From Flammeovirga pectinis (lineage in GTDB: Bacteria > Bacteroidota > Bacteroidia > Cytophagales > Flammeovirgaceae), in assembly GCF_003970675.1 (NCBI RefSeq), contig NZ_CP034562.1, forward strand, positions 4,535,501 to 4,599,500: 64,000 nt of DNA. The letters run 5' to 3'. Each line of letters begins with the position of its first letter. Within the stretch, counting starts at the first letter, position 1. Position numbers and translations under genes: made by a program. Positions 1-64,000 of the stretch are shown piece by piece. The notes below the pieces were generated by a model. It was not told the DNA's origin. It saw only the letters and a program-made list of their open reading frames with translations, and did not search any database.

Positions 1-251
1 TGATGTATTTGTTTATTTTCATGGTGAGAGAATTTTATGATAAGTTATAATCAGGTTGTTCTAAATTATGTTTCAAAATAAAGACAACTAGATAGTTAGC
101 GAGGACATGTATTATTTTAATATTTACTTAGAATGATAGTTTGTTAAGTTTTGTTGTCAAATGAGGTGTGAAATGTAGTTTTAGAAGCAATTAGAAAATA
201 CTATGCATTATCTTGGGTAGATTATAAATTGATTGACAAACGGAAGAAAGA

Positions 252-1427
252 ATGAAGAAGGAATTCCTATTTTACCTATTGATTACGTTATATATACTGA
301 GTGGGTGTTCTAAAGATAAATCACCTACAGAGGAAAAAGAGCCACAGAATTTCTACTTTGGGGCAGATCTTTCTTATGTAAATCAATTACTTGATAAAGG
401 GGCTACCTACAAATTGAACGGAGCGGTAACAGATCCATATTCAATTTTCGCAAATAAAGGTACAAACCTAGTAAGGTTTCGTATGTGGAATAATCCTTTA
501 TGGACAAAAGAATTGTACGGAGCGGATGGAACACAGATGTATAATGATTTATACGATGTTACTACTGGTATGCAGAAAGCAAAAGAGAACGGTATGGAGG
601 TATTGTTAGATTTGCACTATTCTGATACGTGGGCAGACCCTGGAAAACAACATGTTCCAAAGGCTTGGGAAAACATCACTACTTTAGCAGTTTTAAAAGA
701 CTCTGTATTTAACTACACATTAGCGACACTTAACTACCTGAAATCTCAGGAATTGACCCCAGAAATGATTCAAATTGGTAACGAAACTAATTGTGGAATG
801 ATGTATACAGATGCTCTTCCCTCTTTTCCGAAATGTAACGTATGCGATGAGAATTGGTCAAATTATAAATCTGTTGTAAACAGTGCTATTTCTGCAGTAA
901 AACAATTTAATACAGCAAATGGGGTAACAATAAAAACGATGCTTCATGTAGCAGATATTAAAAATGTAGATTGGTGGTACGAGAACGTAACGACTGGAGC
1001 AGATGCTGTAAATTTTGATATTATTGGTATTTCTTATTACCCTTTATGGCACAAGACAATCCCTTTTGCAGACGTGGGGAAAAGTGTTGGAAATTTTAAG
1101 ACAAAGTTTAATAAAGAGGTAATAATTGTAGAAGTTGCTTACCCATGGACATCCGAAGGTAATGATACTATGCCGAATCTTTTTGGAACAGAAGCACCTC
1201 TCAGTGGCTATCCTTTTACAGTAGAAGGTCATTTAAAATTGATGACGGATTTAACAAGCGATTTACAAAATGCAGGTGCATTGGGTGTAGTCTATTGGGA
1301 ACCAGCTTGGATTGCATATCCGATAAAAACATTGTGGGGTACGGGCTCATCTTGGGAGAACTGTACTTTCTTTGATTACAACAACAATGCTTCTTCTAGT
1401 TTTGATTATATGAAAGTGGAATATTGA
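252..1427 (+). CDS. GH53 endo-beta-1,4-galactanase, lipoprotein
   Basis: Predicted arabinogalactan endo-beta-1,4-galactanase that cleaves galactan side chains of pectin-like polymers. The 391 residues start with a lipoprotein signal (lipobox LSGC, Cys19, followed by SKDK), so it is probably anchored in the outer membrane, possibly facing outward. The GH53 fold begins with FYFGADLSYV (about residue 34); RFRMWNNP, LDLHYSDTWADPGKQ and QIGNE follow. By family knowledge Glu178 (in IGNE) is the acid/base and Glu294 (in IIVEVAYPW) the nucleophile. Length is normal for a GH53 catalytic domain plus signal, with no extra binding module. A GGAAGAAAG stretch just upstream supports the start. It stands alone, with no SusC/D partner nearby. 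Family assignment is firm; exact substrate is inferred. Confidence 0.93.
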   Translation: MKKEFLFYLLITLYILSGCSKDKSPTEEKEPQNFYFGADLSYVNQLLDKGATYKLNGAVTDPYSIFANKGTNLVRFRMWNNPLWTKELYGADGTQMYNDLYDVTTGMQKAKENGMEVLLDLHYSDTWADPGKQHVPKAWENITTLAVLKDSVFNYTLATLNYLKSQELTPEMIQIGNETNCGMMYTDALPSFPKCNVCDENWSNYKSVVNSAISAVKQFNTANGVTIKTMLHVADIKNVDWWYENVTTGADAVNFDIIGISYYPLWHKTIPFADVGKSVGNFKTKFNKEVIIVEVAYPWTSEGNDTMPNLFGTEAPLSGYPFTVEGHLKLMTDLTSDLQNAGALGVVYWEPAWIAYPIKTLWGTGSSWENCTFFDYNNNASSSFDYMKVEY

Positions 1428-1477
1428 AGACTTTGATATATAATCTAGTTTAACCAGTAGGATTATTTGGTTTTAAA

Positions 1478-1521
1478 AAAGCTCGCATTTATACATAACG
1501 TTGTTAAATGTGAGCTTTTTT
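1478..1521. terminator. Bidirectional terminator
   Basis: A 14-base stem, AAAGCTCGCATTTA paired with TAAATGTGAGCTTT (one G-T pair), with a run of A before and T after. It lies between convergent genes, the GH53 galactanase and the beta-helix protein, and can serve both. Confidence 0.8.
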
Positions 1522-1538
1522 ATATTATTAGATATCAA

Positions 1539-2789
1539 TTATTTTGATATGGCTACGGAGTCTTTTCCTAAAGCAGTAACAGTTCCGTCATTGGTAAAAG
1601 AATCTATTACTCCTTGAATATCTAAAGAGGTTACATTATCTCCAAGCGTCTCAATTCCATTCTGAAGAATTAGCTCTTTTAAATGACCACCTTTTACAAT
1701 ACTAACACCATCGGCAGGAATATGAACAATTTTCCCTAACACCAAAGAATCTCCAGCATTACCTTTAGTCACTATTTTATTTTTAACTTCAATTTTACCT
1801 ACAGGTTTTGAAATTTGAATACCGACAGACCCGTCACCATTTGTAATGATTTCATTAAAAAAGGCATCATCAATAGTACCATCATATTGATTAAACCCTC
1901 TAGCCCCAAGTCCAAAAGTTTCTATACTTTCTAAAGAGCTAAATTTCTTGACATAGCCAAAGTTTACAAACCCAATGCCACTAGGACCGTAAGAAGTAAG
2001 GTTTTTGTGCGCAGTCCAATGCATTACATCACCCCAATTATCAAGAACCATGTCGTTAACACCGTACGTTACAACCTCTCCATAATTGTCTATTTTCTCT
2101 GCATTTACTCCCTCAAGAATAAAGAAACCACCCGTAATTCTATCAGGTAAGCCAAAAGGCAGCATCCCATTAGAATAAATAGCTTCAGAAGAAATTTCGT
2201 TTACATTTACCTTCCCACCAGTAGGGCTATATCCACTAACAAAAATGCCGCTTCCTAAAACGGGAGCATTCTTTCTGCCAATACTAATATTTTTTACCGT
2301 AGCAATAATATTACTTTCTGGGTTTGGGTTAAAATTATAAATAGTAAATGCACCTTGGTATACTACAACACCCATTTTCTGAGGAATTTCCACCTGATTT
2401 CTACTGTCAGCACTAACAATATCAATGTTAACAGCAAAGATATGTGTAAGGGTTGTTGTTGCTCTAGTAAGCAATTGTACTTGTCCTGTAACAGTTAAAT
2501 TACTCAGTCTTAATTCCCCTAAATCTTTATCAGTTCCAGCAATATAAATTGCACGTTTATCTTGAGGAGCCTGAATTGTAATATTTTCAATTGTATTATC
2601 TTTTGTCATTCCAATACCATCAGAATTTCCAAAACTTAGTACACCTAAACCATTATCTGTTCCTTTAAGAGTAATACCTTCTGGCAATACGATACTATTA
2701 GGAGAATAGATTGATGCAGTAATTTCAATTTCTTTAGATGAACGAGCGTTGATAACTTCTAATAAAGAAGCGAGTGTATTTACTTTCAT
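1539..2789 (-). CDS. Beta-helix-like protein of unknown function
   Basis: A 416-residue protein with no recognised catalytic motif. The sequence is a series of short strands with recurring turns such as LRLSNLTVTG, VKNISIG and LKELILQNGI, the spacing expected of a right-handed parallel beta-helix (pectate-lyase-like fold). No signal peptide is visible: the N-terminus MKVNTLASLLEVINARSSK is amphipathic, not a hydrophobic core, so it may be cytoplasmic or leave by an unusual route. No T9SS sorting domain is present. It is transcribed convergently with the GH53 gene, sharing a terminator. An internal start further upstream is unlikely because the 5' flank has no coding continuation. Fold is inferred from pattern only; function unknown. 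Confidence 0.6.
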   Translation of the reverse strand: MKVNTLASLLEVINARSSKEIEITASIYSPNSIVLPEGITLKGTDNGLGVLSFGNSDGIGMTKDNTIENITIQAPQDKRAIYIAGTDKDLGELRLSNLTVTGQVQLLTRATTTLTHIFAVNIDIVSADSRNQVEIPQKMGVVVYQGAFTIYNFNPNPESNIIATVKNISIGRKNAPVLGSGIFVSGYSPTGGKVNVNEISSEAIYSNGMLPFGLPDRITGGFFILEGVNAEKIDNYGEVVTYGVNDMVLDNWGDVMHWTAHKNLTSYGPSGIGFVNFGYVKKFSSLESIETFGLGARGFNQYDGTIDDAFFNEIITNGDGSVGIQISKPVGKIEVKNKIVTKGNAGDSLVLGKIVHIPADGVSIVKGGHLKELILQNGIETLGDNVTSLDIQGVIDSFTNDGTVTALGKDSVAISK

Positions 2790-3007
2790 GATATTTTTGT
2801 TTAGATGTTGAGTAAGGAAACGATGTTACTTATTGGCATTACGTACAGATAATAACTGATTATTATCAAAATCTGATTAAAAGATAAAAAAGATCGCTTC
2901 TTAAAAGTGCGAATTCATATAGTTCAAAATTTGATGTTAATGTACCTGTATTTTACCTACTAAAAACCTGTTAATCAGTATATATACATAAAATAAATAA
3001 TAATTAT

Positions 3008-3181
3008 ATGACAGCATCGACTTTAGGATTCCTTTTAGGGATATTGGTATTTTGTCCGTTAGTAGGATATGCGGCACAAAAGAAAGGTAGAAATCCATTT
3101 GGGTGGGGAATTTCAGCATTTTTCTTCAGTCCATTAGTAGTTTACCTTATTTTATTACTTGTAGGTAGAAGAGCAGTTTAA
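3008..3181 (+). CDS. Small 57-residue membrane protein
   Basis: Short gene encoding two hydrophobic segments, TLGFLLGILVFCPLVGYAA and FFFSPLVVYLILLLVG, joined by a basic, polar loop QKKGRNPFGWG. The pattern of a KGR-x-PxxW loop between two membrane helices is common in small bacterial membrane proteins of unknown role. The frame is open from ATG to TAA with normal codon use, and a terminator hairpin follows at 3209, supporting a real gene. The reading frame on the opposite strand (2937-3119) is taken to be a shadow. Confidence 0.7.
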   Translation: MTASTLGFLLGILVFCPLVGYAAQKKGRNPFGWGISAFFFSPLVVYLILLLVGRRAV

Positions 3182-3208
3182 ATATAAAGTGAATTTTTAA
3201 GATACAAT

Positions 3209-3244
3209 CCCTTGGTGTTGAATGATACACTGAGGGTTTTTTTT
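3209..3244 (+). terminator. Rho-independent terminator
   Basis: Stem CCCTTGGTG / CACTGAGGG followed by eight T. Follows the 57-residue membrane protein gene. Confidence 0.75.
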
Positions 3245-3437
3245 ATGGAAAATCTATAAAATGTATCAATAACCGTATCATTTCATTACAAAATGATCAA
3301 AAACGAACAAAAACTTTAATACTAAAACTCAAAAACTTTATTTAAATGAATGATAATCAATTGGTTATGTATTTATGGTTTAATTGTGGAATACTAATTA
3401 AGTAACAAATTAATTATCTCATAAAATTTAAAAAATC

Positions 3438-3866
3438 ATGAAAACTATTATTTCATCAGCATTTATCTCGTTATTTATCTTATTGTCTTCATTCTCTCCA
3501 ATCACAATAGAAGAAGATTCACCTAACAGCGAAAAAGTTAGCCTTTTAGTAAAAATGGTAAACGATGCCGATAAGCAAGATTGGAAAGTTTTAAATAAAG
3601 CTGCTCAGTTTTGTATTAACTGGAATGCCGATTTAGAATTAGCTAAAGAGTGGATAGATAAATCAATTGCAATTTCTGATAATGCTCAAGCATACGAAGT
3701 ATTAGGAGATTATCATTTAAGAAAAGGTGATATTTATAACGCATATAAAAATTACGCAATCGCTTTAGAAAAAGGGATGTTTACTTTATCGAAAACAGAA
3801 TTAGAAAGTATTCAGAGAAAGAACTTAGTTTTCGGTAGAAAATTAATAGAGGAATCAAAAAAATAG
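3438..3866 (+). CDS. Small exported TPR-like protein, paralogue of 21561-21965
   Basis: A 142-residue protein with an N-terminal signal peptide (hydrophobic stretch to about residue 22) and a helical body. The core NWNADLELAKEWIDKSIAI, then NAQAYEVLGDYHLRKGD, resembles one and a half tetratricopeptide repeats. The same core recurs in the 134-residue protein at 21561-21965 (NWNTDLETAKEWIDTSLEI, then NALAYEVLGDFYLHQG), so these are paralogues. Likely periplasmic; partners unknown. Single-gene unit with its own downstream hairpin near 3895-3928. Confidence 0.65.
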   Translation: MKTIISSAFISLFILLSSFSPITIEEDSPNSEKVSLLVKMVNDADKQDWKVLNKAAQFCINWNADLELAKEWIDKSIAISDNAQAYEVLGDYHLRKGDIYNAYKNYAIALEKGMFTLSKTELESIQRKNLVFGRKLIEESKK

Positions 3867-3999
3867 AAATAGAAATATAGGTTTAAATTTTAATAAAGAG
3901 GGTCTTTTTAGGCTCTCTTTTTTTTGTTTTAAATTCAGAAAATAATTTGATAAATTGTTGGTAATTAGATTTTTGACTTAAAAACTACAACAACTGATT

Positions 4000-4944
4000 A
4001 TGGAAAACGAAGAAATTTTAATGAAACTACCAACTTTTCACCATCCAAAAGAAATAGAGGAGCTATACATGTATTTTAATGATTATGGCTTAAAAAGAGT
4101 AGAACAACTTTTAGAGTTACCTAAAGAGACACTTACAGAAGATTTAAAAAAAGGAATTGAAGATTCCATCACACGTTTTGGTTATTTTACTGAATTAAAT
4201 TTAGATGGAAATGGAATAGGAATTGTTTATCATGGCCTACAGATTTTAGCAGAAATAGCTCCTGAATCATCGCAAGAAATTCTTATTAAAGTATTTAGTC
4301 AACCTAAAGATTACCTCGATTTTTATCTTGATTATGAAATTGTTGATCTTTATACTGTTTGCTACAAAATAGTAGGAAACAACTTATCTCTAGCAAAGTC
4401 TTATTTACTTTCACCCATAATCACTTCATTTGCAAAAGCTGCAATGGTAAAAGGTATTTGTGCAATTGCAGTTCACGAACCTGAACGTAGACAAGAAGTA
4501 TTATCTTTTATAGATGAACTGCTTGAAGTGTACATTACATCAACAAATGAAGCAGTAGTAGATTCAAGTCTTAATGCAATGCTTCTTGATGAAATAAAAT
4601 ATGCTAACCTACATGAATTAGCTCCTTACATTCAAAAACTTTATAAAGCCAACAGAATTGATGAGGAATTTTGTGGGTCTTATAACGAGTATATGAAAAA
4701 TTCTGAAGGTTTTTGCATCAATAATGACAACTTTAAGGTAAAGTCTCTTTTAGATACTTATAAAGCATTTGAGCCAAATGAGCCATCAACTTCTAGGGAT
4801 GATTATACTTTTGAATTTGACGAAAGTTATAGAAAAGAATTTCTTTCTACAGAATATGACAGTATTAGAACAGAACCTAAAGTGGGAAGAAATGACCCTT
4901 GCTCTTGTGGTAGTGGAAAAAAATACAAGAAGTGTTGTATGTAA
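4000..4944 (+). CDS. SEC-C motif protein with helical-repeat body
   Basis: A 314-residue cytoplasmic protein. The last 25 residues are a classic SEC-C zinc motif, GRNDPCSCGSGKKYKKCC, the zinc-binding tail first known from SecA and found on many unrelated proteins. The preceding 280 residues are alpha-helical and look like HEAT-type or armadillo-type repeats, with no catalytic motif seen. SEC-C is a protein-binding or ribosome-binding zinc module in known cases, so an adaptor role is possible. No operon partner: the next 500 bases contain only a transposon relic. Confidence 0.7.
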   Translation: MENEEILMKLPTFHHPKEIEELYMYFNDYGLKRVEQLLELPKETLTEDLKKGIEDSITRFGYFTELNLDGNGIGIVYHGLQILAEIAPESSQEILIKVFSQPKDYLDFYLDYEIVDLYTVCYKIVGNNLSLAKSYLLSPIITSFAKAAMVKGICAIAVHEPERRQEVLSFIDELLEVYITSTNEAVVDSSLNAMLLDEIKYANLHELAPYIQKLYKANRIDEEFCGSYNEYMKNSEGFCINNDNFKVKSLLDTYKAFEPNEPSTSRDDYTFEFDESYRKEFLSTEYDSIRTEPKVGRNDPCSCGSGKKYKKCCM

Positions 4945-5080
4945 AATTAGGTGAAGTGTATGTACAATGTCATTCTGATTGTAAAAAGGAACATCCAATA
5001 TCAAGAGCCCAGGTTTTAATACTTAGGCTCGTGATACATACAGGTAGATGGACTAAATTCACTTAAAAAAACATGAAAAA

Positions 5081-5239
5081 GGTTCTGTCGCAATGATCGA
5101 GTATTATCTCAAAAATGCTTTAATTTGAATAATGAATACTTCCCCAATCTCTTTTAAAGGTCAACGTTCTCCACTATACTTAATAAAATGACAGAAATTG
5201 AAGAAGAGAAAAGCTCTTTGAATCAATGCGACAAAACCC
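5081..5239. mobile_element. Short transposon relic (MITE-like), about 160 bp
   Basis: Imperfect terminal inverted repeats: left end GGTTCTGTCGCAATGATCGA (5081) and, on the other strand, right end GGGTTTTGTCGCATTGATTC (ending 5239), about 16 of 22 positions alike. Between them is an interrupted reading frame beginning at 5132 with MNTSPISFKGQRSP and a stop soon after. This looks like an internally deleted insertion sequence whose family I cannot name. No convincing target-site duplication was found. It lies in the 5005-5531 gap upstream of the TonB-dependent receptor. Confidence 0.5.
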
Positions 5240-5467
5240 TATTTTCAATTGAAAATCTAAAAACAGAGCAGTAAAATAGAATTTTGACATTACTATTATC
5301 AAATAGCTGTTTAAAGTACCTTTAATCCACATTGCATAACCATCAATTTACATTTACGTCATTTTTAGCTTTCGTTGTTCACACTTTTCATCATTTAGTA
5401 ACATAGAGTGCACTTAAAATAATACGTTTAGTAATCTATTGTAGATGTAAGGTTCATATGCTAAAAA

Positions 5468-5475
5468 TACCTTTG
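5468..5475 (+). promoter_or_regulatory. -7 box TACCTTTG for the TonB-dependent receptor
   Basis: Matches the Bacteroidota TAnnTTTG -7 consensus. It overlaps the most upstream possible start of the receptor frame (5475), so that start would not be transcribed; this favours the ATG at 5532. No clear -33 element is visible 19 bases upstream. Confidence 0.5.
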
Positions 5476-5531
5476 TGGTGTTCATTAGTATTATCAATCT
5501 ATTAATCGTATTTCAAAAAAAAACAACTAAA

Positions 5532-8339
5532 ATGAGCAGACTATTACTTTCTTTTATAGTGCTATTTTTTTTAGCGCAAAATGTTATAGCACAGTCTACT
5601 ACATCAGTATCTGGTTATATTATAGACGAAGATAACCTCTCTTTGGCTGGTGCTTCAGTTTATTTTAAAGGACTGGAAAACAGAGGAACTATTTCTGCAT
5701 CAGACGGAAAGTTTTTACTTGTAAATTTACCTGCAGGAGACTATCAATTGCATATTTCTTACTTGGGTTTTGAGACTTTTGAGAAAAATGTGGAATTAAT
5801 TGAAGGGCAGAATTTAGACCTTGGTAACATCATTTTAAAAGGGAATTTTATTTTAGGTGATGAGGTGGTTATCTTAGGGAGCACTCAAAGGGGGCAAGCA
5901 AAGTCTTTGTCACAACAAAAGAATAGTGGGAATATTATTAACGTGATCTCGTCAGATCAGGTAGGTAAGTTTCCGGATGCAAATATTGGTGATGCCATGA
6001 AACGTGTGCCCGGTATAACTATGCAATACGATATGGGTGAGGCACGCTTCGGCTTAATTAGAGGTACACCTGCGGAGCTTTCTTCTGTAACTATTAACGG
6101 AGAACGAGTTCCTTCTGCAGAAGGTGAAACGAGAGCTGTACAGCTTGATCTTATTCCTGCAGATATGATTCAATCTATTGAAGTATCTAAGGCAGTAACT
6201 CCAGATATGGATGCTGATGCAATTGGAGGTTCTGCAAATTTAGTTTTACGTTCTGCACCTGTAGATACACGTATATCAGGAACGTTAGGTGTTGGTTACA
6301 ATGCTTTATCAGAAGAGCCTGTTTATAATGGAGGTATCGTAATTGGTGACCGTTTATTTAATGATAAGCTGGGAATTATTGTTTCTGGTTCGTATCAGAA
6401 TAACCAATTAGGTGCACACAACTATGAAGCAGAATGGAGTAAAAATGAGGAGAAGCAAAACGAATTGTATCCAGAAGCTTTTGAAATTAGAAAGTATGAT
6501 GTACAACGTGTTCGCCAGTCGGTTTCTGCTAATTTAGATTATAAATTAGGGAACAACTCAAAGATTTTCTTTACATCAATGTATAATCATAGAGATGATA
6601 GAGAAAACAGGTTCAAATTAAAATATGATGATATTGAGTATGATGCTGAGAGTGGAACTTATACATCAAAATTAAAAAGAGAAACGAAAGGTGGGACCAA
6701 TGGCAAACCAAATGATTCAAGAAGATTGGAACGTCAACAAGCATACAATTTTACACTTGGCGGAGATCACCTAATTAAGAACCTAGTGAAGTTAACATGG
6801 TCGGGAACACTAGCAAAAGCATCAGAAGAAAGACCAAATGAACGCTATAGTGTTTGGGAGCAGAAAGGAGTAACGATCATGAATGATCCTACAGATACAA
6901 GAACACCAAACATTAATGCCTACGGTGCTGAATATGATTATGCAAACTTCGAATTTAAGGAATATACGGAGGAGTTTCAGTACACCGAAGAAATGGATAA
7001 AAATGCTCGTCTTGATTTAGAAATCCCATTAAATGAATCAAAAAATAAGAGTATTTTAAAAGTGGGTGGTCGTTATAGAGGAAAAGAAAAAATGCGTAAC
7101 AACTCTTTTATAGAATACGATTATGCAGATGGTTTTAATGGACCTCAAACACTTGCAGAGACAGAAATGTCTAACGAGACACCAAACAATTGGATGGCTG
7201 GAAATTACAATGTGGGTAACTTTCAATCAAAGAATCAGTTAGGAGCCTACAATTTTACAAATACATCTCAGTTTGTTGGGGAAGATAAACCAGACGAATA
7301 TTTGGCTGGAAATTATAAAGCTAACGAACATATTTCTGCCGGATATGCAATGATTAAACAATCTATCGGAACAGAATGGTTGTTTATTGCAGGAGTGAGA
7401 GTAGAAAATACGCGTGTTAATTATACTGGTAATAAAGTAGTATTTGATGAAAATGGAGAGTACGATCCGTCTACATCAGGAATTACCCAAGGCGAGAATA
7501 ATTACACAAACATACTACCGAGTATGCATGTTCGATATAACTTATCAGAAAATTCTATTTTACGTTTTGCTTATACAAACACATTGGCTAGACCTAGATA
7601 TTATGATCTAGTTCCTTATCAACAAATAAATAGAGAAGACAATGAGATTGCGGTAGGTAACCCAGAATTGAAGGCAACAGTGGCTCAGAATTTCGATTTA
7701 ATGTTTGAGCATTACATGAGTAACCTTGGGCTAGTATCAGGTGGAGTGTATTACAAAAGCATGAGTAACTTTATCTATGATTTTTACGAAAGAGATGTAG
7801 AGGTAAATGGCAATGTTTATGATCTTTACAAACAAGCTAGAAATGGAGATAATGCTTATTTATATGGGGTGGAAATCGCTTTTCAGCGTCAGTTAGATTT
7901 CTTACCAGGAGTATTAAAGAACTTAAGTTTTTACGGTAATTATACATACAGTGTATCTGAAATGAGCGGTTTTGATAGTGAGAATGGTGAAGGAAGATCG
8001 GAAACTACACCATTGCCAGGAACAGTTCCACATACATTCAATACCTCTTTATCTTATGGAACAGACAAGCTATCGGTTAGAGTATCGTTCCACTACACAA
8101 GCTCATATATTGATGAGCTAGGAGATGAAGCATTCTACGACAGATATTATGATAATCAGATGTTCTTAGATGCAAATGCGTCTTACTTTATTAACGATAA
8201 ATTTAGTGTATTTGCAGAGGCCAACAATTTGTTAAATACACCATTAAGATATTACCAAGGTGCATCTGATTTAACAATGCAAGCAGAGTATTATGGACCA
8301 AGATATAACCTTGGTTTAAAATTCGACCTAATGAAATAA
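5532..8339 (+). CDS. TonB-dependent outer-membrane receptor
   Basis: Outer-membrane beta-barrel receptor importing a ligand with TonB energy. From the ATG at 5532 (935 residues) it has a clear signal peptide ending NVIAQ, a carboxypeptidase-regulatory-like domain (about 24-105, starting SVSGYIIDEDN), a plug (about 130-240, with FPDANIGDAMKRVPG and the TINGERVPS stretch) and a long barrel ending in NLGLKFDLMK. The plug resembles the Xanthomonas/Caulobacter-type receptor subfamily rather than SusC, and no SusD gene follows. The frame could begin at 5475, but that would place the start on the -7 box and bury the signal peptide. The phosphatase gene starts 23 bases downstream, so they are probably co-transcribed; the ligand is therefore inferred to be an inositol phosphate or similar phosphorylated compound. 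Confidence 0.9.
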   Translation: MSRLLLSFIVLFFLAQNVIAQSTTSVSGYIIDEDNLSLAGASVYFKGLENRGTISASDGKFLLVNLPAGDYQLHISYLGFETFEKNVELIEGQNLDLGNIILKGNFILGDEVVILGSTQRGQAKSLSQQKNSGNIINVISSDQVGKFPDANIGDAMKRVPGITMQYDMGEARFGLIRGTPAELSSVTINGERVPSAEGETRAVQLDLIPADMIQSIEVSKAVTPDMDADAIGGSANLVLRSAPVDTRISGTLGVGYNALSEEPVYNGGIVIGDRLFNDKLGIIVSGSYQNNQLGAHNYEAEWSKNEEKQNELYPEAFEIRKYDVQRVRQSVSANLDYKLGNNSKIFFTSMYNHRDDRENRFKLKYDDIEYDAESGTYTSKLKRETKGGTNGKPNDSRRLERQQAYNFTLGGDHLIKNLVKLTWSGTLAKASEERPNERYSVWEQKGVTIMNDPTDTRTPNINAYGAEYDYANFEFKEYTEEFQYTEEMDKNARLDLEIPLNESKNKSILKVGGRYRGKEKMRNNSFIEYDYADGFNGPQTLAETEMSNETPNNWMAGNYNVGNFQSKNQLGAYNFTNTSQFVGEDKPDEYLAGNYKANEHISAGYAMIKQSIGTEWLFIAGVRVENTRVNYTGNKVVFDENGEYDPSTSGITQGENNYTNILPSMHVRYNLSENSILRFAYTNTLARPRYYDLVPYQQINREDNEIAVGNPELKATVAQNFDLMFEHYMSNLGLVSGGVYYKSMSNFIYDFYERDVEVNGNVYDLYKQARNGDNAYLYGVEIAFQRQLDFLPGVLKNLSFYGNYTYSVSEMSGFDSENGEGRSETTPLPGTVPHTFNTSLSYGTDKLSVRVSFHYTSSYIDELGDEAFYDRYYDNQMFLDANASYFINDKFSVFAEANNLLNTPLRYYQGASDLTMQAEYYGPRYNLGLKFDLMK

Positions 8340-8362
8340 TTAAACCTAAAATTATAATTTAT

Positions 8363-9742
8363 ATGAAACTATTCAACACAACTTTAGGACTTCTTTTAGT
8401 ATTGATTTCTTGTTCTACCGTTCCACATACAGAACAGCAAGAAAAGGTAAAAAACGATACAGGTGATTTGTATCTAGGTACAAAGCAATCTTATACAGCA
8501 CCAGAAAAAGGTATTGAACTCCCAAACGGGTATGATGTACAATTTGTAAGTTTGCTTGCAAGACACGGTTCTCGCTACATGGGTGGCCCAGATGAGGATA
8601 TTGCTTTAGGGAATCTTTTTGAAGATGCGAAGGTAAATAACGGGCTAACAGAAGAGGGCGTAAAGCTATTTAATGAAATCAATGCATTAAAATTATTACA
8701 GGCAGGTAACTATGGTTTACTTACTCCAAAAGGTGAACGAGAGCATTTAGAATTAGGAAAAAGAATGCATACTTTATCTCCTAAATTTTTTGATGAAGCT
8801 ACACTAATGGTGGGTAATGCTACTTACAAACCTCGTACACAAGCCTCTCGTTCTTTCTTTGAAATTGGCTTAAATAGAAAAGAGAATATCCAATGGGAAA
8901 ACCATGATTTTAAAAAAGGACAAGACCCTTTATTACGTTATCATAAAATTACTCCTGCGTACACTGCCTATTTAGATTCTGCACTTTGGATGCCGCAAAT
9001 AGAACGTGAATTAAACAGTACGGCTTACTTATTATTAGTAGATAGAATTGTCCGTAAATATTTCACACCTGCTTATTTAAAAGCATTTAAAGAAGAGCAT
9101 AAAGTGTTTTTAGATGGCGAAGGCAAAGAAACCATAATGTCCTTTTCTGACATTCCTTTGTGTATTTACGACTGTTACAAAATTTCTAAGGCAATAGCTT
9201 TGGATATTCGTCCTAACTTTCAAAATGTATTTTTAGATGCAGAATTATCTCAAATGGAATACATAGGTGATATCGAAGCATTTTATGAGAAGGGGCCTGG
9301 TTTTAAAGATAGATCGGCAAGTTATATCAATGCAATTGCTTTGTTATCAAAAATTACGCTTGAGTTAGAAACGGCAATTAACGGTAAACAAAACAAGCAA
9401 GGATATCTAAATTTTGCACATGCAGAAACCACTTTACCTCTTGTTGTTTTACTTGATATCAATAATGTACAAGTACATCAAAATCAATTAAAAAAAGGTT
9501 CTTGGAAAACCTCTAAATGGGCAGCAATGGCCAATAATATACAATGGTTTGTTTTGGAAAAAGAAGGAGAGAAATATATTCATATCCGTTTTAACGAACA
9601 ACCTGCAACCTTACCAATTCAGTCTATTGAGTTAGGTACATATTCTTGGGAAGCCTACAAACAGTACATAAATAAAATAACCCAATCTGTACATATGGAT
9701 TACCATAATCAGGAATATAGACAGATGTTACAAGCGTTATAA
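8363..9742 (+). CDS. MINPP-type histidine acid phosphatase (probable phytase)
   Basis: A 459-residue histidine phosphatase, clade 2. RHGSR at 67-71 carries the nucleophilic His68. The distal motif is HAE (353-355) in place of the HD of ordinary acid phosphatases; HAE is the signature of multiple inositol polyphosphate phosphatases (MINPP), including the Bacteroides enzyme known to act on phytate. The N-terminus MKLFNTTLGLLLVLISCST is a lipoprotein signal (Cys17), placing it in the periplasm or at the outer membrane. It follows the TonB-dependent receptor by 23 bases and is closed by a terminator at 9820. Together they suggest scavenging of phosphate and inositol from phytate-like molecules. 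Family is firm; phytate as substrate is inferred. Confidence 0.87.
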   Translation: MKLFNTTLGLLLVLISCSTVPHTEQQEKVKNDTGDLYLGTKQSYTAPEKGIELPNGYDVQFVSLLARHGSRYMGGPDEDIALGNLFEDAKVNNGLTEEGVKLFNEINALKLLQAGNYGLLTPKGEREHLELGKRMHTLSPKFFDEATLMVGNATYKPRTQASRSFFEIGLNRKENIQWENHDFKKGQDPLLRYHKITPAYTAYLDSALWMPQIERELNSTAYLLLVDRIVRKYFTPAYLKAFKEEHKVFLDGEGKETIMSFSDIPLCIYDCYKISKAIALDIRPNFQNVFLDAELSQMEYIGDIEAFYEKGPGFKDRSASYINAIALLSKITLELETAINGKQNKQGYLNFAHAETTLPLVVLLDINNVQVHQNQLKKGSWKTSKWAAMANNIQWFVLEKEGEKYIHIRFNEQPATLPIQSIELGTYSWEAYKQYINKITQSVHMDYHNQEYRQMLQAL

Positions 9743-9819
9743 GTAACTATTGAATAGAGTAGAATGCTTCTATAATTGTGCTGATTATGGAGCATGAATT
9801 TAAGTAAAATTCCGTGTTA

Positions 9820-9853
9820 GGCCATCTCATATTTTATGGGGTGGCCTTTTTTT
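9820..9853 (+). terminator. Rho-independent terminator
   Basis: Stem GGCCATCTC / GGGGTGGCC followed by seven T; closes the receptor-phosphatase unit. Confidence 0.8.
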
Positions 9854-10010
9854 ATTCAATAATGATACGCTATAAATGGAGATTGTTAATAACTATAACC
9901 CAAAATGGCCAAACAAAAAAAATGATTGTCTTATAATCGAATATCTATTACTACGATAATCTCTTAATTGGTTGATTATCATTACTATGTTTTAATTTAA
10001 AAGAATATTT

Positions 10011-11156
10011 ATGGCACTTCATGACAACACTTTAAATTATATAAATCAGACCTTTTCTAGGTACAATAATGATTATTCTTCTGCTTATGATAACCTTCCT
10101 AATAACTTTTATGATTTAAATGTTGACAATCAGTTGGTATGGTTGTCAGATCATGATTACGGACACATTCTACCTCAGTCATTATTTCCTGATAAGTTAG
10201 CTGAAATTGCTGCCGAAAATCACACTTCGGTAGAATTGCTTTTAGCTATGCAAGATATAACAGATACAATAGATAGTGTAGATATTCCTCTTGGTTTAGA
10301 TATTTCAGACATCAATTCATCGATAGAATATATTAATATTTCAGATGCTTCTGATACTGTTTTGAGTGGTATTGATATTACAGATTCTTTAGAAATTGTA
10401 GATGGTTTAGATGTTGTAGATGTTTTTAATATACTTGGTGTAACGTCTATTTTATCTATTGGATTAAGAGTTTATAACGATGACTCTAATAATCACTTTA
10501 CACGAAAAATAGGAAAAGCAGCCTATCAATCTGTAACGATTCCTGTTAGAATGGTTTATAATTTAACAGATTATATTTTTGATATTTCTGGTAAAAGGAA
10601 AAGAGAAAAAGAAGACCAAGAAAGAAAAGAGAGACAGGTTGTATCTTATAATCACTCGTTAGACATTTTAAATGAAGAAATTGCTTGTTCTAACAAAATT
10701 TTTAAGAAGAACCAAAGAATGAACAAAGCCAAAATGATTCTATTGAATTTGAAATTGCAGAATTACCTAAAACTTTGCAAACAGTATCATTCTAAAATAG
10801 ATTTAAACATTGTACGTGCATTCGGAGTACTTATTAAACAGGTGTCTTCGTTGTTCAATAATGCAAATGAAGAATTATCACAATTTAATATTGAAATTAA
10901 AAAACTAAAGAATCTTTTTGCCGTAGGTCCTTCTGAGTTTAACAGTTACAGAGCAAAATGTGTGATGGATAAACTTACAGTACATACAGTGAAAATAGAA
11001 ACCTATTCTAAAAAGGTATATAAAGTTGATACAGATAGTGTTGACGCTCAAATAAAGGCAACTTTATCCTATCAGTTGGATAAAATATTTACAGAAATGA
11101 GAAAAGAATTACAAGACTTTAAATTAGTGAAACAGGTAAATTACTTGTATGCTTAA
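10011..11156 (+). CDS. Unknown protein with Asp/Ile-rich segment and coiled coil
   Basis: A 381-residue protein I do not recognise. No signal peptide. Residues about 85-140 are a run of Ile/Leu-Asp steps (GLDISDI, GIDITDS, GLDVVDV) leading into one hydrophobic stretch, VFNILGVTSILSIGL (about 137-152). From about 195 it is highly charged (GKRKREKEDQERKERQ) and predicted to be helical to the end, probably coiled coil. The layout, a weakly hydrophobic middle and a long helical tail, resembles membrane-associating or pore-forming helical proteins, but there is no sequence evidence for that. Single gene, convergent with the AraC regulator downstream. Confidence 0.5.
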   Translation: MALHDNTLNYINQTFSRYNNDYSSAYDNLPNNFYDLNVDNQLVWLSDHDYGHILPQSLFPDKLAEIAAENHTSVELLLAMQDITDTIDSVDIPLGLDISDINSSIEYINISDASDTVLSGIDITDSLEIVDGLDVVDVFNILGVTSILSIGLRVYNDDSNNHFTRKIGKAAYQSVTIPVRMVYNLTDYIFDISGKRKREKEDQERKERQVVSYNHSLDILNEEIACSNKIFKKNQRMNKAKMILLNLKLQNYLKLCKQYHSKIDLNIVRAFGVLIKQVSSLFNNANEELSQFNIEIKKLKNLFAVGPSEFNSYRAKCVMDKLTVHTVKIETYSKKVYKVDTDSVDAQIKATLSYQLDKIFTEMRKELQDFKLVKQVNYLYA

Positions 11157-11180
11157 TCTTTTTTAGAAGTATAATTATTT

Positions 11181-12185
11181 TTATGTTATAGTTTTGGCTC
11201 TTTTTTCAGAATGATAGTCCTCATTTAAAAAAGCTGTCGGTGAAGTTCCAAAGCAATTTTTAAATGACTTATTAAAAGTGATATAATTATCAAACCCAAC
11301 TTTATAGGCAATTTCTTTTAATGAGTAATTTGATGATTTAATCAGTTTCTTAGCAGCTTCTATTCGCAATTCTGTAATTGTATTTTTAGGTGATGAGTTT
11401 TTAACCTTTTTGTAATTTTTTAAAAGACTTGATATACTCATATTGAATTTTTTTGCTAAAAAAACATTAGTAATATTTCTATGGTAATTCTTGATAATAA
11501 ATGCATGTACATCATGAATAACCATATGACTTGATTTTTGATTTTTGTCTTCATTTCTAAACTCCTGTAACCCATTCACCAATTTTATATAGCAAATATC
11601 TGTAGGGATACTTTGAAGTAAATCGTATAAACAAGTAGAAACTAAATCAAAAGAATGTATTATTATCCTAGAGTAAAATAACTGATTTGTGAAATCTGAA
11701 TTTATTTTATTACCATGTATTGAAGTGTGAAAGTTTATCATATTATTGAAGATTAGGCTTGCGTTTTGACATGGGAAAACTTTCTTATTATGGTACCCTT
11801 GCTTCTTTATATTTTGATGAATAAATTGATAAACAATATTGCTTTTTTTTGTTCTACAAATATCTTCTTGATCTTTTAAATAAGAAATAACGATTATTTT
11901 ATAAATGCCATTACTAAGTTTTGTATCAACCCTGTTTGGACATTTTTGGTTATCAATAAAAAAGTATTCTTCTACCTCTGATACAATAAAAATTAAACTG
12001 TAAGGATATTTTACTCCTAGCTTTAAAAATAAATTAAAATTGATCGATATTTTCTTTTCTATTTTAGCATCAACTATTGCTATTGTACCATTTAAGCTAT
12101 GTTCTTTTTCATAATAAGTGATGTTGAAACATTGGTTTTCCTTTGTTATAACTTCATTGATAATATCTAATGTATGATATTCCAT
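11181..12185 (-). CDS. AraC-family transcriptional regulator
   Basis: A 334-residue regulator. The last 100 residues form the double helix-turn-helix DNA-binding domain: FLAKKFNMSISSLLKNYKKV (first HTH) and LKEIAYKVGFDNYITFNKSF (second), ending FGTSPTAF. The N-terminal two-thirds are unrecognised, probably the ligand-sensing part. It is divergent from the 2-oxoglutarate oxygenase and AEC transporter genes across a 387-base gap, so it is the likely regulator of that pair; its ligand is unknown. Confidence 0.88.
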   Translation of the reverse strand: MEYHTLDIINEVITKENQCFNITYYEKEHSLNGTIAIVDAKIEKKISINFNLFLKLGVKYPYSLIFIVSEVEEYFFIDNQKCPNRVDTKLSNGIYKIIVISYLKDQEDICRTKKSNIVYQFIHQNIKKQGYHNKKVFPCQNASLIFNNMINFHTSIHGNKINSDFTNQLFYSRIIIHSFDLVSTCLYDLLQSIPTDICYIKLVNGLQEFRNEDKNQKSSHMVIHDVHAFIIKNYHRNITNVFLAKKFNMSISSLLKNYKKVKNSSPKNTITELRIEAAKKLIKSSNYSLKEIAYKVGFDNYITFNKSFKNCFGTSPTAFLNEDYHSEKRAKTIT

Positions 12186-12572
12186 GTTTGGGGTTAGTTT
12201 ACATGAGAATACTAAATTGTTTTTGAATGAACAAGTTAGTTTCTGTTTGGGTCTTATAATTGTTTTTGGGTACGCACATTGATGAATAACACAACTATTA
12301 AAAGTAGAAATGAGTTCATTTTTTCTTGTGAGTTAAATACAGACCTAGTTACATATTAATTGTGAGTATTTGATTTTAATTATTTTTAACAAATGTTATT
12401 GCGTTCTATTTTTACTTTTTTTTATATGAAAAGGCTGTTTTTTTATAACATTAAATAATATTTGTAAGCATACATTTGCGTTCGTTATTAATAACTCATC
12501 TATAATTTATTAACACTCAACTATCATTAATCAATACTTGAGTAAAAAACTTAATCTATCTCTTTTAATATT
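12186..12572. promoter_or_regulatory. Divergent promoter region
   Basis: 387 bases between the AraC gene and the oxygenase gene. It holds a perfect -7 box, TACATTTG, at 12471-12478 on the plus strand, about 95 bases before the oxygenase start. A TTTGGGT word occurs at 12246 and 12265 (19 apart), with TTTGGGG at 12187. No gene is seen here. Confidence 0.4.
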
Positions 12573-13469
12573 ATGATCCATCAATCTTTTACATGTACCG
12601 AAAGTACGCGGAAATGCATCGATTTATTTATGGAAAATTACCTTAGCAAAGGTAATTTCTCTCCATTTGATGTAAGTGTATTTCTTAATGAAGTACTTCC
12701 TTCTACTATTTTATCTGACCTTAAAAAAGTAGGAGTAGGTGTTAAGTCTGTAACTATTCATTCTCTATTTTCTTCTAAGAACCCAAAAGTGGGTTTGTTA
12801 ATTCATGAAGCAATATCAAGGTTTTTATGTGATTTAGAAGATATAAAATATCCATATGAAGAACATAAATTTTTATACCCTAAAGGTGATGGAGTTAATG
12901 TAGCAGAATGGGGAAATGGATATGGAGTTATATCACCTCATTCAGATGATTTATATGAAACCATTGATACAGATTTATTATCACTGACTGTATCTAAAGA
13001 TGAAACAAAAAGCTCTACAATTATTTATGATATTGATCAGGTCCTAAATAATTTCCCTGCTGATTATCTCACAGATCTATTGAATATGGAGTTTAATTAT
13101 ATCTCTGGTAAAAATGTCAATGGTAGAGTAATCACTAAAAAAAGAACTTTCAGAGAGTATAAAAATAACATGAGTTATTATAATATTGATCTTAGAAAGG
13201 AAGCCGAATTAGGGAACAGAATGTACCCAGTAGATAAAGGGAATAATTATTTGGTTGATGAATTAAGAATTGCATTAGAAAAAACAGCTCCACTTTATAG
13301 TAAAGGGAAGACTGGTACTTTTATCGTTATTAGTAATCGAGAGGTACTACATGGCAGGGGGCAATTACCCAAAGAAGATAATACAGAAAGATTACTATTT
13401 AGATCGAAAGGGAGTAAATATTTAACACCTCAAGTTGAAAAAGAACTGACTCTAGAAAATCAATATTAG
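12573..13469 (+). CDS. Clavaminate-synthase-like Fe(II)/2-oxoglutarate oxygenase
   Basis: A 298-residue protein with the facial-triad layout of the TauD/clavaminate-synthase group. His123-x-Asp125 (in SPHSDDLYE) and His260 (in VLHGRGQ) would bind iron; Arg273 or Arg277 (TERLLFR) lies 13 or 17 residues after the distal His, where this group binds 2-oxoglutarate. The phrase NREVLHGRG is typical of clavaminate synthase and amino-acid hydroxylases such as VioC. No biosynthetic genes flank it, so it may hydroxylate an amino acid or other small molecule for use rather than for an antibiotic. Downstream is an AEC transporter 53 bases away; upstream is a divergent AraC regulator. Family call by motif; substrate unknown. 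Confidence 0.72.
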   Translation: MIHQSFTCTESTRKCIDLFMENYLSKGNFSPFDVSVFLNEVLPSTILSDLKKVGVGVKSVTIHSLFSSKNPKVGLLIHEAISRFLCDLEDIKYPYEEHKFLYPKGDGVNVAEWGNGYGVISPHSDDLYETIDTDLLSLTVSKDETKSSTIIYDIDQVLNNFPADYLTDLLNMEFNYISGKNVNGRVITKKRTFREYKNNMSYYNIDLRKEAELGNRMYPVDKGNNYLVDELRIALEKTAPLYSKGKTGTFIVISNREVLHGRGQLPKEDNTERLLFRSKGSKYLTPQVEKELTLENQY

Positions 13470-13522
13470 TCAACTAATCATACTAAACTACAAACAATAT
13501 ATTCAACTAATTATTTTATTAA

Positions 13523-14467
13523 ATGATTAAAGTATTCAATTCTGTTTTACCAATCATAATCTTACTTGTAATAGGGTATTTGTGTAGACAGAAATTTATT
13601 AAAGATAAATCTTTCTGGAGTAATATCAATAAGTTGATTTACTACATCATGTTTCCAACATTGATGGTTTATTCTATTAGTAAATCAAATTTTTCTGAAA
13701 TAGACCTAAGTTTTATTCCAATTTTAGTGCTAATAATATTGGGTATTATGGGGGTGATATGGCTTTTAAAACCTTTCTTTAAAAATGAACGGTTTTGGGT
13801 AGTATTTATTCAAGGTGCAGTGCGGTATAATAGTTACGTTTTTATTGTTGTTACATTACTGTATGTAAATACCGAAGTAATGCCTATAATTGCCTTAATT
13901 ACAGCATTTTTAGTCATGACAACCAATATTGTTAGTGTATTTATCTTGAGTAAATATTCTGAAAATAAATTAAGTCTTTTACAAACAATTAAATCTACGA
14001 TTACTAACCCATTAGTATTCTCTTGTTTTCTTGGACTTTTTGTAAATTATATTGCTACTATTTTCCCAGGAATATTAAAGATTGTATGGTTAAATAGTAC
14101 CTTAAATTATATTGGAAAAGCATCACTTACACTTAGCTTAATAAGCGTAGGAGCATCTATTAATCTTCAAGTTTTTAAAGAAAACTTTTACGGCATACTT
14201 GGGTGCTCATTTATTAAATTATTATTACTTCCTTTAATTGTAGTATCAATATTATCATATTTTGAGTTTAGCCCAGTGTTAATTCTTGTCTGTATGATTT
14301 ATGCAGGTTCTCCATGCTCATCTAATGCGACTGCAATGACAGAAACAATGGGAGGAGATCATGAATCAATGAGTTTAATAATTAGTACGCAAACAGTACT
14401 TTCTGTATTTAGTCTTACTTTATTACTTTATTGCTATTCAATTTACTTTGGAACAATTCAGTTATAG
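13523..14467 (+). CDS. AEC-family (auxin efflux carrier-like) transporter
   Basis: A 314-residue inner-membrane protein with about ten hydrophobic segments. It opens with VLPIIILLVIGYLCRQKFI and YIMFPTLMVYSISK, the pattern of the AEC family, and carries the C-terminal half signature around LVCMIYAGSPCSSNATAMTE. Known members move malate, malonate or other small organic anions. It follows the 2-oxoglutarate oxygenase by 53 bases on the same strand and ends in a strong terminator, so the pair is probably one transcript. A transporter for the oxygenase substrate or product is a reasonable inference. Confidence 0.85.
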   Translation: MIKVFNSVLPIIILLVIGYLCRQKFIKDKSFWSNINKLIYYIMFPTLMVYSISKSNFSEIDLSFIPILVLIILGIMGVIWLLKPFFKNERFWVVFIQGAVRYNSYVFIVVTLLYVNTEVMPIIALITAFLVMTTNIVSVFILSKYSENKLSLLQTIKSTITNPLVFSCFLGLFVNYIATIFPGILKIVWLNSTLNYIGKASLTLSLISVGASINLQVFKENFYGILGCSFIKLLLLPLIVVSILSYFEFSPVLILVCMIYAGSPCSSNATAMTETMGGDHESMSLIISTQTVLSVFSLTLLLYCYSIYFGTIQL

Positions 14468-14486
14468 ATAAAATAGAATTTCATTA

Positions 14487-14531
14487 AGAGTATTAGAATA
14501 AAATAGATAGTATTCTAATACTCTTTTTTTT
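14487..14531 (+). terminator. Rho-independent terminator
   Basis: Perfect stem AGAGTATTAGAATA / TATTCTAATACTCT with a T run; closes the oxygenase-transporter unit. Confidence 0.88.
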
Positions 14532-14711
14532 AAAATGAAACTAGACGAACGTATATAATAACTTAAATTGTCCTTTTCTGACTTCTTATATAATTACATC
14601 GTGTAAATTGTTATCAGAAGGTTTATTTAATAAAAAACTTAGTAAATTCATTAGTACTAATTGTAGTATATGAATTGTTAAACTTAATAACCCTAATAAC
14701 TATTTCTTGAT

Positions 14712-16109
14712 ATGAAAATTTTGAATCTCTTTGCACTATTGTGTTTTCTTACAATCTTTTCTTGCTCAAAAGACGATGATGAACCTTCTACAGATGTTGG
14801 AGGACCTACTACTGATATTGATTTAGAAGATCGATATTCTTCCGTTGAAGTAGACTTATCAGACCAACCCAAAACACTAGAAAATTTACTTGGGAGTGAT
14901 CTATATTCAAAACCAACTTCTCCATATGGGGTAAAAGCAATTGTAGACTTTATGTTAACCGATAACCCAGAAGAAATTGATGTATTCTGGAGGTCATCCT
15001 CTGATGATAAGCACCTAACAAGAGTAAATATAACTACAGGTGGTATTGTCTCAACAATAAATTTACCTTCTGAAGTCCAAAGTGGAAGGCATCTTGGAAT
15101 AGCATCAATAGGTTCTAACAAATACCTAATGGGGTACTCTAAAGATAATGCCCACGGAAATGAAAATTATGAAGCATGGTATACTGCTTTTGATAACAAT
15201 GGAACAGTTGATTTTAGTAAGCGCGTTTTTGGTGATACCGATAAAACAGTTACTTGGTCTAAAGGTGATGCAGGCGGTGCAGGAAATGGTATTATTGCCT
15301 ATAATGCAACACAAAATGTGGCATCAATATTTTTAGCACATGAAATGTTATGGGATAAAGGTCCAGATGATAGACACCAAGCAGGGTGGAAAGGTTTTAT
15401 TGATATTGCTACTAAAGATACTATCAGTAATAATGGAAAAATGGTAGGGAATTCTTGGTATTATTCTCATAACTTCGATCAAAGAACTATTGCTCACACA
15501 GACAATAATTTTTATTCACTTTCTCATGGTGATACTTACGATAGAGCATTAGCAATAACAAAATGGTCGTCTTCAGCAGGTAAAGAATTAGAAAGTCATT
15601 ACCATAAAATTCAGTTTGGAAAGGATGGTAATAACGAAACAAAAGCATCTACTGGTGATATTTGTGAATTACCAGATGGTAATTTAGCTGTAGTTTTCTC
15701 TACTGTAGATGAAAGAAATAGTAAAGATTTACAGTTGCAAATTATAAAAAAATCTGATTTGAAAACTACACAACAGCAATGGATAACAGGATATAATGCT
15801 GCTGATGGTCTAGTAGGTTGGGGGTCTAAAGTAGTTGCTTATGGAGACGATAAAATTCTTGTTGGTTATAACACTTTTAAAGGTACAGAAGGTGCTGGAT
15901 GGAATGATTATAATTTAAATTTGAGCGATTCATATTCTACAATTGCTCTTACAGATTACAATGGAAACTTATTAGCAACTCATGATTTTGATGACATGTT
16001 CATGTTCCCAACGCAATCTTTTAAAGCAACAACAGATAATTCTAAAATCATAGCGGTATCTGCAGAAGAGGGATCAAAATTAAAAATTCATCTTATTAGT
16101 GTAGAATAA
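14712..16109 (+). CDS. Surface-type lipoprotein, possibly a beta-propeller
   Basis: A 465-residue lipoprotein: hydrophobic signal then FSCSKDDDEPS, with Cys18 as the lipidation site. Acidic residues directly after the cysteine match the surface-export signal described for Bacteroidota lipoproteins. The body has repeated short beta segments with Asp/Gly/Trp turns (for instance GWGSKVVAYGDDKILVGYN and ALAITKWSSSAGKELE), suggesting a propeller-like fold. No catalytic motif recognised. It is convergent with the AraC gene at 16167. Neighbours do not reveal a ligand. Confidence 0.6.
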   Translation: MKILNLFALLCFLTIFSCSKDDDEPSTDVGGPTTDIDLEDRYSSVEVDLSDQPKTLENLLGSDLYSKPTSPYGVKAIVDFMLTDNPEEIDVFWRSSSDDKHLTRVNITTGGIVSTINLPSEVQSGRHLGIASIGSNKYLMGYSKDNAHGNENYEAWYTAFDNNGTVDFSKRVFGDTDKTVTWSKGDAGGAGNGIIAYNATQNVASIFLAHEMLWDKGPDDRHQAGWKGFIDIATKDTISNNGKMVGNSWYYSHNFDQRTIAHTDNNFYSLSHGDTYDRALAITKWSSSAGKELESHYHKIQFGKDGNNETKASTGDICELPDGNLAVVFSTVDERNSKDLQLQIIKKSDLKTTQQQWITGYNAADGLVGWGSKVVAYGDDKILVGYNTFKGTEGAGWNDYNLNLSDSYSTIALTDYNGNLLATHDFDDMFMFPTQSFKATTDNSKIIAVSAEEGSKLKIHLISVE

Positions 16110-16133
16110 TACTATTTAAAAGCAGTATAATAA

Positions 16134-16177
16134 GGGGTAAAGAAAGTGTAATAGATTGCATTTCCTTTACCCTTTTT
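16134..16177. terminator. Bidirectional terminator
   Basis: Stem GGGTAAAG / CTTTACCC between the convergent lipoprotein and AraC genes, with T after it on the plus strand. It overlaps the last codons of the AraC gene. Confidence 0.65.
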
Positions 16178-17135
16178 CTGTAGTGTTCATTTTTAAATAT
16201 GCCCTTGGAGAACTTCCAAATTCTTTTTTAAAACTTCGTGAAAAATGCGGTAAATCTGAAAACCCAAGATGATAAGCAATTTCCTTTGGGCCCATTTCTT
16301 TAGAAACCAATAAATCTCTTCCTCTATATACTCTATGCTTCTGATAGTATTGATTTACACTACAGCCAAAAATTATTGGGAAATTTACCTCTAAGTCAGC
16401 GGTGCTAATACCAAATATTTCTGATAAGTCTTCTGAATTAAATTTTTGATCTATGTTTTCTATAATATGATTTTGAATACTGATAATTATAGGTAACATT
16501 TCTTTTGGTAACGCAGCCATTTGTTGTGATAACAATGGGTTATTCTGTCTATCAATATATTCCAAAGCCATATAAAATAACGACTTCAATAAGTTTTTTT
16601 GTGTAGCATATTTATAGGAACTTAGGTAATTAAACGTTTGATGAATTGTATTTCTAGTCATACTCAAATCATGGTGTTCATCAAAGAATTTGAAATTTAG
16701 ATTTTGAAAAAAAGAAGAATACAAGGCAGGGCTTTTCTCTTTTATGCATTCTTTAGAGCAAAGAAAGGTAATATGATGTGACTTTTGTTCTTCATCATTA
16801 AAGTTGATATCAATATCAAAATCAGCGTTCATTACCAAAAAGCCTTGACTGTTATTAATCTTATACTCTTGTTGATCAGTTTTAAAAAGGAGTCCTTTAG
16901 TAAAGAAAATGATAATAAAATCGACATTGTAGTCCTCCGAAAAAACAAGTGTTTCTTTCCCTTGCTCTTTCATCTCATCAATATTAAAAATAATACTGTT
17001 TAAGCCATCAAATAAATGATGAAAATAGAGTTCTCCTCTCTCTAATAGAAGCAGTGTTTCATCTTTCAATTCCCCTTTAAAAATTCGACCTAATGTGTTT
17101 TTGTGTTCTTGAAAAGTAGAGATTTGGTTTTTCAT
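16167..17135 (-). CDS. AraC-family regulator of the sulfatase cluster
   Basis: A 322-residue regulator with a C-terminal AraC domain: LSEIFGISTADLEVNFPIIF (first HTH) and PKEIAYHLGFSDLPHFSRSF (second), then FGSSPRAYLK. The N-terminal 200 residues are likely the effector domain. The 131-base gap to the divergent gene at 17267 contains a pair of TTCAACT repeats 21 bases apart, and the same pair occurs before the lipoprotein/hydrolase genes at 19523. These are the expected shape of AraC-type binding sites, so this protein probably activates 17267-20918. Binding is inferred, not shown. Confidence 0.88.
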   Translation of the reverse strand: MKNQISTFQEHKNTLGRIFKGELKDETLLLLERGELYFHHLFDGLNSIIFNIDEMKEQGKETLVFSEDYNVDFIIIFFTKGLLFKTDQQEYKINNSQGFLVMNADFDIDINFNDEEQKSHHITFLCSKECIKEKSPALYSSFFQNLNFKFFDEHHDLSMTRNTIHQTFNYLSSYKYATQKNLLKSLFYMALEYIDRQNNPLLSQQMAALPKEMLPIIISIQNHIIENIDQKFNSEDLSEIFGISTADLEVNFPIIFGCSVNQYYQKHRVYRGRDLLVSKEMGPKEIAYHLGFSDLPHFSRSFKKEFGSSPRAYLKMNTTEKG

Positions 17136-17153
17136 ATCAGTAAAAATAAAAGA

Positions 17154-17208
17154 TTCAACTATTGCCTTTTTTTGTTCAACTAAAGTTGGGGGTCATACAA
17201 TACCTTTG
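17154..17208 (+). promoter_or_regulatory. AraC-type operator 1 plus -7 box
   Basis: Direct repeats TTCAACT at 17154-17160 and 17175-17181, start-to-start 21 bases (two helical turns), followed by TACCTTTG at 17201-17208. The promoter has no TTTG at -33; the downstream half-site ends at that position, as in activator-dependent promoters. The same layout recurs at 19523. Confidence 0.68.
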
Positions 17209-17266
17209 TAATTGTTCGGTAATCAAAATGGTTACTTAATTAATTCAATCTAAAAAAAATAATATT

Positions 17267-17674
17267 ATGAATTCTAAATTTTGGAAAATATTCTTAAGAG
17301 TTGCAGGTATAGTTACATTATTAGGACCATTACCTTCTATGTTAGCTCCAATACAAGGAACACTACTTACATTAAAAATAGACCTTACAGATTTACCTGC
17401 TTTAGTGCCTGTAATAGGACATTGGGGAATAATGATAGTGGGGATTGGTGTATTAATCTACCTATCTGCAGCAAATACAGCATTGCGTAAAACAACATTA
17501 ATTTATGCAACTTTAGAAAAAATATATATGGTTTCTGGTGGAGCTTGGTTAATGATGACCGCTCCAGAATTTGGGGTAAACTTTATCCCAGTAATGATAG
17601 CAGATAGCCTTCAAGTTATTGGCTTTATAATTTATTTTATTCAGCAATACAGAACATTAGGTAGAATTAGTTAG
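17267..17674 (+). CDS. Small four-helix membrane protein
   Basis: A 135-residue integral membrane protein with four hydrophobic segments (about 9-27, 43-66, 80-97, 105-127). No conserved motif was recognised; the size and layout resemble the DoxX-like or other small four-helix families, but I cannot assign it. First gene after operator 1, so probably under the divergent AraC regulator. A weak hairpin lies between it and the sulfatase 89 bases downstream. Confidence 0.65.
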   Translation: MNSKFWKIFLRVAGIVTLLGPLPSMLAPIQGTLLTLKIDLTDLPALVPVIGHWGIMIVGIGVLIYLSAANTALRKTTLIYATLEKIYMVSGGAWLMMTAPEFGVNFIPVMIADSLQVIGFIIYFIQQYRTLGRIS

Positions 17675-17763
17675 AGAGTAATTTTTTATAAACACTTCAA
17701 GATTTTCTTGGGGTGTTTTATACTACCCTTTTTACAAAAACTATTTATAAACGGAAAGGAATC

Positions 17764-19518
17764 ATGAAAAATAGTATAACGATTTTAATGGCAGTCATGA
17801 TGTTATTTTCATCATGTGATTTGAAAAAAAAACCGTCTGACAATAAAAAGAAACCTAATATTTTACTCATTGTTGGAGATGATATTTCTTTTGGTGATTT
17901 GGGAGCATATGGCTCAGAAATAGAAACACCTAATATGAATAATCTGGCCAATCATGGCGTTCGTTTTTCAAATTTCCATGCCTCTCCAGTTTGCTCTGTT
18001 ACTAGAGGTATGCTAATGACAGGCAATAATAGTCATGAAATAGGATTGGGTACATTTGATTATGCCGTTTACCCAGAAAGTATAGGAAAGCGTGGGTACG
18101 AAGGTTATTTAACTAGAGATGCCGTTGCTATTTCTGAACTTTTTAGAGATGAAGGATATAATGTTTATAAAACAGGTAAATGGCACCTTGGAGATGGAGA
18201 AAAAGGTGAAGTACCTATGGATTGGGGCTTTACAAAAAGTTTTGGAATTCTTTCTGGTGGTTCTAACCATTGGAATGGAGATGCAATGTCGCCTGACTTA
18301 AGCACCCCCAAAAATCAAAAATTAATAAAAGAAGGTATTATGCCTGGTGTAGATAAAGAACCATGGTTTTTAAATGGTGCTCCTTACGATAGACCAAAGG
18401 GTGTTTATTCTGGAGAACTTTATACAGATCACCTTTTAAATTTTATGAAAGAAGATGCTGATACCGATAAACCTTGGTTTGCTTATGTAGCATTTACAAC
18501 TGCACATTTTCCGGTACAAGCTCCTGCTGATTTAATAGATAAATATTACGATTATTACTATGAAGTTGGGTACGAAGGATTGAAAGAAAAAAGGTACAAT
18601 AGTTTAGTAAGAAATGGAGTTTTATCGCCTACAACTAACAAAGCACCTAAAAATAATTTAACTAGAGCATGGTCTACTTTATCTGATGAAGAAAAGAAAC
18701 TTCAGGCAAGAATTATGGCTACTTATGCAGCAATGATTGAAGATCAGGATATGCGAATAGGTCAAATTATTGATCATTTAAAACAAACAGGGGAGTTAGA
18801 GAATACATTGATTGTCTATTTAACGGATAATGGTCCTGAAGGAGCAGACCCAAAGAGCCCCGATGTGGGGAACAAGCTGTTTGCAGATTGGATAGATACC
18901 AATTTTGATCAATCATTAGAAGCTGTAGGTTCCGAAAATTCTTTTCAGATGTTAGGCGTTTCTTGGGCAAATGCTACTACCGGAGGTTTGCAATGGTGGA
19001 AATGGTTTATTGGCGAAGGTGGAATTAGAGTGCCTATGATAATTGTTCCTCCAGGTGCTTTTGATGGAGATTACAGTAGAGCTGGTACATCATCAAATGC
19101 TGTGGTATGTGTTAAAGATATTCCAATGACAATTTTAGAGTACGCAGGTATTGAACATCCTAGGACAAATTATAAAGGAAGAAAAATTATTCCTCCATCT
19201 GGAAAAAGTATAAAACCATTTATGGATGGAACTGCAAACAAAGTAAGAACAGAAGAAGAGTGGTATGCCTTTGAATTATTCGGGAACAGCTATATCATGA
19301 TGGGAGATTATAAAGCGATAAAAGTAAGAACAGGTATGTTTGGAGATGGAGAATGGCATTTATACAATGTAGTTAAAGACCCATCGGAAACAATTCCTTT
19401 AGAAAATATGGAGGCAGAACGATTATATCAGATGGCAGATATTTATTATGAGTATGCTAAAGACAAAGGTATTGTAAAAGTAGATGAGGATTGGAGTCCG
19501 TTTAAAGCAATGAAATAA
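17764..19518 (+). CDS. Sulfatase, S1 family, lipoprotein
   Basis: Type I sulfatase of 584 residues from the ATG at 17764, preceded by AAAGGAA; an in-frame ATG at 17713 would hide the lipoprotein signal (lipobox FSSC, Cys18). Metal-binding Asp39-Asp40 lie in NILLIVGDDISFGDLG. The formylglycine site is Cys77 in PVCSVTRGMLMTG: the fifth-position Arg81 is kept, but the usual Pro or Ala after C-x is Val. KTGKWHLG (136-143) and TDNGPEG are also present. Overall closest to the arylsulfatase subgroup typified by Pseudomonas AtsA. It lies between operator 1 and the lipoprotein/hydrolase pair. Substrate, a sulfate ester, is unknown. No maturase gene is in the window. Confidence 0.9.
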   Translation: MKNSITILMAVMMLFSSCDLKKKPSDNKKKPNILLIVGDDISFGDLGAYGSEIETPNMNNLANHGVRFSNFHASPVCSVTRGMLMTGNNSHEIGLGTFDYAVYPESIGKRGYEGYLTRDAVAISELFRDEGYNVYKTGKWHLGDGEKGEVPMDWGFTKSFGILSGGSNHWNGDAMSPDLSTPKNQKLIKEGIMPGVDKEPWFLNGAPYDRPKGVYSGELYTDHLLNFMKEDADTDKPWFAYVAFTTAHFPVQAPADLIDKYYDYYYEVGYEGLKEKRYNSLVRNGVLSPTTNKAPKNNLTRAWSTLSDEEKKLQARIMATYAAMIEDQDMRIGQIIDHLKQTGELENTLIVYLTDNGPEGADPKSPDVGNKLFADWIDTNFDQSLEAVGSENSFQMLGVSWANATTGGLQWWKWFIGEGGIRVPMIIVPPGAFDGDYSRAGTSSNAVVCVKDIPMTILEYAGIEHPRTNYKGRKIIPPSGKSIKPFMDGTANKVRTEEEWYAFELFGNSYIMMGDYKAIKVRTGMFGDGEWHLYNVVKDPSETIPLENMEAERLYQMADIYYEYAKDKGIVKVDEDWSPFKAMK

Positions 19519-19522
19519 AAGA

Positions 19523-19577
19523 TTCAACTATTACAGTTTTTTATTCAACTTATTAGAAATAGGAACTGCGATATTTG
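19523..19577 (+). promoter_or_regulatory. AraC-type operator 2 plus -7 box
   Basis: Direct repeats TTCAACT at 19523-19529 and 19544-19550, start-to-start 21 bases, then GATATTTG (one mismatch to TAnnTTTG) at 19570-19577. Half-site spacing and the 19-base distance to the -7 box are identical to operator 1, and flanking bases AAAGATTCAACTATT are also shared. Confidence 0.68.
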
Positions 19578-19616
19578 TAATGTATTAAAAATCAAAACAA
19601 TAAAAATATAGAAATT

Positions 19617-19802
19617 ATGAAAAAGTTATTTATCTCAGCGTTATTATCGTTAGCATTATTTTCTTGTAATGATAGCAGTGAAGAACCAACTCCAGAGGTT
19701 ATTGATCCAGGATATGAAAATCCAAATTCGCAAGTAGATCCAGATTATGGAAATACTCCAGGTGTAGATGGAGATTATGGAAATGATGCTTCTGGAGAGT
19801 AA
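19617..19802 (+). CDS. Small 61-residue lipoprotein
   Basis: Signal sequence ending LFSCN (Cys17) then a short, acidic, Pro/Gly-rich tail with repeated DYGN units (DPDYGN, DGDYGN). No fold expected; probably a small surface lipoprotein. Sits between operator 2 and the alpha/beta hydrolase gene, 102 bases upstream of it, so likely co-transcribed. Function unknown. Confidence 0.65.
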   Translation: MKKLFISALLSLALFSCNDSSEEPTPEVIDPGYENPNSQVDPDYGNTPGVDGDYGNDASGE

Positions 19803-19904
19803 ATTCTCTTCAAAATTAAATGATCAATACGCTAATTATTTCTTCAATTGTTATAGCGTATTGGTCAAAAATTAAATTAGAATTACAATAAAAATATTAT
19901 TACT

Positions 19905-20918
19905 ATGACTGCTGTAAAAGAAAATAATTTGCCACTTAGAAAAAGATCATTATTAGACCGTTTTTATGCTTCTTTTTTAATGACATTTACAAGGGAATAT
20001 GATCAATTAGAGCAAATCAGAAGAAAAAATAATTATAATAAAAATATACCTTCTGTTGCAGAGCCAACAATTATTGATACGAATTATGTTGAAATTAAAG
20101 GTGTAAAAATAAGATATGCTCACCATCATAACCCTGATAAAGAAACATTAATAATGCTTTCTCCATTACCGCAAAGTATTATTGCTTATTCACCTATATG
20201 GAAAAAAGTTACAGAACAGTTTAATGTTTATGCTTATGACTTACCTGGTTTTGGAAGAAGCGAAGGCGGCAAGGAGTTTATGACATTTAAAGCTCAAGGA
20301 GAATTTTTGAAAGATTTTATTGAAACTTTTGAAATTTCTGAACCACATATTATGGCACCAGATATAGGTATGCCTTCAGCTATTTATTATACTGGAACAT
20401 TCGAAAATGATGTAAAAAGTTTAATGATTGGTGATGGCCCTGCAATAGATCCTTCTACAAACGGGTCTATTATAGAAAAGTTAGGTTTTTCTAATTTCTG
20501 GCAGTTTCTAATTGGTAATTTCGTAGGTGCAGGAGCATTTGTGGAAGTAGGTAACCGTGTAGGATATGTAAATTATGTTCCAAATGAATATGAAATTTCT
20601 GATTATATTAAATCATACGATGGGAGATTGAAATCATCTATAGAATGGTTTAAAAGATACCCAGAAAGTTTAGCATCGGTTAACCCATTATTAGAGAAAA
20701 TAGAAATACCTACTCTTTTATTCTGGGGAGAGAACGATCAGATTTTGCCAGTTGATAATGGAGAGAGAATTAACGAACGTATGCAAAATAGTACGCTTCA
20801 GGTTATTGAGAACTGTGGTCACTTTTCGTACCAAGACCAACACGAGAAATTCTCTGATCTTTTAAATAATTGGGTGGGTGGAGATTATAAAAAAATGACA
20901 AGAGAAAGTCAGATTTAG
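19905..20918 (+). CDS. Alpha/beta hydrolase with Asp nucleophile
   Basis: A 337-residue alpha/beta-fold hydrolase. The nucleophile elbow reads MAPDIGMPSA, so the nucleophile is Asp153 as in epoxide hydrolases and haloalkane dehalogenases, not Ser. The acid is probably Asp278 (FWGENDQILP) and the base His306 (ENCGHFSYQD). The Trp that normally follows the nucleophile in haloalkane dehalogenases is absent (Ile154), so dehalogenation should not be assumed. No signal peptide. It follows the small lipoprotein downstream of operator 2 and ends at a perfect 12-base hairpin. Substrate unknown; co-regulation with the sulfatase is inferred. Confidence 0.8.
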   Translation: MTAVKENNLPLRKRSLLDRFYASFLMTFTREYDQLEQIRRKNNYNKNIPSVAEPTIIDTNYVEIKGVKIRYAHHHNPDKETLIMLSPLPQSIIAYSPIWKKVTEQFNVYAYDLPGFGRSEGGKEFMTFKAQGEFLKDFIETFEISEPHIMAPDIGMPSAIYYTGTFENDVKSLMIGDGPAIDPSTNGSIIEKLGFSNFWQFLIGNFVGAGAFVEVGNRVGYVNYVPNEYEISDYIKSYDGRLKSSIEWFKRYPESLASVNPLLEKIEIPTLLFWGENDQILPVDNGERINERMQNSTLQVIENCGHFSYQDQHEKFSDLLNNWVGGDYKKMTRESQI

Positions 20919-20936
20919 TAGCATAGTAAATTTTCA

Positions 20937-20968
20937 TTAGAAGCGATAGACTAGTTTATCGCTTCTAA
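20937..20968. terminator. Bidirectional terminator
   Basis: Perfect 12-base stem TTAGAAGCGATA / TATCGCTTCTAA between the convergent hydrolase and STAS genes. Confidence 0.8.
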
Positions 20969-20976
20969 TGCTATAT

Positions 20977-21309
20977 CTAATAACTGCTTATTGCAGCATC
21001 ATAGGTTTCGATAACATCAACGATAATATCAAAACCAGTCATTTTAATTACTTCCATAACATCTGGAGTTACCTGGCAAACCTTAAATTTTCCTCTCAAT
21101 GGTCTCACCGCCTTAGAAGCATTTAAGAATACACGTAGTCCAGAGCTACTCATGTAGCCAACATCTTTTAAGTTTAATAGGATATTTGCATTTCCTTCTG
21201 CTACAAGATCAGCTATTTTCTGATCTAATACAGGAGATGTATTTGCATCTAGGTAGCCATTTACATTAATAACAGTAATATTATCTGTGTTTTGAATATC
21301 GATTTCCAT
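20977..21309 (-). CDS. STAS-domain anti-sigma factor antagonist
   Basis: A 110-residue single-domain STAS protein like SpoIIAA/RsbV. The conserved loop is GYMSSSGLRVF, with Ser55 at the position phosphorylated in SpoIIAA. Such proteins bind an RsbW-type kinase/anti-sigma factor in partner switching. No kinase gene is adjacent; an RsbW-like gene with its own STAS partner is present at 56910-57669, so this is an additional, orphan antagonist. Confidence 0.85.
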   Translation of the reverse strand: MEIDIQNTDNITVINVNGYLDANTSPVLDQKIADLVAEGNANILLNLKDVGYMSSSGLRVFLNASKAVRPLRGKFKVCQVTPDVMEVIKMTGFDIIVDVIETYDAAISSY

Positions 21310-21560
21310 TTTAAAAAAGTAAGTCAGAATCTTAAAATTGTTTTTTACTGAAGGTTATTATTCAGATATGCTTAATGGAATACAAATTACTCTATTATTT
21401 GGATTTAAAAAAGAAATATTTTCAATTAACGAATGTCAGATCAACTAATATTTACTGTTGTTAAGTTTTTTGAAAATTATTTATTTGATGATGGTGACAT
21501 TTTAAAGTAGTTGTTATTACTAAGTGAAAAACAGAAAACAGTAGAACAAATAAATATATA

Positions 21561-21965
21561 ATGATAAAGAAGTTACTTATTTCAATTACGTTTTTATGTG
21601 TAACAATGTCTTTTACACAAGCTAATATAGTAGAAGAGGACAAGCCGTTATCTAAAAATACACAAGAATTATCTGAGGCACTTACACATGCAGCAGAAGA
21701 TGATTATGAAGTTTATGCTAAGTCAGCTCAAATTATAGTTAACTGGAATACAGATTTAGAAACAGCAAAAGAGTGGATAGATACTTCTTTAGAAATAGAA
21801 GAAAATGCATTGGCTTATGAGGTGCTAGGAGATTTTTATTTACACCAAGGAAATAATGAAATGGCAATTGATAGTTATGAAAAATCTTTATCAATTGTGA
21901 TGTTCGATGCAGATGCTACTTTAGAAGCAAGAGTACAACGAAAAATATTGGCATTCAATAGATAA
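21561..21965 (+). CDS. Small exported TPR-like protein, paralogue of 3438-3866
   Basis: A 134-residue protein with signal peptide (to about TQA, residue 21) and a helical, TPR-like core: NWNTDLETAKEWIDTSLEI then NALAYEVLGDFYLHQG. These blocks match the protein at 3438-3866 closely and in the same order and spacing. Probably periplasmic; role unknown. Confidence 0.65.
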   Translation: MIKKLLISITFLCVTMSFTQANIVEEDKPLSKNTQELSEALTHAAEDDYEVYAKSAQIIVNWNTDLETAKEWIDTSLEIEENALAYEVLGDFYLHQGNNEMAIDSYEKSLSIVMFDADATLEARVQRKILAFNR

Positions 21966-22055
21966 TATACAACATTAAAATATACCCAATTCATATAGAT
22001 ACTATATGAGATTTCCCTTTTGCATGAATAATGTGAAGGGTTTTCTTATACATAA

Positions 22056-22081
22056 AAAGCTACCTTTTTAGAGGTAGCTTT
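22056..22081. terminator. Bidirectional hairpin terminator
   Basis: Stem AAAGCTACCT / AGGTAGCTTT between the convergent genes ending at 21965 and 22109. Confidence 0.7.
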
Positions 22082-22108
22082 CTACGTTTCTTATTTAATT
22101 ACTATGTT

Positions 22109-22963
22109 CTATTTACCGCCATAAAATTGCATATTAATAGAACTAAATAATTGGAAATTTCCTTGCCCAGTTCCCTGAGAATATACAGAATATTGAGGTT
22201 CTAAGAACAGATTAAAAACCGTAGAGCCTACTTTAAATACTTTACCAGCACCAATACCAATTGGGAAATTATAGTTGCTATTTGTAAAATCCATTGTCCA
22301 GATAGGTGCACCTCTTAAATAGTTTCCTTTACCAAGTTGGAAAAAGTAGAAAGGCTGAATAGCAGCCATGTTCTCATCTGCTTTCATGGCATCACCATTC
22401 GCATCTTTAAGCTTAGAGTCATCGCCAATACCAGCAGTCCAAGTAACCAAACCACCCCATTGAAACTGCTTAGATTTAGCAACAAATAAAATAACTGCAG
22501 CACCAACTTGCCAGTTATTTGCACCAATACTTACATCGTAATCATTGGTAATAAAACCATTATTAGAAGATGTTGCCACACCTGTAGAGGTAGGAGCAAA
22601 GACCATTGGTCCTGCACCAAATTGCACAGGCGATGAAGATGCTGTTGCTAAGTAAGTTGCAAACAGATTAAAATCGCCAACTCCCGTAATAGAAGTGTTT
22701 TGTGAAGGACGATTGGCGGTTAAAGTTGGTAATGTTGCTCTAAATAATATTCTACCTACAGGTTGTGCATACCTAAAAGAAGTGACCATGTTGGTACCCT
22801 CAACCCCCGTTAAATTTGTCATGTAGTTAAACTGAATATTGAATGCTTTTAAATCTGCAAGAGGGTTATTGGCATTAGCAGCAGCTTCATCTTTTTTCTC
22901 CTGCTCTTCTTGAGCAAATAATAGCGTTGGGATGAAGAAAAGAAGTACAAGTATTTTTTTCAT
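22109..22963 (-). CDS. Outer-membrane beta-barrel-like protein
   Basis: A 284-residue exported protein with signal peptide ending LLFAQ. The mature part alternates short hydrophobic/aromatic strands and Gly/Asn/Ser turns, typical of a small outer-membrane barrel, and ends in an aromatic-containing strand (SINMQFYGGK). A charged Glu/Lys/Ala linker follows the signal. No enzyme motif. Transcribed alone. It resembles in style, but not clearly in sequence, the protein at 34808-35512. Confidence 0.6.
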   Translation of the reverse strand: MKKILVLLFFIPTLLFAQEEQEKKDEAAANANNPLADLKAFNIQFNYMTNLTGVEGTNMVTSFRYAQPVGRILFRATLPTLTANRPSQNTSITGVGDFNLFATYLATASSSPVQFGAGPMVFAPTSTGVATSSNNGFITNDYDVSIGANNWQVGAAVILFVAKSKQFQWGGLVTWTAGIGDDSKLKDANGDAMKADENMAAIQPFYFFQLGKGNYLRGAPIWTMDFTNSNYNFPIGIGAGKVFKVGSTVFNLFLEPQYSVYSQGTGQGNFQLFSSINMQFYGGK

Positions 22964-23170
22964 TTTTAAAGACTTATTTTGTTAAGTTATTTAGATTAAC
23001 GAGGCAGTGAATGAATATAGTATAAACATGAAAATATGTTAAATGTAATAACCTTAGATTTGGGTGAGTTATTTAAATTGTTATACATTATATTATTTAA
23101 TTTCAATGAAATTCTTAGTTAATACAATTGGTTAACATGAGTTAATGATTCGAAATTAAAAAACATTCTA

Positions 23171-23201
23171 TTTGGTATGTTTTATTGATTTGCTACATTT
23201 A
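23171..23201 (+). promoter_or_regulatory. Promoter of the TetR gene, possibly leaderless
   Basis: TTTG at 23171-23174, a 19-base spacer, then TACATTTA at 23194-23201, a near-perfect Bacteroidota promoter. The start codon begins only 5 bases after the -7 box, so the transcript could begin at or next to the ATG. Confidence 0.55.
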
Positions 23202-23206
23202 CGACT

Positions 23207-23806
23207 ATGGAACAGAAATTAAAATCAGAAATCACTAAACAATTAATTTTAGACACAGCGTTTAAATTATTCTATAGAGATGGTTTTAATTTGATAAGTA
23301 TAAACCAAATAATGAAGGAGACGGCTCTTACCAAAGGAGCTTTTTATCATCATTTTAAAAATAAACAAGAAATAGGCGAAGCTGTTATTACACAAATTGT
23401 TCAGCAGCGAATAGTAAATAATATGATTAATCCTTTAAGTGAAGAAGGTGATTTTATAGAAAATCTTAAAAGTATTTTTACGCTTAGAATTAAAAATTTC
23501 ACTACCTATGAAAAAGAAAAAGGCTGTCCTACAAACAATTTAATTAATGAGATAAGCGGAAGTGAAGAAGTATATAGAAATGCGCTTAAAACAATTATTG
23601 ATGAATGGCGTCTAGTTCTTGCCAAAACACTTGACGTAGAAAAGGATAAAGGAACAATTAAGCAAGATGTAAACACTCATGCTGTGGCTGTTTTTTTGAT
23701 CAGCTCCTTTGAAGGTGTTCGAGGGTTAAGAAAATTATATAGAGATGATATAATTTTTGATAACTACCTGTTTGCAGTAAACCATTATATAGAGCAATTA
23801 AAGTAA
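23207..23806 (+). CDS. TetR-family transcriptional repressor
   Basis: A 199-residue regulator with the N-terminal TetR helix-turn-helix: ILDTAFKLFYRDGFNLISIN and TKGAFYHHFKNKQEIGEAV. The C-terminal ligand domain contains EKGCPTNNLINEIS, a Cys-containing loop common in one TetR subgroup. The adjacent downstream genes are an exported HAD hydrolase and a PanE-like reductase, which may be its targets, although they have their own gaps. The promoter placed immediately before the ATG supports the start choice. Confidence 0.9.
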   Translation: MEQKLKSEITKQLILDTAFKLFYRDGFNLISINQIMKETALTKGAFYHHFKNKQEIGEAVITQIVQQRIVNNMINPLSEEGDFIENLKSIFTLRIKNFTTYEKEKGCPTNNLINEISGSEEVYRNALKTIIDEWRLVLAKTLDVEKDKGTIKQDVNTHAVAVFLISSFEGVRGLRKLYRDDIIFDNYLFAVNHYIEQLK

Positions 23807-23922
23807 CTTAATAATCAACTCTCAATCATTTAAACTAATTAAAATACAGATAAAATACCTGTAACGGGGTATGACCAATTTTTACACATCCTATTTTATT
23901 ACACTCTAAACCAGCTAAATTT

Positions 23923-24690
23923 ATGAAAACGTTATTTTTTCTATTTATCACCTCTATTCTAACATCTTCATTTTCTTCTACTGAGGAAATTAGAAAAGAA
24001 CAAGAAATTAAAGTCATTTTTCTTGATGTCAACGAAACTATTCTTGACTTAAATAACATGAGATCTTCTGTTGCAAAAGCATTAGATGGCAGGAGTGATC
24101 TTTTGGATTTATGGTTCTCAAAAATGCTTCATTATTCTTTAGTAGCTAGTGATATTAATCGTTATGAGCACTTCGGAACGATTGGAGTGGCTACATTAAT
24201 GATGGTGGCAGAAAGCCATCACATCAACCTTACTAAAGAAGATGCAAAAAAGGCAATTATAACCCCATTAAGGTCTTTACCTGCACACCCAGATGTAGAA
24301 AAAGGATTGCAAATTTTAAAAAGCAAGGGTTATAGAGTAATTACGCTTACAAACTCATCTTTTGAAGGGGTGAAGACACAAATGGACAACGCCAACTTAA
24401 CGCCTTATCTAGATGGTATGTTAAGTATAGAAGCAATTAAAGTTTATAAGCCTCATTTAGAAAGCTATAAATGGGCACTAAAACAAGCGGGTGTAAAACC
24501 AGAAGAAGCATTAATGGTTGCAGCCCATGGTTGGGATATTGCAGGTGCTCAAGCGGGAGGGCTAAAAACGGCATTTATTGCTAGACCCGGTAAAGTACTC
24601 TACCCATTAGTAGAGAAACCAACGTATGAGGTGAATGACCTTATTGAATTAGCTACACTTCTTGAAGATCAATCACAGGCTATGAATTAA
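23923..24690 (+). CDS. Exported HAD hydrolase, haloacid-dehalogenase-like
   Basis: A 255-residue HAD-superfamily (type II haloacid dehalogenase-like) protein. Motif I is FLDVNETILDL with Asp35 as nucleophile; motif II is ITLTNSS, the Lys is in KVYKPH, and motif III is VAAHGWDIAGAQAGG. The second motif I residue spacing DVNET is that of 2-haloacid dehalogenases. Unusually there is an N-terminal signal peptide (first 18 residues, TSILTSSFSS), so the enzyme would work in the periplasm rather than the cytoplasm. It lies between a TetR regulator and a ketopantoate-reductase-like gene. Dehalogenase activity is inferred. Confidence 0.85.
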   Translation: MKTLFFLFITSILTSSFSSTEEIRKEQEIKVIFLDVNETILDLNNMRSSVAKALDGRSDLLDLWFSKMLHYSLVASDINRYEHFGTIGVATLMMVAESHHINLTKEDAKKAIITPLRSLPAHPDVEKGLQILKSKGYRVITLTNSSFEGVKTQMDNANLTPYLDGMLSIEAIKVYKPHLESYKWALKQAGVKPEEALMVAAHGWDIAGAQAGGLKTAFIARPGKVLYPLVEKPTYEVNDLIELATLLEDQSQAMN

Positions 24691-24811
24691 ATAAATGTGC
24701 TTTTAGTGGGAGGTTTAGGTACTTGTGTTTTAAATAACAACGAGTACCTCTTTTTCTCATGATAAGAACAATCAACTTTTAAAATCTAACTTACTTTAAA
24801 AACTAATTAAA

Positions 24812-25741
24812 ATGCGCATCGGAATTCTAGGAATCGGTGGTATTGGGGGCTTTATTGGTGCTCAATTACTTTCGGACAACAAACATCATGATAAAATTGA
24901 AGTCCTATTTATTTGTAGAGGAGCAACAAAAAAGGCGATTAAACAAAATGGTTTGCTTTTTAGATCAGATGGTAAAGAAAAGGTCGTGTACCCTCATCTT
25001 GTCTCTGATGATCCTACTGAGATAGGCAAATTAGATCTATTAATTATTGCTACGAAATCATATCAATTAAAAGAAGCTTTAAATCGGTATTTACCATGTT
25101 TACAAGAAGAAACATTACTATTGCCTTTATTAAATGGAGTTAATGCAAAAGAACTGATAGCAAGTTATATTCCTCATCCAGTATGTAAAATACTAGAGGG
25201 GTGTATATACATTATAAGTAATCAGGTTGCTCCAGGGCAGGTGACCCATAAAGGTGGGCTGGGTAAAGTGTTTTTTGGGACAACGCTCTCTCAAGATTAT
25301 CAATGGCTAGAGAAATTACTTAAAGATTTTGGGGTAGATGCTAATTACACAAGAAATATTAAAGAAGTAATCTGGAAGAAGTTCTTATTTGTATCTCCAA
25401 TAAGTGCTCTTACCTCTTCGTATGGTATTACTTTTGGCCAATTAAGAAATAACGAAGATTATATGTTCATTTTTCAAAAATTGATGAACGAAATTTTAGA
25501 CTTGGCAAAAAGTTTAAAAATCTATTTATCTAATGGGGATGTAAATGATGTTATGATGATGCTGTCTTCATTTCCAGAACAGGCAAAAACATCTTTTCAA
25601 TTAGATATTGAAGGAGGCTCTTTACAGAATGAAAAGTCAATTTTTATTGATTACGTAATTAATAAAAGTATAAAAGAAGGGAGTAAGCATTACTATTATT
25701 CTAGAATGAATTCTCAAATTCTTTCCGCCTTTTCTTATTAA
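24812..25741 (+). CDS. Ketopantoate reductase-like oxidoreductase
   Basis: A 309-residue PanE/ApbA-family protein. N-terminal nucleotide-binding motif GILGIGGIGGFIGAQLL (residues 3-19), central LLPLLNGVNAKE, and a C-terminal helical domain with KEVIWKKFLF supplying the catalytic Lys. Known members reduce 2-dehydropantoate to pantoate with NADPH for coenzyme A synthesis, but many homologues act on other substrates; no pantothenate genes are nearby, so I leave the symbol blank. Ends before a strong bidirectional terminator. Confidence 0.83.
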   Translation: MRIGILGIGGIGGFIGAQLLSDNKHHDKIEVLFICRGATKKAIKQNGLLFRSDGKEKVVYPHLVSDDPTEIGKLDLLIIATKSYQLKEALNRYLPCLQEETLLLPLLNGVNAKELIASYIPHPVCKILEGCIYIISNQVAPGQVTHKGGLGKVFFGTTLSQDYQWLEKLLKDFGVDANYTRNIKEVIWKKFLFVSPISALTSSYGITFGQLRNNEDYMFIFQKLMNEILDLAKSLKIYLSNGDVNDVMMMLSSFPEQAKTSFQLDIEGGSLQNEKSIFIDYVINKSIKEGSKHYYYSRMNSQILSAFSY

Positions 25742-25758
25742 TTCCAGGCAAAAAAATA

Positions 25759-25795
25759 AACCCTTGATAGTACTTTAATAGTATTATCAAGGGTT
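25759..25795. terminator. Bidirectional terminator
   Basis: Perfect 11-base stem AACCCTTGATA / TATCAAGGGTT between convergent genes. Confidence 0.82.
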
Positions 25796-25818
25796 AATAT
25801 TAGAATATTAATTCTTTC

Positions 25819-26163
25819 CTAGATACAAGGAGCAATAAGAGCTGCTTCAAGAATTGCTTGAGCAAAATCAATTTGTGCTTTAGCTTCTTCAGCTTCTTCA
25901 GTAGTATCAGAACCAGCATCAATTGCATCGTCAATACATGATCTGTTACTATTCACGAAATCATTTAAATCTTTTGATGCAGATTTAATTTCTTCACAAG
26001 TAACGTCATCTTCATCGACTATAGCTTGATACTTTTCAGTAGCATCCAACAAGTCAACCATTACCTGAGTAGTGTCACATGCAGCAACTTCGTCTTCGTC
26101 TCCACAAGAAACAAAAGAGAAAGCCATTACGCTAAGTAGTAGGAAAGTGAATAAATTTTTCAT
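25819..26163 (-). CDS. Small Cys-containing lipoprotein
   Basis: A 114-residue lipoprotein: signal ending FVSCGDEDE (Cys20). The acidic stretch right after the lipobox suggests surface export. Mature part is helical and acidic, with four further cysteines (in ACDTT, VTCEE, RSCID and APCI) that could form two disulfides. No family recognised; single gene. Confidence 0.65.
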   Translation of the reverse strand: MKNLFTFLLLSVMAFSFVSCGDEDEVAACDTTQVMVDLLDATEKYQAIVDEDDVTCEEIKSASKDLNDFVNSNRSCIDDAIDAGSDTTEEAEEAKAQIDFAQAILEAALIAPCI

Positions 26164-26365
26164 TCGAGTAGTTTGTTTTAAAATAATTAAAAAATATATA
26201 TAGCACTTCGAAAGTTTGAATATTTATACTAATAATCAAAATAATCTATCTTAGATATTTAACATATTTATATAACTACCTCAAAATCATTAACTTTTAT
26301 TTAGAATTTATTTACTTGTTTAAATCATTGATTATCTATTAGTTGCTTATTAACATGTGAATTTG

Positions 26366-28255
26366 TTAACTTGGTTGATGGATAAATATCAATTCTTCCC
26401 ATCCTTTTTTTAATAATTCTTCTTCGGAACCTAGCTCATCACATTTTACTTTCATTGCTTCTTTAATCTTATTGTAAAATTTCCAACAGGTGTTAGGTCT
26501 CATTTTTAACATCTCTGCGAGTTTAGAAGAGGGAATGTTGCCTTTGTTTGCATATACAATAAATAGAAGAAGGAATGCATTTCTTATAGGAAAATGCAGA
26601 CGATGGAATAGCGTACCATTAGTAGCAGATTCATTATAGCTACATTTTTTACATCTTCTAGCTTCGTGCCCTTGTCCATTAGAGTAATCAGTACTTCCAC
26701 ATTTTTTACATGCAAATACATCATTCCATTTTATTTTAGCTAGGTATTTATAACATGAGATATCATCTGGAAATAATTCTTCAAACTCTTCAAAGCTAAC
26801 CTCTTTTAATAAAACACGTGCATTAGAGAGTTCAGATACATCATCGTGTAATTGTTCATTTTCAATGGTTAGTTTAGTGTTCATCTTCTCAATAGTACGT
26901 CTATGGTCTGTAAGCATTTTGTTTACAACCTCTAGCTCTTCATTTTTCTTAAAGATGATTTGTTTTTGGTTCTCGACCTCTTGGGTTCTATCAACTACTT
27001 TTGTCTCAATAATTTTTTCTCTTTCTTTTAAATTAGAGATGATCTTTTGCTGTGCTGCATCTTTTTCATCTTTATACAATTTAAAACTCTGAACAAGGCC
27101 AAGTGTCATTAAGAATACATTAATGATAAGCCCAATATTAAAAGCATACACATATATAATACTGTCTAAATAAAGGCCATATCCTCTTAATACCAGAAAA
27201 ATAACACCTAATATTATAGTACTATACCCACTGATAAAATAGTTTTGTTTAAATTTTTTCTTCATTATTAAATAGAGCATATACCCAAATACCAATAGAA
27301 ACGGAAGAAGATAAGTAGGAGCTTGCCATAAGAAATGATTAAAATCTCCGAAGATAAGTAAATAGCCAATATTGATAAAAACACTTATCCATATAGCTAT
27401 ATATATGTTTTTATGATCGCGTCTAATTTTTAAAAATGATGTTGAAAAGAGCACAACAGAGATCATAAACAAAGCTGGAGTAATCTGCTTAATCACATAA
27501 TTAAGATAAGGTGTATCGCCCCAAATGTATTGAAACCCTAAATTATCTTCTGATAAACCAACAAGCATACTACTAATTACAAAAAATGACAAGTAAATAG
27601 GGTAGCGTTCTTTTAAAGTAACAAACAGCATTAAGTTATAAATAGCAAGTAAGAAAAGCATCCCATAAAAGCCACCGAGTAGAATATACTCACCATTGGC
27701 ATATCGAATAAAAGATTTATCGTCTTTTACTTTATAAAGAAAGATGTTTTTAAAACGTGTTTTGTATTTAAGGTAAATTGTAAGCGAACTATTTTTAGTT
27801 ATTGGAGGGAGTGGAACAACAATATTTTTATGCGAATACAACCTTTTATTAAATTCAATATCATAACCACCTCTTGCCACAGCATTTATTTTGGCATCTC
27901 CTATTTGTTGATAGGCTTCAAAATAATCAATGTGACTATCTAAAACTTCTAAAAGTAGGTGCCCTTGATAAAGTCGTTCTCCGCTAAAAATCATTTTTAC
28001 CCAATACGTTTGTGCCGTATCCTGAATAATATAAAAGTGGTCATCTTCTCCATAAACTTTAAAGGGTTCATGTAGGGTTAAAATCTCATTTAAAGAGAAT
28101 GAATTACTGTTATCTTCAAAAATACCAATGGATTGTTTCTCAATAATCTGATCAATATTAATAGTATTTAAAGTAACGGTATCTAGTAGATGTGTTTTAC
28201 CATTTACATTTATACTAAAAAAAACAAGAGCGAATAGAAGAATTCTAAAAAGCAT
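26366..28255 (-). CDS. 7TMR-DISM sensor fused to IS1595-type zinc-ribbon/HTH
   Basis: A 629-residue membrane protein from the ATG at 28255 (an ATG at 28354 adds 33 residues before the signal peptide). In order: signal peptide (1-19); periplasmic 7TMR-DISM sensor (about 40-180); seven membrane helices (about 189-392); a coiled coil (about 393-485); then a module of about 100 residues matching the N-terminal part of IS1595-family transposases. That module has FEELFPDDISCYKYLAKIKW, a four-Cys zinc ribbon (Cys516, 519, 535, 538; ACKKCG and RCKKCS), GTLFHRLHFPIRNAF, and an HTH-like segment SSKLAEMLKMRPNTCWKFYN. The DDE nuclease domain is absent; the protein ends 35 residues later. It is divergent from the GH81 laminarinase, with a palindrome between. 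A membrane-tethered DNA-binding sensor is inferred. Confidence 0.8.
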   Translation of the reverse strand: MLFRILLFALVFFSINVNGKTHLLDTVTLNTINIDQIIEKQSIGIFEDNSNSFSLNEILTLHEPFKVYGEDDHFYIIQDTAQTYWVKMIFSGERLYQGHLLLEVLDSHIDYFEAYQQIGDAKINAVARGGYDIEFNKRLYSHKNIVVPLPPITKNSSLTIYLKYKTRFKNIFLYKVKDDKSFIRYANGEYILLGGFYGMLFLLAIYNLMLFVTLKERYPIYLSFFVISSMLVGLSEDNLGFQYIWGDTPYLNYVIKQITPALFMISVVLFSTSFLKIRRDHKNIYIAIWISVFINIGYLLIFGDFNHFLWQAPTYLLPFLLVFGYMLYLIMKKKFKQNYFISGYSTIILGVIFLVLRGYGLYLDSIIYVYAFNIGLIINVFLMTLGLVQSFKLYKDEKDAAQQKIISNLKEREKIIETKVVDRTQEVENQKQIIFKKNEELEVVNKMLTDHRRTIEKMNTKLTIENEQLHDDVSELSNARVLLKEVSFEEFEELFPDDISCYKYLAKIKWNDVFACKKCGSTDYSNGQGHEARRCKKCSYNESATNGTLFHRLHFPIRNAFLLLFIVYANKGNIPSSKLAEMLKMRPNTCWKFYNKIKEAMKVKCDELGSEEELLKKGWEELIFIHQPS

Positions 28256-28790
28256 TATGCTAAAAAAGTTAGTGATAAATAGATTAAGTAAGATTGATAT
28301 TGGAAGGAAAAAACGGTCTATTTTGCGATAGTTATTATTGTTGTAGACTTTCAAAAAAATCAGATGATTCTTAGTACTTACCTACCTGTAGACAATTAAT
28401 AAATAATTCTACTCATCAAAAAATATTCTGATCAATTTTACACCGAAAGACACATTTTTCGCCATTTTTTATGTTAAAACTATATTTTTTAGATGGATAA
28501 AAATTATAACCTTTTCAAATTTAATGTATTTTAAAATGCTGTAATACAGCATTTTAAATATTGTTTTTTAAGTGATAAAGTGGTTTTTATGTAAATTTTG
28601 AAGCTTATAAGTGATCCTATATGTTTGTTTTCTCAAGTTGCTAGCCGAAAGGCATAATAGATATTATCTAGATAAATTTTATGATTTGAAAAAGCGAACT
28701 ATTGACCGTGCACAAGAATGTAGTAAGCAAACCAATAACTATTGAATTGAGAGCCTACTCTAAAATAGGCTAATTATTACTTAACTAAAT
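28256..28790. promoter_or_regulatory. Divergent control region of sensor and GH81 genes
   Basis: 535 bases (436 if the longer sensor start is used). The main structured element is the palindrome at 28530-28558. No other gene or clear promoter box was found. Confidence 0.4.
28530..28558. promoter_or_regulatory. 29-bp palindrome, candidate operator
   Basis: Perfect 14-base arms TTTAAAATGCTGTA / TACAGCATTTTAAA around a single A. It is between divergent genes, so it does not end any gene here; a dimeric regulator site or a 5' leader hairpin of either gene is likely. Confidence 0.55.
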
Positions 28791-31700
28791 ATGAGAAAAA
28801 CAACTACGACTAAAATGGCTTTTTTATGGGCTGCTTTGTCTTTTATTGCACTTCAGTTTACCAGCTTTGCACAAGTAACTGGAGTAGGTAATGGGAGCTA
28901 CACTACTACTTTTCCTGGTACAGATGCAGCAGGTAGAAATTCATACCCATCAGGTACTCCTCAATTAAGTGAAAATGCTTTAGGGAGTCCTGTACCAACT
29001 AACGATTGGTGGTCTACTTTAATTCAAAGTGATCATGCATCGAATTTATTTAATTATCCGTTGGCAATGAAAACAACCAACGATGGACTAGTAATGAGTT
29101 ATATTTCATGGGGTGTTTTTGATGATTTATTACCCATCGTAGTAGGCGTTGATGGGTTAAATGCATCAAAAACAACAATTGCAGACCATAGTGATTGGAC
29201 TGTTACAATGGATTGGAACGATGCCTCTCACCATTTCCAGGCTACTTCTGGGATAGGTATGCCTTTTGTTTATTTCAATAAATCTACTGATGATCTTGCT
29301 CAGGTAACTGTTAATCATGGTACTGTAACGGTAGCTGAAGAGGTTTTGATTATTGAAAATGCAAGAGAAGGAGCTGACTTTGTTGTCTATGCACCAAGTG
29401 GTAGTGAGTGGACCTTAGAAGGAACAACTTACTCCTCTACTTTAAATGGAGAAAACTATTGGTCTATGGTAATGCTGCCCTTAACTACTTCAGATGTAAG
29501 TGCTGAAGCAACTAATTATCAAAAATATGCTTACGTATTCCCAGTTAACACAACAGCTAATTGGGATTTCAATGAGGCTTCATCTGTTTTAACAACTACA
29601 TTTTCTGTAGAGACAGATATTAAAGAGGGAAATTCAGAAGATATGCTTATTGGTTTACTTCCACATCAATGGGCTAATCTATCATCGACTTCAACACAAC
29701 CATCAATTATTAACTACTCAACTGTAAGAGGGGAACTCAAGATGATTGAGGGAACCTCTTTTGTAGTTGAAAACACCTTCCACGGTATATTACCAACGCT
29801 TCCTTATTTAAGCAATTATAGCGATGGGTTTGATGTATCAGCCTTAAATGATAAAGTAACGGCTTTAGAAAACGAGGGTCTAGCTTCTTGGACGGATTCT
29901 TACAATGAAGGACAAGCAATGAACCGCTTGATTCAAACGGCAAGAATAGCAGATTTATCTGGTAATACTGAGACAAGAGATAAATTAGTAGCAACTATAA
30001 AAGAACGTTTAGAAGATTGGCTAACAGCTGAAGAAGGTGAGGTTGCGTTCTTATTTTATTACAACGAAGATTGGTCAGCATTGTTAGGTTACCCTGCCGG
30101 TCATGGTCAGGATTCTAACTTAAATGATCATCATTTCCATTGGGGGTACTTTATTCATGCAGCTGCATTTATGGAACAGTATGAGCCGGGTTGGGCAGAC
30201 CAATACGGAGATATGATAAACTTATTAGTAAGAGATGCCTCTTCTCCAAATAGAGATGATGATACCTTCCCTTATTTAAGAAGCTTTAGTCCGTATGCAG
30301 GGCACTGTTGGGCTAATGGTTTTGCCTCTTTCCCACAAGGCAATGATCAAGAATCAACTTCTGAAAGTATGCAATTTCACTCTGCTTTAATTCACTGGGG
30401 AACGGTTACCGGCAATGATGAAATTAGAGATTTAGGTATCTACTTATACACTACAGAACAAACTGCTGTAGAAGAATATTGGTTCGATGTGAACGAACGC
30501 AATTTTAAAGATGATCAACCTTATAGTGTAGTATCTAGGGTTTGGGGAAATAGTTATGATAATGGAACATTTTGGACAGCAGATATTGCTGCTTCTTACA
30601 ATATAGAATTGTATCCAATTCATGGCGGTGCTTTGTATTTAGGACATAATACGCAATACGTAGAAAAATTATGGAATGAAATATCTGAAAATACGGATGT
30701 ATTAAACAAAATAGATAACCCAAATCTATGGTACGATGTGATGTGGAGCTACTTATCTTTTACAGATCCTGCTAAGGCAATTGATTTGTATAACGACTAT
30801 CCAGAAAGAGCAATGAAATTTGGTGTGGCAGATGCACAAACTTATTACTGGTTGCATAATATGAATGCAATGGGTAAGGTAGACGCAACAATTACTGCTG
30901 ATTACCCAATGGGTGTTGCTTTTAATAAAGAGGGAGAGATGACGTATGTAGCTCATAATTATGGAGATACAGAGATCTCTGTTTCTTTTTCTGATGGATA
31001 CGAACTAACTGTACCCGCAAATTCTACGGCAACAAACAGAGATGTTGATATAGAAGGTACTTTAGTAAGCAGTTTTAATCAGGCGGCTGTAAATGGAGCT
31101 GTTGATTTAACTGTAACTGTTGATGGGACTTCTCCTACAAAAGTAGAATTCTTTGATAAAGGAGAACTTTTAGGAGAAGTGACTTCATCACCATATACTT
31201 TTAAAGCGGAAAATTTAGCTGCAGGTGAGCATCAATTTTACACAAAAATTTATAATGAAGATGTGTTTGGTGTTTCTAATATTGTATCAGTTATTGTTGG
31301 TTTGCAAGTGCCTTTTGGAGGAGAGTCAACTGTAATTCCAGGTACTTTAGAAGCAGGTAATTTCGATACCTTCGAAGGAGGTTTAGGGCAGGGTGTAACA
31401 TATAGTGATCAGTCTGCCTTTAATGAGGGCAACTTTAGAGAAGAAGAATATGTTGATAATGTTTACGATGAAACGGAAGGTGCTACAGTAGGATGGACTG
31501 CAGCTGGAGAATGGATGGAATATACAGTAGAAGTAGAAACATCTGGTTTATATACTGTTTCATTTAGATATGCATCTGATAATGCAACAGGTGGACCTTT
31601 CTCTATCTCTTCTGATGGTGAAGTTGTAGCCGATGATATTTCGGTAACGTCTACTGGCGGATGGGGTACATGGGCAACAGGTGTTGTAGAAAATGTTCCA

Positions 31701-34676
31701 TTGTCAGCAGGAAAACATATTTTAAGAGTAGCTTTTAGTGATGGAGGTTTTAACTTAGGTCGCTTAACATTTGAGCTTTCTGGAGATTTACCATACAGTC
31801 AGCCAGTAGCCGATGCTGGAGACAATTTAATTATCAATTTATCTGGCGATGATACCATTTTAGATGCATCAAACAGTACAGATCCTGATAATGGAACTTT
31901 GACATTTGAATGGTCGCAAGTATATGGCCCAAGTGTGATTGAATTCTCGGATGCATCAAGTGCAATGCCAACGATCTATGCTTTAGTAGAGGGAACATAT
32001 TTAGTGGAGTTAACAGTAAATAACGGTGAATACACAAGTACAGATGAGTTGCTTTTAGTAGCAACTACAGACGGAACAATTGCTCCATCAGTTAGTTTAA
32101 CTGCACCAATGGATCAAGCATCATTTTATATTAATAAAGATATAACACTTTCTGCCACAGCCACTGATTTAGACGGTACTATAGCACAAGTTGAATTCTT
32201 TGTTGATGATGAATCTGTAGGAACTGTAACAGAAGCACCTTTTAATGTAGTTTGGGTGGCATCTGAAGCAAAAGAATATACAATCCATGCAGTAGCGACA
32301 GATAATGATGGAAAGTCTACAACCGCTCCATCTGTTCGTATTGTAACAGAAGATGCACCTCCATGTAGAGGTACTAGCGAAAACGGAGATTATGACTTTG
32401 AGTTTTCTGATGCCGCTGAGAATCCGACTTTAACATTCCACCCAAATCAAGAAGGAATGGGTTCACCGGTATGTATTTTATACTTATCAGTTAATGGAGG
32501 TGGCTATGGAGGCTATTCTGCAACAGCAGGAGACCCGTTCCAAGTTAATGCCGCTAATGGTAGCACAATATCTTTTTATTATACGTACACACATCCAGCA
32601 GGTGGAGAAAGAAATACATCAGCAAATCCTAATCAGTATATAGTAGGTTCTTGCGAAAACATAGTTGTAGATACTTCTATTCCAACAGTAGAAATTACCT
32701 CTCCAGAGAATGGTGAATTTATAAAAGAAGGTACAGCACTTACAATTACGGCATCTGCTAATGATGGAGACGGTACAGTTGCTCAAGTAGAATTTTTTGC
32801 AAATGGAAATTCGATTGGAGTAGTAACAGAAACTCCTTATGAAGTGGAATGGACTTTATTAAAAGGACAGGTTGTTCTTACTGCACAAGCTACTGATAAT
32901 GACGGGAAAATTGGCACATCTACAGAAATAAATATAGTAGGAACTTCGGCTTCAGCTTGTTATGAAGGTGTGGCAGCTAATGGCGATTTTGCTTACCTTT
33001 TCTCAGAAGATCTAGAGAACCCTACATTAACTTTACAACCACAAATTAGTGGTGCAGGAAGTAGCGTTTTAATTCTTTATTATTCTGTAGATGGTGTAGA
33101 TAAAGGAGGCCACAATGTAACGCCAAATGAACCGTTCCAATTAACAGCGGCAGAAGGTAGTACAATTACTTTCTATTATACCTATTCTCACCCGGAAGGA
33201 GGAGAGCGTAACACAATCGAAGATATAAAATCTTTTGAGGTGGGAAGTTGTAATGATGACAATGAAGATGATAATGTCGATCCAGAACCAAATGAGTTAA
33301 CTGTTTCTATACAGGCTCCAGTTGATGGAAGTGTATTAATTTATGGTAAGGAAGTAGCTATTACTGTAAATACATCCACAGAAAATGATGCTATTAAGCA
33401 AGTAGAATTTTTTGCTAATGATGTTTCTTTAGGCATTGAAACTACAGCACCTTATACCTTATTATGGTCTGCAAATGTAAATGGAACAGTAGCATTAAAA
33501 GTAGTTATTAGTGATGTAAATGATAACACTGCCACATCGGAAGTTGTAAATTTAACTTTAGGCGAAGTAACACCTTATGGAGGAACATCTTCTGCTATTC
33601 CTGGTGTAATTGAAGCAGCAAATTATGATGTATTTGAGTTAGGAAACGGACAAGGAGTTACTTATTTCGATACTTCAGAAAATAATGAAGGAAATTATAG
33701 GGCAGAAGAGTTTGTAGATGCTGTTTTAGGTGATGAAGAAGGAGCTACCATCGGATGGGTTGCACCTGGAGAGTGGTTACGATACTCTGTTGATGTTGCT
33801 ACAAAAGGGTTGTATTCTTTTGAGTTTAGATACGCATCAGATAACCAAGTTAGTCGTGGACCTTTTTACTTAGAAGTAGATGGCAATAAAGTAACCGGTG
33901 ATATTGAGGTAAGTACAACTGCTGGATGGAACAGTTGGGAAAGTAAGACAGTTTCTGATATAGAACTCTCAGCAGGTGAACATGTATTACGTGTTGTATT
34001 TATTGGAGGAGAATTTAACCTTGGTAAAATGACGTTCACTTTAGATGAGGAAATTGTAAACCTTTCTCCATCAATTGCATTAACTACAACAGCAACTACT
34101 TTTGAAGTAGGTACTTCGATATATCTTAATGTTGATGCAACAGATACAGACGGTACAATTGTTAAAGTAGAATACTTTATTGATGAGGTTTCAATGGGAT
34201 CATTTGATACCGCTCCTTATGTATTATCTTGGTTAGCAGATGCAGTTGGTACTTTTGAAATTACTGCTGTTGCAACAGATAATGAAGGAGGAACATCTGA
34301 ATCATCTGTAACAATAGAGATTACGACGATTGCTGATGATACAGACGACGATTCAGATAGTGACGATGACACGGATAATCCTGATGATTCTGACGATGAT
34401 GATGTAGATAATGATAACGGAGAAGTAACAGCAATTGATACTAATGAGGTAATAATATCTTATTATCCAAACCCTGTAACTCACTCGTTAACGATTGACC
34501 TTCCTGAATTAAATCAAAAGGTTGTTGTATTTAATTTAGACGGAAAAGTAATTGGTACTTTTGAATTAGGACAAGGTAAATCAGTTATTGATATGTCAAT
34601 GTATCAATCTGGAATTTACTTTATCAATATCCAAAATGATCAATATACAAAACAACTGAAAGTTGTAAAACAATAA
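28791..34676 (+). CDS. Multi-modular GH81 endo-beta-1,3-glucanase, T9SS secreted
   Basis: Endo-beta-1,3-glucanase (laminarinase) of 1961 residues. Signal peptide (about 1-27), then the GH81 catalytic region (about 40-750): Asp446 in DHHFHWGYF is the expected acid, Glu521/Glu525 in GNDQESTSESM the base, and YAGHCWANGFASFP is present. The tail, by residue: Ig-like (757-838), CBM6-like (842-996), PKD (1004-1092), Ig-like (1100-1187), CBM56-like (1190-1291), Ig-like (1298-1384), CBM56-like (1389-1488), Ig-like (1503-1590), CBM6-like (1594-1752), Ig-like (1758-1846), an Asp-rich linker (1849-1880) and a type IX sorting domain (from about 1884; YYPNPVTHSLTIDLP). CBM56 and CBM6 can bind beta-1,3-glucan. 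Ends at a strong terminator. Likely secreted to attack algal or fungal beta-1,3-glucan. Confidence 0.93.
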   Translation: MRKTTTTKMAFLWAALSFIALQFTSFAQVTGVGNGSYTTTFPGTDAAGRNSYPSGTPQLSENALGSPVPTNDWWSTLIQSDHASNLFNYPLAMKTTNDGLVMSYISWGVFDDLLPIVVGVDGLNASKTTIADHSDWTVTMDWNDASHHFQATSGIGMPFVYFNKSTDDLAQVTVNHGTVTVAEEVLIIENAREGADFVVYAPSGSEWTLEGTTYSSTLNGENYWSMVMLPLTTSDVSAEATNYQKYAYVFPVNTTANWDFNEASSVLTTTFSVETDIKEGNSEDMLIGLLPHQWANLSSTSTQPSIINYSTVRGELKMIEGTSFVVENTFHGILPTLPYLSNYSDGFDVSALNDKVTALENEGLASWTDSYNEGQAMNRLIQTARIADLSGNTETRDKLVATIKERLEDWLTAEEGEVAFLFYYNEDWSALLGYPAGHGQDSNLNDHHFHWGYFIHAAAFMEQYEPGWADQYGDMINLLVRDASSPNRDDDTFPYLRSFSPYAGHCWANGFASFPQGNDQESTSESMQFHSALIHWGTVTGNDEIRDLGIYLYTTEQTAVEEYWFDVNERNFKDDQPYSVVSRVWGNSYDNGTFWTADIAASYNIELYPIHGGALYLGHNTQYVEKLWNEISENTDVLNKIDNPNLWYDVMWSYLSFTDPAKAIDLYNDYPERAMKFGVADAQTYYWLHNMNAMGKVDATITADYPMGVAFNKEGEMTYVAHNYGDTEISVSFSDGYELTVPANSTATNRDVDIEGTLVSSFNQAAVNGAVDLTVTVDGTSPTKVEFFDKGELLGEVTSSPYTFKAENLAAGEHQFYTKIYNEDVFGVSNIVSVIVGLQVPFGGESTVIPGTLEAGNFDTFEGGLGQGVTYSDQSAFNEGNFREEEYVDNVYDETEGATVGWTAAGEWMEYTVEVETSGLYTVSFRYASDNATGGPFSISSDGEVVADDISVTSTGGWGTWATGVVENVPLSAGKHILRVAFSDGGFNLGRLTFELSGDLPYSQPVADAGDNLIINLSGDDTILDASNSTDPDNGTLTFEWSQVYGPSVIEFSDASSAMPTIYALVEGTYLVELTVNNGEYTSTDELLLVATTDGTIAPSVSLTAPMDQASFYINKDITLSATATDLDGTIAQVEFFVDDESVGTVTEAPFNVVWVASEAKEYTIHAVATDNDGKSTTAPSVRIVTEDAPPCRGTSENGDYDFEFSDAAENPTLTFHPNQEGMGSPVCILYLSVNGGGYGGYSATAGDPFQVNAANGSTISFYYTYTHPAGGERNTSANPNQYIVGSCENIVVDTSIPTVEITSPENGEFIKEGTALTITASANDGDGTVAQVEFFANGNSIGVVTETPYEVEWTLLKGQVVLTAQATDNDGKIGTSTEINIVGTSASACYEGVAANGDFAYLFSEDLENPTLTLQPQISGAGSSVLILYYSVDGVDKGGHNVTPNEPFQLTAAEGSTITFYYTYSHPEGGERNTIEDIKSFEVGSCNDDNEDDNVDPEPNELTVSIQAPVDGSVLIYGKEVAITVNTSTENDAIKQVEFFANDVSLGIETTAPYTLLWSANVNGTVALKVVISDVNDNTATSEVVNLTLGEVTPYGGTSSAIPGVIEAANYDVFELGNGQGVTYFDTSENNEGNYRAEEFVDAVLGDEEGATIGWVAPGEWLRYSVDVATKGLYSFEFRYASDNQVSRGPFYLEVDGNKVTGDIEVSTTAGWNSWESKTVSDIELSAGEHVLRVVFIGGEFNLGKMTFTLDEEIVNLSPSIALTTTATTFEVGTSIYLNVDATDTDGTIVKVEYFIDEVSMGSFDTAPYVLSWLADAVGTFEITAVATDNEGGTSESSVTIEITTIADDTDDDSDSDDDTDNPDDSDDDDVDNDNGEVTAIDTNEVIISYYPNPVTHSLTIDLPELNQKVVVFNLDGKVIGTFELGQGKSVIDMSMYQSGIYFINIQNDQYTKQLKVVKQ

Positions 34677-34747
34677 ACTAAATCTATCGCTAAGTTATTA
34701 TTAAATAGCTTGGTAAGAGAGATTTTGATATAAGGAACGACACAGAA

Positions 34748-34791
34748 ACACCCTGACAATATTTTCTATTGGCAGGGTGTTTTTTTTTTTT
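34748..34791 (+). terminator. Rho-independent terminator
   Basis: Stem ACACCCTGACAAT / ATTGGCAGGGTGT (one mismatch) followed by eleven or more T; closes the GH81 gene. Confidence 0.9.
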
Positions 34792-34807
34792 ACTATAAAT
34801 AGTTTTT

Positions 34808-35512
34808 CTACAAGAAGATGGATATACCTGTTCTAACAGTATTACCATAGTTTTGTGATGTTGTTACGGTGGTAGTCCACTGCAAGTTATTACTAATTGT
34901 TACAAAAGAACCAAGTTCGAATGATATGTCTGTACCTGAATTTCTAAAGTCAGGAAGCTGAATTGCTGGAGTAGCTCTAATAAAAAACTTGTCGTTAATT
35001 TGAATTGGAGTTACCACTTGAAAACTCATACCGTGTTGTACAGCTCCTTTAAAATTAGATCTGTACTGATAGGAAATAATTGGAAAGAATTGTACTTTTT
35101 CCCATGCCATAACTCCAAGAAGTACACCAGGACTAATCATCCACATATCATCGGTTCCACCAGGAGCAATTACATCAACACTAGCACCCCAAGTACCCAT
35201 TACTTTATCATACTGTTTGTTAACTACGTGGAATACTCTTAATCGAGCATTTTCTATATTTACCTTCCCTGTATTATTGTCATACATAACAGGTAACTCA
35301 CCTACAATCATTGTTCTACCATCTGCGGATGCTTTATCAATTGAGAATCTCATTCCGGCACCACTTTCAGATAACTCACCTTCTGCCATCACAGATGTAT
35401 AAAGGTTGGTTGGTTTAGCATTATCAATTTCTGGAGCTGTATCTTGAGCTGCTACTGTAAACGATACTATCGACAACATTGCAATTGCAATAGACTTATA
35501 TAACTTTTTCAT
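34808..35512 (-). CDS. Outer-membrane beta-barrel-like protein
   Basis: A 234-residue exported protein with signal peptide ending FTVAAQ and alternating amphipathic strands to a final GNTVRTGISIFL. Probably a small outer-membrane barrel. It lies 37 bases downstream of the Ntn-hydrolase gene on the same strand, so the two are probably one transcript; they might act on the same substrate, but this is inference. No enzymatic motif. Confidence 0.6.
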   Translation of the reverse strand: MKKLYKSIAIAMLSIVSFTVAAQDTAPEIDNAKPTNLYTSVMAEGELSESGAGMRFSIDKASADGRTMIVGELPVMYDNNTGKVNIENARLRVFHVVNKQYDKVMGTWGASVDVIAPGGTDDMWMISPGVLLGVMAWEKVQFFPIISYQYRSNFKGAVQHGMSFQVVTPIQINDKFFIRATPAIQLPDFRNSGTDISFELGSFVTISNNLQWTTTVTTSQNYGNTVRTGISIFL

Positions 35513-35549
35513 TTTGGTATCTGTTAGGCTTACTTATCAATAATGGGAA

Positions 35550-36695
35550 CTACTTACTAAGTGTATTTGTATTTAATTCGACTTTAGTGTACTCAACAAA
35601 TCGAGGGTTATCTGGAGTGATATAAGCAATACCATTTGCAACATCGAAGATCATTGTTTGTACTGTTACGAAAGTAGATTCTGGAGCATCTTTAGAAATA
35701 TTGATAGGACGAACACTAAAAACATGTTGCATTGCACCGACAGTTAATTCGGGTGTGTATTTTAAGAAAGAACCAGCAGCTTCTTCTCTTGCAAAAGTAT
35801 TTGATGTATAACTGTTAGCAGTGTAGATATCAAATTTTTCTAGCATTGCATCTTTAGTTGCTTGCGTGTGGTTCGCACTATAGCTACCTCTAGCATCATG
35901 ATTAGCTACTTCAATACGGTCTTCAAAAATTCTTACTGCATAGTGATTACCTTTATCATCTGCAATAGTGAAATTTATAGGAGATGGTGTGGCAAAACCT
36001 TCCATTTTCTTTAAGAATTCATCTGCTGATTTACATTGTACTGCCATGGCAAAAACTGCATCTGTAGATACAATATTGTCTTTACTTAATGTATTACCTG
36101 ATTCTAAATCAATGATTGTATTAAGAACAATGCCCACATGTTCGCCCATTCCTTGAAAGTGTGCACCATCTGTAGGAATAAACAAAGAATTTTTGGTTCT
36201 AATCATTACAGTAGGAGTACCTTCTAGAAAATCAATACCCATATCGTTGTTCTGACCAACAATACCATTATTAAAAGCTAAAGATGTACAACCTTTTAAT
36301 GCTTGCTTAATTTTTGTTTTCCCATATTCAGAAACTTCTACATCAACATAGCTGGCTTCAGCAAATAACTGAACAACATTTACGCCTCTCATTTTGGCTT
36401 GCATTTCCATCATTGCAACATATTCAGGAGCAATTTTACGGTTATTTTCTACTACAGCAGCATATTGTTCTAGAACTTCTGAAGGAACAGTATCTCTATC
36501 AATTTTAGAAAGATATTCTGCTAATTGGTAATTTGTCTTATCCGAGAAATCAATAACTTTTACTGTTGTTTGTACTGCTTGGCGTTGAGCATTAAAGTAG
36601 TCGAGATTATCTCCTACAACTTGAGCATTAGAATATTTTACACCAACTATTAACATAAATATTGATAAGGCTAGGAATAAACTAAATTTTTTCAT
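35550..36695 (-). CDS. C45/AAT-like Ntn hydrolase, exported
   Basis: A 381-residue exported protein (signal peptide to about ASAQ-like NAQ, residue 25). The internal segment KGCTSLAFNNGIVGQNNDMG fits the acyl-CoA:6-aminopenicillanic-acid acyltransferase/linear-amide C-N hydrolase group: Cys136 would become the N-terminal nucleophile after self-cleavage between Gly135 and Cys136, and the QNNDMG stretch supplies conserved Asn/Asp. Later NHTQATKDAM and a C-terminal sandwich fit the fold. Members cleave penicillins, acyl-homoserine lactones or bile salts. Followed 37 bases later by an outer-membrane protein gene. Substrate is unknown; periplasmic site is predicted. Confidence 0.72.
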   Translation of the reverse strand: MKKFSLFLALSIFMLIVGVKYSNAQVVGDNLDYFNAQRQAVQTTVKVIDFSDKTNYQLAEYLSKIDRDTVPSEVLEQYAAVVENNRKIAPEYVAMMEMQAKMRGVNVVQLFAEASYVDVEVSEYGKTKIKQALKGCTSLAFNNGIVGQNNDMGIDFLEGTPTVMIRTKNSLFIPTDGAHFQGMGEHVGIVLNTIIDLESGNTLSKDNIVSTDAVFAMAVQCKSADEFLKKMEGFATPSPINFTIADDKGNHYAVRIFEDRIEVANHDARGSYSANHTQATKDAMLEKFDIYTANSYTSNTFAREEAAGSFLKYTPELTVGAMQHVFSVRPINISKDAPESTFVTVQTMIFDVANGIAYITPDNPRFVEYTKVELNTNTLSK

Positions 36696-36842
36696 GATGT
36701 TTTATATAAATTTTGATTCATTATCTGTTTCAATAATAGAAGTGAGAACAGGTAAAAGAATCCCTAACGCGTTAACCTACCTTAACATTTTAATTAATTT
36801 TATACTTTAGGGGTTTGTAAACTCTTTTAGTTTTTGATCAAA

Positions 36843-36894
36843 AAAAATAGCTTAGTTAAAAAGGAGGCTATGCTCTTTTTTAACTAAGCTATTT
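36843..36894 (-). terminator. Strong hairpin terminator
   Basis: Perfect 18-base stem AAAATAGCTTAGTTAAAA / TTTTAACTAAGCTATTTT; the A run at its left end becomes a T run on the minus strand, ending the DUF5996 gene. Confidence 0.85.
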
Positions 36895-36944
36895 TGGAAT
36901 GCCTCTAAGGCGAATATTTAGTATTCGTTTATTTTGTATTGTTA

Positions 36945-37874
36945 CTATTCACTTTTCACCCTTTCTAATTCAGTTCTTTCCCAATTAGCAGTGTTTGCAG
37001 CTGCCTCATAAGTTGTCTGTAAAAATGTGTAAAGCATTTCTTCAGGATTCTCTGCTTTTATAACATCTTCATATTTTAAAAAGAATTCTCCCATTTCTGT
37101 ACTATAAAAAGCTTTATTTGGTAAAACTTTTTGCTCTCCAAATGTTGGTGCACTAGGGTAGGCATAAGCATAGAAAGCAGGAGAGGGAAATGCTTCTGAC
37201 CCTGGCCAAAAACCAGCACTACTTACCTCTTTTGAATAGGCTTCTTGCATTACTTTTTGAGGCATATTTGGCATCTGACCTTGGTGTAGAGGAGCATCTT
37301 TACCAGAGAAACGAGTTACAGCTAAATCAAATGCGCCCCAGAACAAGTGTACAGGACTGCATTTTCCAATAAAATCGCTTCTAAAATCAGTAAAAACGCT
37401 ATTTACTTTAACCATTGTTCTCCAAAGAGTATTGGCTACTTTGGCATCATAAGATTTATTTGTGGTGTTTTCTTTAAAAGGAATTGCCACTTCTAATTCG
37501 TTCGGGCTACCATGTATGGTTACATCAATCCCCAACTTATTGAGTTCTTCAAATAATAGCGTATAAAATTTAGCTACTGTCATTGGTTTTAAATCAAAAC
37601 TTACAGTGGTTTTACCTGTACATTCAATGAATAGCTTGTGTTGTTCAAAGTCAAAATCAATTTGAAAAATCTTACCTTGATATGGAATACTTTGAGTAGT
37701 ATAGCCATGTGGAGAAACATATAAAGTGGTATGCCATGAGTGGTTTTGCCAAGGCATAGTTTTTAATCTGATTTTACCTACAATCTGAATCCATTGATGT
37801 AAGGTTGCGAGTGTGTCTTTTATGTCGTTAAAGTTTAAGACAGGCCATTGGTTTTGTTTCTTTTCAGATGCCAT
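36945..37874 (-). CDS. DUF5996-family protein
   Basis: A 309-residue cytoplasmic protein (no signal). Conserved stretches recognised as typical of DUF5996: WPVLNFNDIKDTLATLHQW near the N-terminus, RLKTMPWQNHSWHTTLYVS, and SPVHLFWGAFDLAVTRFSGK in the middle, followed by SAGFWPGSEAFPSPAFYAYA. The family has no established function. Single-gene unit with its own strong terminator. Confidence 0.8.
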   Translation of the reverse strand: MASEKKQNQWPVLNFNDIKDTLATLHQWIQIVGKIRLKTMPWQNHSWHTTLYVSPHGYTTQSIPYQGKIFQIDFDFEQHKLFIECTGKTTVSFDLKPMTVAKFYTLLFEELNKLGIDVTIHGSPNELEVAIPFKENTTNKSYDAKVANTLWRTMVKVNSVFTDFRSDFIGKCSPVHLFWGAFDLAVTRFSGKDAPLHQGQMPNMPQKVMQEAYSKEVSSAGFWPGSEAFPSPAFYAYAYPSAPTFGEQKVLPNKAFYSTEMGEFFLKYEDVIKAENPEEMLYTFLQTTYEAAANTANWERTELERVKSE

Positions 37875-37988
37875 TTTATTCTAGAGATGGGTTGATAATA
37901 AAGTGGTATCCTTCAATTATTAGGAGTACCGCTATAAAAGTTACTATAATTTATCTACACACCAAAGTAGTAGAAGTGTTAAATATAA

Positions 37989-38018
37989 AAAGCCGTTAAT
38001 ATTGAAATCAACGACTTT
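37989..38018 (-). terminator. Hairpin terminator
   Basis: Stem AAAGCCGTT / AACGACTTT (one mismatch) with an A-rich left flank that reads as T on the minus strand; downstream of the DUF434 gene. Confidence 0.55.
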
Positions 38019-38066
38019 GTTTTTTTTATTGAAATGATGACTTTATGCCATTTTATTACTTCCAAA

Positions 38067-38777
38067 TTAGACCGTAATTGTATTCGCACTTTTTATGTGA
38101 TTTTCAATTATAAAAGCTCCAAGGTTAAACCATTTTTTAGCATGGTCAATTATCCAACCATCTGATGATACTACAATCCTTTCACTTTTAGCAAGTACTT
38201 TATCTGGATCAAATACGAGCTCTACTTCCCAAGAGAAATTATACGTATTACTTAATTCTAATAACCTTGTTTTTAAAGAACCACTATTAGAAACTGGCTG
38301 ATCAAAATACCATCTTACAGCACTAACATCTAGTTCTTTTAATACATTGCCAATTAAACATAAGGCTTCTTCTGTTTTTGTAACCCGTTTATAAGTGCCG
38401 TGTACACTAGATATATCTCTATACAAACCATCTCTGGCTTTAAAAATATATGCACCCGATAAAGCATTCTCTAGTAAGATCAATAAATTAAAACCATCTA
38501 TTTCTATTACTTTACCTTTTAGATTAGTACTGTTTATTTCTGTAGATTTTCGTTCTTCAACCTTAATATGGTTGCAACAAATTCTTGCTAAGGCATCATG
38601 TTGTCTTTTATTTAACCTGTATTTATGCCCCACTAATTGTAGTGCAGAACTTTCAGGATAACCTCTTGTAAGTAAATAGCAAAGATCATCGGTTGCTTCT
38701 TTTATAATGTCAATCCATTTTGTTGAGAAGAGTGTATCATCATTAGATTGTTTTCCTCTATTTCTTGTTGTGCTCAA
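38067..38777 (-). CDS. DUF434-domain protein
   Basis: A 236-residue cytoplasmic protein. The N-terminal part (about 25-75, with YLLTRGYPESSALQLVGHKY and RLNKRQHDALARI) fits DUF434, and the C-terminal part (IEIDGFNLLILLENALSG, then VRWYFDQPVSNSGSLKTRL) fits the companion domain usually found with it. Function not established; the FDQPVSNSG segment suggests a nuclease-like or PIN-like fold, but no catalytic set is certain. Transcribed alone, divergent from the sulfatase gene. Confidence 0.75.
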   Translation of the reverse strand: MSTTRNRGKQSNDDTLFSTKWIDIIKEATDDLCYLLTRGYPESSALQLVGHKYRLNKRQHDALARICCNHIKVEERKSTEINSTNLKGKVIEIDGFNLLILLENALSGAYIFKARDGLYRDISSVHGTYKRVTKTEEALCLIGNVLKELDVSAVRWYFDQPVSNSGSLKTRLLELSNTYNFSWEVELVFDPDKVLAKSERIVVSSDGWIIDHAKKWFNLGAFIIENHIKSANTITV

Positions 38778-39020
38778 GTGCTTAGTAGTTTATTTGTTTT
38801 TTCTTGATAGAAGTTCTATGCTTATCAAATTTAACAGATTTGTACTTTTATTTACTTTCTAATTGGCTATAATTTTGTCTATAGCATTTAATTTGATGGA
38901 AATGGAAAATTAGTCTTTTTTAGTAAGATGTTCTTTTTCGAAAGTCATATGTTGTTTTATAAAAATCTGTTAAAAAGAACTGCCGTTAAACTAGCTATCA
39001 ACAAAAAAAACACATTGATT

Positions 39021-40640
39021 ATGAAAACAAATCTATTCACATTATTAGCAGTATTAGTTGGCTTAACAGCCTTCGGACAAAATAAAACAACAAAAAAATT
39101 AAAAGGAAGTAAGCCAAATATTATCATGATTGTTTCTGACGATACGGGTTGGGGCGATTTCGGATCTTATGGCGGTGGAGAGGGTAGAGGAATGGCTACT
39201 CCCAACTTTGATAGAATGGACCAAGAAGGAATGCAATTCTGGGATTTTTACGGTCAACCTTCTTGTACACCGGGTAGAGCAGCAATGCAAACAGGAAGAA
39301 TTCCAAACCGATCGGGGATGACAACAGTTGCTTTTCAGGGGCAAGGTGGCGGATTAGCTCACGGTGAAGTAACCATAGCAGATGTATTAAAAAGTGGTGG
39401 TTATAACACGTACTTTGCAGGGAAATGGCACTTAGGAGAGTCTGATTATGCAATGCCAACGGCACATGGTTACGATAAAATGGAAAGTGTAATTTTATAT
39501 CACTTAAATGCTTATACCTATACAATGAAGTCGTTCCACCCTGGTATGACGGACGATCAAATAGCGTTTTATAAAAAAGCTACAACAGGTATTCTAGAAG
39601 GAGAAGCAGGTCAGCCTGTAAGAGAAATAGCAAAAGTAACGGAAGAAAACCTACCTGAGTTGGATGTGATGATGACGGATAACGTGATTAAACAATTAGA
39701 TACCTACGCCAAAGACAAAGATAAACCATTCTTTATGAGTGTAAACTTTGCGAAAAATCACCAACCCAATATACCAGGTAAAGATTTTGTAGGTAAATCT
39801 GCAGCAAAAACTAAATATGCAGATGCTGTTTGTGAATTAGATCATCACGTAGGTCAAATTTTAGATGAAGTAGAGCGCTTAGGAATATCAGAAAATACCT
39901 TAATCTTATTTACTGTAGACAATGGTGCTTGGCAAGATGTTTATCCAGATGCAGGTTATACTCCTTTTAGAGGAACTAAAGGAACAGATAGAGAAGCAGG
40001 TTCTAGAGTGCCAGCTTATGCAATGTGGAAAGGTGTAATTGAGCCGGGTGTTGATAATTACAATATTGTTGGTGGATTAGATTACTTAGCCACTTTTGCA
40101 AATCTAGCAGGGGTAAATGTACCAACAGAAGATAGAGATGGTAAACCAACAGTTTTTGATAGTTACGATATGACTCCTTTATTAACGGGTGATAACGATG
40201 CCTTTAAAAGAGATACATGGTTCTACTTCACAGAGCAAGAATTGTCTCCTGGAGCTGTAAGAGTTGGACGTTGGAAAGCAACATTTAATTTAAGAGGTGA
40301 TAATGGAGCTGTAGCAGGATCTACAGATAGTCCTAACCAATCATTAGGATGGACTGGCCCAGAAAAGTATGTAGCAACAACACCTGCAATCTATGATTTA
40401 TGGTCTGATCCTCAAGAACGTTATGATGTATTTATGACATCATTTACAGAAAACACTTGGACGTTGCCAATCTTTATTAAAGAGATGAATACACTACAAA
40501 GTACTTATGAAAAATATCCTCCACGTCCTGTTCAATCAGATTCTTACGATGGTGTGATGACTATAAAAAGATTTAATGATTTAAGAAAAATAAATAGTGA
40601 ATTGAAAAAGGAGGGAGCTGATTTCGAAATTAAGAAATAA
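39021..40640 (+). CDS. Sulfatase, S1 family, exported
   Basis: Type I sulfatase of 539 residues from the ATG at 39021, which gives a signal peptide ending LTAFGQ; the in-frame ATG at 38928 would bury it. Asp40-Asp41 in MIVSDDTGWGDFG bind calcium; the formylglycine site is Cys82 in SCTPGRAAMQTG, the canonical C-x-P-x-R. FAGKWHLGES and FTVDNGAWQDV supply further metal and substrate ligands. Probably periplasmic. It is only distantly like the sulfatase at 17764, with a fully canonical active-site motif. No glycosidase is directly linked, so the sulfated substrate is unknown. Followed by a terminator at 40668. Confidence 0.92.
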   Translation: MKTNLFTLLAVLVGLTAFGQNKTTKKLKGSKPNIIMIVSDDTGWGDFGSYGGGEGRGMATPNFDRMDQEGMQFWDFYGQPSCTPGRAAMQTGRIPNRSGMTTVAFQGQGGGLAHGEVTIADVLKSGGYNTYFAGKWHLGESDYAMPTAHGYDKMESVILYHLNAYTYTMKSFHPGMTDDQIAFYKKATTGILEGEAGQPVREIAKVTEENLPELDVMMTDNVIKQLDTYAKDKDKPFFMSVNFAKNHQPNIPGKDFVGKSAAKTKYADAVCELDHHVGQILDEVERLGISENTLILFTVDNGAWQDVYPDAGYTPFRGTKGTDREAGSRVPAYAMWKGVIEPGVDNYNIVGGLDYLATFANLAGVNVPTEDRDGKPTVFDSYDMTPLLTGDNDAFKRDTWFYFTEQELSPGAVRVGRWKATFNLRGDNGAVAGSTDSPNQSLGWTGPEKYVATTPAIYDLWSDPQERYDVFMTSFTENTWTLPIFIKEMNTLQSTYEKYPPRPVQSDSYDGVMTIKRFNDLRKINSELKKEGADFEIKK

Positions 40641-40667
40641 CAATAGCCCAGTTTAATAAATAGTATT

Positions 40668-40703
40668 AGCTGTTGCTCTTTTTAAGATCAACAGCTTTTT
40701 TAT
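40668..40703 (+). terminator. Rho-independent terminator
   Basis: Stem AGCTGTTG / CAACAGCT followed by T-rich sequence; ends the sulfatase gene. Confidence 0.78.
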
Positions 40704-40850
40704 GTTCAAGAGTTTTGAAATAGGATCTCATAATTATTGCATTAATCAAAAGTCCATACCCTTGAACTTATTGTCCATCTGATTAAGCTTTAAATTGTAG
40801 AGATTTGTAGCAGACAAAACAAATTAACACACCTAATAATCTAATCAATC

Positions 40851-41414
40851 ATGAAAAATTTCACGATCCACACACTAGAATCAGCACCAAAAGAAAGTCA
40901 ACCTTTTTTAGAGGAAAAGGTAAAAGCTTACGGCTATTTACCAAACTTAACAGCTACTTTAGCAGAGTCTCCGGAGTTGCTAGAAGCCTATTTAATGTTA
41001 CACGACTTTTTTGTAAAAACATCTTTCGATAAGGACGAGCTGACAGTTGTATGGCAAGCAATTAACGTAGAAAATGATTGCCATTATTGTGTGCCTGCTC
41101 ATACAGCAATAGCAAACATGATGAAAGTCGATCCAGCAATTACACAGGCATTACGAGATCAAACACCTTTGCCAACGGAAAAATTAGAAGCCCTAAGAAC
41201 ATTCTCGCTTGCAATGGTAAGAGAAAGAGGTTTTGTTTCTGATGAGGAACTAGAAGCTTTCTATTCTGTAGGTTATACCCATAAAAATGTTTTAGAAGTA
41301 ATTTTAGGGTTAGCTCAAAAAACGATTAGTAATTATACTAATCATGTTGCGAAAACACCTTTAGATAAAGTGCATAGCAAATATGCATGGAATAAAGAGA
41401 CAATAGCGGAGTAA
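40851..41414 (+). CDS. Carboxymuconolactone-decarboxylase/AhpD-like protein
   Basis: A 187-residue cytoplasmic protein of the carboxymuconolactone decarboxylase family. The AhpD-like redox motif is NDCHYCVPAHT, giving Cys77-x-x-Cys80 and His84, with Glu74 nearby. Homologues are alkylhydroperoxidase-like or thiol-peroxidase proteins; others have no known reaction. No downstream partner, and an inverted-repeat element follows at 41429. It is not linked to the ahpC/ahpF pair at 49008. Confidence 0.85.
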   Translation: MKNFTIHTLESAPKESQPFLEEKVKAYGYLPNLTATLAESPELLEAYLMLHDFFVKTSFDKDELTVVWQAINVENDCHYCVPAHTAIANMMKVDPAITQALRDQTPLPTEKLEALRTFSLAMVRERGFVSDEELEAFYSVGYTHKNVLEVILGLAQKTISNYTNHVAKTPLDKVHSKYAWNKETIAE

Positions 41415-41428
41415 AAGACAATTGTAGT

Positions 41429-41584
41429 ATTTTAGAAAGGCAGGAATTTATGGAATGATAAAATAAAGCATCATCTCCGATCATAGAATCACTTTTAAAA
41501 AATGATTTCACGAAAAATGAATCAGAACCACCTCAGCTACAAAAAAAAGCATGATAAAACTATGCCTTTCTGTCTTTCTAAAAT
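41429..41584. repeat. Short element bounded by inverted repeats
   Basis: ATTTTAGAAAGGCAG at 41429-41443 and, inverted, CTGTCTTTCTAAAAT at 41570-41584 (14 of 15 match), enclosing about 125 bases with no gene. A third copy, CTTTTAGAAAGACAG, lies at 42749-42763. May be a MITE remnant or a rearrangement scar. Confidence 0.4.
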
Positions 41585-41586
41585 TT

Positions 41587-42057
41587 CTATTTATTTAAAT
41601 AGAAATAAATAGGTCCATTTAAAAGTATAAATATATTGCTTGATATAAAAAAAAGCACATGAATGACTCTATGTTTAAAGACTTTTATTCTTAATTCATT
41701 AATGTTTACATTGTCAACGGATGGAGTTTTATTTATAATAATTTTAGTAACATAATTTGTTATCATAAATATTAAAAATAAGGCAACTAACAATAATATG
41801 ACTCTAAAATTATTAGCTATAGTTAGAAATAATGGTATATCTAATAGATAAGTTGTAATACTTAATAGATAAAAAATAATACCAGTTGAATAAAAAATTA
41901 AAGACATATAGAATAAAGATACAAATCTTTCACCTTGAGTATTTCCATAATCTTCTAAGTATTCATTATCAGTAATTTTTTTATTCTGTTGTAAATAATT
42001 CCATATATATATATCGGTATATACAGAGTTTATATACATAATAATTTTATTTATCAT
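41587..42057 (-). CDS. Small membrane protein beside a decayed gene
   Basis: A 156-residue protein with a charged N-terminal third (NSVYTDIYIWNYLQQNKK) and about four hydrophobic segments: FYMSLIFYSTGIIFYLLSIT, DIPLFLTIANNF/RVILLLVALFLIFMITNY, and VIHVLFFISSNIFILLNGPI. No family recognised. It starts about 10 bases after the end of the decayed reading frame at 42067, the arrangement of a toxin gene followed by a membrane immunity gene. That reading is speculative. Codon use is more AT-rich than neighbours. Confidence 0.5.
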   Translation of the reverse strand: MINKIIMYINSVYTDIYIWNYLQQNKKITDNEYLEDYGNTQGERFVSLFYMSLIFYSTGIIFYLLSITTYLLDIPLFLTIANNFRVILLLVALFLIFMITNYVTKIIINKTPSVDNVNINELRIKVFKHRVIHVLFFISSNIFILLNGPIYFYLNK

Positions 42058-42066
42058 TTCCCTATT

Positions 42067-42640
42067 CTACCAAAAAATATTGAGTTTACTCCAATCTACA
42101 TTATTCATTGAAGATCCCCAACTAAGATCTCCTAATATATTGATAGGTTTAGATGATGTTACACTAATAAACAGATATGTCAACTGTTGCAATACCTAAC
42201 GAAATACCTAAAACAGATGCACTTGTCATTAATTATCTCGTACAGTTATAGTAACAACAATTCCTCCGACAAAAGCACCTATAAATCCAATTTTGGATAC
42301 TCCTCCAACTACTTTTAAACCTTTTTTCTTTAAAACATCAATAACTCCGTGTGTAGTTTCTTGAATACCTAGACTTAAAGAATAAGTTTCTAAGTTCGTT
42401 AAAGGGTTCTTAAAACCTTGAATAGTTTCTATACCAAAAAATCTATTACCGCCATTAATTCCTAAACCTACAATAGAAGGTTCTGATTCACTTTTGGAGG
42501 AAACCTTTTCTCAGGATTTAATAGATAAGATTTTATTAATTTCGTTATTATGATATCATTCTCTATCTCTTCTAGTTTTGATTCTTTTTAATTTGATGGG
42601 TTATCTTTTGACGAATCTAATGTTATGAAAGAATAGAGTC
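42067..42640 (-). pseudogene. Decayed gene remnant, several frameshifts
   Basis: No intact gene, but the minus strand shows coding-like pieces in switching frames. Upstream: KLEEIENDIIITKLIKSY and NPEKRFPPK (42500-42600, an in-frame stop just before). Middle: an open frame to a stop at 42229-42231 containing SIVGLGINGGNRFFGIETIQ, HGVIDVLKKKGLKVVGGV and FIGAFVGGIVVTITVRDN. Then SASVLGISLGIATVDISV, and in yet another frame SSKPINILGDLSWGSSMNNV to the stop at 42067. Gly-rich hydrophobic stretches near the C-terminus resemble those in large secreted toxins, but the family cannot be named. Boundaries are approximate. Confidence 0.5.
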
Positions 42641-42739
42641 ATTCATTTGAAATCTATCTCTATATTTTAGAAAATGTCCTTTTTGTACCTCAAAAAGTCA
42701 TTAGAAACATAGCAAATATGCATAGAGTTAAATAATAAA

Positions 42740-42770
42740 AAAGGCTGCCTTTTAGAAAGACAGCCTTTAA
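42740..42770 (-). terminator. Hairpin terminator of the GH9 gene
   Basis: Stem AAGGCTG / CAGCCTT (extendable) with A run at the left side that reads as T on the minus strand. Contains the third copy of the TTTTAGAAAGACAG word. Confidence 0.75.
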
Positions 42771-42795
42771 TTATAAGTAGTTGAGAAATTAAGAA

Positions 42796-45700
42796 CTATT
42801 TCTTAAGGAATTTCAGGCTTTTTGTAAAGTTGTTGCCAGAAATTTGTATTACATATAAACCAGATTTTAAATTATCAATTGCTAATTTTTTGCTTCCTTG
42901 AGCATTATTAATTGATAAGAAATTTTCTAGTTTTCCTGAGATAGAATAAATAGCTACTTGGAACTGTCCTTCTCCTAAGCCACTCAAGATTATTTCATGC
43001 TGAGCAGGGTTTGGATAAAGGCTTAATTCTTCTTCAAGTTGGAGCGTTGTTGTATTTTCTATAGCAGCAGATCTGCCATTACTAGAGCAAGAACCTCCTG
43101 CGTTCCATCCCCAAATAGCTATATCTGGAGCTCCAGCAGTACCATTCCATTCATTATTTGATGTATAATTATTGCCATTGTAACTCACTACAGTTCCTAC
43201 AGGGTAATTCGTGTTAGGTTCCCATGTAGTACATGCATCATTGTTATCGTCATCACCTTCTTCATTTGTAATTTCTAACCAGTTCATGTTAAAACCATCA
43301 GAAGAAGCTTGTACTCTAATTGTAGTTTGTCCAGATGGGAGAGTAGCATCAACAGAAATTGTTTTCCAGTTTTGCCATCCACCTGTTGCTTGGAAATTTA
43401 CGTCTGCCAAAGTGCTTCCGTTTGCAGAAACAGTAAACGATTTATTATCAAAACCATCAGCAGCAATACGGAATCTCAATTTTCCTTCACCGCCACCTGG
43501 AATATTTACATTGTATTCCATAAAATCGCCACTGTCTACCCATCCAATATTATTCACACCATCTACATCTTCCGTAGGCTCTACTTGGATACCTGACATA
43601 GTACTAAATTCTTCAGCTTCTATTCTAAGTGTAAATTTCCCTTGAAGACTTACAGAAACAGTAGAAGAACTAGATGCTTCACCATCAGAAACTACTAAAG
43701 AGAATTCATAATTAGTGTCATCTTGAAGACCGCTTACAGTAGGTTGTGCAACAGATACATTATCAAATGTTACAGCAGGACCAACAGTTTGCGTCCAAGC
43801 ATATGTTAAGGCTACAGGTCCGTTATCAGGATCGTTAGAAACCGAACCATCTAAAGTTGTTACACTAGTACCGTTTTGAAGTACTTGATTATCACCTGCG
43901 TTGGCAATAGGTGCTTCATTTGCTTTAGGTAGTTTTTCTAATACTACATTGTCTATAAAAACATCAATATTACTATTACCTACATTGAAAGTTACTCTAC
44001 CATTTGTTTCGGTAGCTTCTTCCATTGTAAACTCGTAAGAGAATTGTTGCGTTCTATTATTTAAGCTAGGCTGAGCACTGAAAAATCCTGTCCAAGGCTC
44101 ACCATTTTTTTCTATAGAAAGAACGATAGAACGATTATTTGATGAACGAGCATCAAAAGATATTCTATACTCTGCACCATTTTCAATTTCTAAACCTCCT
44201 TGATTGTATTGTACATGCCAAGTATCAGAACCACCATTGCTAATTACAGCATGTAATTGATTGTCTACAACATCATGGTTTGCAGTAGCACTTGCGTTGA
44301 TATACGTTGTCCAACCTTCAAAACCATTACTGAAATCGCCATTCGATAACATATTTATAACGTCTTTGACTTCAACATTTACTTGGTCTGTACTCGTATT
44401 ACCTACAGCATCGGTAACTGTTAATTCAAATACGTAAGTCCCTAAAACTAAATCATTGATTACAGTAATTGCTGAAGTAGGATTTAGGATAGTTGCAGTT
44501 GAAGGTCCGTCTACTTGTATCCAATTATAAGATAGAGCATCCTCTTCTGGGTCAGTACCACTACCCGTTAATTGTGCAGTACCATTAATAAGACTAGTAG
44601 AAACATTATTACCCGCATTGGCAACAGGAGATTGGTTTGGAGTAACTGTAATATTGATAACCGCAGTTACATTACCTGCAGTTGCGGTAACCTGATCTGA
44701 TGCTCCCAATGTTGTAGCAGTATACACACCATTTGGTGCATTTGCAGACCAAGTAATTAACTCATCTTGCATTAATTGACCACAACCATTTTTTACTATT
44801 GCTGTGAAATTGAATGTTTGATCAATTACTATTGATTGATCTCCTTCAGAAATTTCAACAGTAGCAACTTCAGGTGTTTCACAAATTAAAGTTAAAACAA
44901 TTCCTTCAATTTTGATTTCATCTACAGCTACTGTTCCAGCAGTACCAGTAGGACCTTGAACCTCATATTGAATACTTGTTACATCCGTAGCGTTAAAAGA
45001 AACGGCATCTCCCCAACCTGCTTGAGAGAACTGATTCCATGATAATTCTACCATTGTCCAATCTGCATGAGCAGGAACTGGTGAAGCGTAGTAATCAAAA
45101 TCTGTAATAGAAGTGGTAGGAACTTTTACTATCATTGCATCTCCTTTATGCCAAAAAGAGATTCCTGTAGAACTTGCAATATCTTCTCTACCTGTACCTT
45201 CTTCAGATAATGGAAATCCAAAGCCAACAAAAGGATTGAATTCTAAAGTTCCCTCATTTAATACATAAGAAACTTCTACACTGTTTGAAGTACTAACAGC
45301 ACCACCACTTGTCATTGGTAAAGGAGTTGCATTAGGAGTAATAGTAGAAGCACCGCCATTACCATTATCATCTAAAGCAAACCACTCAGTGTTTAATTTT
45401 GTAATACCATTATTTTCTGCATCTGCAACAAGTGTTGCATTTTCTGGAACAACTGTAATTGTTACTTGCGTACTAATGCCATCTACTGTTAATGTAACTA
45501 TTTCTGTAGTAAGTGTGCTTGTGTTCGAAAAAACACCATTAGGTGCATTTGAAGACCAATTGAAAACGGCGTCTCTTACAGTGCCACCACATTCATTTAA
45601 TGCACGTGCAGATAAAGTAATCGACTCATCTAATTCAATAGTAATAGAACTTTCACCATTAATAAGTACATCTACAACGGCAGGGTTTTCACAATCCGTA

Positions 45701-47397
45701 TTGCCAATAGCTAATATACCATTTGCAACAAATACCATAGGAGCATTCCAGTTGATTGTTACTTCATTAGTAGAATAACTACACCAATCATCAAAATAAC
45801 GTTTAGCAGGAATATTTGAATTTGGGTGGAAACATTCGCCTCCTGGTAATGATGCATTTTGAGCACCACCAACAACCATACCCGGTACAGGTTCAAAAAT
45901 ACCATCTGCCTGACTTGGTCTGTGATGAGGGTGCATTGGTCTGTTTTCTCCAAAACCTGTGAAATAGCTCATACCTGTAGGGTTTTTACCTAAAATATAA
46001 TCTAAACTAGATTGAGCAACAGATAAATGATCACTGTTTCCTGTTAATTCATAACCATAAAGAGCAATCATGCCATCATTTAAGAAATTGGCATTATTAC
46101 CCCAGTTAAAAGATGTTTCAACAACTTTATATGGAGAGCTATTAAATTCTCCAATTTTCATATTTGCATAATTAATCACACGAGATTCAACTTCTGCGAT
46201 ATTAGCAGCACTTGTTAAGTTATCTTTATTTGCTATAAGCGAAAGGTAACCAAGAGGAGCGACATCTGGCCAACCAGGAACGCGCATTCCGTGATTTAAT
46301 AGGTTAGATGCATTCCAATACGAATCTTGTCCTGTTGTAATATATAATTCGATGGCAGCCCATGCTTTCTCATCAGATAAATTATTATCACCATAAGTTC
46401 CTGTATGTACATCACCTGGGTTATCAAAAGTAATATTATCATTATTTGCTCCCCAGTTCCAAGCACGTTCAGCAGCAGTAAGACATTGTTGTGCATAAGC
46501 AGCATCATAAGGAGCGTAAACTCTTGCAGCTTGTGCCATTAATGCAGCAAAATCGAATGTTGCAGCCGTAGCTTTACCAATTACATATCTTTGTTGATGT
46601 GCAGCACTTGGCATTACTTCGCCTTCAAAACCTAATGTTGTCATCTTATGGTATACACCTCCGTCACTTGGGTCTTGCATTTGTAATAACCAATCAAGAT
46701 TCCATTTCGCTTCGTCTAAAATGTCGGGCATATTATTTCCGCTTTCAGGAATATTTACATCGAAATCTGCTGAAAATTCAGGATACATTTCATAAAATGC
46801 CATTAACGTCCAAGTAGAAATACCTGAGTTAACAACATATTTACCGTAATCACCCGCATCGTACCAACCTTTTGGAGCAGAGAAAGTAGAACCTACCGCT
46901 CTACCACCTCCAGCAGAAGAGTGTACTTTTACATTTGTGTCTGGGTGACCAAACCCTCTAGCCCATGTTCCTCCATGTTCTGAAGTAATGCTTGTAGAAG
47001 ATCTTTGGTAATAGTAAAATTTTAGCGATGCAGATGCAACTCCATCATAAACACTCTGACCGATTTCAAACGGGTGAGATTCATTACCGCCTGCTACTAT
47101 CTTGTAAGTTCCAGCAGTTTCTACTGCAGAGAAATCTGCAGTAGCGAATGATTCTTGTGCTTCTTGCCAATTTATAGAAGAGCTTAATGTACCATTAAAT
47201 ACTACAGCATTGGTGTTAGTATTTACTACTTGGAAAGATCCGCTTCCGTTGGGTACTTGGGCAAGTTTAGTACTTGAGGGTAAAAAACCTGTTTGGTTTA
47301 CATTTATATCTTGAGCCTGAAGGGTCAAGCCTTGCATAGCCGTGCAAGAAATCAAGAATAGTGCTTTTAAATAAATAGTGTTGAAAAATCTTTTCAT
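42796..47397 (-). CDS. Multi-modular GH9 endoglucanase, T9SS secreted
   Basis: Cellulase-type GH9 protein of 1533 residues. Signal peptide (about 1-29), N-terminal Ig-like CelD domain (about 30-112), then the GH9 barrel (about 115-565): Asp180/Asp183 in GWYDAGDYGKYV as base, HHRPS (491-495), and Glu545 in YSTNEVTINWNAP as acid. Downstream, by residue: an Ig-like domain (575-650), a CBM11/CIA30-like domain (655-832), an Ig-like segment (845-918), PKD (922-1010), CBM4/9-like (1016-1156; starts LSNGDFSNGFEGW), PKD (1162-1252), CBM6-like (1256-1378), CBM5/12-like (1388-1437; TWEPNTNYPVGTVVSY) and a type IX sorting domain (1455-1533; SLYPNPAQHEIILSG). Secreted enzyme for cellulose or mixed-linkage glucan; substrate inferred from GH9. 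Divergent from an AraC gene. Confidence 0.92.
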   Translation of the reverse strand: MKRFFNTIYLKALFLISCTAMQGLTLQAQDINVNQTGFLPSSTKLAQVPNGSGSFQVVNTNTNAVVFNGTLSSSINWQEAQESFATADFSAVETAGTYKIVAGGNESHPFEIGQSVYDGVASASLKFYYYQRSSTSITSEHGGTWARGFGHPDTNVKVHSSAGGGRAVGSTFSAPKGWYDAGDYGKYVVNSGISTWTLMAFYEMYPEFSADFDVNIPESGNNMPDILDEAKWNLDWLLQMQDPSDGGVYHKMTTLGFEGEVMPSAAHQQRYVIGKATAATFDFAALMAQAARVYAPYDAAYAQQCLTAAERAWNWGANNDNITFDNPGDVHTGTYGDNNLSDEKAWAAIELYITTGQDSYWNASNLLNHGMRVPGWPDVAPLGYLSLIANKDNLTSAANIAEVESRVINYANMKIGEFNSSPYKVVETSFNWGNNANFLNDGMIALYGYELTGNSDHLSVAQSSLDYILGKNPTGMSYFTGFGENRPMHPHHRPSQADGIFEPVPGMVVGGAQNASLPGGECFHPNSNIPAKRYFDDWCSYSTNEVTINWNAPMVFVANGILAIGNTDCENPAVVDVLINGESSITIELDESITLSARALNECGGTVRDAVFNWSSNAPNGVFSNTSTLTTEIVTLTVDGISTQVTITVVPENATLVADAENNGITKLNTEWFALDDNGNGGASTITPNATPLPMTSGGAVSTSNSVEVSYVLNEGTLEFNPFVGFGFPLSEEGTGREDIASSTGISFWHKGDAMIVKVPTTSITDFDYYASPVPAHADWTMVELSWNQFSQAGWGDAVSFNATDVTSIQYEVQGPTGTAGTVAVDEIKIEGIVLTLICETPEVATVEISEGDQSIVIDQTFNFTAIVKNGCGQLMQDELITWSANAPNGVYTATTLGASDQVTATAGNVTAVINITVTPNQSPVANAGNNVSTSLINGTAQLTGSGTDPEEDALSYNWIQVDGPSTATILNPTSAITVINDLVLGTYVFELTVTDAVGNTSTDQVNVEVKDVINMLSNGDFSNGFEGWTTYINASATANHDVVDNQLHAVISNGGSDTWHVQYNQGGLEIENGAEYRISFDARSSNNRSIVLSIEKNGEPWTGFFSAQPSLNNRTQQFSYEFTMEEATETNGRVTFNVGNSNIDVFIDNVVLEKLPKANEAPIANAGDNQVLQNGTSVTTLDGSVSNDPDNGPVALTYAWTQTVGPAVTFDNVSVAQPTVSGLQDDTNYEFSLVVSDGEASSSSTVSVSLQGKFTLRIEAEEFSTMSGIQVEPTEDVDGVNNIGWVDSGDFMEYNVNIPGGGEGKLRFRIAADGFDNKSFTVSANGSTLADVNFQATGGWQNWKTISVDATLPSGQTTIRVQASSDGFNMNWLEITNEEGDDDNNDACTTWEPNTNYPVGTVVSYNGNNYTSNNEWNGTAGAPDIAIWGWNAGGSCSSNGRSAAIENTTTLQLEEELSLYPNPAQHEIILSGLGEGQFQVAIYSISGKLENFLSINNAQGSKKLAIDNLKSGLYVIQISGNNFTKSLKFLKK

Positions 47398-47994
47398 TTC
47401 GTTTTTAGTTGGTAGAAATAGTTGTAATAATTACATTTCATATATGCAATGTTATTTTATGTTAGATAAGTAGTGTTCATTATTTGTTTGGAGTTTTACA
47501 TCATTTGTTCATTTATGACTAATACGAATAGATGGTGTAGTTGAATTTGAATCCACATTTATTACGTATTTACGCTTAAAAGATTAATAAAGTAAGGAAG
47601 TGCTATTTCACTATAAAAAATGAGGTGTAAAAGAATAAAAAGCGAATCGAAATTGTATATATTATAATATAGTAGTGAAGTAGAGGTGTAAAATAACATT
47701 ACGTTGTTGTATATTTAAAACGCAGTATATTAGTAGTTTACATAATAAATAAATTACGTTTTATAGCTATTGATATTTGAATAAGCTACTATTTTCAGTA
47801 ATTAAGGAGGTCAAATTTTAAGTTGACTATTTAAAATAGAGTAGACTACTTTTTGTTTTATTATTAACGTTTTTGCATTGAACATAATACTACTATATAA
47901 AATGCTGTGCTGTATTCATTAGTTTACAAATCTTAGTTTAGGATTCCCTCCGTACCTACCTAAAAAATATTGCTTTTTTTCTTAATTTGTCCTT
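47398..47994. other. Divergent intergenic region, GH9 / AraC
   Basis: 597 bases, very AT-rich, with no gene found. It must hold both promoters. TATATATTATAATATA at about 47656 is low-complexity rather than a clear site. Confidence 0.4.
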
Positions 47995-48846
47995 ATGTCA
48001 AAAGAAAAAAGACAAAGTTTTAAATATAGAGGAAGACCTTTAGTAGAGAAAGTGTCTATATCTGTACCCTATACTAAGGAAGGAGTTTTCCAAAATGAAG
48101 GCTGTTTTCTGTACGTTAAAGATGCTACAGTGAAGCTTCATTCGGCCCACGAAAGAATTGAAGTAAAACAAAAAGAAGCAATTCTATTAAAATGTGATAC
48201 TTACTTTTTAGAATTTATTGGCCGTGAAAATGAAGGAGATGTAGATGTTATTGCATTTCATTTGTTTCCAGATGTATTAAAGAGGTTATATATAAATGAA
48301 TTACCCTCCTTAATAGAAAAAAAGATAAGTAACCCCGAAACAAAGCATATTGTTGATGAAACAATTGTAGCGAGGTTTATTGATTCTCTAGAATTTTATT
48401 TTGATAATCCCTCTCTAGTCAATGATGATCTTTTAGAGTTAAAAATCAAAGAATTGGTGTTGTTACTTGTACAAACTAAAAATGTAACATCGGTGCTAGA
48501 ATTAGTAACTGATTTATATTCTCCAAGGAAATCAAAATTAAAGAAAGTAATAGAGTTGCATACCTTTTCAAACCTCTCATTAGAAGAACTGGCGAAAATG
48601 TGTGATATGAGCTTATCGTCATTTAAAAGAGAATTCCAAAAAACATTTAATGAAACACCATCTCGCTATATCACTTCACAAAGAATAAACAAGGCAAAAG
48701 AATTATTATCATTTTCTGAATTACATATTAATGAAATCGCTTACGAAGTAGGTTATAATGACCCGTTATACTTTACAAGAATTTTCAAGAAAAAAGAAGG
48801 CCATTCTCCAACTCAATTCAGGGAGCATTTAAATATGCTTGGGTAG
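47995..48846 (+). CDS. AraC-family transcriptional regulator
   Basis: A 283-residue regulator with a C-terminal AraC domain: LSLEELAKMCDMSLSSFKRE (first HTH) and INEIAYEVGYNDPLYFTRIF (second), ending GHSPTQFREH. The N-terminal half contains a cupin-like sensing region (EAILLKCDTYFLEF). It is divergent from the GH9 gene and 161 bases upstream of ahpC on the same strand, so it could control either. Which one cannot be decided from sequence; ahpC has its own promoter. Confidence 0.88.
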   Translation: MSKEKRQSFKYRGRPLVEKVSISVPYTKEGVFQNEGCFLYVKDATVKLHSAHERIEVKQKEAILLKCDTYFLEFIGRENEGDVDVIAFHLFPDVLKRLYINELPSLIEKKISNPETKHIVDETIVARFIDSLEFYFDNPSLVNDDLLELKIKELVLLLVQTKNVTSVLELVTDLYSPRKSKLKKVIELHTFSNLSLEELAKMCDMSLSSFKREFQKTFNETPSRYITSQRINKAKELLSFSELHINEIAYEVGYNDPLYFTRIFKKKEGHSPTQFREHLNMLG

Positions 48847-48931
48847 TAGTTTATCATTATCTATATTTTAAAAAGGTACTGATTTATCTTTTGATATAGT
48901 TTTTATTTATATCATTATAAAAACAATCAAT

Positions 48932-48962
48932 TTTACAAATAGTTAAATCTGTCGTAAGTTTG
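48932..48962 (+). promoter_or_regulatory. Promoter of ahpC
   Basis: TAAGTTTG (48955-48962) fits the -7 consensus exactly; TTTA at 48932-48935, 19 bases upstream, is one base off the TTTG -33 element. The ATG is at 49008. Confidence 0.5.
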
Positions 48963-49007
48963 TAACACAATAAATCGAAAGAGTAATCAATTAAAATTAA
49001 TATAGAT

Positions 49008-49571
49008 ATGTCACAAATAGGAAAACAAGTAGTAGACTTCAAAGTTCAAGCATTTGCAAACAACCAATTCGAAACAGTAACAAAAGCTGATGTTTTAGGA
49101 AAATGGTCTATCTTCTTCTTTTACCCAGCTGACTTCACTTTTGTTTGTCCAACTGAACTAGAAGACTTGGCTAACTTGTACGAAGATTTTAAAGCAACAG
49201 GGACAGAAATTTATTCTGTATCAACAGATACACATTTTGTTCATAAAGCATGGCAAGATACTTCAGATACAATCAAAAAAATTAATTACCCAATGTTAGC
49301 AGACCCAACTGGTGTTTTATCAAGAGGTTTTGATGTTATGATTGAGGAAGACGGAATGGCTGAAAGAGGTACTTTTATAGTAAACCCAGAAGGCGAAATC
49401 GTTTCTTATGAGGTGGTAGCTGGCAACGTAGGTAGAAATGCTGAAGAGTTATTAAGAAAATTAAAAGCATTACAATTTGTAGCTGCTAATCCTGCAGAAG
49501 TTTGTCCTGCAAAATGGAAAGAAGGTAACGAAACTTTAAAGCCTAGTATTGATCTTGTAGGTTTAATCTAA
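49008..49571 (+). CDS. ahpC: Peroxiredoxin AhpC
   Basis: A 187-residue typical 2-Cys peroxiredoxin that reduces hydrogen peroxide and organic hydroperoxides. Peroxidatic Cys47 is in DFTFVCPTELED; resolving Cys166 is in AEVCPAKW near the C-terminus. Full length for AhpC. The reductase partner AhpF is 116 bases downstream, as in most bacteria. Likely induced by peroxide, though the regulator here is not evident. Confidence 0.97.
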   Translation: MSQIGKQVVDFKVQAFANNQFETVTKADVLGKWSIFFFYPADFTFVCPTELEDLANLYEDFKATGTEIYSVSTDTHFVHKAWQDTSDTIKKINYPMLADPTGVLSRGFDVMIEEDGMAERGTFIVNPEGEIVSYEVVAGNVGRNAEELLRKLKALQFVAANPAEVCPAKWKEGNETLKPSIDLVGLI

Positions 49572-49687
49572 GCCTTAATATCAATTAACACCTAAACCTA
49601 AAGGTCTATTAAATACGTTACTAGTTAAAGTTACTTATTTGATAGACTCCATTCACTCTTATCAGAAGAAATTAAAAATATATTGTC

Positions 49688-51265
49688 ATGTTAGAACAAG
49701 CATTAAAAGAACAAGTACGAGGATTATTCGGTTACCTAAAAAGCAAATTTACATTTAACGTAATTGTAGCGGCAGATCATAAAAGTAAAAGCGATTTACT
49801 ATCGTTATTAGAAGATGTGGTCGCTACTACAGATAAAATTACATTGAATGTGGCAGAGGGTGAAGGGCTATCTTTTTCAATAGTAAAAGAAGATGTAGAC
49901 TCGGGTATTGTTTTTAGAGCAGTGCCAACCGGACATGAATTTACTTCGTTGTTAATGGCTGTGTTAAACATGGATGGTATTGGTAAAAACCTTCCAGATG
50001 AAATGTTGACAAAACGTATTAAGAACATTTCTGGTAAAGTAGAATTAAAAAGTTATATCTCATTAACGTGTACTAATTGTCCAGAAGTAGTTCAGGCATT
50101 GAACGTAATGGCAATATATAACCCTAACATCAAACACGCTATTATTGATGGGGGTATTAATAAAGAAGAAGTAGAAGCATTGGGTATTCAAGCAGTACCA
50201 ACTGTAACGCTTAATGGTAAACAATTACACGTTGGTAGATCATCTTTGGGTGAGTTACTTGGAAAAATTGAAGAGCAATTAGGTACAACTTTCTCTTTAG
50301 AAGATGCAGAAGAAAAAGAATACGATGTAATTGTTGTTGGAGGTGGACCTGCTGGAGTTTCATCAGCAATTTATTCTGCTAGAAAAGGGTTTTCTGTAGC
50401 CATTATAGCAGGTACTGTTGGAGGTCAGGTAAAAGAAACTGTTTCTATTGAGAACATGATTTCTATATCAAAAACAACAGGCGCAGAATTAACTGCTAAT
50501 TTAAATCAACACTTAAAAGATTATCCAATTGATGTATTGGAGAATAGAATGGTAGAAGGGGTTGAAATTATAGATGGCGTAAAGCATGTAACAACTTCTT
50601 TAGGAGAGAAATTCTCTACACCTGCGTTAATTATTGCTACAGGTGCAAGTTGGAGAAAACTTGGTGTACCTGGCGAGACAGAATATATTGGTTCTGGTGT
50701 TGCCTTTTGTACACACTGTGATGCTCCTTATTTTAAAGGTAAAAAAGTGGTTGTTGTAGGTGGAGGTAACTCTGGTTTAGAAGCAGCAATCGATTTATCT
50801 TCTATTGCCGCTGAGGTAACTGTTTTAGAATTTATGGATACACTTAAAGGAGATCAAGTTTTACAAGATAAAGTAAATAGCCTTTCTAATGTAGCTGTAA
50901 TTACAAATGCAAAAACGTTAGAGGTAGATGGCGATGGCAAACAAGTTACTGGCTTGAAATACGAAAACCGTGAGAATGGTAATGTAGAAACAGTTGTAAC
51001 AGATGGTGTATTTGTACAAATTGGTTTAACTGCAAATAGTGGAGCATTTAAAGAAATTTTGGATACAAACCGTATGGGTGAAATCGAAATTGATGCACAT
51101 TGCAGAACAAAAGTAGCAGGTGTTTATGCCGCTGGCGATGTATCTATTGTACCTTACAAACAAATTGTAATTGCAATGGGAGAAGGTTCTAAAGCTGCTC
51201 TTTCTGCTTTTGAAGATAAGATTAAAAATAAACAACTATCTAATGAGTCAACTTTGGCTTATTAG
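49688..51265 (+). CDS. ahpF: Alkyl hydroperoxide reductase subunit F
   Basis: A 525-residue flavoprotein that passes electrons from NADH to AhpC. N-terminal thioredoxin-like domain with Cys128-x-x-Cys131 (TCTNCPE), FAD-binding [17 protein letters not shown] (216-232), redox-active Cys341-x-x-Cys344 ([10 protein letters not shown]) and NAD-binding [15 protein letters not shown] (about 354-368). Full-length AhpF. Second gene of an ahpC-ahpF operon; the gap of 116 bases has no terminator. Confidence 0.97.
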
Positions 51266-51336
51266 TAATAAAATATAAATAATCGGTTGATATTAATTTA
51301 TGATGCTCTGTAAAAGACATCGTAAATACATTAGAC

Positions 51337-52311
51337 TTTATCACGGTTAATTTATTAAAGTTCTGAATCTAATCCTTAAGTTATGTAATCCAACACCTAT
51401 TTTTATCAGGTAATCATGTATTTCGGAAGACCTAAGGTTTATTTTTTGACTTAAAACTTTAAGACGTTTCACACCTGAAAAAGCATGTTCCACTCTAATT
51501 CTTAAACTGGATATTCCTTTATTAATCTGTTTTTGAAGAGGTGATAGTTTCACTTTTTTAGATGTTTTATAGGGGAGAATTACATTTTCGTGTTCTTTAT
51601 CTGCACCTAAAAAGCCTAAGTCTACAAGTATATTTATAGAGGATTCTTTCACGATAATATCATCCCATATACTTTTATCATGGGCACTTCCTTCATAAGT
51701 GTTACTGATAAAATGAATGAAACCACTTTCATCTGTGAAAGCAAGGTTTTTAACAGTGTGAGCCTTCTTCTTTCCACTATAAAACTCCTTTTGAACATCA
51801 TAATCTATACTTCTATTGATTTGCCTTTCAGTAACATCACAAAGTATTGAATTTAAATTTGAAGGTATTATAAATGGCTCATTTGAATCGGGTAATAAAA
51901 AGCATTTACGTAAACTTTCAATCAGAATTGGTAATAGAAAGTTAACCCATTCACTTACTTTGGCTTGACTTATTTTAAAGTAGGAACCAAAAAACACCTG
52001 TCTAGGATGTTCTTTTAGATAGATTAGAATGAATTCTAATTTTTTGGAACTACCATAAAGACTTGAAAGACGAGATTCTTTAAACTTTGGATAAGCTCTT
52101 TTCTTTCCTTTTAATGTGTAGTTAGAAATTTTCATTTCAACTTGATATGAAAACTCTTTCAATAAAAAATCAAATTCCGTTTGAGTTAATGAGGTTAATG
52201 AATTAATTTTATCCAAAATGGCTAAGGTTATAATAGTTTTGTTTGTGTAGGAACTACAAAACTAAAACTTTAAGCCATTTTTTCTTTTTATAAGAAATTA
52301 ACCGTGATAAA
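51337..52311. mobile_element. IS5-group insertion sequence
   Basis: Perfect 17-base terminal inverted repeats, TTTATCACGGTTAATTT, at 51337-51353 and 52295-52311, enclosing one transposase gene on the minus strand. A TA dinucleotide lies just outside each TCACGG end and may be the target duplication, but longer duplications are not visible. Inserted between ahpF and the membrane/protease gene string. Confidence 0.88.
51347..52216 (-). CDS. IS5-family DDE transposase
   Basis: A 289-residue transposase of the DDE_Tnp_4 type. N-terminal helical DNA-binding part, then the catalytic triad: Asp127 (ILCDVTER), Asp199 (LVDLGFLG) and Glu243 (RVEHAFSGVKR). SAHDKSIWDD between the two Asp is also typical. 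The frame is intact and flanked by perfect inverted repeats, so this element may still be able to move. Confidence 0.9.
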   Translation of the reverse strand: MDKINSLTSLTQTEFDFLLKEFSYQVEMKISNYTLKGKKRAYPKFKESRLSSLYGSSKKLEFILIYLKEHPRQVFFGSYFKISQAKVSEWVNFLLPILIESLRKCFLLPDSNEPFIIPSNLNSILCDVTERQINRSIDYDVQKEFYSGKKKAHTVKNLAFTDESGFIHFISNTYEGSAHDKSIWDDIIVKESSINILVDLGFLGADKEHENVILPYKTSKKVKLSPLQKQINKGISSLRIRVEHAFSGVKRLKVLSQKINLRSSEIHDYLIKIGVGLHNLRIRFRTLIN

Positions 52312-52552
52312 CTCTATTGAACACAAAAAAATATATAATATAATAAGTAGAGTAGTTAATGATGTGTTTTTTAGCTTTTTTTCTTTTCTAATTATAGGTT
52401 TTTTTTTCGATAATTCTTTTTCTACTATTAAATTTTCAAACACTATTCTCACGTTCGTTGGAATAGTGATTTTGTTCATTCTCGTTGAATTAATAATTAG
52501 TTTTTTTATTTCATTTATCAATCTTATTAGATGTCACTTATTACAAGAATAA
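52304..52552 (+). CDS. Small two-helix membrane protein (start unsure)
   Basis: An 82-residue frame with two strong hydrophobic segments (FFSFFSFLIIGFFFD and TILTFVGIVILFILVELI). The only upstream start is a GTG at 52304 that lies inside the right terminal repeat of the IS5 element, so the natural start was probably altered or removed by the insertion; reconstructing the pre-insertion DNA puts an in-frame stop just upstream. It overlaps the next gene by 22 bases, suggesting real coupling to it. Confidence 0.5.
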   Translation: MINSIEHKKIYNIISRVVNDVFFSFFSFLIIGFFFDNSFSTIKFSNTILTFVGIVILFILVELIISFFISFINLIRCHLLQE

Positions 52553-53085
52553 AAATACTTGCCATCACAATATTTTCTACCGTTTTCTTCTCTTACAAAC
52601 TGATTTCTAATAACTTTTATAAAAAAGAAAAGTTTAATGAATGGCAATCGTTAAAATGGAACCATTTCAAAGGTGTTTCTAGACCATTTTCAAAATATTC
52701 TGCTGGAATTCTTTGTGAAATAAAATTAGAATTTGACTCTTCTAAAAAACCTAACTACTCTGCAAAGGCGATACAAAATCAGACTCTTTCTTGGGTAAAT
52801 TGGAGTGATATAACATCTACAAACTCATCATATATATTAGAACATGAACAATATCATTTTAATATAACAGAAATCTTTGCTCGAAAATTAAATGAACAGC
52901 TAAGTCAACAAAAAACCATTTCTAGAAAAGATGTACTTCAGCTTCTCATGAATTATAATATTGAACATAATAAAGAACAACAAAAATATGACAATGAAAC
53001 AAAGCATAGTTTGTTAAGAAGTCAACAAATGTATTGGCAATATAAAATTGATTCAATATTATCATATCAAGAGGTAAGCCTTTAA
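52531..53085 (+). CDS. DUF922-type metalloprotease-like protein
   Basis: A 184-residue exported protein: hydrophobic N-terminal segment (about 5-22) and a zinc-protease motif HEQYH at 105-109 (HExxH) within SSYILEHEQYHFNITEIFAR, typical of DUF922, a family described as putative secreted zinc proteases. The second half is helical and charged. Overlaps the small membrane protein gene and precedes the CPBP protease by 19 bases, so three membrane/protease genes form an operon. Substrate unknown. Confidence 0.78.
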   Translation: MSLITRIKILAITIFSTVFFSYKLISNNFYKKEKFNEWQSLKWNHFKGVSRPFSKYSAGILCEIKLEFDSSKKPNYSAKAIQNQTLSWVNWSDITSTNSSYILEHEQYHFNITEIFARKLNEQLSQQKTISRKDVLQLLMNYNIEHNKEQQKYDNETKHSLLRSQQMYWQYKIDSILSYQEVSL

Positions 53086-53104
53086 TTTGAATAAAAACTA
53101 AATT

Positions 53105-53701
53105 ATGCAAACCCTATTAAACTTCCTTATTGGCTGTATATTGGCTTGTATTTCTTTTTGCATAATTATTTCGTTTGAAATTGATTTTAAGGATATAGCT
53201 ATAAATGATACTTTTAATTATTCTGATCTATTAAAAGGAGCAAGATATAGCTTATTTATAGCTGTAGCAGAAGAATTATTATTTAGATATTTACCTTTAA
53301 GAAACTATATCAACCTAAAAAAGAAGTTCTCTTTAAGAAAGCTAACTATGATTGGAGTTAGTACTTCATTATTATTTGGGATTCTTCATTTGAATTTTGA
53401 TCAATTCCCTAAATTACAAATACTAATTTTTATTTCTGCTATCAGCCTCTTCTTAGCTACTATTTGGTCAAAAAGTATTTCAACAGCTATTGGAATGCAT
53501 TGGTCTTGGAATCTTATTCAAGGAGTCATTTTTAATTTCGAAGGAAGTGGAAAAAGCTTAAAAGCAATGTTATTAACTGAAGTAGATCATACTTTTCTTC
53601 CTGAAATGAGTAACTTAATTATACTCACTACGCTATTTGAGATTGTAATACTATATCTGATATATAAAATTATACTTAATAAAAAATCAATAGCGTCCTA
53701 A
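53105..53701 (+). CDS. CPBP-family intramembrane protease (C-terminus altered by IS4)
   Basis: A 198-residue polytopic membrane protein of the CPBP (CAAX protease and bacteriocin-processing) family. Motif 1 is Glu56-Glu57-x3-Arg61 (AEELLFR), motif 2 His95 (GILHLNF), motif 3 MHWSWNLIQG (His132, Asn136). The last four residues (SIAS) and the stop codon come from the inverted repeat of the inserted IS4 element. Before insertion the gene would have ended at TGA after LNKK, with that TGA overlapping the ATG of the gene now at 55034. Known relatives act in prenyl-protein processing or self-immunity to bacteriocins. Confidence 0.85.
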   Translation: MQTLLNFLIGCILACISFCIIISFEIDFKDIAINDTFNYSDLLKGARYSLFIAVAEELLFRYLPLRNYINLKKKFSLRKLTMIGVSTSLLFGILHLNFDQFPKLQILIFISAISLFLATIWSKSISTAIGMHWSWNLIQGVIFNFEGSGKSLKAMLLTEVDHTFLPEMSNLIILTTLFEIVILYLIYKIILNKKSIAS

Positions 53702-55026
53702 ACGTTTAAAAAAGTGTGAGAATAATTTACGTATCTCAATTACCTTTGAGTTACAACAACGAAAATATAATTCTCACAAATATCAAAGGTAAATTTATTC
53801 TCTCAAATAGTCTCAAAACATGACCGTAATTCTTTCAAAAAATTAGTTACAGAAAAGAAAACTGATAAACATCAAAAAGGCTTTACAAGTTGGACTCACT
53901 TGGTCTCTATGCTTTTTTGTCAATTTGTAAAAAGCCAATCTATTCGTGATATCAGTAATGGTTTGAGGTCAGCAACTGGTAATCTTAATCATTTAGGTAT
54001 ACAAATGTCTCCATCTAAATCAACGATTAGTTACCAAAACAAGAACCGAGATTGGACTTTGTTTAGGGAGTATTATTATAAGCTACTTACTCAATTAGGG
54101 CAGCAAGCAGGCTTTAAGCAAACTAAATTCCGTATAAAATCTAAGATATTCCTATTGGATTCCTCAACCATTAGTCTGTGTTTAAATCTTTTTGATTGGG
54201 TGAAATACAAGACCACTAAAGGAGCTATAAAACTCCACACACTTTTAGATTATGATGGTAATTTACCTGCTTATGTAAATGTTTCTAATGGTGAAACAGC
54301 TGATAACAAAGGAGCCTATGAGATACCTTTATTTGCTAATAGCGTGATTGTTGCCGATAGATATTATAATGATTTTTCTTTATTAAACGTTTGGGACAGC
54401 AAAGGAGTCTTCTTCGTCATAAGACATAAAGAAAACTTACAGTTTAAAACAATTAAAGAATTAGAATTACCAGAGAATAGACATCAGTATATCCTAAAGG
54501 ATGAACTAATTGAAGTTACAGGAACTCAAACAAGTACTAAATATCCTAAAAAACCTAGACGTGTTGTGATTTGGAATGATGAGAATAACCAAACGATAGA
54601 ACTAATCACCAATCAAATGTCTTGGACAGCAAACACAATAAGTGAGCTTTATAAGAGTAGATGGCAGGTTGAAATCTTCTTTCGAGAAATTAAACAGCTT
54701 CTACATATTAAATCTTTTATCGGAACAAGTGAAAATGCTGTAATGATTCAAATTTGGACGGCTTTAATCACAATATTAATTCTAAAATACCTCAAATCGA
54801 TAGGTGAATTTGAGTGGAGGTTATCTAACTTGATCGCATTCATAAGACTCAATTTATTCGTTAAAATTGATCTCAAAAAATGGTTAGATAAACCTTTTGA
54901 AGATCCTCCGAAACCTAGACCAAAATATGTACAAGGGGATTTATTTTAATATTGATTGATTTTATAGACTGACAATAGCTGAAACGTGCATTTTTTTGGA
55001 ATTTGAAAACGTTTAGGACACTATTG
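53688..55026. mobile_element. IS4-group insertion sequence with 9-bp target duplication
   Basis: Inverted repeats beginning CAATAGCGTCCTAAACGTTT (53688) and, on the other strand, CAATAGTGTCCTAAACGTTT (ending 55026). Both ends are flanked by the direct repeat ATAAAAAAT, at 53679-53687 and 55027-55035, a 9-base target duplication. Joining the flanks restores a single copy and an ATGA overlap of two genes. A -7-like TACCTTTG lies at 53741-53748, inside the element. Confidence 0.9.
53900..54949 (+). CDS. IS4-family transposase, start codon lost or unusual
   Basis: A transposase of the IS4 group with the DDE residues Asp87 (FLLDSS), Asp153 (VADRYYND) and Glu258, the last within the Y-x2-R-x3-E-x6-K signature (Tyr251, Arg254, Glu258, Lys265). 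Residue numbers use the TTG at 53900, the first available start. The 43 codons before it are also in frame and encode typical N-terminal sequence (FSQISKVNLFSQI, KKLVTEKKTDKHQKGF) but contain no ATG, GTG or TTG, and are preceded by TAA at 53768. So the true N-terminus is probably disrupted and this copy may be inactive. Confidence 0.82.
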   Translation: MVSMLFCQFVKSQSIRDISNGLRSATGNLNHLGIQMSPSKSTISYQNKNRDWTLFREYYYKLLTQLGQQAGFKQTKFRIKSKIFLLDSSTISLCLNLFDWVKYKTTKGAIKLHTLLDYDGNLPAYVNVSNGETADNKGAYEIPLFANSVIVADRYYNDFSLLNVWDSKGVFFVIRHKENLQFKTIKELELPENRHQYILKDELIEVTGTQTSTKYPKKPRRVVIWNDENNQTIELITNQMSWTANTISELYKSRWQVEIFFREIKQLLHIKSFIGTSENAVMIQIWTALITILILKYLKSIGEFEWRLSNLIAFIRLNLFVKIDLKKWLDKPFEDPPKPRPKYVQGDLF

Positions 55027-55033
55027 ATAAAAA

Positions 55034-55411
55034 ATGAAATTTAAAAGCTATTACTTCTTCTTTTTTATACTGTTTTTCAGTATTGCTTTCATTTTAAACA
55101 ATTATTACCGACCCTATATTTATACAAATAATATTAATGATTTTGGTTTAGCAGATATGGCTAGTAATCTATTTTTCATACCAATAGGTTGTGTTTTTTT
55201 CTGGATGCTATCAAAAACAATGACAAAGAAAACAAAAGAACTAGATGTTATTATCTCCTTTGTTTTACTTTCACTACATGAGGCTTTAAGTTATTTTATC
55301 CCTTTTCTAGGCGTATTTGACTTCAAAGATATTTTAGCTCTATTTATTGGGGCAGTGATTGCTTTTTATATCCAAAAAAACACCACCACAAATGCTCTAA
55401 AACATTCGTAA
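55034..55411 (+). CDS. VanZ-like small membrane protein
   Basis: A 125-residue membrane protein with four hydrophobic segments and a GVFDFKDILALFIGAVIAFY tail that resembles the end of VanZ-like proteins, in which an Asp-containing turn precedes the last helix. Before the IS4 insertion its ATG overlapped the stop of the CPBP protease gene (ATGA), so it was the last gene of that operon; its ATG is intact but now follows the IS4 repeat. Function unknown. Confidence 0.6.
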   Translation: MKFKSYYFFFFILFFSIAFILNNYYRPYIYTNNINDFGLADMASNLFFIPIGCVFFWMLSKTMTKKTKELDVIISFVLLSLHEALSYFIPFLGVFDFKDILALFIGAVIAFYIQKNTTTNALKHS

Positions 55412-55443
55412 TGGTGTTTTCAATATATCTTTTAAAAAGGAAA

Positions 55444-56715
55444 CTAAGCCTTCACCAATTGTCCTTTGTTGACAATCGCTATTGCTTTACCTTTTAATTC
55501 TTTGCCTATAAATGGAGAGTTATTTGATTTCGATTGAATATCATTTTCTGTAAAAGTCCAAGAAGTTTCTGGAGCGAATACTGTAAGACAAGCTTTTGCA
55601 CCTTCCTCTAATTTTGGTTCTTCAATCTTTAAAATTTTTCTAGGTGATGTTGTCAATTTATCAATGATAAGATCTACAGAAATATCTTTTGGTAAATTTG
55701 AAATGATAGAAGCAAAAGCTGTTTCTAAACCTAAAATACCACCATCAGCTAAATCAAATTCTAAACGTTTAGATTCTGTATCTAAAGGTGTATGTGATGA
55801 TACAATTACATCAATTGTTCCATCTCTAAGTCCTTCCCAAATTGCTTCTATATCATTTTTTGATCTAAACGGAGGAATCACTTTCTTAAAAGTATCAAAG
55901 TCAGAAAGGTCTTCGTCTGTAAATGCTACCTGATGTGCAGCAATATCACAAGTTACTTCTAAGCCTTCTGCTTTTGCCTTGCGAATTAAATCTACAGATT
56001 CAGCTGCAGAAATATTTGCAAAATGTACTCTACCACCTGTATAAGTTAGTAAAGAGATAATTTTTTGAATAGCCAGCCATTCTGCAACATTAGGAATACC
56101 TCTTGTACCCATCAAAGTACTTGGAATACCTTCGTTCATATGCCCATCATTATTTAGCGTCTTTTCATCAGCTAATTCAATCATAAGACCATCAAAACCT
56201 TGCATGTACATAATAGCTCTTTTAACCACGCCCAAATGCCAAGAAGAATGAGTTCCATCTGTAAAAGCTACTGCTCCTGCATTGTGCATATCTGTCACCT
56301 CATTCATTTCCTCTCCTTTACAATCTTTAGTTAGTGCACCCATAGGATGCAATTGTACAGGTTGAAATAAGCTCATTTGCTTTACAAAATGAATACTTTC
56401 TTTGGATTGAATAACAGGTTTAGTATTTGGTAATGTTGCTACATCCGTAAAACCGCCAAAAGCTGCTGCTTTACATAAAGAAGCTATATCCTCTTTAAAT
56501 TCTTCTCCTGGCTCATTAAGTGAAGACCTCATATCAAACCATCCTGTAGAAACCCAAAGGTTGTCTCCTACAATATTCTCTGCATTAGGTGCATCTATAC
56601 TAGAAGTTGAAATTGTTTGGATAGTTCCATCTTTAATTAAGATAGATACACTTTTATTATGGTAAGGTGATGTTGCGTTTGAAACTCGAACATTACTAAG
56701 CAAAACTTCTTTCAT
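55444..56715 (-). CDS. Dihydroorotase homologue lacking metal ligands
   Basis: A 423-residue amidohydrolase of the dihydroorotase (PyrC) family from the ATG at 56715 (a TTG at 56730 adds five residues). The normal metal motif D-M-H-V-H-L-R-E-P-G is here D-M-R-S-S-L-N-E-P-G (Asp61 to Gly70), so both zinc histidines and the substrate arginine are changed. The normal TDHAP segment is SSHTP, losing the catalytic aspartate (Ser307). It should not be an active dihydroorotase. Such inactive homologues are known to serve as structural partners of aspartate transcarbamoylase. No pyrB gene is in the window. Confidence 0.87.
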   Translation of the reverse strand: MKEVLLSNVRVSNATSPYHNKSVSILIKDGTIQTISTSSIDAPNAENIVGDNLWVSTGWFDMRSSLNEPGEEFKEDIASLCKAAAFGGFTDVATLPNTKPVIQSKESIHFVKQMSLFQPVQLHPMGALTKDCKGEEMNEVTDMHNAGAVAFTDGTHSSWHLGVVKRAIMYMQGFDGLMIELADEKTLNNDGHMNEGIPSTLMGTRGIPNVAEWLAIQKIISLLTYTGGRVHFANISAAESVDLIRKAKAEGLEVTCDIAAHQVAFTDEDLSDFDTFKKVIPPFRSKNDIEAIWEGLRDGTIDVIVSSHTPLDTESKRLEFDLADGGILGLETAFASIISNLPKDISVDLIIDKLTTSPRKILKIEEPKLEEGAKACLTVFAPETSWTFTENDIQSKSNNSPFIGKELKGKAIAIVNKGQLVKA

Positions 56716-56867
56716 GGCGATATAACTCAAAAAGATCTTCTATTTTTTTTCTTGGTTAATGCACTTTAGGTACAGAATGTACCTAGAAATAAGGAGTAAC
56801 CGAACAAATGTAAGATCAAAAAATTATTTTATAAAAATTTTAGTCGAAACAAATTATAAAAATAAAA

Positions 56868-56896
56868 AAAAGAGACATTTTTCAATGTCTCTTTTC
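56868..56896 (-). terminator. Hairpin terminator
   Basis: Stem AGAGACATT / AATGTCTCT with an A run to the left (T on the minus strand); ends the STAS/RsbW operon. Confidence 0.78.
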
Positions 56897-56909
56897 TTTT
56901 AAAATGAAT

Positions 56910-57320
56910 TCAAAGCTGTTTAACTAGCCTACAGACTTGATGGTCTCCAACTTGTACAACTTGAACTGCATCCATAATATTTTTTACTAATCTTAATCCC
57001 ATTCCACCTTTACGGTGTTCTTTTATTACATCATTAATAGTTGGGGATTGATAGGCTTTAATATCAAAAGCTTCTCCGTCGTCTTTAATCTCAATAACAA
57101 CACCTTTTGTATCAATAGTTGTTGTTACGGTCACTTCAATTTCTTTGGTAGCATCGCAGTTGTTAGAATGGATCATTCTATTTGCACAAACTTCATCTAC
57201 AGCTACAACAATCATGTCTCGTTTAGAAATAGGTACACTGTATCCCTCCAATGACGAAAGTATAAACTCTCGTATCGTATGTAAATTGGCGGTTTCACAG
57301 TTAACTTTGGTTCTAAACAT
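56910..57320 (-). CDS. RsbW-like anti-sigma kinase (HATPase)
   Basis: A 136-residue GHKL ATPase of the anti-sigma regulatory type. N-box VAVDEVCANRMIHSN (Glu-x3-Asn-x3-His), G1 EIKDDGEAFD, and G2 GGMGLRLVKNIMD are present. In this family the protein binds a sigma factor and phosphorylates its STAS antagonist. It overlaps by 8 bases with the upstream STAS gene, forming a two-gene partner-switching unit. No sigma factor gene is adjacent, so the target is unknown. Confidence 0.88.
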   Translation of the reverse strand: MFRTKVNCETANLHTIREFILSSLEGYSVPISKRDMIVVAVDEVCANRMIHSNNCDATKEIEVTVTTTIDTKGVVIEIKDDGEAFDIKAYQSPTINDVIKEHRKGGMGLRLVKNIMDAVQVVQVGDHQVCRLVKQL

Positions 57321-57669
57321 TACTGCTTTGAATAATTTTTGTGGCTTCTTCTTTATTTGCTGCCAAGTTTAAAAATTGATCTACACCTAAGATTTCTAAT
57401 ACACTTCTAATGTTGGCTCCTACATTGTAGAGTACCATTCCGATTTTTTCTGTTTCTATTTCATCTAATCTAGATGTAAAAACACCAATACCTGCAGAAG
57501 AAATGTATGTTAACCCTGCGCAATTGATTAATAACTTCTTATCGCCACGATCAATGCATTCTTGAAGTGTTGTATCTAAATCAACAGAAGAACTTGCATC
57601 TAATTCACCGACGACATCAATAAAAGTGTAATCATTTTCTTGTACAACATTAACGTCAACTTTGGTCAT
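57313..57669 (-). CDS. STAS-domain anti-sigma antagonist
   Basis: A 118-residue STAS protein, the partner of the overlapping RsbW-like kinase gene. Conserved LTYISSAGIGVFTS loop with Ser58 at the expected phosphorylation position. Starts LVTK-less: the ATG gives MTKVDVNVVQ. This is the second STAS protein in the window; the first, at 20977, has no adjacent kinase. Confidence 0.88.
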   Translation of the reverse strand: MTKVDVNVVQENDYTFIDVVGELDASSSVDLDTTLQECIDRGDKKLLINCAGLTYISSAGIGVFTSRLDEIETEKIGMVLYNVGANIRSVLEILGVDQFLNLAANKEEATKIIQSSNV

Positions 57670-57807
57670 TCTATATACGGTTTAACTTCATTAAGGTTTC
57701 CCTTAAAGAGATATTTTTTTACATTTTTTTAAAAAACATACAATAAAGGTTATAGAAATCTAAATCTACACGCTCTATTGTATGTTTAATTTACACTATT
57801 ATTCTTA

Positions 57808-58854
57808 TTAAAGAATCAACATTGCATCACCGTAACTTAAGAAACGGTACTTTTCTTTTATTGCTTCTTCGTAAGCTTGCATCATTAAATCGTAACCACC
57901 AAAAGCAGCAGCCATCATTAATAATGTAGATTTTGGTTTATGAAAACCAGTAACCATAGAAGATACAATTTTAAAGTCGTAAGGAGGGAAGATAAATTTA
58001 TCTGTCCAGCCTTCATTTGCTTTTAATGTATTTGATGCAGAAACAGAAGTTTCAAGAGAACGAAGTGCAGTTGTACCAATAGCACAAATATTCTTCTTTT
58101 CTTCTAATGCTTTGTTTACCACAGTAACAGTTTCTCCGTCTACTTCGTAGTGTTCAGAGTCCATTTTATGTTTTGTCAAATCTTCCACATCTACATCTCT
58201 AAAAGCACCTAAGCCTACATGTAGTGTAATTGGAGTCATTTCTACACTCTTAATTTCTAAACGTTTAGCAATTTGAGGTGTAAAGTGTAAACCAGCAGAA
58301 GGAGCTGCAACAGCACCTTTCTTTTCTGCGAATATTGTTTGGTAACGATCTCTATCAGAAGCTTCCGCTTCACGTTCTAAATCTCTTGGAATAGGTGTTT
58401 CTCCTAATTCCTCAATTGTTTTGTAGAATTCTTCATCTTCTCCATCTACTAAGAAACGAATAGTTCTACCTCTTGAAGTTGTATTATCAATAACTTCAGC
58501 AACTAAGCTACCATCACCGAAATACAATTTATTACCTACACGAATTTTACGAGCAGGGTCAACTAAAACATCCCATAAATGAGATTCTTTATTTAGTTCA
58601 CGAAGTAAGAAAACTTCAATTTTAGCACCTGTCTTTTCTTTATTACCATAAAGGCGAGCAGGGAAAACTTTGGTATTGTTCATTACCAAAACATCGCCCT
58701 CATCAAAATAATCTACGATGTCTTTGAACATTTTATGTTCAATTTTGCCTGTAGCACGGTGAAGTACCATCAAACGAGACTCATCACGATTTTCCGCTGG
58801 ATATTGAGCGATTAGATCTGTTGGTAGATCAAACTGAAATTGGGATAGCTTCAT
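57808..58854 (-). CDS. queA: tRNA preQ1(34) S-adenosylmethionine ribosyltransferase-isomerase
   Basis: A 348-residue QueA, which transfers the ribosyl part of S-adenosylmethionine to preQ1 at the wobble position of tRNA, making epoxyqueuosine. Family landmarks: [21 protein letters not shown] at the N-terminus (cited partly: [12 protein letters not shown]), [27 protein letters not shown] and HVGLGAF. Full length. Single gene; no riboswitch seen in the upstream 190 bases. Confidence 0.96.
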
Positions 58855-59040
58855 GGAATGAAATTACGTATTATATTCTATCTATAAATATCGATATATA
58901 TCTTAACTTTACTTAATACACACAAAATGCGTACCTTGAAAATCAAGACAGTAAATTTAACAAATAAAGATTAGATAATTTCCAAACAATCTTTTAGATA
59001 CAGGATTTATTATCAATTTTCTATCATTTTTTCGATAAAC

Positions 59041-60291
59041 ATGCTTTTTCTAAGACTTTTTTTTGAAAGTTTTCGGTTTGCAGTACATGCACTGAAAGAA
59101 AATATACTAAGAACAATCCTCTCATTACTAGGAGTTACGATTGGTATTTTTGCAATTATTGCCATATTCACTTTGGTAGATGCACTCAACAACGGAATAC
59201 AGGGTAGCCTTTCTGTTTTTGGTGATAAAGTTGTTTATGTTGGTAAATGGCCTTTTTCTTTTGGAGAAGGGGAGTATCCTTGGTGGAAATACTACAGAAG
59301 ACCTAGCCCTAATGAAAGTGAGTATAAATTTATTCAAGAGAATGCAAAGTGGGTTAAATCCATTGCTATTTATGAAGCAAAAGGTGGCAATACTTTTCAA
59401 TACAGAAATAATAGTTTTGAAGATGGCAAAATTGTGGGTGCTTCTTATGAGTACAATAAAATCAATTCTATGCCTATTGGAGATGGTAGATACTTCACTA
59501 CAAACGAAATGTCTTCTGGTGTACAAAAAGCAGTTATTGGTTTTGAGGTAGCCAAACAATTATTCCCAAGGGGTGATGCTTTAGGGAAAATGATTAAAAC
59601 AAAAGGACAAAAATTTTTAATAATTGGGATTTTCGAAAAACAAGGTGAAAGTTTAATACCTACACCTAGTAACGATGAACTCGTTTTAATTCCATATCAT
59701 TCTTTTATAAAAATTTACGCCTCTAAAGGCAGATGGGTTTCTACTAATCTAATTGCAAAAGGATACGATCGTGATACTGATATGGGAGAAATTCTAGCAG
59801 AATTAAGAGGGTTACTAAGGATAAAAAGAGGCTTACGACCTAAAGATGATGACAACTTTGCATTAAATAGAACAGATGCTATTGTAGAATTTATTGATAA
59901 AATAACTGGATCCTTAAAAATTGCTGGAGGAATAATTGGTATGTTTTCTATACTTGTAGGCGGCTTTAGTATTGCCAATATTATGTTCGTATCGGTAAAA
60001 GAAAGAACATCCCAAATTGGAATTCAGAAGGCACTTGGTGCTAAAAACTACTTTATTCTACTTCAGTTTTTATGTGAATCTATGTTTTTAAGTTTCTTTG
60101 GTGGTATTGGTGGTTTATTTCTAGTCTCCTTACTATCGTTACTTTCTACAGAAGTTTTTGTGATAACATTAAACTTTCAAAACTTAATTATTGGCTTAGG
60201 TATTTCTGCTTTTGTTGGTATTATTTCGGGTTTAGCTCCAGCAATATCTGCTGCAAAGATGGACCCTGTTGAAGCTATGAGAGCTTCTTAA
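59041..60291 (+). CDS. MacB-like ABC transporter permease
   Basis: A 416-residue FtsX/MacB-type permease: an N-terminal membrane helix (about 18-45, RTILSLLGVTIGIFAIIAI), a periplasmic domain (about 50-270), and three C-terminal helices (from about 290; GGFSIANIMFVSVKERTSQI marks the FtsX domain). Ends DPVEAMRAS, typical of the family. Its ATPase partner is not in the window. Followed by the RecD-like helicase gene after 19 bases, so perhaps co-transcribed. Confidence 0.92.
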   Translation: MLFLRLFFESFRFAVHALKENILRTILSLLGVTIGIFAIIAIFTLVDALNNGIQGSLSVFGDKVVYVGKWPFSFGEGEYPWWKYYRRPSPNESEYKFIQENAKWVKSIAIYEAKGGNTFQYRNNSFEDGKIVGASYEYNKINSMPIGDGRYFTTNEMSSGVQKAVIGFEVAKQLFPRGDALGKMIKTKGQKFLIIGIFEKQGESLIPTPSNDELVLIPYHSFIKIYASKGRWVSTNLIAKGYDRDTDMGEILAELRGLLRIKRGLRPKDDDNFALNRTDAIVEFIDKITGSLKIAGGIIGMFSILVGGFSIANIMFVSVKERTSQIGIQKALGAKNYFILLQFLCESMFLSFFGGIGGLFLVSLLSLLSTEVFVITLNFQNLIIGLGISAFVGIISGLAPAISAAKMDPVEAMRAS

Positions 60292-60310
60292 ATATAACTA
60301 GAATACAGTA

Positions 60311-61720
60311 ATGATCACACCTTCAGAACGTATAAGTGCCTCATTCCCTTTTGAACCTACAAATGGGCAAAAAACGCTTTTCGAGTTACTCGATGATTTT
60401 GTTTTAGAAAAAAGTACACGTAGAAATACATTTTTATTAAAAGGTTATGCCGGTACAGGTAAAACATCTGTATTAACTGCTTTCTCTAACATTCTACGGT
60501 TCTATAGTTATAAGCCGATTATGTTGGCACCTACGGGGCGAGCGGCTAAGGTGATGTCTTCTTATGCCAAAAGAAAAGCATTTACTATCCATCGTATCAT
60601 TTTTAATCAAAGTGAAGATCCTGATACAGGTATTCTTCAATTTCAACGACAAAAAAATACGGCTCAAAATACTGTTTATATAATAGATGAAGCTTCTATG
60701 GTAGACGATCAGTCTCATCCTGGTGGAGAAGGTTTATTATCATCATTAATAAATTATGTATTTGAAGATCCAAAATCTAATAATAAATTATTTCTAGTAG
60801 GAGACTCTGCTCAGCTTCCTCCCGTAAAACAAGAAATTAGTCCTGCTTTAGACGAGGTGTATTTACAAAATGTATTTCGCTTAAATGTAAAAAGCTTAGA
60901 GCTTACAGAGGTAGTTAGACAGGCTTCTGAGTCTGGAATTTTATACAATGCCACAACACTAAGGAATGCTTTAATTTCGCAACAAGATATAAAGTTTACT
61001 ACTTCCCCTTTTTCTGATATTTACAAAATGGGATCAGACAAATTAGAAGATGGTTTACTCTATGGATATGATAAATACGGCATCGAAAATACTGTAATTA
61101 TTACGCGTTCAAATAGAGCCGCAACACAATACAACCAATATATAAGAAGGCAAATTCATTATAGAGAAGAAGAGCTTGATGCTGGAGATTATCTTATGAT
61201 TGTTAGAAATAATTATTTTTGGTTAGATGATGATTCCCCTGCCGGTTTTCTTGCAAATGGTGAATTTATTGAGGTGACAAGTGTTGGTGGAGTAGAAGAG
61301 AAGTATGGTTTCCGTTTTTGTGATATCCGTTTCAGACTTCTTGATTATGCAGACCACCCCACTGTTGAAGCTAAAATTATTTTAGATACATTGCACTCTT
61401 TTACTCCTCAGTTAGAAAGAGAAGAAAATAGAAAATTATACAATGCTGTTTTAGAAGAACATTCAGAAATTGCAGATAAAAGAATAAGACTAAAAAGAAT
61501 TAGAGAAGATGAATATCTGAATGCCTTACAGGTAAAATTTTCTTATGCCTTAACATGTCATAAATCTCAGGGTGGGCAATGGGATGCTATATTTGTAGAT
61601 ATAGGTTTTATTAGAGACGATATGGTAGATACTGATTTTATAAGGTGGCAATATACTGCTATTACAAGAGCTAAATCAGAATTGTTTTTAATGAATTACC
61701 CCGATAAATTTTTTAAGTAA
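60311..61720 (+). CDS. RecD-like DNA helicase
   Basis: A 469-residue superfamily 1 helicase. Walker A GYAGTGKT (45-52), Walker B VYIIDEASMVDD, motif III DSAQLPPV and, near the end, the UvrD-C2-type SYALTCHKSQGGQWDAIFVD with a final arginine (TAITRAKSELF). This is the compact RecD2-like type without a RecBC complex, used in DNA repair. 19 bases after the ABC permease gene. Confidence 0.92.
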   Translation: MITPSERISASFPFEPTNGQKTLFELLDDFVLEKSTRRNTFLLKGYAGTGKTSVLTAFSNILRFYSYKPIMLAPTGRAAKVMSSYAKRKAFTIHRIIFNQSEDPDTGILQFQRQKNTAQNTVYIIDEASMVDDQSHPGGEGLLSSLINYVFEDPKSNNKLFLVGDSAQLPPVKQEISPALDEVYLQNVFRLNVKSLELTEVVRQASESGILYNATTLRNALISQQDIKFTTSPFSDIYKMGSDKLEDGLLYGYDKYGIENTVIITRSNRAATQYNQYIRRQIHYREEELDAGDYLMIVRNNYFWLDDDSPAGFLANGEFIEVTSVGGVEEKYGFRFCDIRFRLLDYADHPTVEAKIILDTLHSFTPQLEREENRKLYNAVLEEHSEIADKRIRLKRIREDEYLNALQVKFSYALTCHKSQGGQWDAIFVDIGFIRDDMVDTDFIRWQYTAITRAKSELFLMNYPDKFFK

Positions 61721-61790
61721 AAAACTTTTTGTCACTTTCATTTTTAGTATATTACTGTAATACTTTTAATATTAACATTAATCCATTAAA

Positions 61791-62396
61791 ATGAGCCCTC
61801 TCTATTCTAAAGTCCTTTCTATCTACGAACAGCTTAAATTAAGGTATCGATTAATTAATCAGTCTAACCCTAAATTGGTTGTTGGAAGTTCTTATATTTT
61901 CCAAGAAGGTTGGATACCTAGTGATATACATGCTCTAAATATTCTAAAAGAAAAAGATTGGGAAAGCTACTTCAACAGAGGATCTATTAAAAATATTTTA
62001 GGAGAACATGTTTGGGAACATCTTCATCCAAAAGAAGGTTTAATTGCTGCTTCTAATTGCTTTTCTTACCTAAAGAAAGGAGGTATCTTAAGAATTGCAG
62101 TTCCAGATGGTTATCATCAAAGTGCTGATTATATAAAAAAAGTAGAGCCTGGAGGAACGGGTGCAGGTGCTGATGATCATAAAATTCTTTATAATTATCA
62201 AAGCCTAGAAAAAATGTTGCAAGAAGCTGGTTTCACCACAAGAAGGCTTGAATATTTTGATGAATCACATCAGTTTCATCAAAATCCATGGAAAGAAGAA
62301 AATGGATATATCCAGCGTTCATTAAATAATGACCGACGTAATTCTGATGGAAAACCAAACTTTACATCTTTAATAATTGATGGAATAAAGAATTAA
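61791..62396 (+). CDS. SAM-dependent methyltransferase-like protein
   Basis: A 201-residue class I methyltransferase-like protein. KLVVGSSYIFQEGWIPSDIH near residue 29 takes the place of the usual GxGxG motif I, and LGEHVWEHL (about 70-78) then LKKGGILRIAVPDGY match motifs of the putative COG4627-type methyltransferases. Substrate unknown. Own promoter region and terminator suggest a single gene. Confidence 0.72.
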   Translation: MSPLYSKVLSIYEQLKLRYRLINQSNPKLVVGSSYIFQEGWIPSDIHALNILKEKDWESYFNRGSIKNILGEHVWEHLHPKEGLIAASNCFSYLKKGGILRIAVPDGYHQSADYIKKVEPGGTGAGADDHKILYNYQSLEKMLQEAGFTTRRLEYFDESHQFHQNPWKEENGYIQRSLNNDRRNSDGKPNFTSLIIDGIKN

Positions 62397-62428
62397 AAAA
62401 ACCACCAAAGTAATACCTTGGTGGTTTC
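62396..62428. terminator. Bidirectional terminator
   Basis: Stem AAACCACCAA / TTGGTGGTTT with flanking A and T, between convergent genes. Confidence 0.82.
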
Positions 62429-62468
62429 AAGAATAGACTTCTCTATTCATTATTCATTTTAAATTCAA

Positions 62469-64000
62469 TTATTTTTTCATCAATTTATTATATGTTTTTA
62501 CAGTACCATTTATTGATATTGTATAGATATGAATACCATTAGATAGTGGTGCTAAATCTACATTTAATTCATGATTTCCATTACTTAAAGTACCCATCGA
62601 AATTATTTTTTCAACTACTCCATTCAAATTAAAAATCTGAATAACTACATCACCTTGTTGAGGTAAAGTAAAAGTAAAAGTTGTTTTATTAATTACTGGG
62701 TTTGGATAATTTCTTAGATTAATTTTTTCTAAGATATCCTTATCAACAGCCGTTGGTAATTCTTCTTCCTCTTCCTCTACTACATCTTTTTCAGATACAT
62801 CAACAACAAGCATTGTCATTCCAGAAGCACCATGTACATCTGTAGCTATTAATGCTACTTCTGTAACACCTTCTACTAAGCCAAGAATTGCAAACTGCCC
62901 TTGAGACATTGATGCCATTACTTTTCCATCATCAGAAGCAGCAATTCCAAAAGTTAATGCATCTTCATCTTCATCAGAGAATATTACTGATGGATCAAGG
63001 AAAGTAGGTGTATTATCTAAGAATAAGAACAATGTATCTTGCTCAATAGCAATTGGTGCTCTATTTACATCACTAACAAGTACCTCTATTTGAGTTGAAG
63101 TCGATACGCCATGCTCATCTGTAGCAGTTACATCCAATACATAATCACCTGCACTTTCATAATCTGTTGTTAAATTGATAAATAAAGTATCATTGCTTGT
63201 TGATGTACTCTTTACTAAAACATTCTCCTCAATATTAAATGTTATAGCATGACCTTCTATGTCATGAGCTACTACCTTAATCATTTTCTCAGATGCTTCG
63301 TCCATTTCTACCATTGATGGTAATTCTATAAATTCAGGAGCAGTGTTTGATGTTAATGAAGTAACAACTACTTCTACTTCAGCAGTTTTATCATTACTCA
63401 TAAATTTAAACATTGCTTCTTCATAAGAAGAAATAGTATTTGATGGACTAAAAGTAACATCAATTTTTTCTGAACTTCCTGCTGTAACTGTTCCTTCAAA
63501 AGAAGATAAAGTAACCCAAGGAGCAATCTTTGCTGACTGATGTAAAGCATTCATCCATAGTAATAATGGGAATCTATTATCTGTTGTTACATCTAACCAT
63601 GTACCATTTGCTTCTATATATGAAATATCAGACATAGTTTCTGCTGACTCTACAAAACCTTGAGGTCTAGCAGGACCAAATGGATATGTAATAATCATAT
63701 AAATCGTTTCACCTGGGTAAAATTGTATAGCTTTATTTAACTCAAATGTTAGTAAACTACCTTCTAGATCATCAAAAGCTGTTTCTGTTAAGAATGACTG
63801 TTGATGTAAAACAGTAGGATTGTCAATATCACCAACACCAACTGTAATCATTAATTCAGCATTTGCTAAACCTGCAGGAACATACCATGTAGAAACATGA
63901 GATAAGTTAAACCCTGTGTTAGGTGCTTTGAACTTTGTTAATGTACTAAAGCCATTTGCTCCATAACCAATTCCTCCAGCTTTTTCATAACCTTTGAAAT
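62469..64000 (-). CDS. T9SS-secreted protein, 5' part beyond the window
   Basis: The frame is open to the right edge; the first in-window ATG (63851) is internal, since in-frame sequence such as AGGIGYGANGFSTLTKFKAP continues upstream of it. The visible part (about 510 residues) has a beta-rich segment, cadherin/PKD-like domains (VVAHDIEGHAITFNIE, VTATDEHGVSTSTQIEVLV, and a third with IFSDEDEDALTFG), a Glu-rich linker (VVEEEEEELP) and a type IX sorting domain beginning NLRNYPNPVINKTTFTFTLP. The catalytic part, if any, is outside. The arrangement is typical of secreted proteases or adhesins of Bacteroidota; the enzyme class cannot be told from here. Confidence 0.8.
   Translation of the reverse strand, partial: FKGYEKAGGIGYGANGFSTLTKFKAPNTGFNLSHVSTWYVPAGLANAELMITVGVGDIDNPTVLHQQSFLTETAFDDLEGSLLTFELNKAIQFYPGETIYMIITYPFGPARPQGFVESAETMSDISYIEANGTWLDVTTDNRFPLLLWMNALHQSAKIAPWVTLSSFEGTVTAGSSEKIDVTFSPSNTISSYEEAMFKFMSNDKTAEVEVVVTSLTSNTAPEFIELPSMVEMDEASEKMIKVVAHDIEGHAITFNIEENVLVKSTSTSNDTLFINLTTDYESAGDYVLDVTATDEHGVSTSTQIEVLVSDVNRAPIAIEQDTLFLFLDNTPTFLDPSVIFSDEDEDALTFGIAASDDGKVMASMSQGQFAILGLVEGVTEVALIATDVHGASGMTMLVVDVSEKDVVEEEEEELPTAVDKDILEKINLRNYPNPVINKTTFTFTLPQQGDVVIQIFNLNGVVEKIISMGTLSNGNHELNVDLAPLSNGIHIYTISINGTVKTYNKLMKK

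Follow-up and report, generated by a model that had tools for sequence, protein, structure and literature searches.

The window (the whole 64,000-nucleotide stretch of DNA from the marine bacterium Flammeovirga pectinis that was analysed) contains the gene of a fusion protein and, divergent to it, the gene of a GH81 glucanase, with a candidate operator between the two. The features of the locus are collected in Table 1.

Table 1. Features of the fusion-protein locus, in window coordinates.
Feature	Position	Strand	Remarks
Fusion-protein gene	26366..28255	-	Open frame, 629 aa, ATG start
Periplasmic sensor domain 7TMR-DISMED2, residues 41-169	27749..28135	-	Pfam PF07696, 2.8e-12; beta-rich in AlphaFold model
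Seven-helix membrane domain 7TMR-DISM_7TM, residues 189-388	27092..27691	-	Pfam PF07695, 3.1e-31
Long helix, residues 371-480, from last membrane helix into cytoplasmic coiled coil	26816..27145	-	AlphaFold
Zinc ribbon, residues 496-540, Cys 516, 519, 535, 538	26636..26770	-	Pfam PF12760 Zn_ribbon_IS1595
HTH part, residues 554-602	26450..26596	-	N-terminal part of NCBIfam NF033547; helices in AlphaFold model
Candidate operator copy 1 (weaker)	28485..28500	+	TTTTTTAGATGGATAA, 78 bp before copy 2
Palindrome between copies 1 and 2	28530..28558	.	14-bp arms, no mismatch
Candidate operator copy 2	28563..28578	+	GTTTTTTAAGTGATAA; identical in sister genome
GH81 glucanase gene, divergent; product with CBM6 domain, Ig domains and T9SS sorting tail	28791..34676	+	Pfam

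Domains of the fusion protein were assigned with Pfam and NCBIfam profiles. The DISMED2 match scored 47.2 bits against a Pfam cut-off of 22, as required of an extracellular DISMED domain, and the DISM_7TM match 109.4 bits against a cut-off of 29, as required of the membrane part of a 7TMR-DISM protein. A sequence-only reading of the window had proposed a DISM sensor with seven membrane helices, and both are thus found above the curated cut-offs. Zn_ribbon_IS1595 gave 30.1 bits, above its curated cut-off of 25.4, which qualifies the ribbon as one of IS1595 type. The IS1595 transposase profile NF033547 matched residues 554-602 only, with 19.6 bits (cut-off 75). Because its alignment covers positions 3-52 of 215, the HTH part is present and the DDE part missing; by Pfam and by this limited match no DDE nuclease was found, the protein stopping after the HTH. 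An IS1595-type zinc ribbon and HTH without nuclease is what the same reading had described, and the profile search that it proposed for the C-terminal module bears this out, with the NF033547 match partial and below cut-off. The fit of the four ribbon cysteines, to which it also pointed, was upheld: Cys 516, 519, 535 and 538 are invariant across 29 aligned full-length proteins, and the four cysteines are retained together with key HTH residues in 37 aligned modules. No histidine kinase or receiver domain was matched in the fusion protein by Pfam at E ≤ 1, so phosphotransfer is unlikely.

In the AlphaFold model of the whole protein, residues 371-480 form a single helix connecting the last membrane helix with the module; pLDDT falls below 50 at residues 458-485. 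The C-terminal 154 residues were modelled at a mean pLDDT of 90, with the expected ribbon and helices present. A structure search with the module using VIA-align gave a best Z of 4.2 (homeodomains and AsnC-type HTH), with an IstA transposase at 3.2, and the best Foldseek E was 0.5. Sequence search of the module against solved structures gave a best E of 0.015, to HTH proteins of other families and to ribosomal chains.

Two paralogues in the window's genome are built as the same fusion of DISM and module. In 80 loci from named records, found by alignment of the module only, the DISM part (home-made HMM) stands in the same frame in 78. A set of 29 fusions, the window protein among them, was picked for alignment; all 29 match both Pfam DISM domains, and 27 the ribbon at E ≤ 0.01. 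A join of two genes by chance or sequencing error, which would have refuted the sequence-only reading, is excluded by the paralogues and by the shared frame. The fusion is genuine, and the family to which it belongs is large and conserved.

Searches with the module as query hit 14 of the family's 18 genomes (E ≤ 0.001), 162 of the 390 sampled from the order (E ≤ 1e-5) and at least 51 of the 395 from the phylum (E ≤ 1e-10), transposases included throughout. The fusion is not a lone oddity: 60 of the 129 genera sampled in the order have a match to the module (again including transposases); named relatives with the module include Roseivirga, Chryseolinea, Ohtaekwangia, Fulvivirga and Xanthovirga. 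Most of the order-wide matches listed lie in long, stop-free frames of 600-700 residues. IS1595-type elements are present in related genomes, and a transposase fragment might in principle have been fused to a DISM gene recently, by accident and without function. We regard this as barely credible, since the junction, the cysteines and the HTH are the same across the order, the frames have stayed open and the paralogues have been kept. The phylum scan scored no more than ten candidates in any one genome and therefore gives minimum counts. In it, frames as long as the fusion (620-718 residues) were found in the order only, plus two genomes elsewhere in the class (G632 and G523), whose proteins are DISM fusions too. 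The remaining frames outside the order had 90-368 residues, transposase size or shorter. A first scan of genome contigs with the whole fusion protein as query found no relative.

A tree was calculated from 84 modules that remained after thinning. One group in it, with an SH-aLRT of 94, just below the starred level, unites 56 fused modules with a stand-alone copy of 137 residues (L318), and this group sits among the rows of IS1595-type transposases. Most of the 28 transposase-labelled rows were taken to retain their catalytic part, from their length and from inspection by eye, without a domain scan. The simplest reading, which the tree suggests, is one domestication; it is not proven, because the tree was made by a quick search over 139 columns, with no inferred root. 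Sensors have been swapped inside the fused group: L067 carries Reg_prop and Y_Y_Y propeller domains, the sensors of L157-L159 and L204 resemble its propeller form by eye, and L052 and L155 are short forms with one hydrophobic helix. The L052 gene (9807-10517 of the locus; G000:C1, ~948 kb) encodes a 236-residue protein of N-terminal hydrophobic helix, coiled coil and the same module, and is divergent to a GH18-GH19 chitinase gene.

Several observations concern the transposases themselves. In one Flammeovirga genome (G004, L145-L149) 20 matches lie in frames of 154-190 residues of an IS1595-type element, many at contig ends. L107 and L077 hold IS1595-type transposase genes whose module is similar to that of the regulators; near both are neighbouring gene pairs (clusters c31 and c32) of efflux-pump size, for which no domain scan was done. 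Inverted repeats were found beside several transposases in a TIR search limited to transposase loci. A likeness between the operator repeats described below and the ends of IS1595-type elements was considered and rejected, as none was obvious by eye; no statistics were calculated.

The neighbourhood of the fusions was surveyed, as the sequence-only reading had advised, in two sets. 57 fusions (56 DISM, 1 propeller) were hand-chosen across the order for strength and spread, near relatives being left unthinned. SusC/SusD genes lie within 1 kb of 28 of these; in 26 they follow the fusion directly in the same orientation, 227-828 bp downstream. The enlarged set started from 144 module proteins, of which 136 remained without identical modules; 126 were DISM fusions and 110 had at least 4 kb of downstream DNA. 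Its second part came from one search alignment, weighted toward Cyclobacteriaceae and kin. SusC/SusD was found within 1 kb of 76 of the 110 DISM fusions of this conserved family (directly downstream in 72), and the other 34 loci had none within 1 kb. As a control, the five other DISM proteins of the window's genome are at least 18 kb from the nearest SusD. SusD counts in 47 genomes ranged from 0 to at least ~40 per genome. By this count two module-bearing genomes (G076 and G078) have no SusD at all. In several others, with just 6-9 SusD genes each (G128, G228, G090, G303 and G151), the fusion lies upstream of a SusC.

The window gene itself adjoins genes of glycan utilization, with GH81 next door, and so meets the requirement of a PUL location. 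Families among the scanned neighbour proteins (29) include GH81, GH3, GH16, GH30, GH5, PF10091, GH18, GH19, GH43, GH10 and GH67. Neighbour enzymes in Flammeovirga (GH3, GH16, GH81) point to beta-glucans; those elsewhere (GH18/GH19, GH43, GH10/GH67) point to chitin, xylan and other glycans. The third paralogue in the window's genome heads an operon of PfkB kinase, sugar transporter and ADP-ribosylglycohydrolase. The neighbours of L086 are OmpA-like and DUF2339 proteins, with no glycan enzymes.

Alignment of the Flammeovirga regions between regulator and SusC revealed an element, TTTTTTTAARTGATA, in two copies 80 bp apart. This spacing had a z of 8.6 in 7 regions of the family. A repeat model made from ten sites in five Flammeovirga regions found the window, the sister genome and the two genomes' pfkB loci (4/4, p at the floor of 0.005). 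On other SusC promoters of the window's genome it gave 1/29 at p ≤ 0.01 and 2/29 at p ≤ 0.05. The core of copy 2 in the window, TTTTTTAAGTGATA, occurs four times without mismatch in 6.68 Mb, this copy included.

The sequence-only reading had placed the binding site on the palindrome at 28530-28558, and this palindrome exists. Its arms are perfect, and its 17-base core has no other exact copy in the genome, other matches being found only at exactly two mismatches. It could therefore be held that the palindrome is the operator and the direct repeats incidental. In the closest relative, the sister genome, the site is not palindromic while copy 2 is unchanged, and the palindrome was rejected as main operator for lack of conservation there; the conserved part is the flanking direct repeats. 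The same spot between the repeats is weakly palindromic in other operators (0.46 with the window, mean 0.32), but without the window row the value is only 0.43, third of the axes listed. That the palindrome alone is the operator is thus very improbable; it may be an accessory part of one. A long inverted repeat between operator copies was also seen by eye at a SusC gene (L312:7118-7206; G000:C2, ~777 kb), as in the window.

Nine Flammeovirga genomes were searched with a strict pattern for the repeat pair, yielding 14 hits against 1 for the reversed pattern. Nine of the 14 are at module genes, five of these being the loci used to read the motif. Other hits lie upstream of GH81 in G003, upstream of the same CBM6/GH16 operon in two genomes, and at one SusC/SusD pair. 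One further hit (L299, G008:C99:239420) lies between genes judged by eye to be uvrA-like and acyltransferase-like, with no glycan gene in view. In the window's genome the pair has 5 occurrences and its reversed form 0; the 5 are at 3/3 DISM-module genes, at the CBM6/GH16 operon and at the SusC/SusD pair. Outside the genus, the pair was found in 1/4 module-bearing genomes of the family (G016, at its regulator-SusC locus).

The pair is present at each of the nine GH81 orthologues found in the genus, with a spacing of 78-81 bp and its first copy 299-324 bp before the start codon. Each pair has p at the floor of 0.0033; the sequences are related and are not independent tests. Two GH81 paralogues are without the pair (p 0.86 and 0.58). 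Seven of the nine genomes have their module genes on a different contig or at a great distance, and no DISM gene was found in the 1.3 kb upstream of GH81 there. The divergent GH81 gene had been named as a candidate target from its position alone; the link is now stronger, since in seven genomes the candidate operator is kept in front of GH81 with the regulator gene located elsewhere. GH81 is likely a target of the putative regulator.

The Flammeovirga model was applied to 75 further regulator-to-SusC regions, mostly of other families; 18 had p ≤ 0.05 and 5 had p ≤ 0.01. By these scores the model fits the regions of other families weakly. A motif-free spacing analysis was done on 62 regions (24 Cyclobacteriaceae, 8 of family f19, 7 Fulvivirgaceae, 6 Flammeovirgaceae and smaller groups), producing peaks at 65 and 66 bp with z of 11.0 and 8.8. 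Two TGTTTTT motifs 63-69 bp apart are present in 37/62 regions; 200 shuffled sets averaged 0.07 such regions and never exceeded 1. The pair was absent from 29 other SusC promoters of the window's genome, a control outside the lineages of the 62-region set, and from both of the other SusC promoters of the same lineages (0/2), a control of two sequences only. When related modules were thinned, counts at the best spacing of 65/66 fell from 23.5/62 to 12.8/37, 5.5/23 and 1.5/16, with 0.84, 0.50, 0.31 and 0.22 expected at the same levels. The spacing signal weakens on thinning and remains above expectation. No spacing peak was found in f13 (5 regions), in f11 (4 regions) or in controls.

There are no binding data, and the repeats are known from sequence only. 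The protein could thus be a glycan-linked membrane signal protein whose zinc ribbon and HTH have a protein or RNA target or a merely structural role, with the repeats bound by another factor; the L312 SusC promoter has repeats with no adjacent module gene. The repeats nevertheless accompany every DISM-module locus of the window's genome though the targets differ (SusC, GH81, pfkB operon), and the TGTTTTT pair marks 37 of the 62 regulator-to-SusC regions of the mixed set and none of the 29 other SusC promoters of that genome. Five family genomes without an intact module gene gave two with one pair hit each, both inside open reading frames, and the module is kin to the DNA-binding part of a transposase. 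Another factor at the repeats is accordingly an unlikely explanation.

We hold instead, with good though incomplete confidence, that the protein is a membrane-held one-component regulator activating glycan genes through two direct repeats. The DISMED2 domain observed in the periplasmic part would sense a product of glycan degradation, the inferred ligand being most probably an oligosaccharide of beta-glucan. The signal would pass through the seven membrane helices into the continuous cytoplasmic helix, which is taken to pair in an inferred dimer, and would so reach the zinc ribbon and HTH, whose kinship to IS1595 is observed. The module is inferred to bind the two direct repeats seen ~78-81 bp apart upstream of a target gene, and then to activate that gene, the sign of control also being an inference. 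Targets at the glycan loci would be GH81 here and, elsewhere in the genome, a locus with SusC/SusD, GH3 and GH16, and further genes. No phosphotransfer domain would take part in this route.

For the family as a whole, we consider it probable, with some reserve, that a single domestication of an IS1595-type module in Cytophagales gave rise to a class of membrane-held glycan-locus regulators. Its members would carry sensors of three or more types (DISM with seven helices, propeller of Reg_prop/Y_Y_Y, single helix), use no phosphotransfer, and act on operators of two direct repeats with lineage-fixed spacing, ~80 bp in Flammeovirga and 65-66 bp in a mixed set of other Cytophagales.

The regulators known for polysaccharide loci in Bacteroidota are mainly SusR, hybrid two-component systems and sigma/anti-sigma pairs. 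The Bacteroides hybrid systems are single-chain membrane regulators of polysaccharide utilization genes and carry histidine kinase and receiver (PMC11253607), whereas the fusion protein is without both. The same DISMED2 and DISM_7TM sensor is known from 7TMR-DISM receptors such as Pseudomonas NicD (DISMED2, 7TM, GGDEF), in which DISMED2 is stated to have been linked to direct carbohydrate binding (PMC8544897); the output of NicD is a diguanylate cyclase, that of the fusion a DNA-binding module. A precedent for a DISM sensor with a DNA-binding domain is the ChiS family of proteobacteria, in which the 7TMR-DISM sensor is joined to a different DNA-binding domain, with no transposase origin mentioned in the available part of the text (PMC8092284). 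IS1595-family transposases (PF12760, NF033547) share the zinc ribbon and HTH, and one full-length transposase from the order (G336, L150) is 45% identical over ~120 residues. The fusion differs from them in having no DDE part, in its C-terminal module behind a membrane sensor, and in its separate group in the tree. No description of a fusion of DISM and IS1595 module was found in open-access full text, subscription papers and supplements being outside the search; the accessible part of PMC10766802 does not mention 7TM or transposase. What is new is the output module of transposase origin, together with its spread and the operator; a DISM sensor with another DNA-binding domain and single-chain glycan regulators are known.

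If the proposed reading is true, a further class of regulator would exist in environmental degraders of laminarin and other glycans. It would also be a clear bacterial case of the DNA-binding part of a transposase turned into a modular output domain. The candidate operator is exact, and control from membrane to DNA without phosphotransfer would thereby be directly testable.
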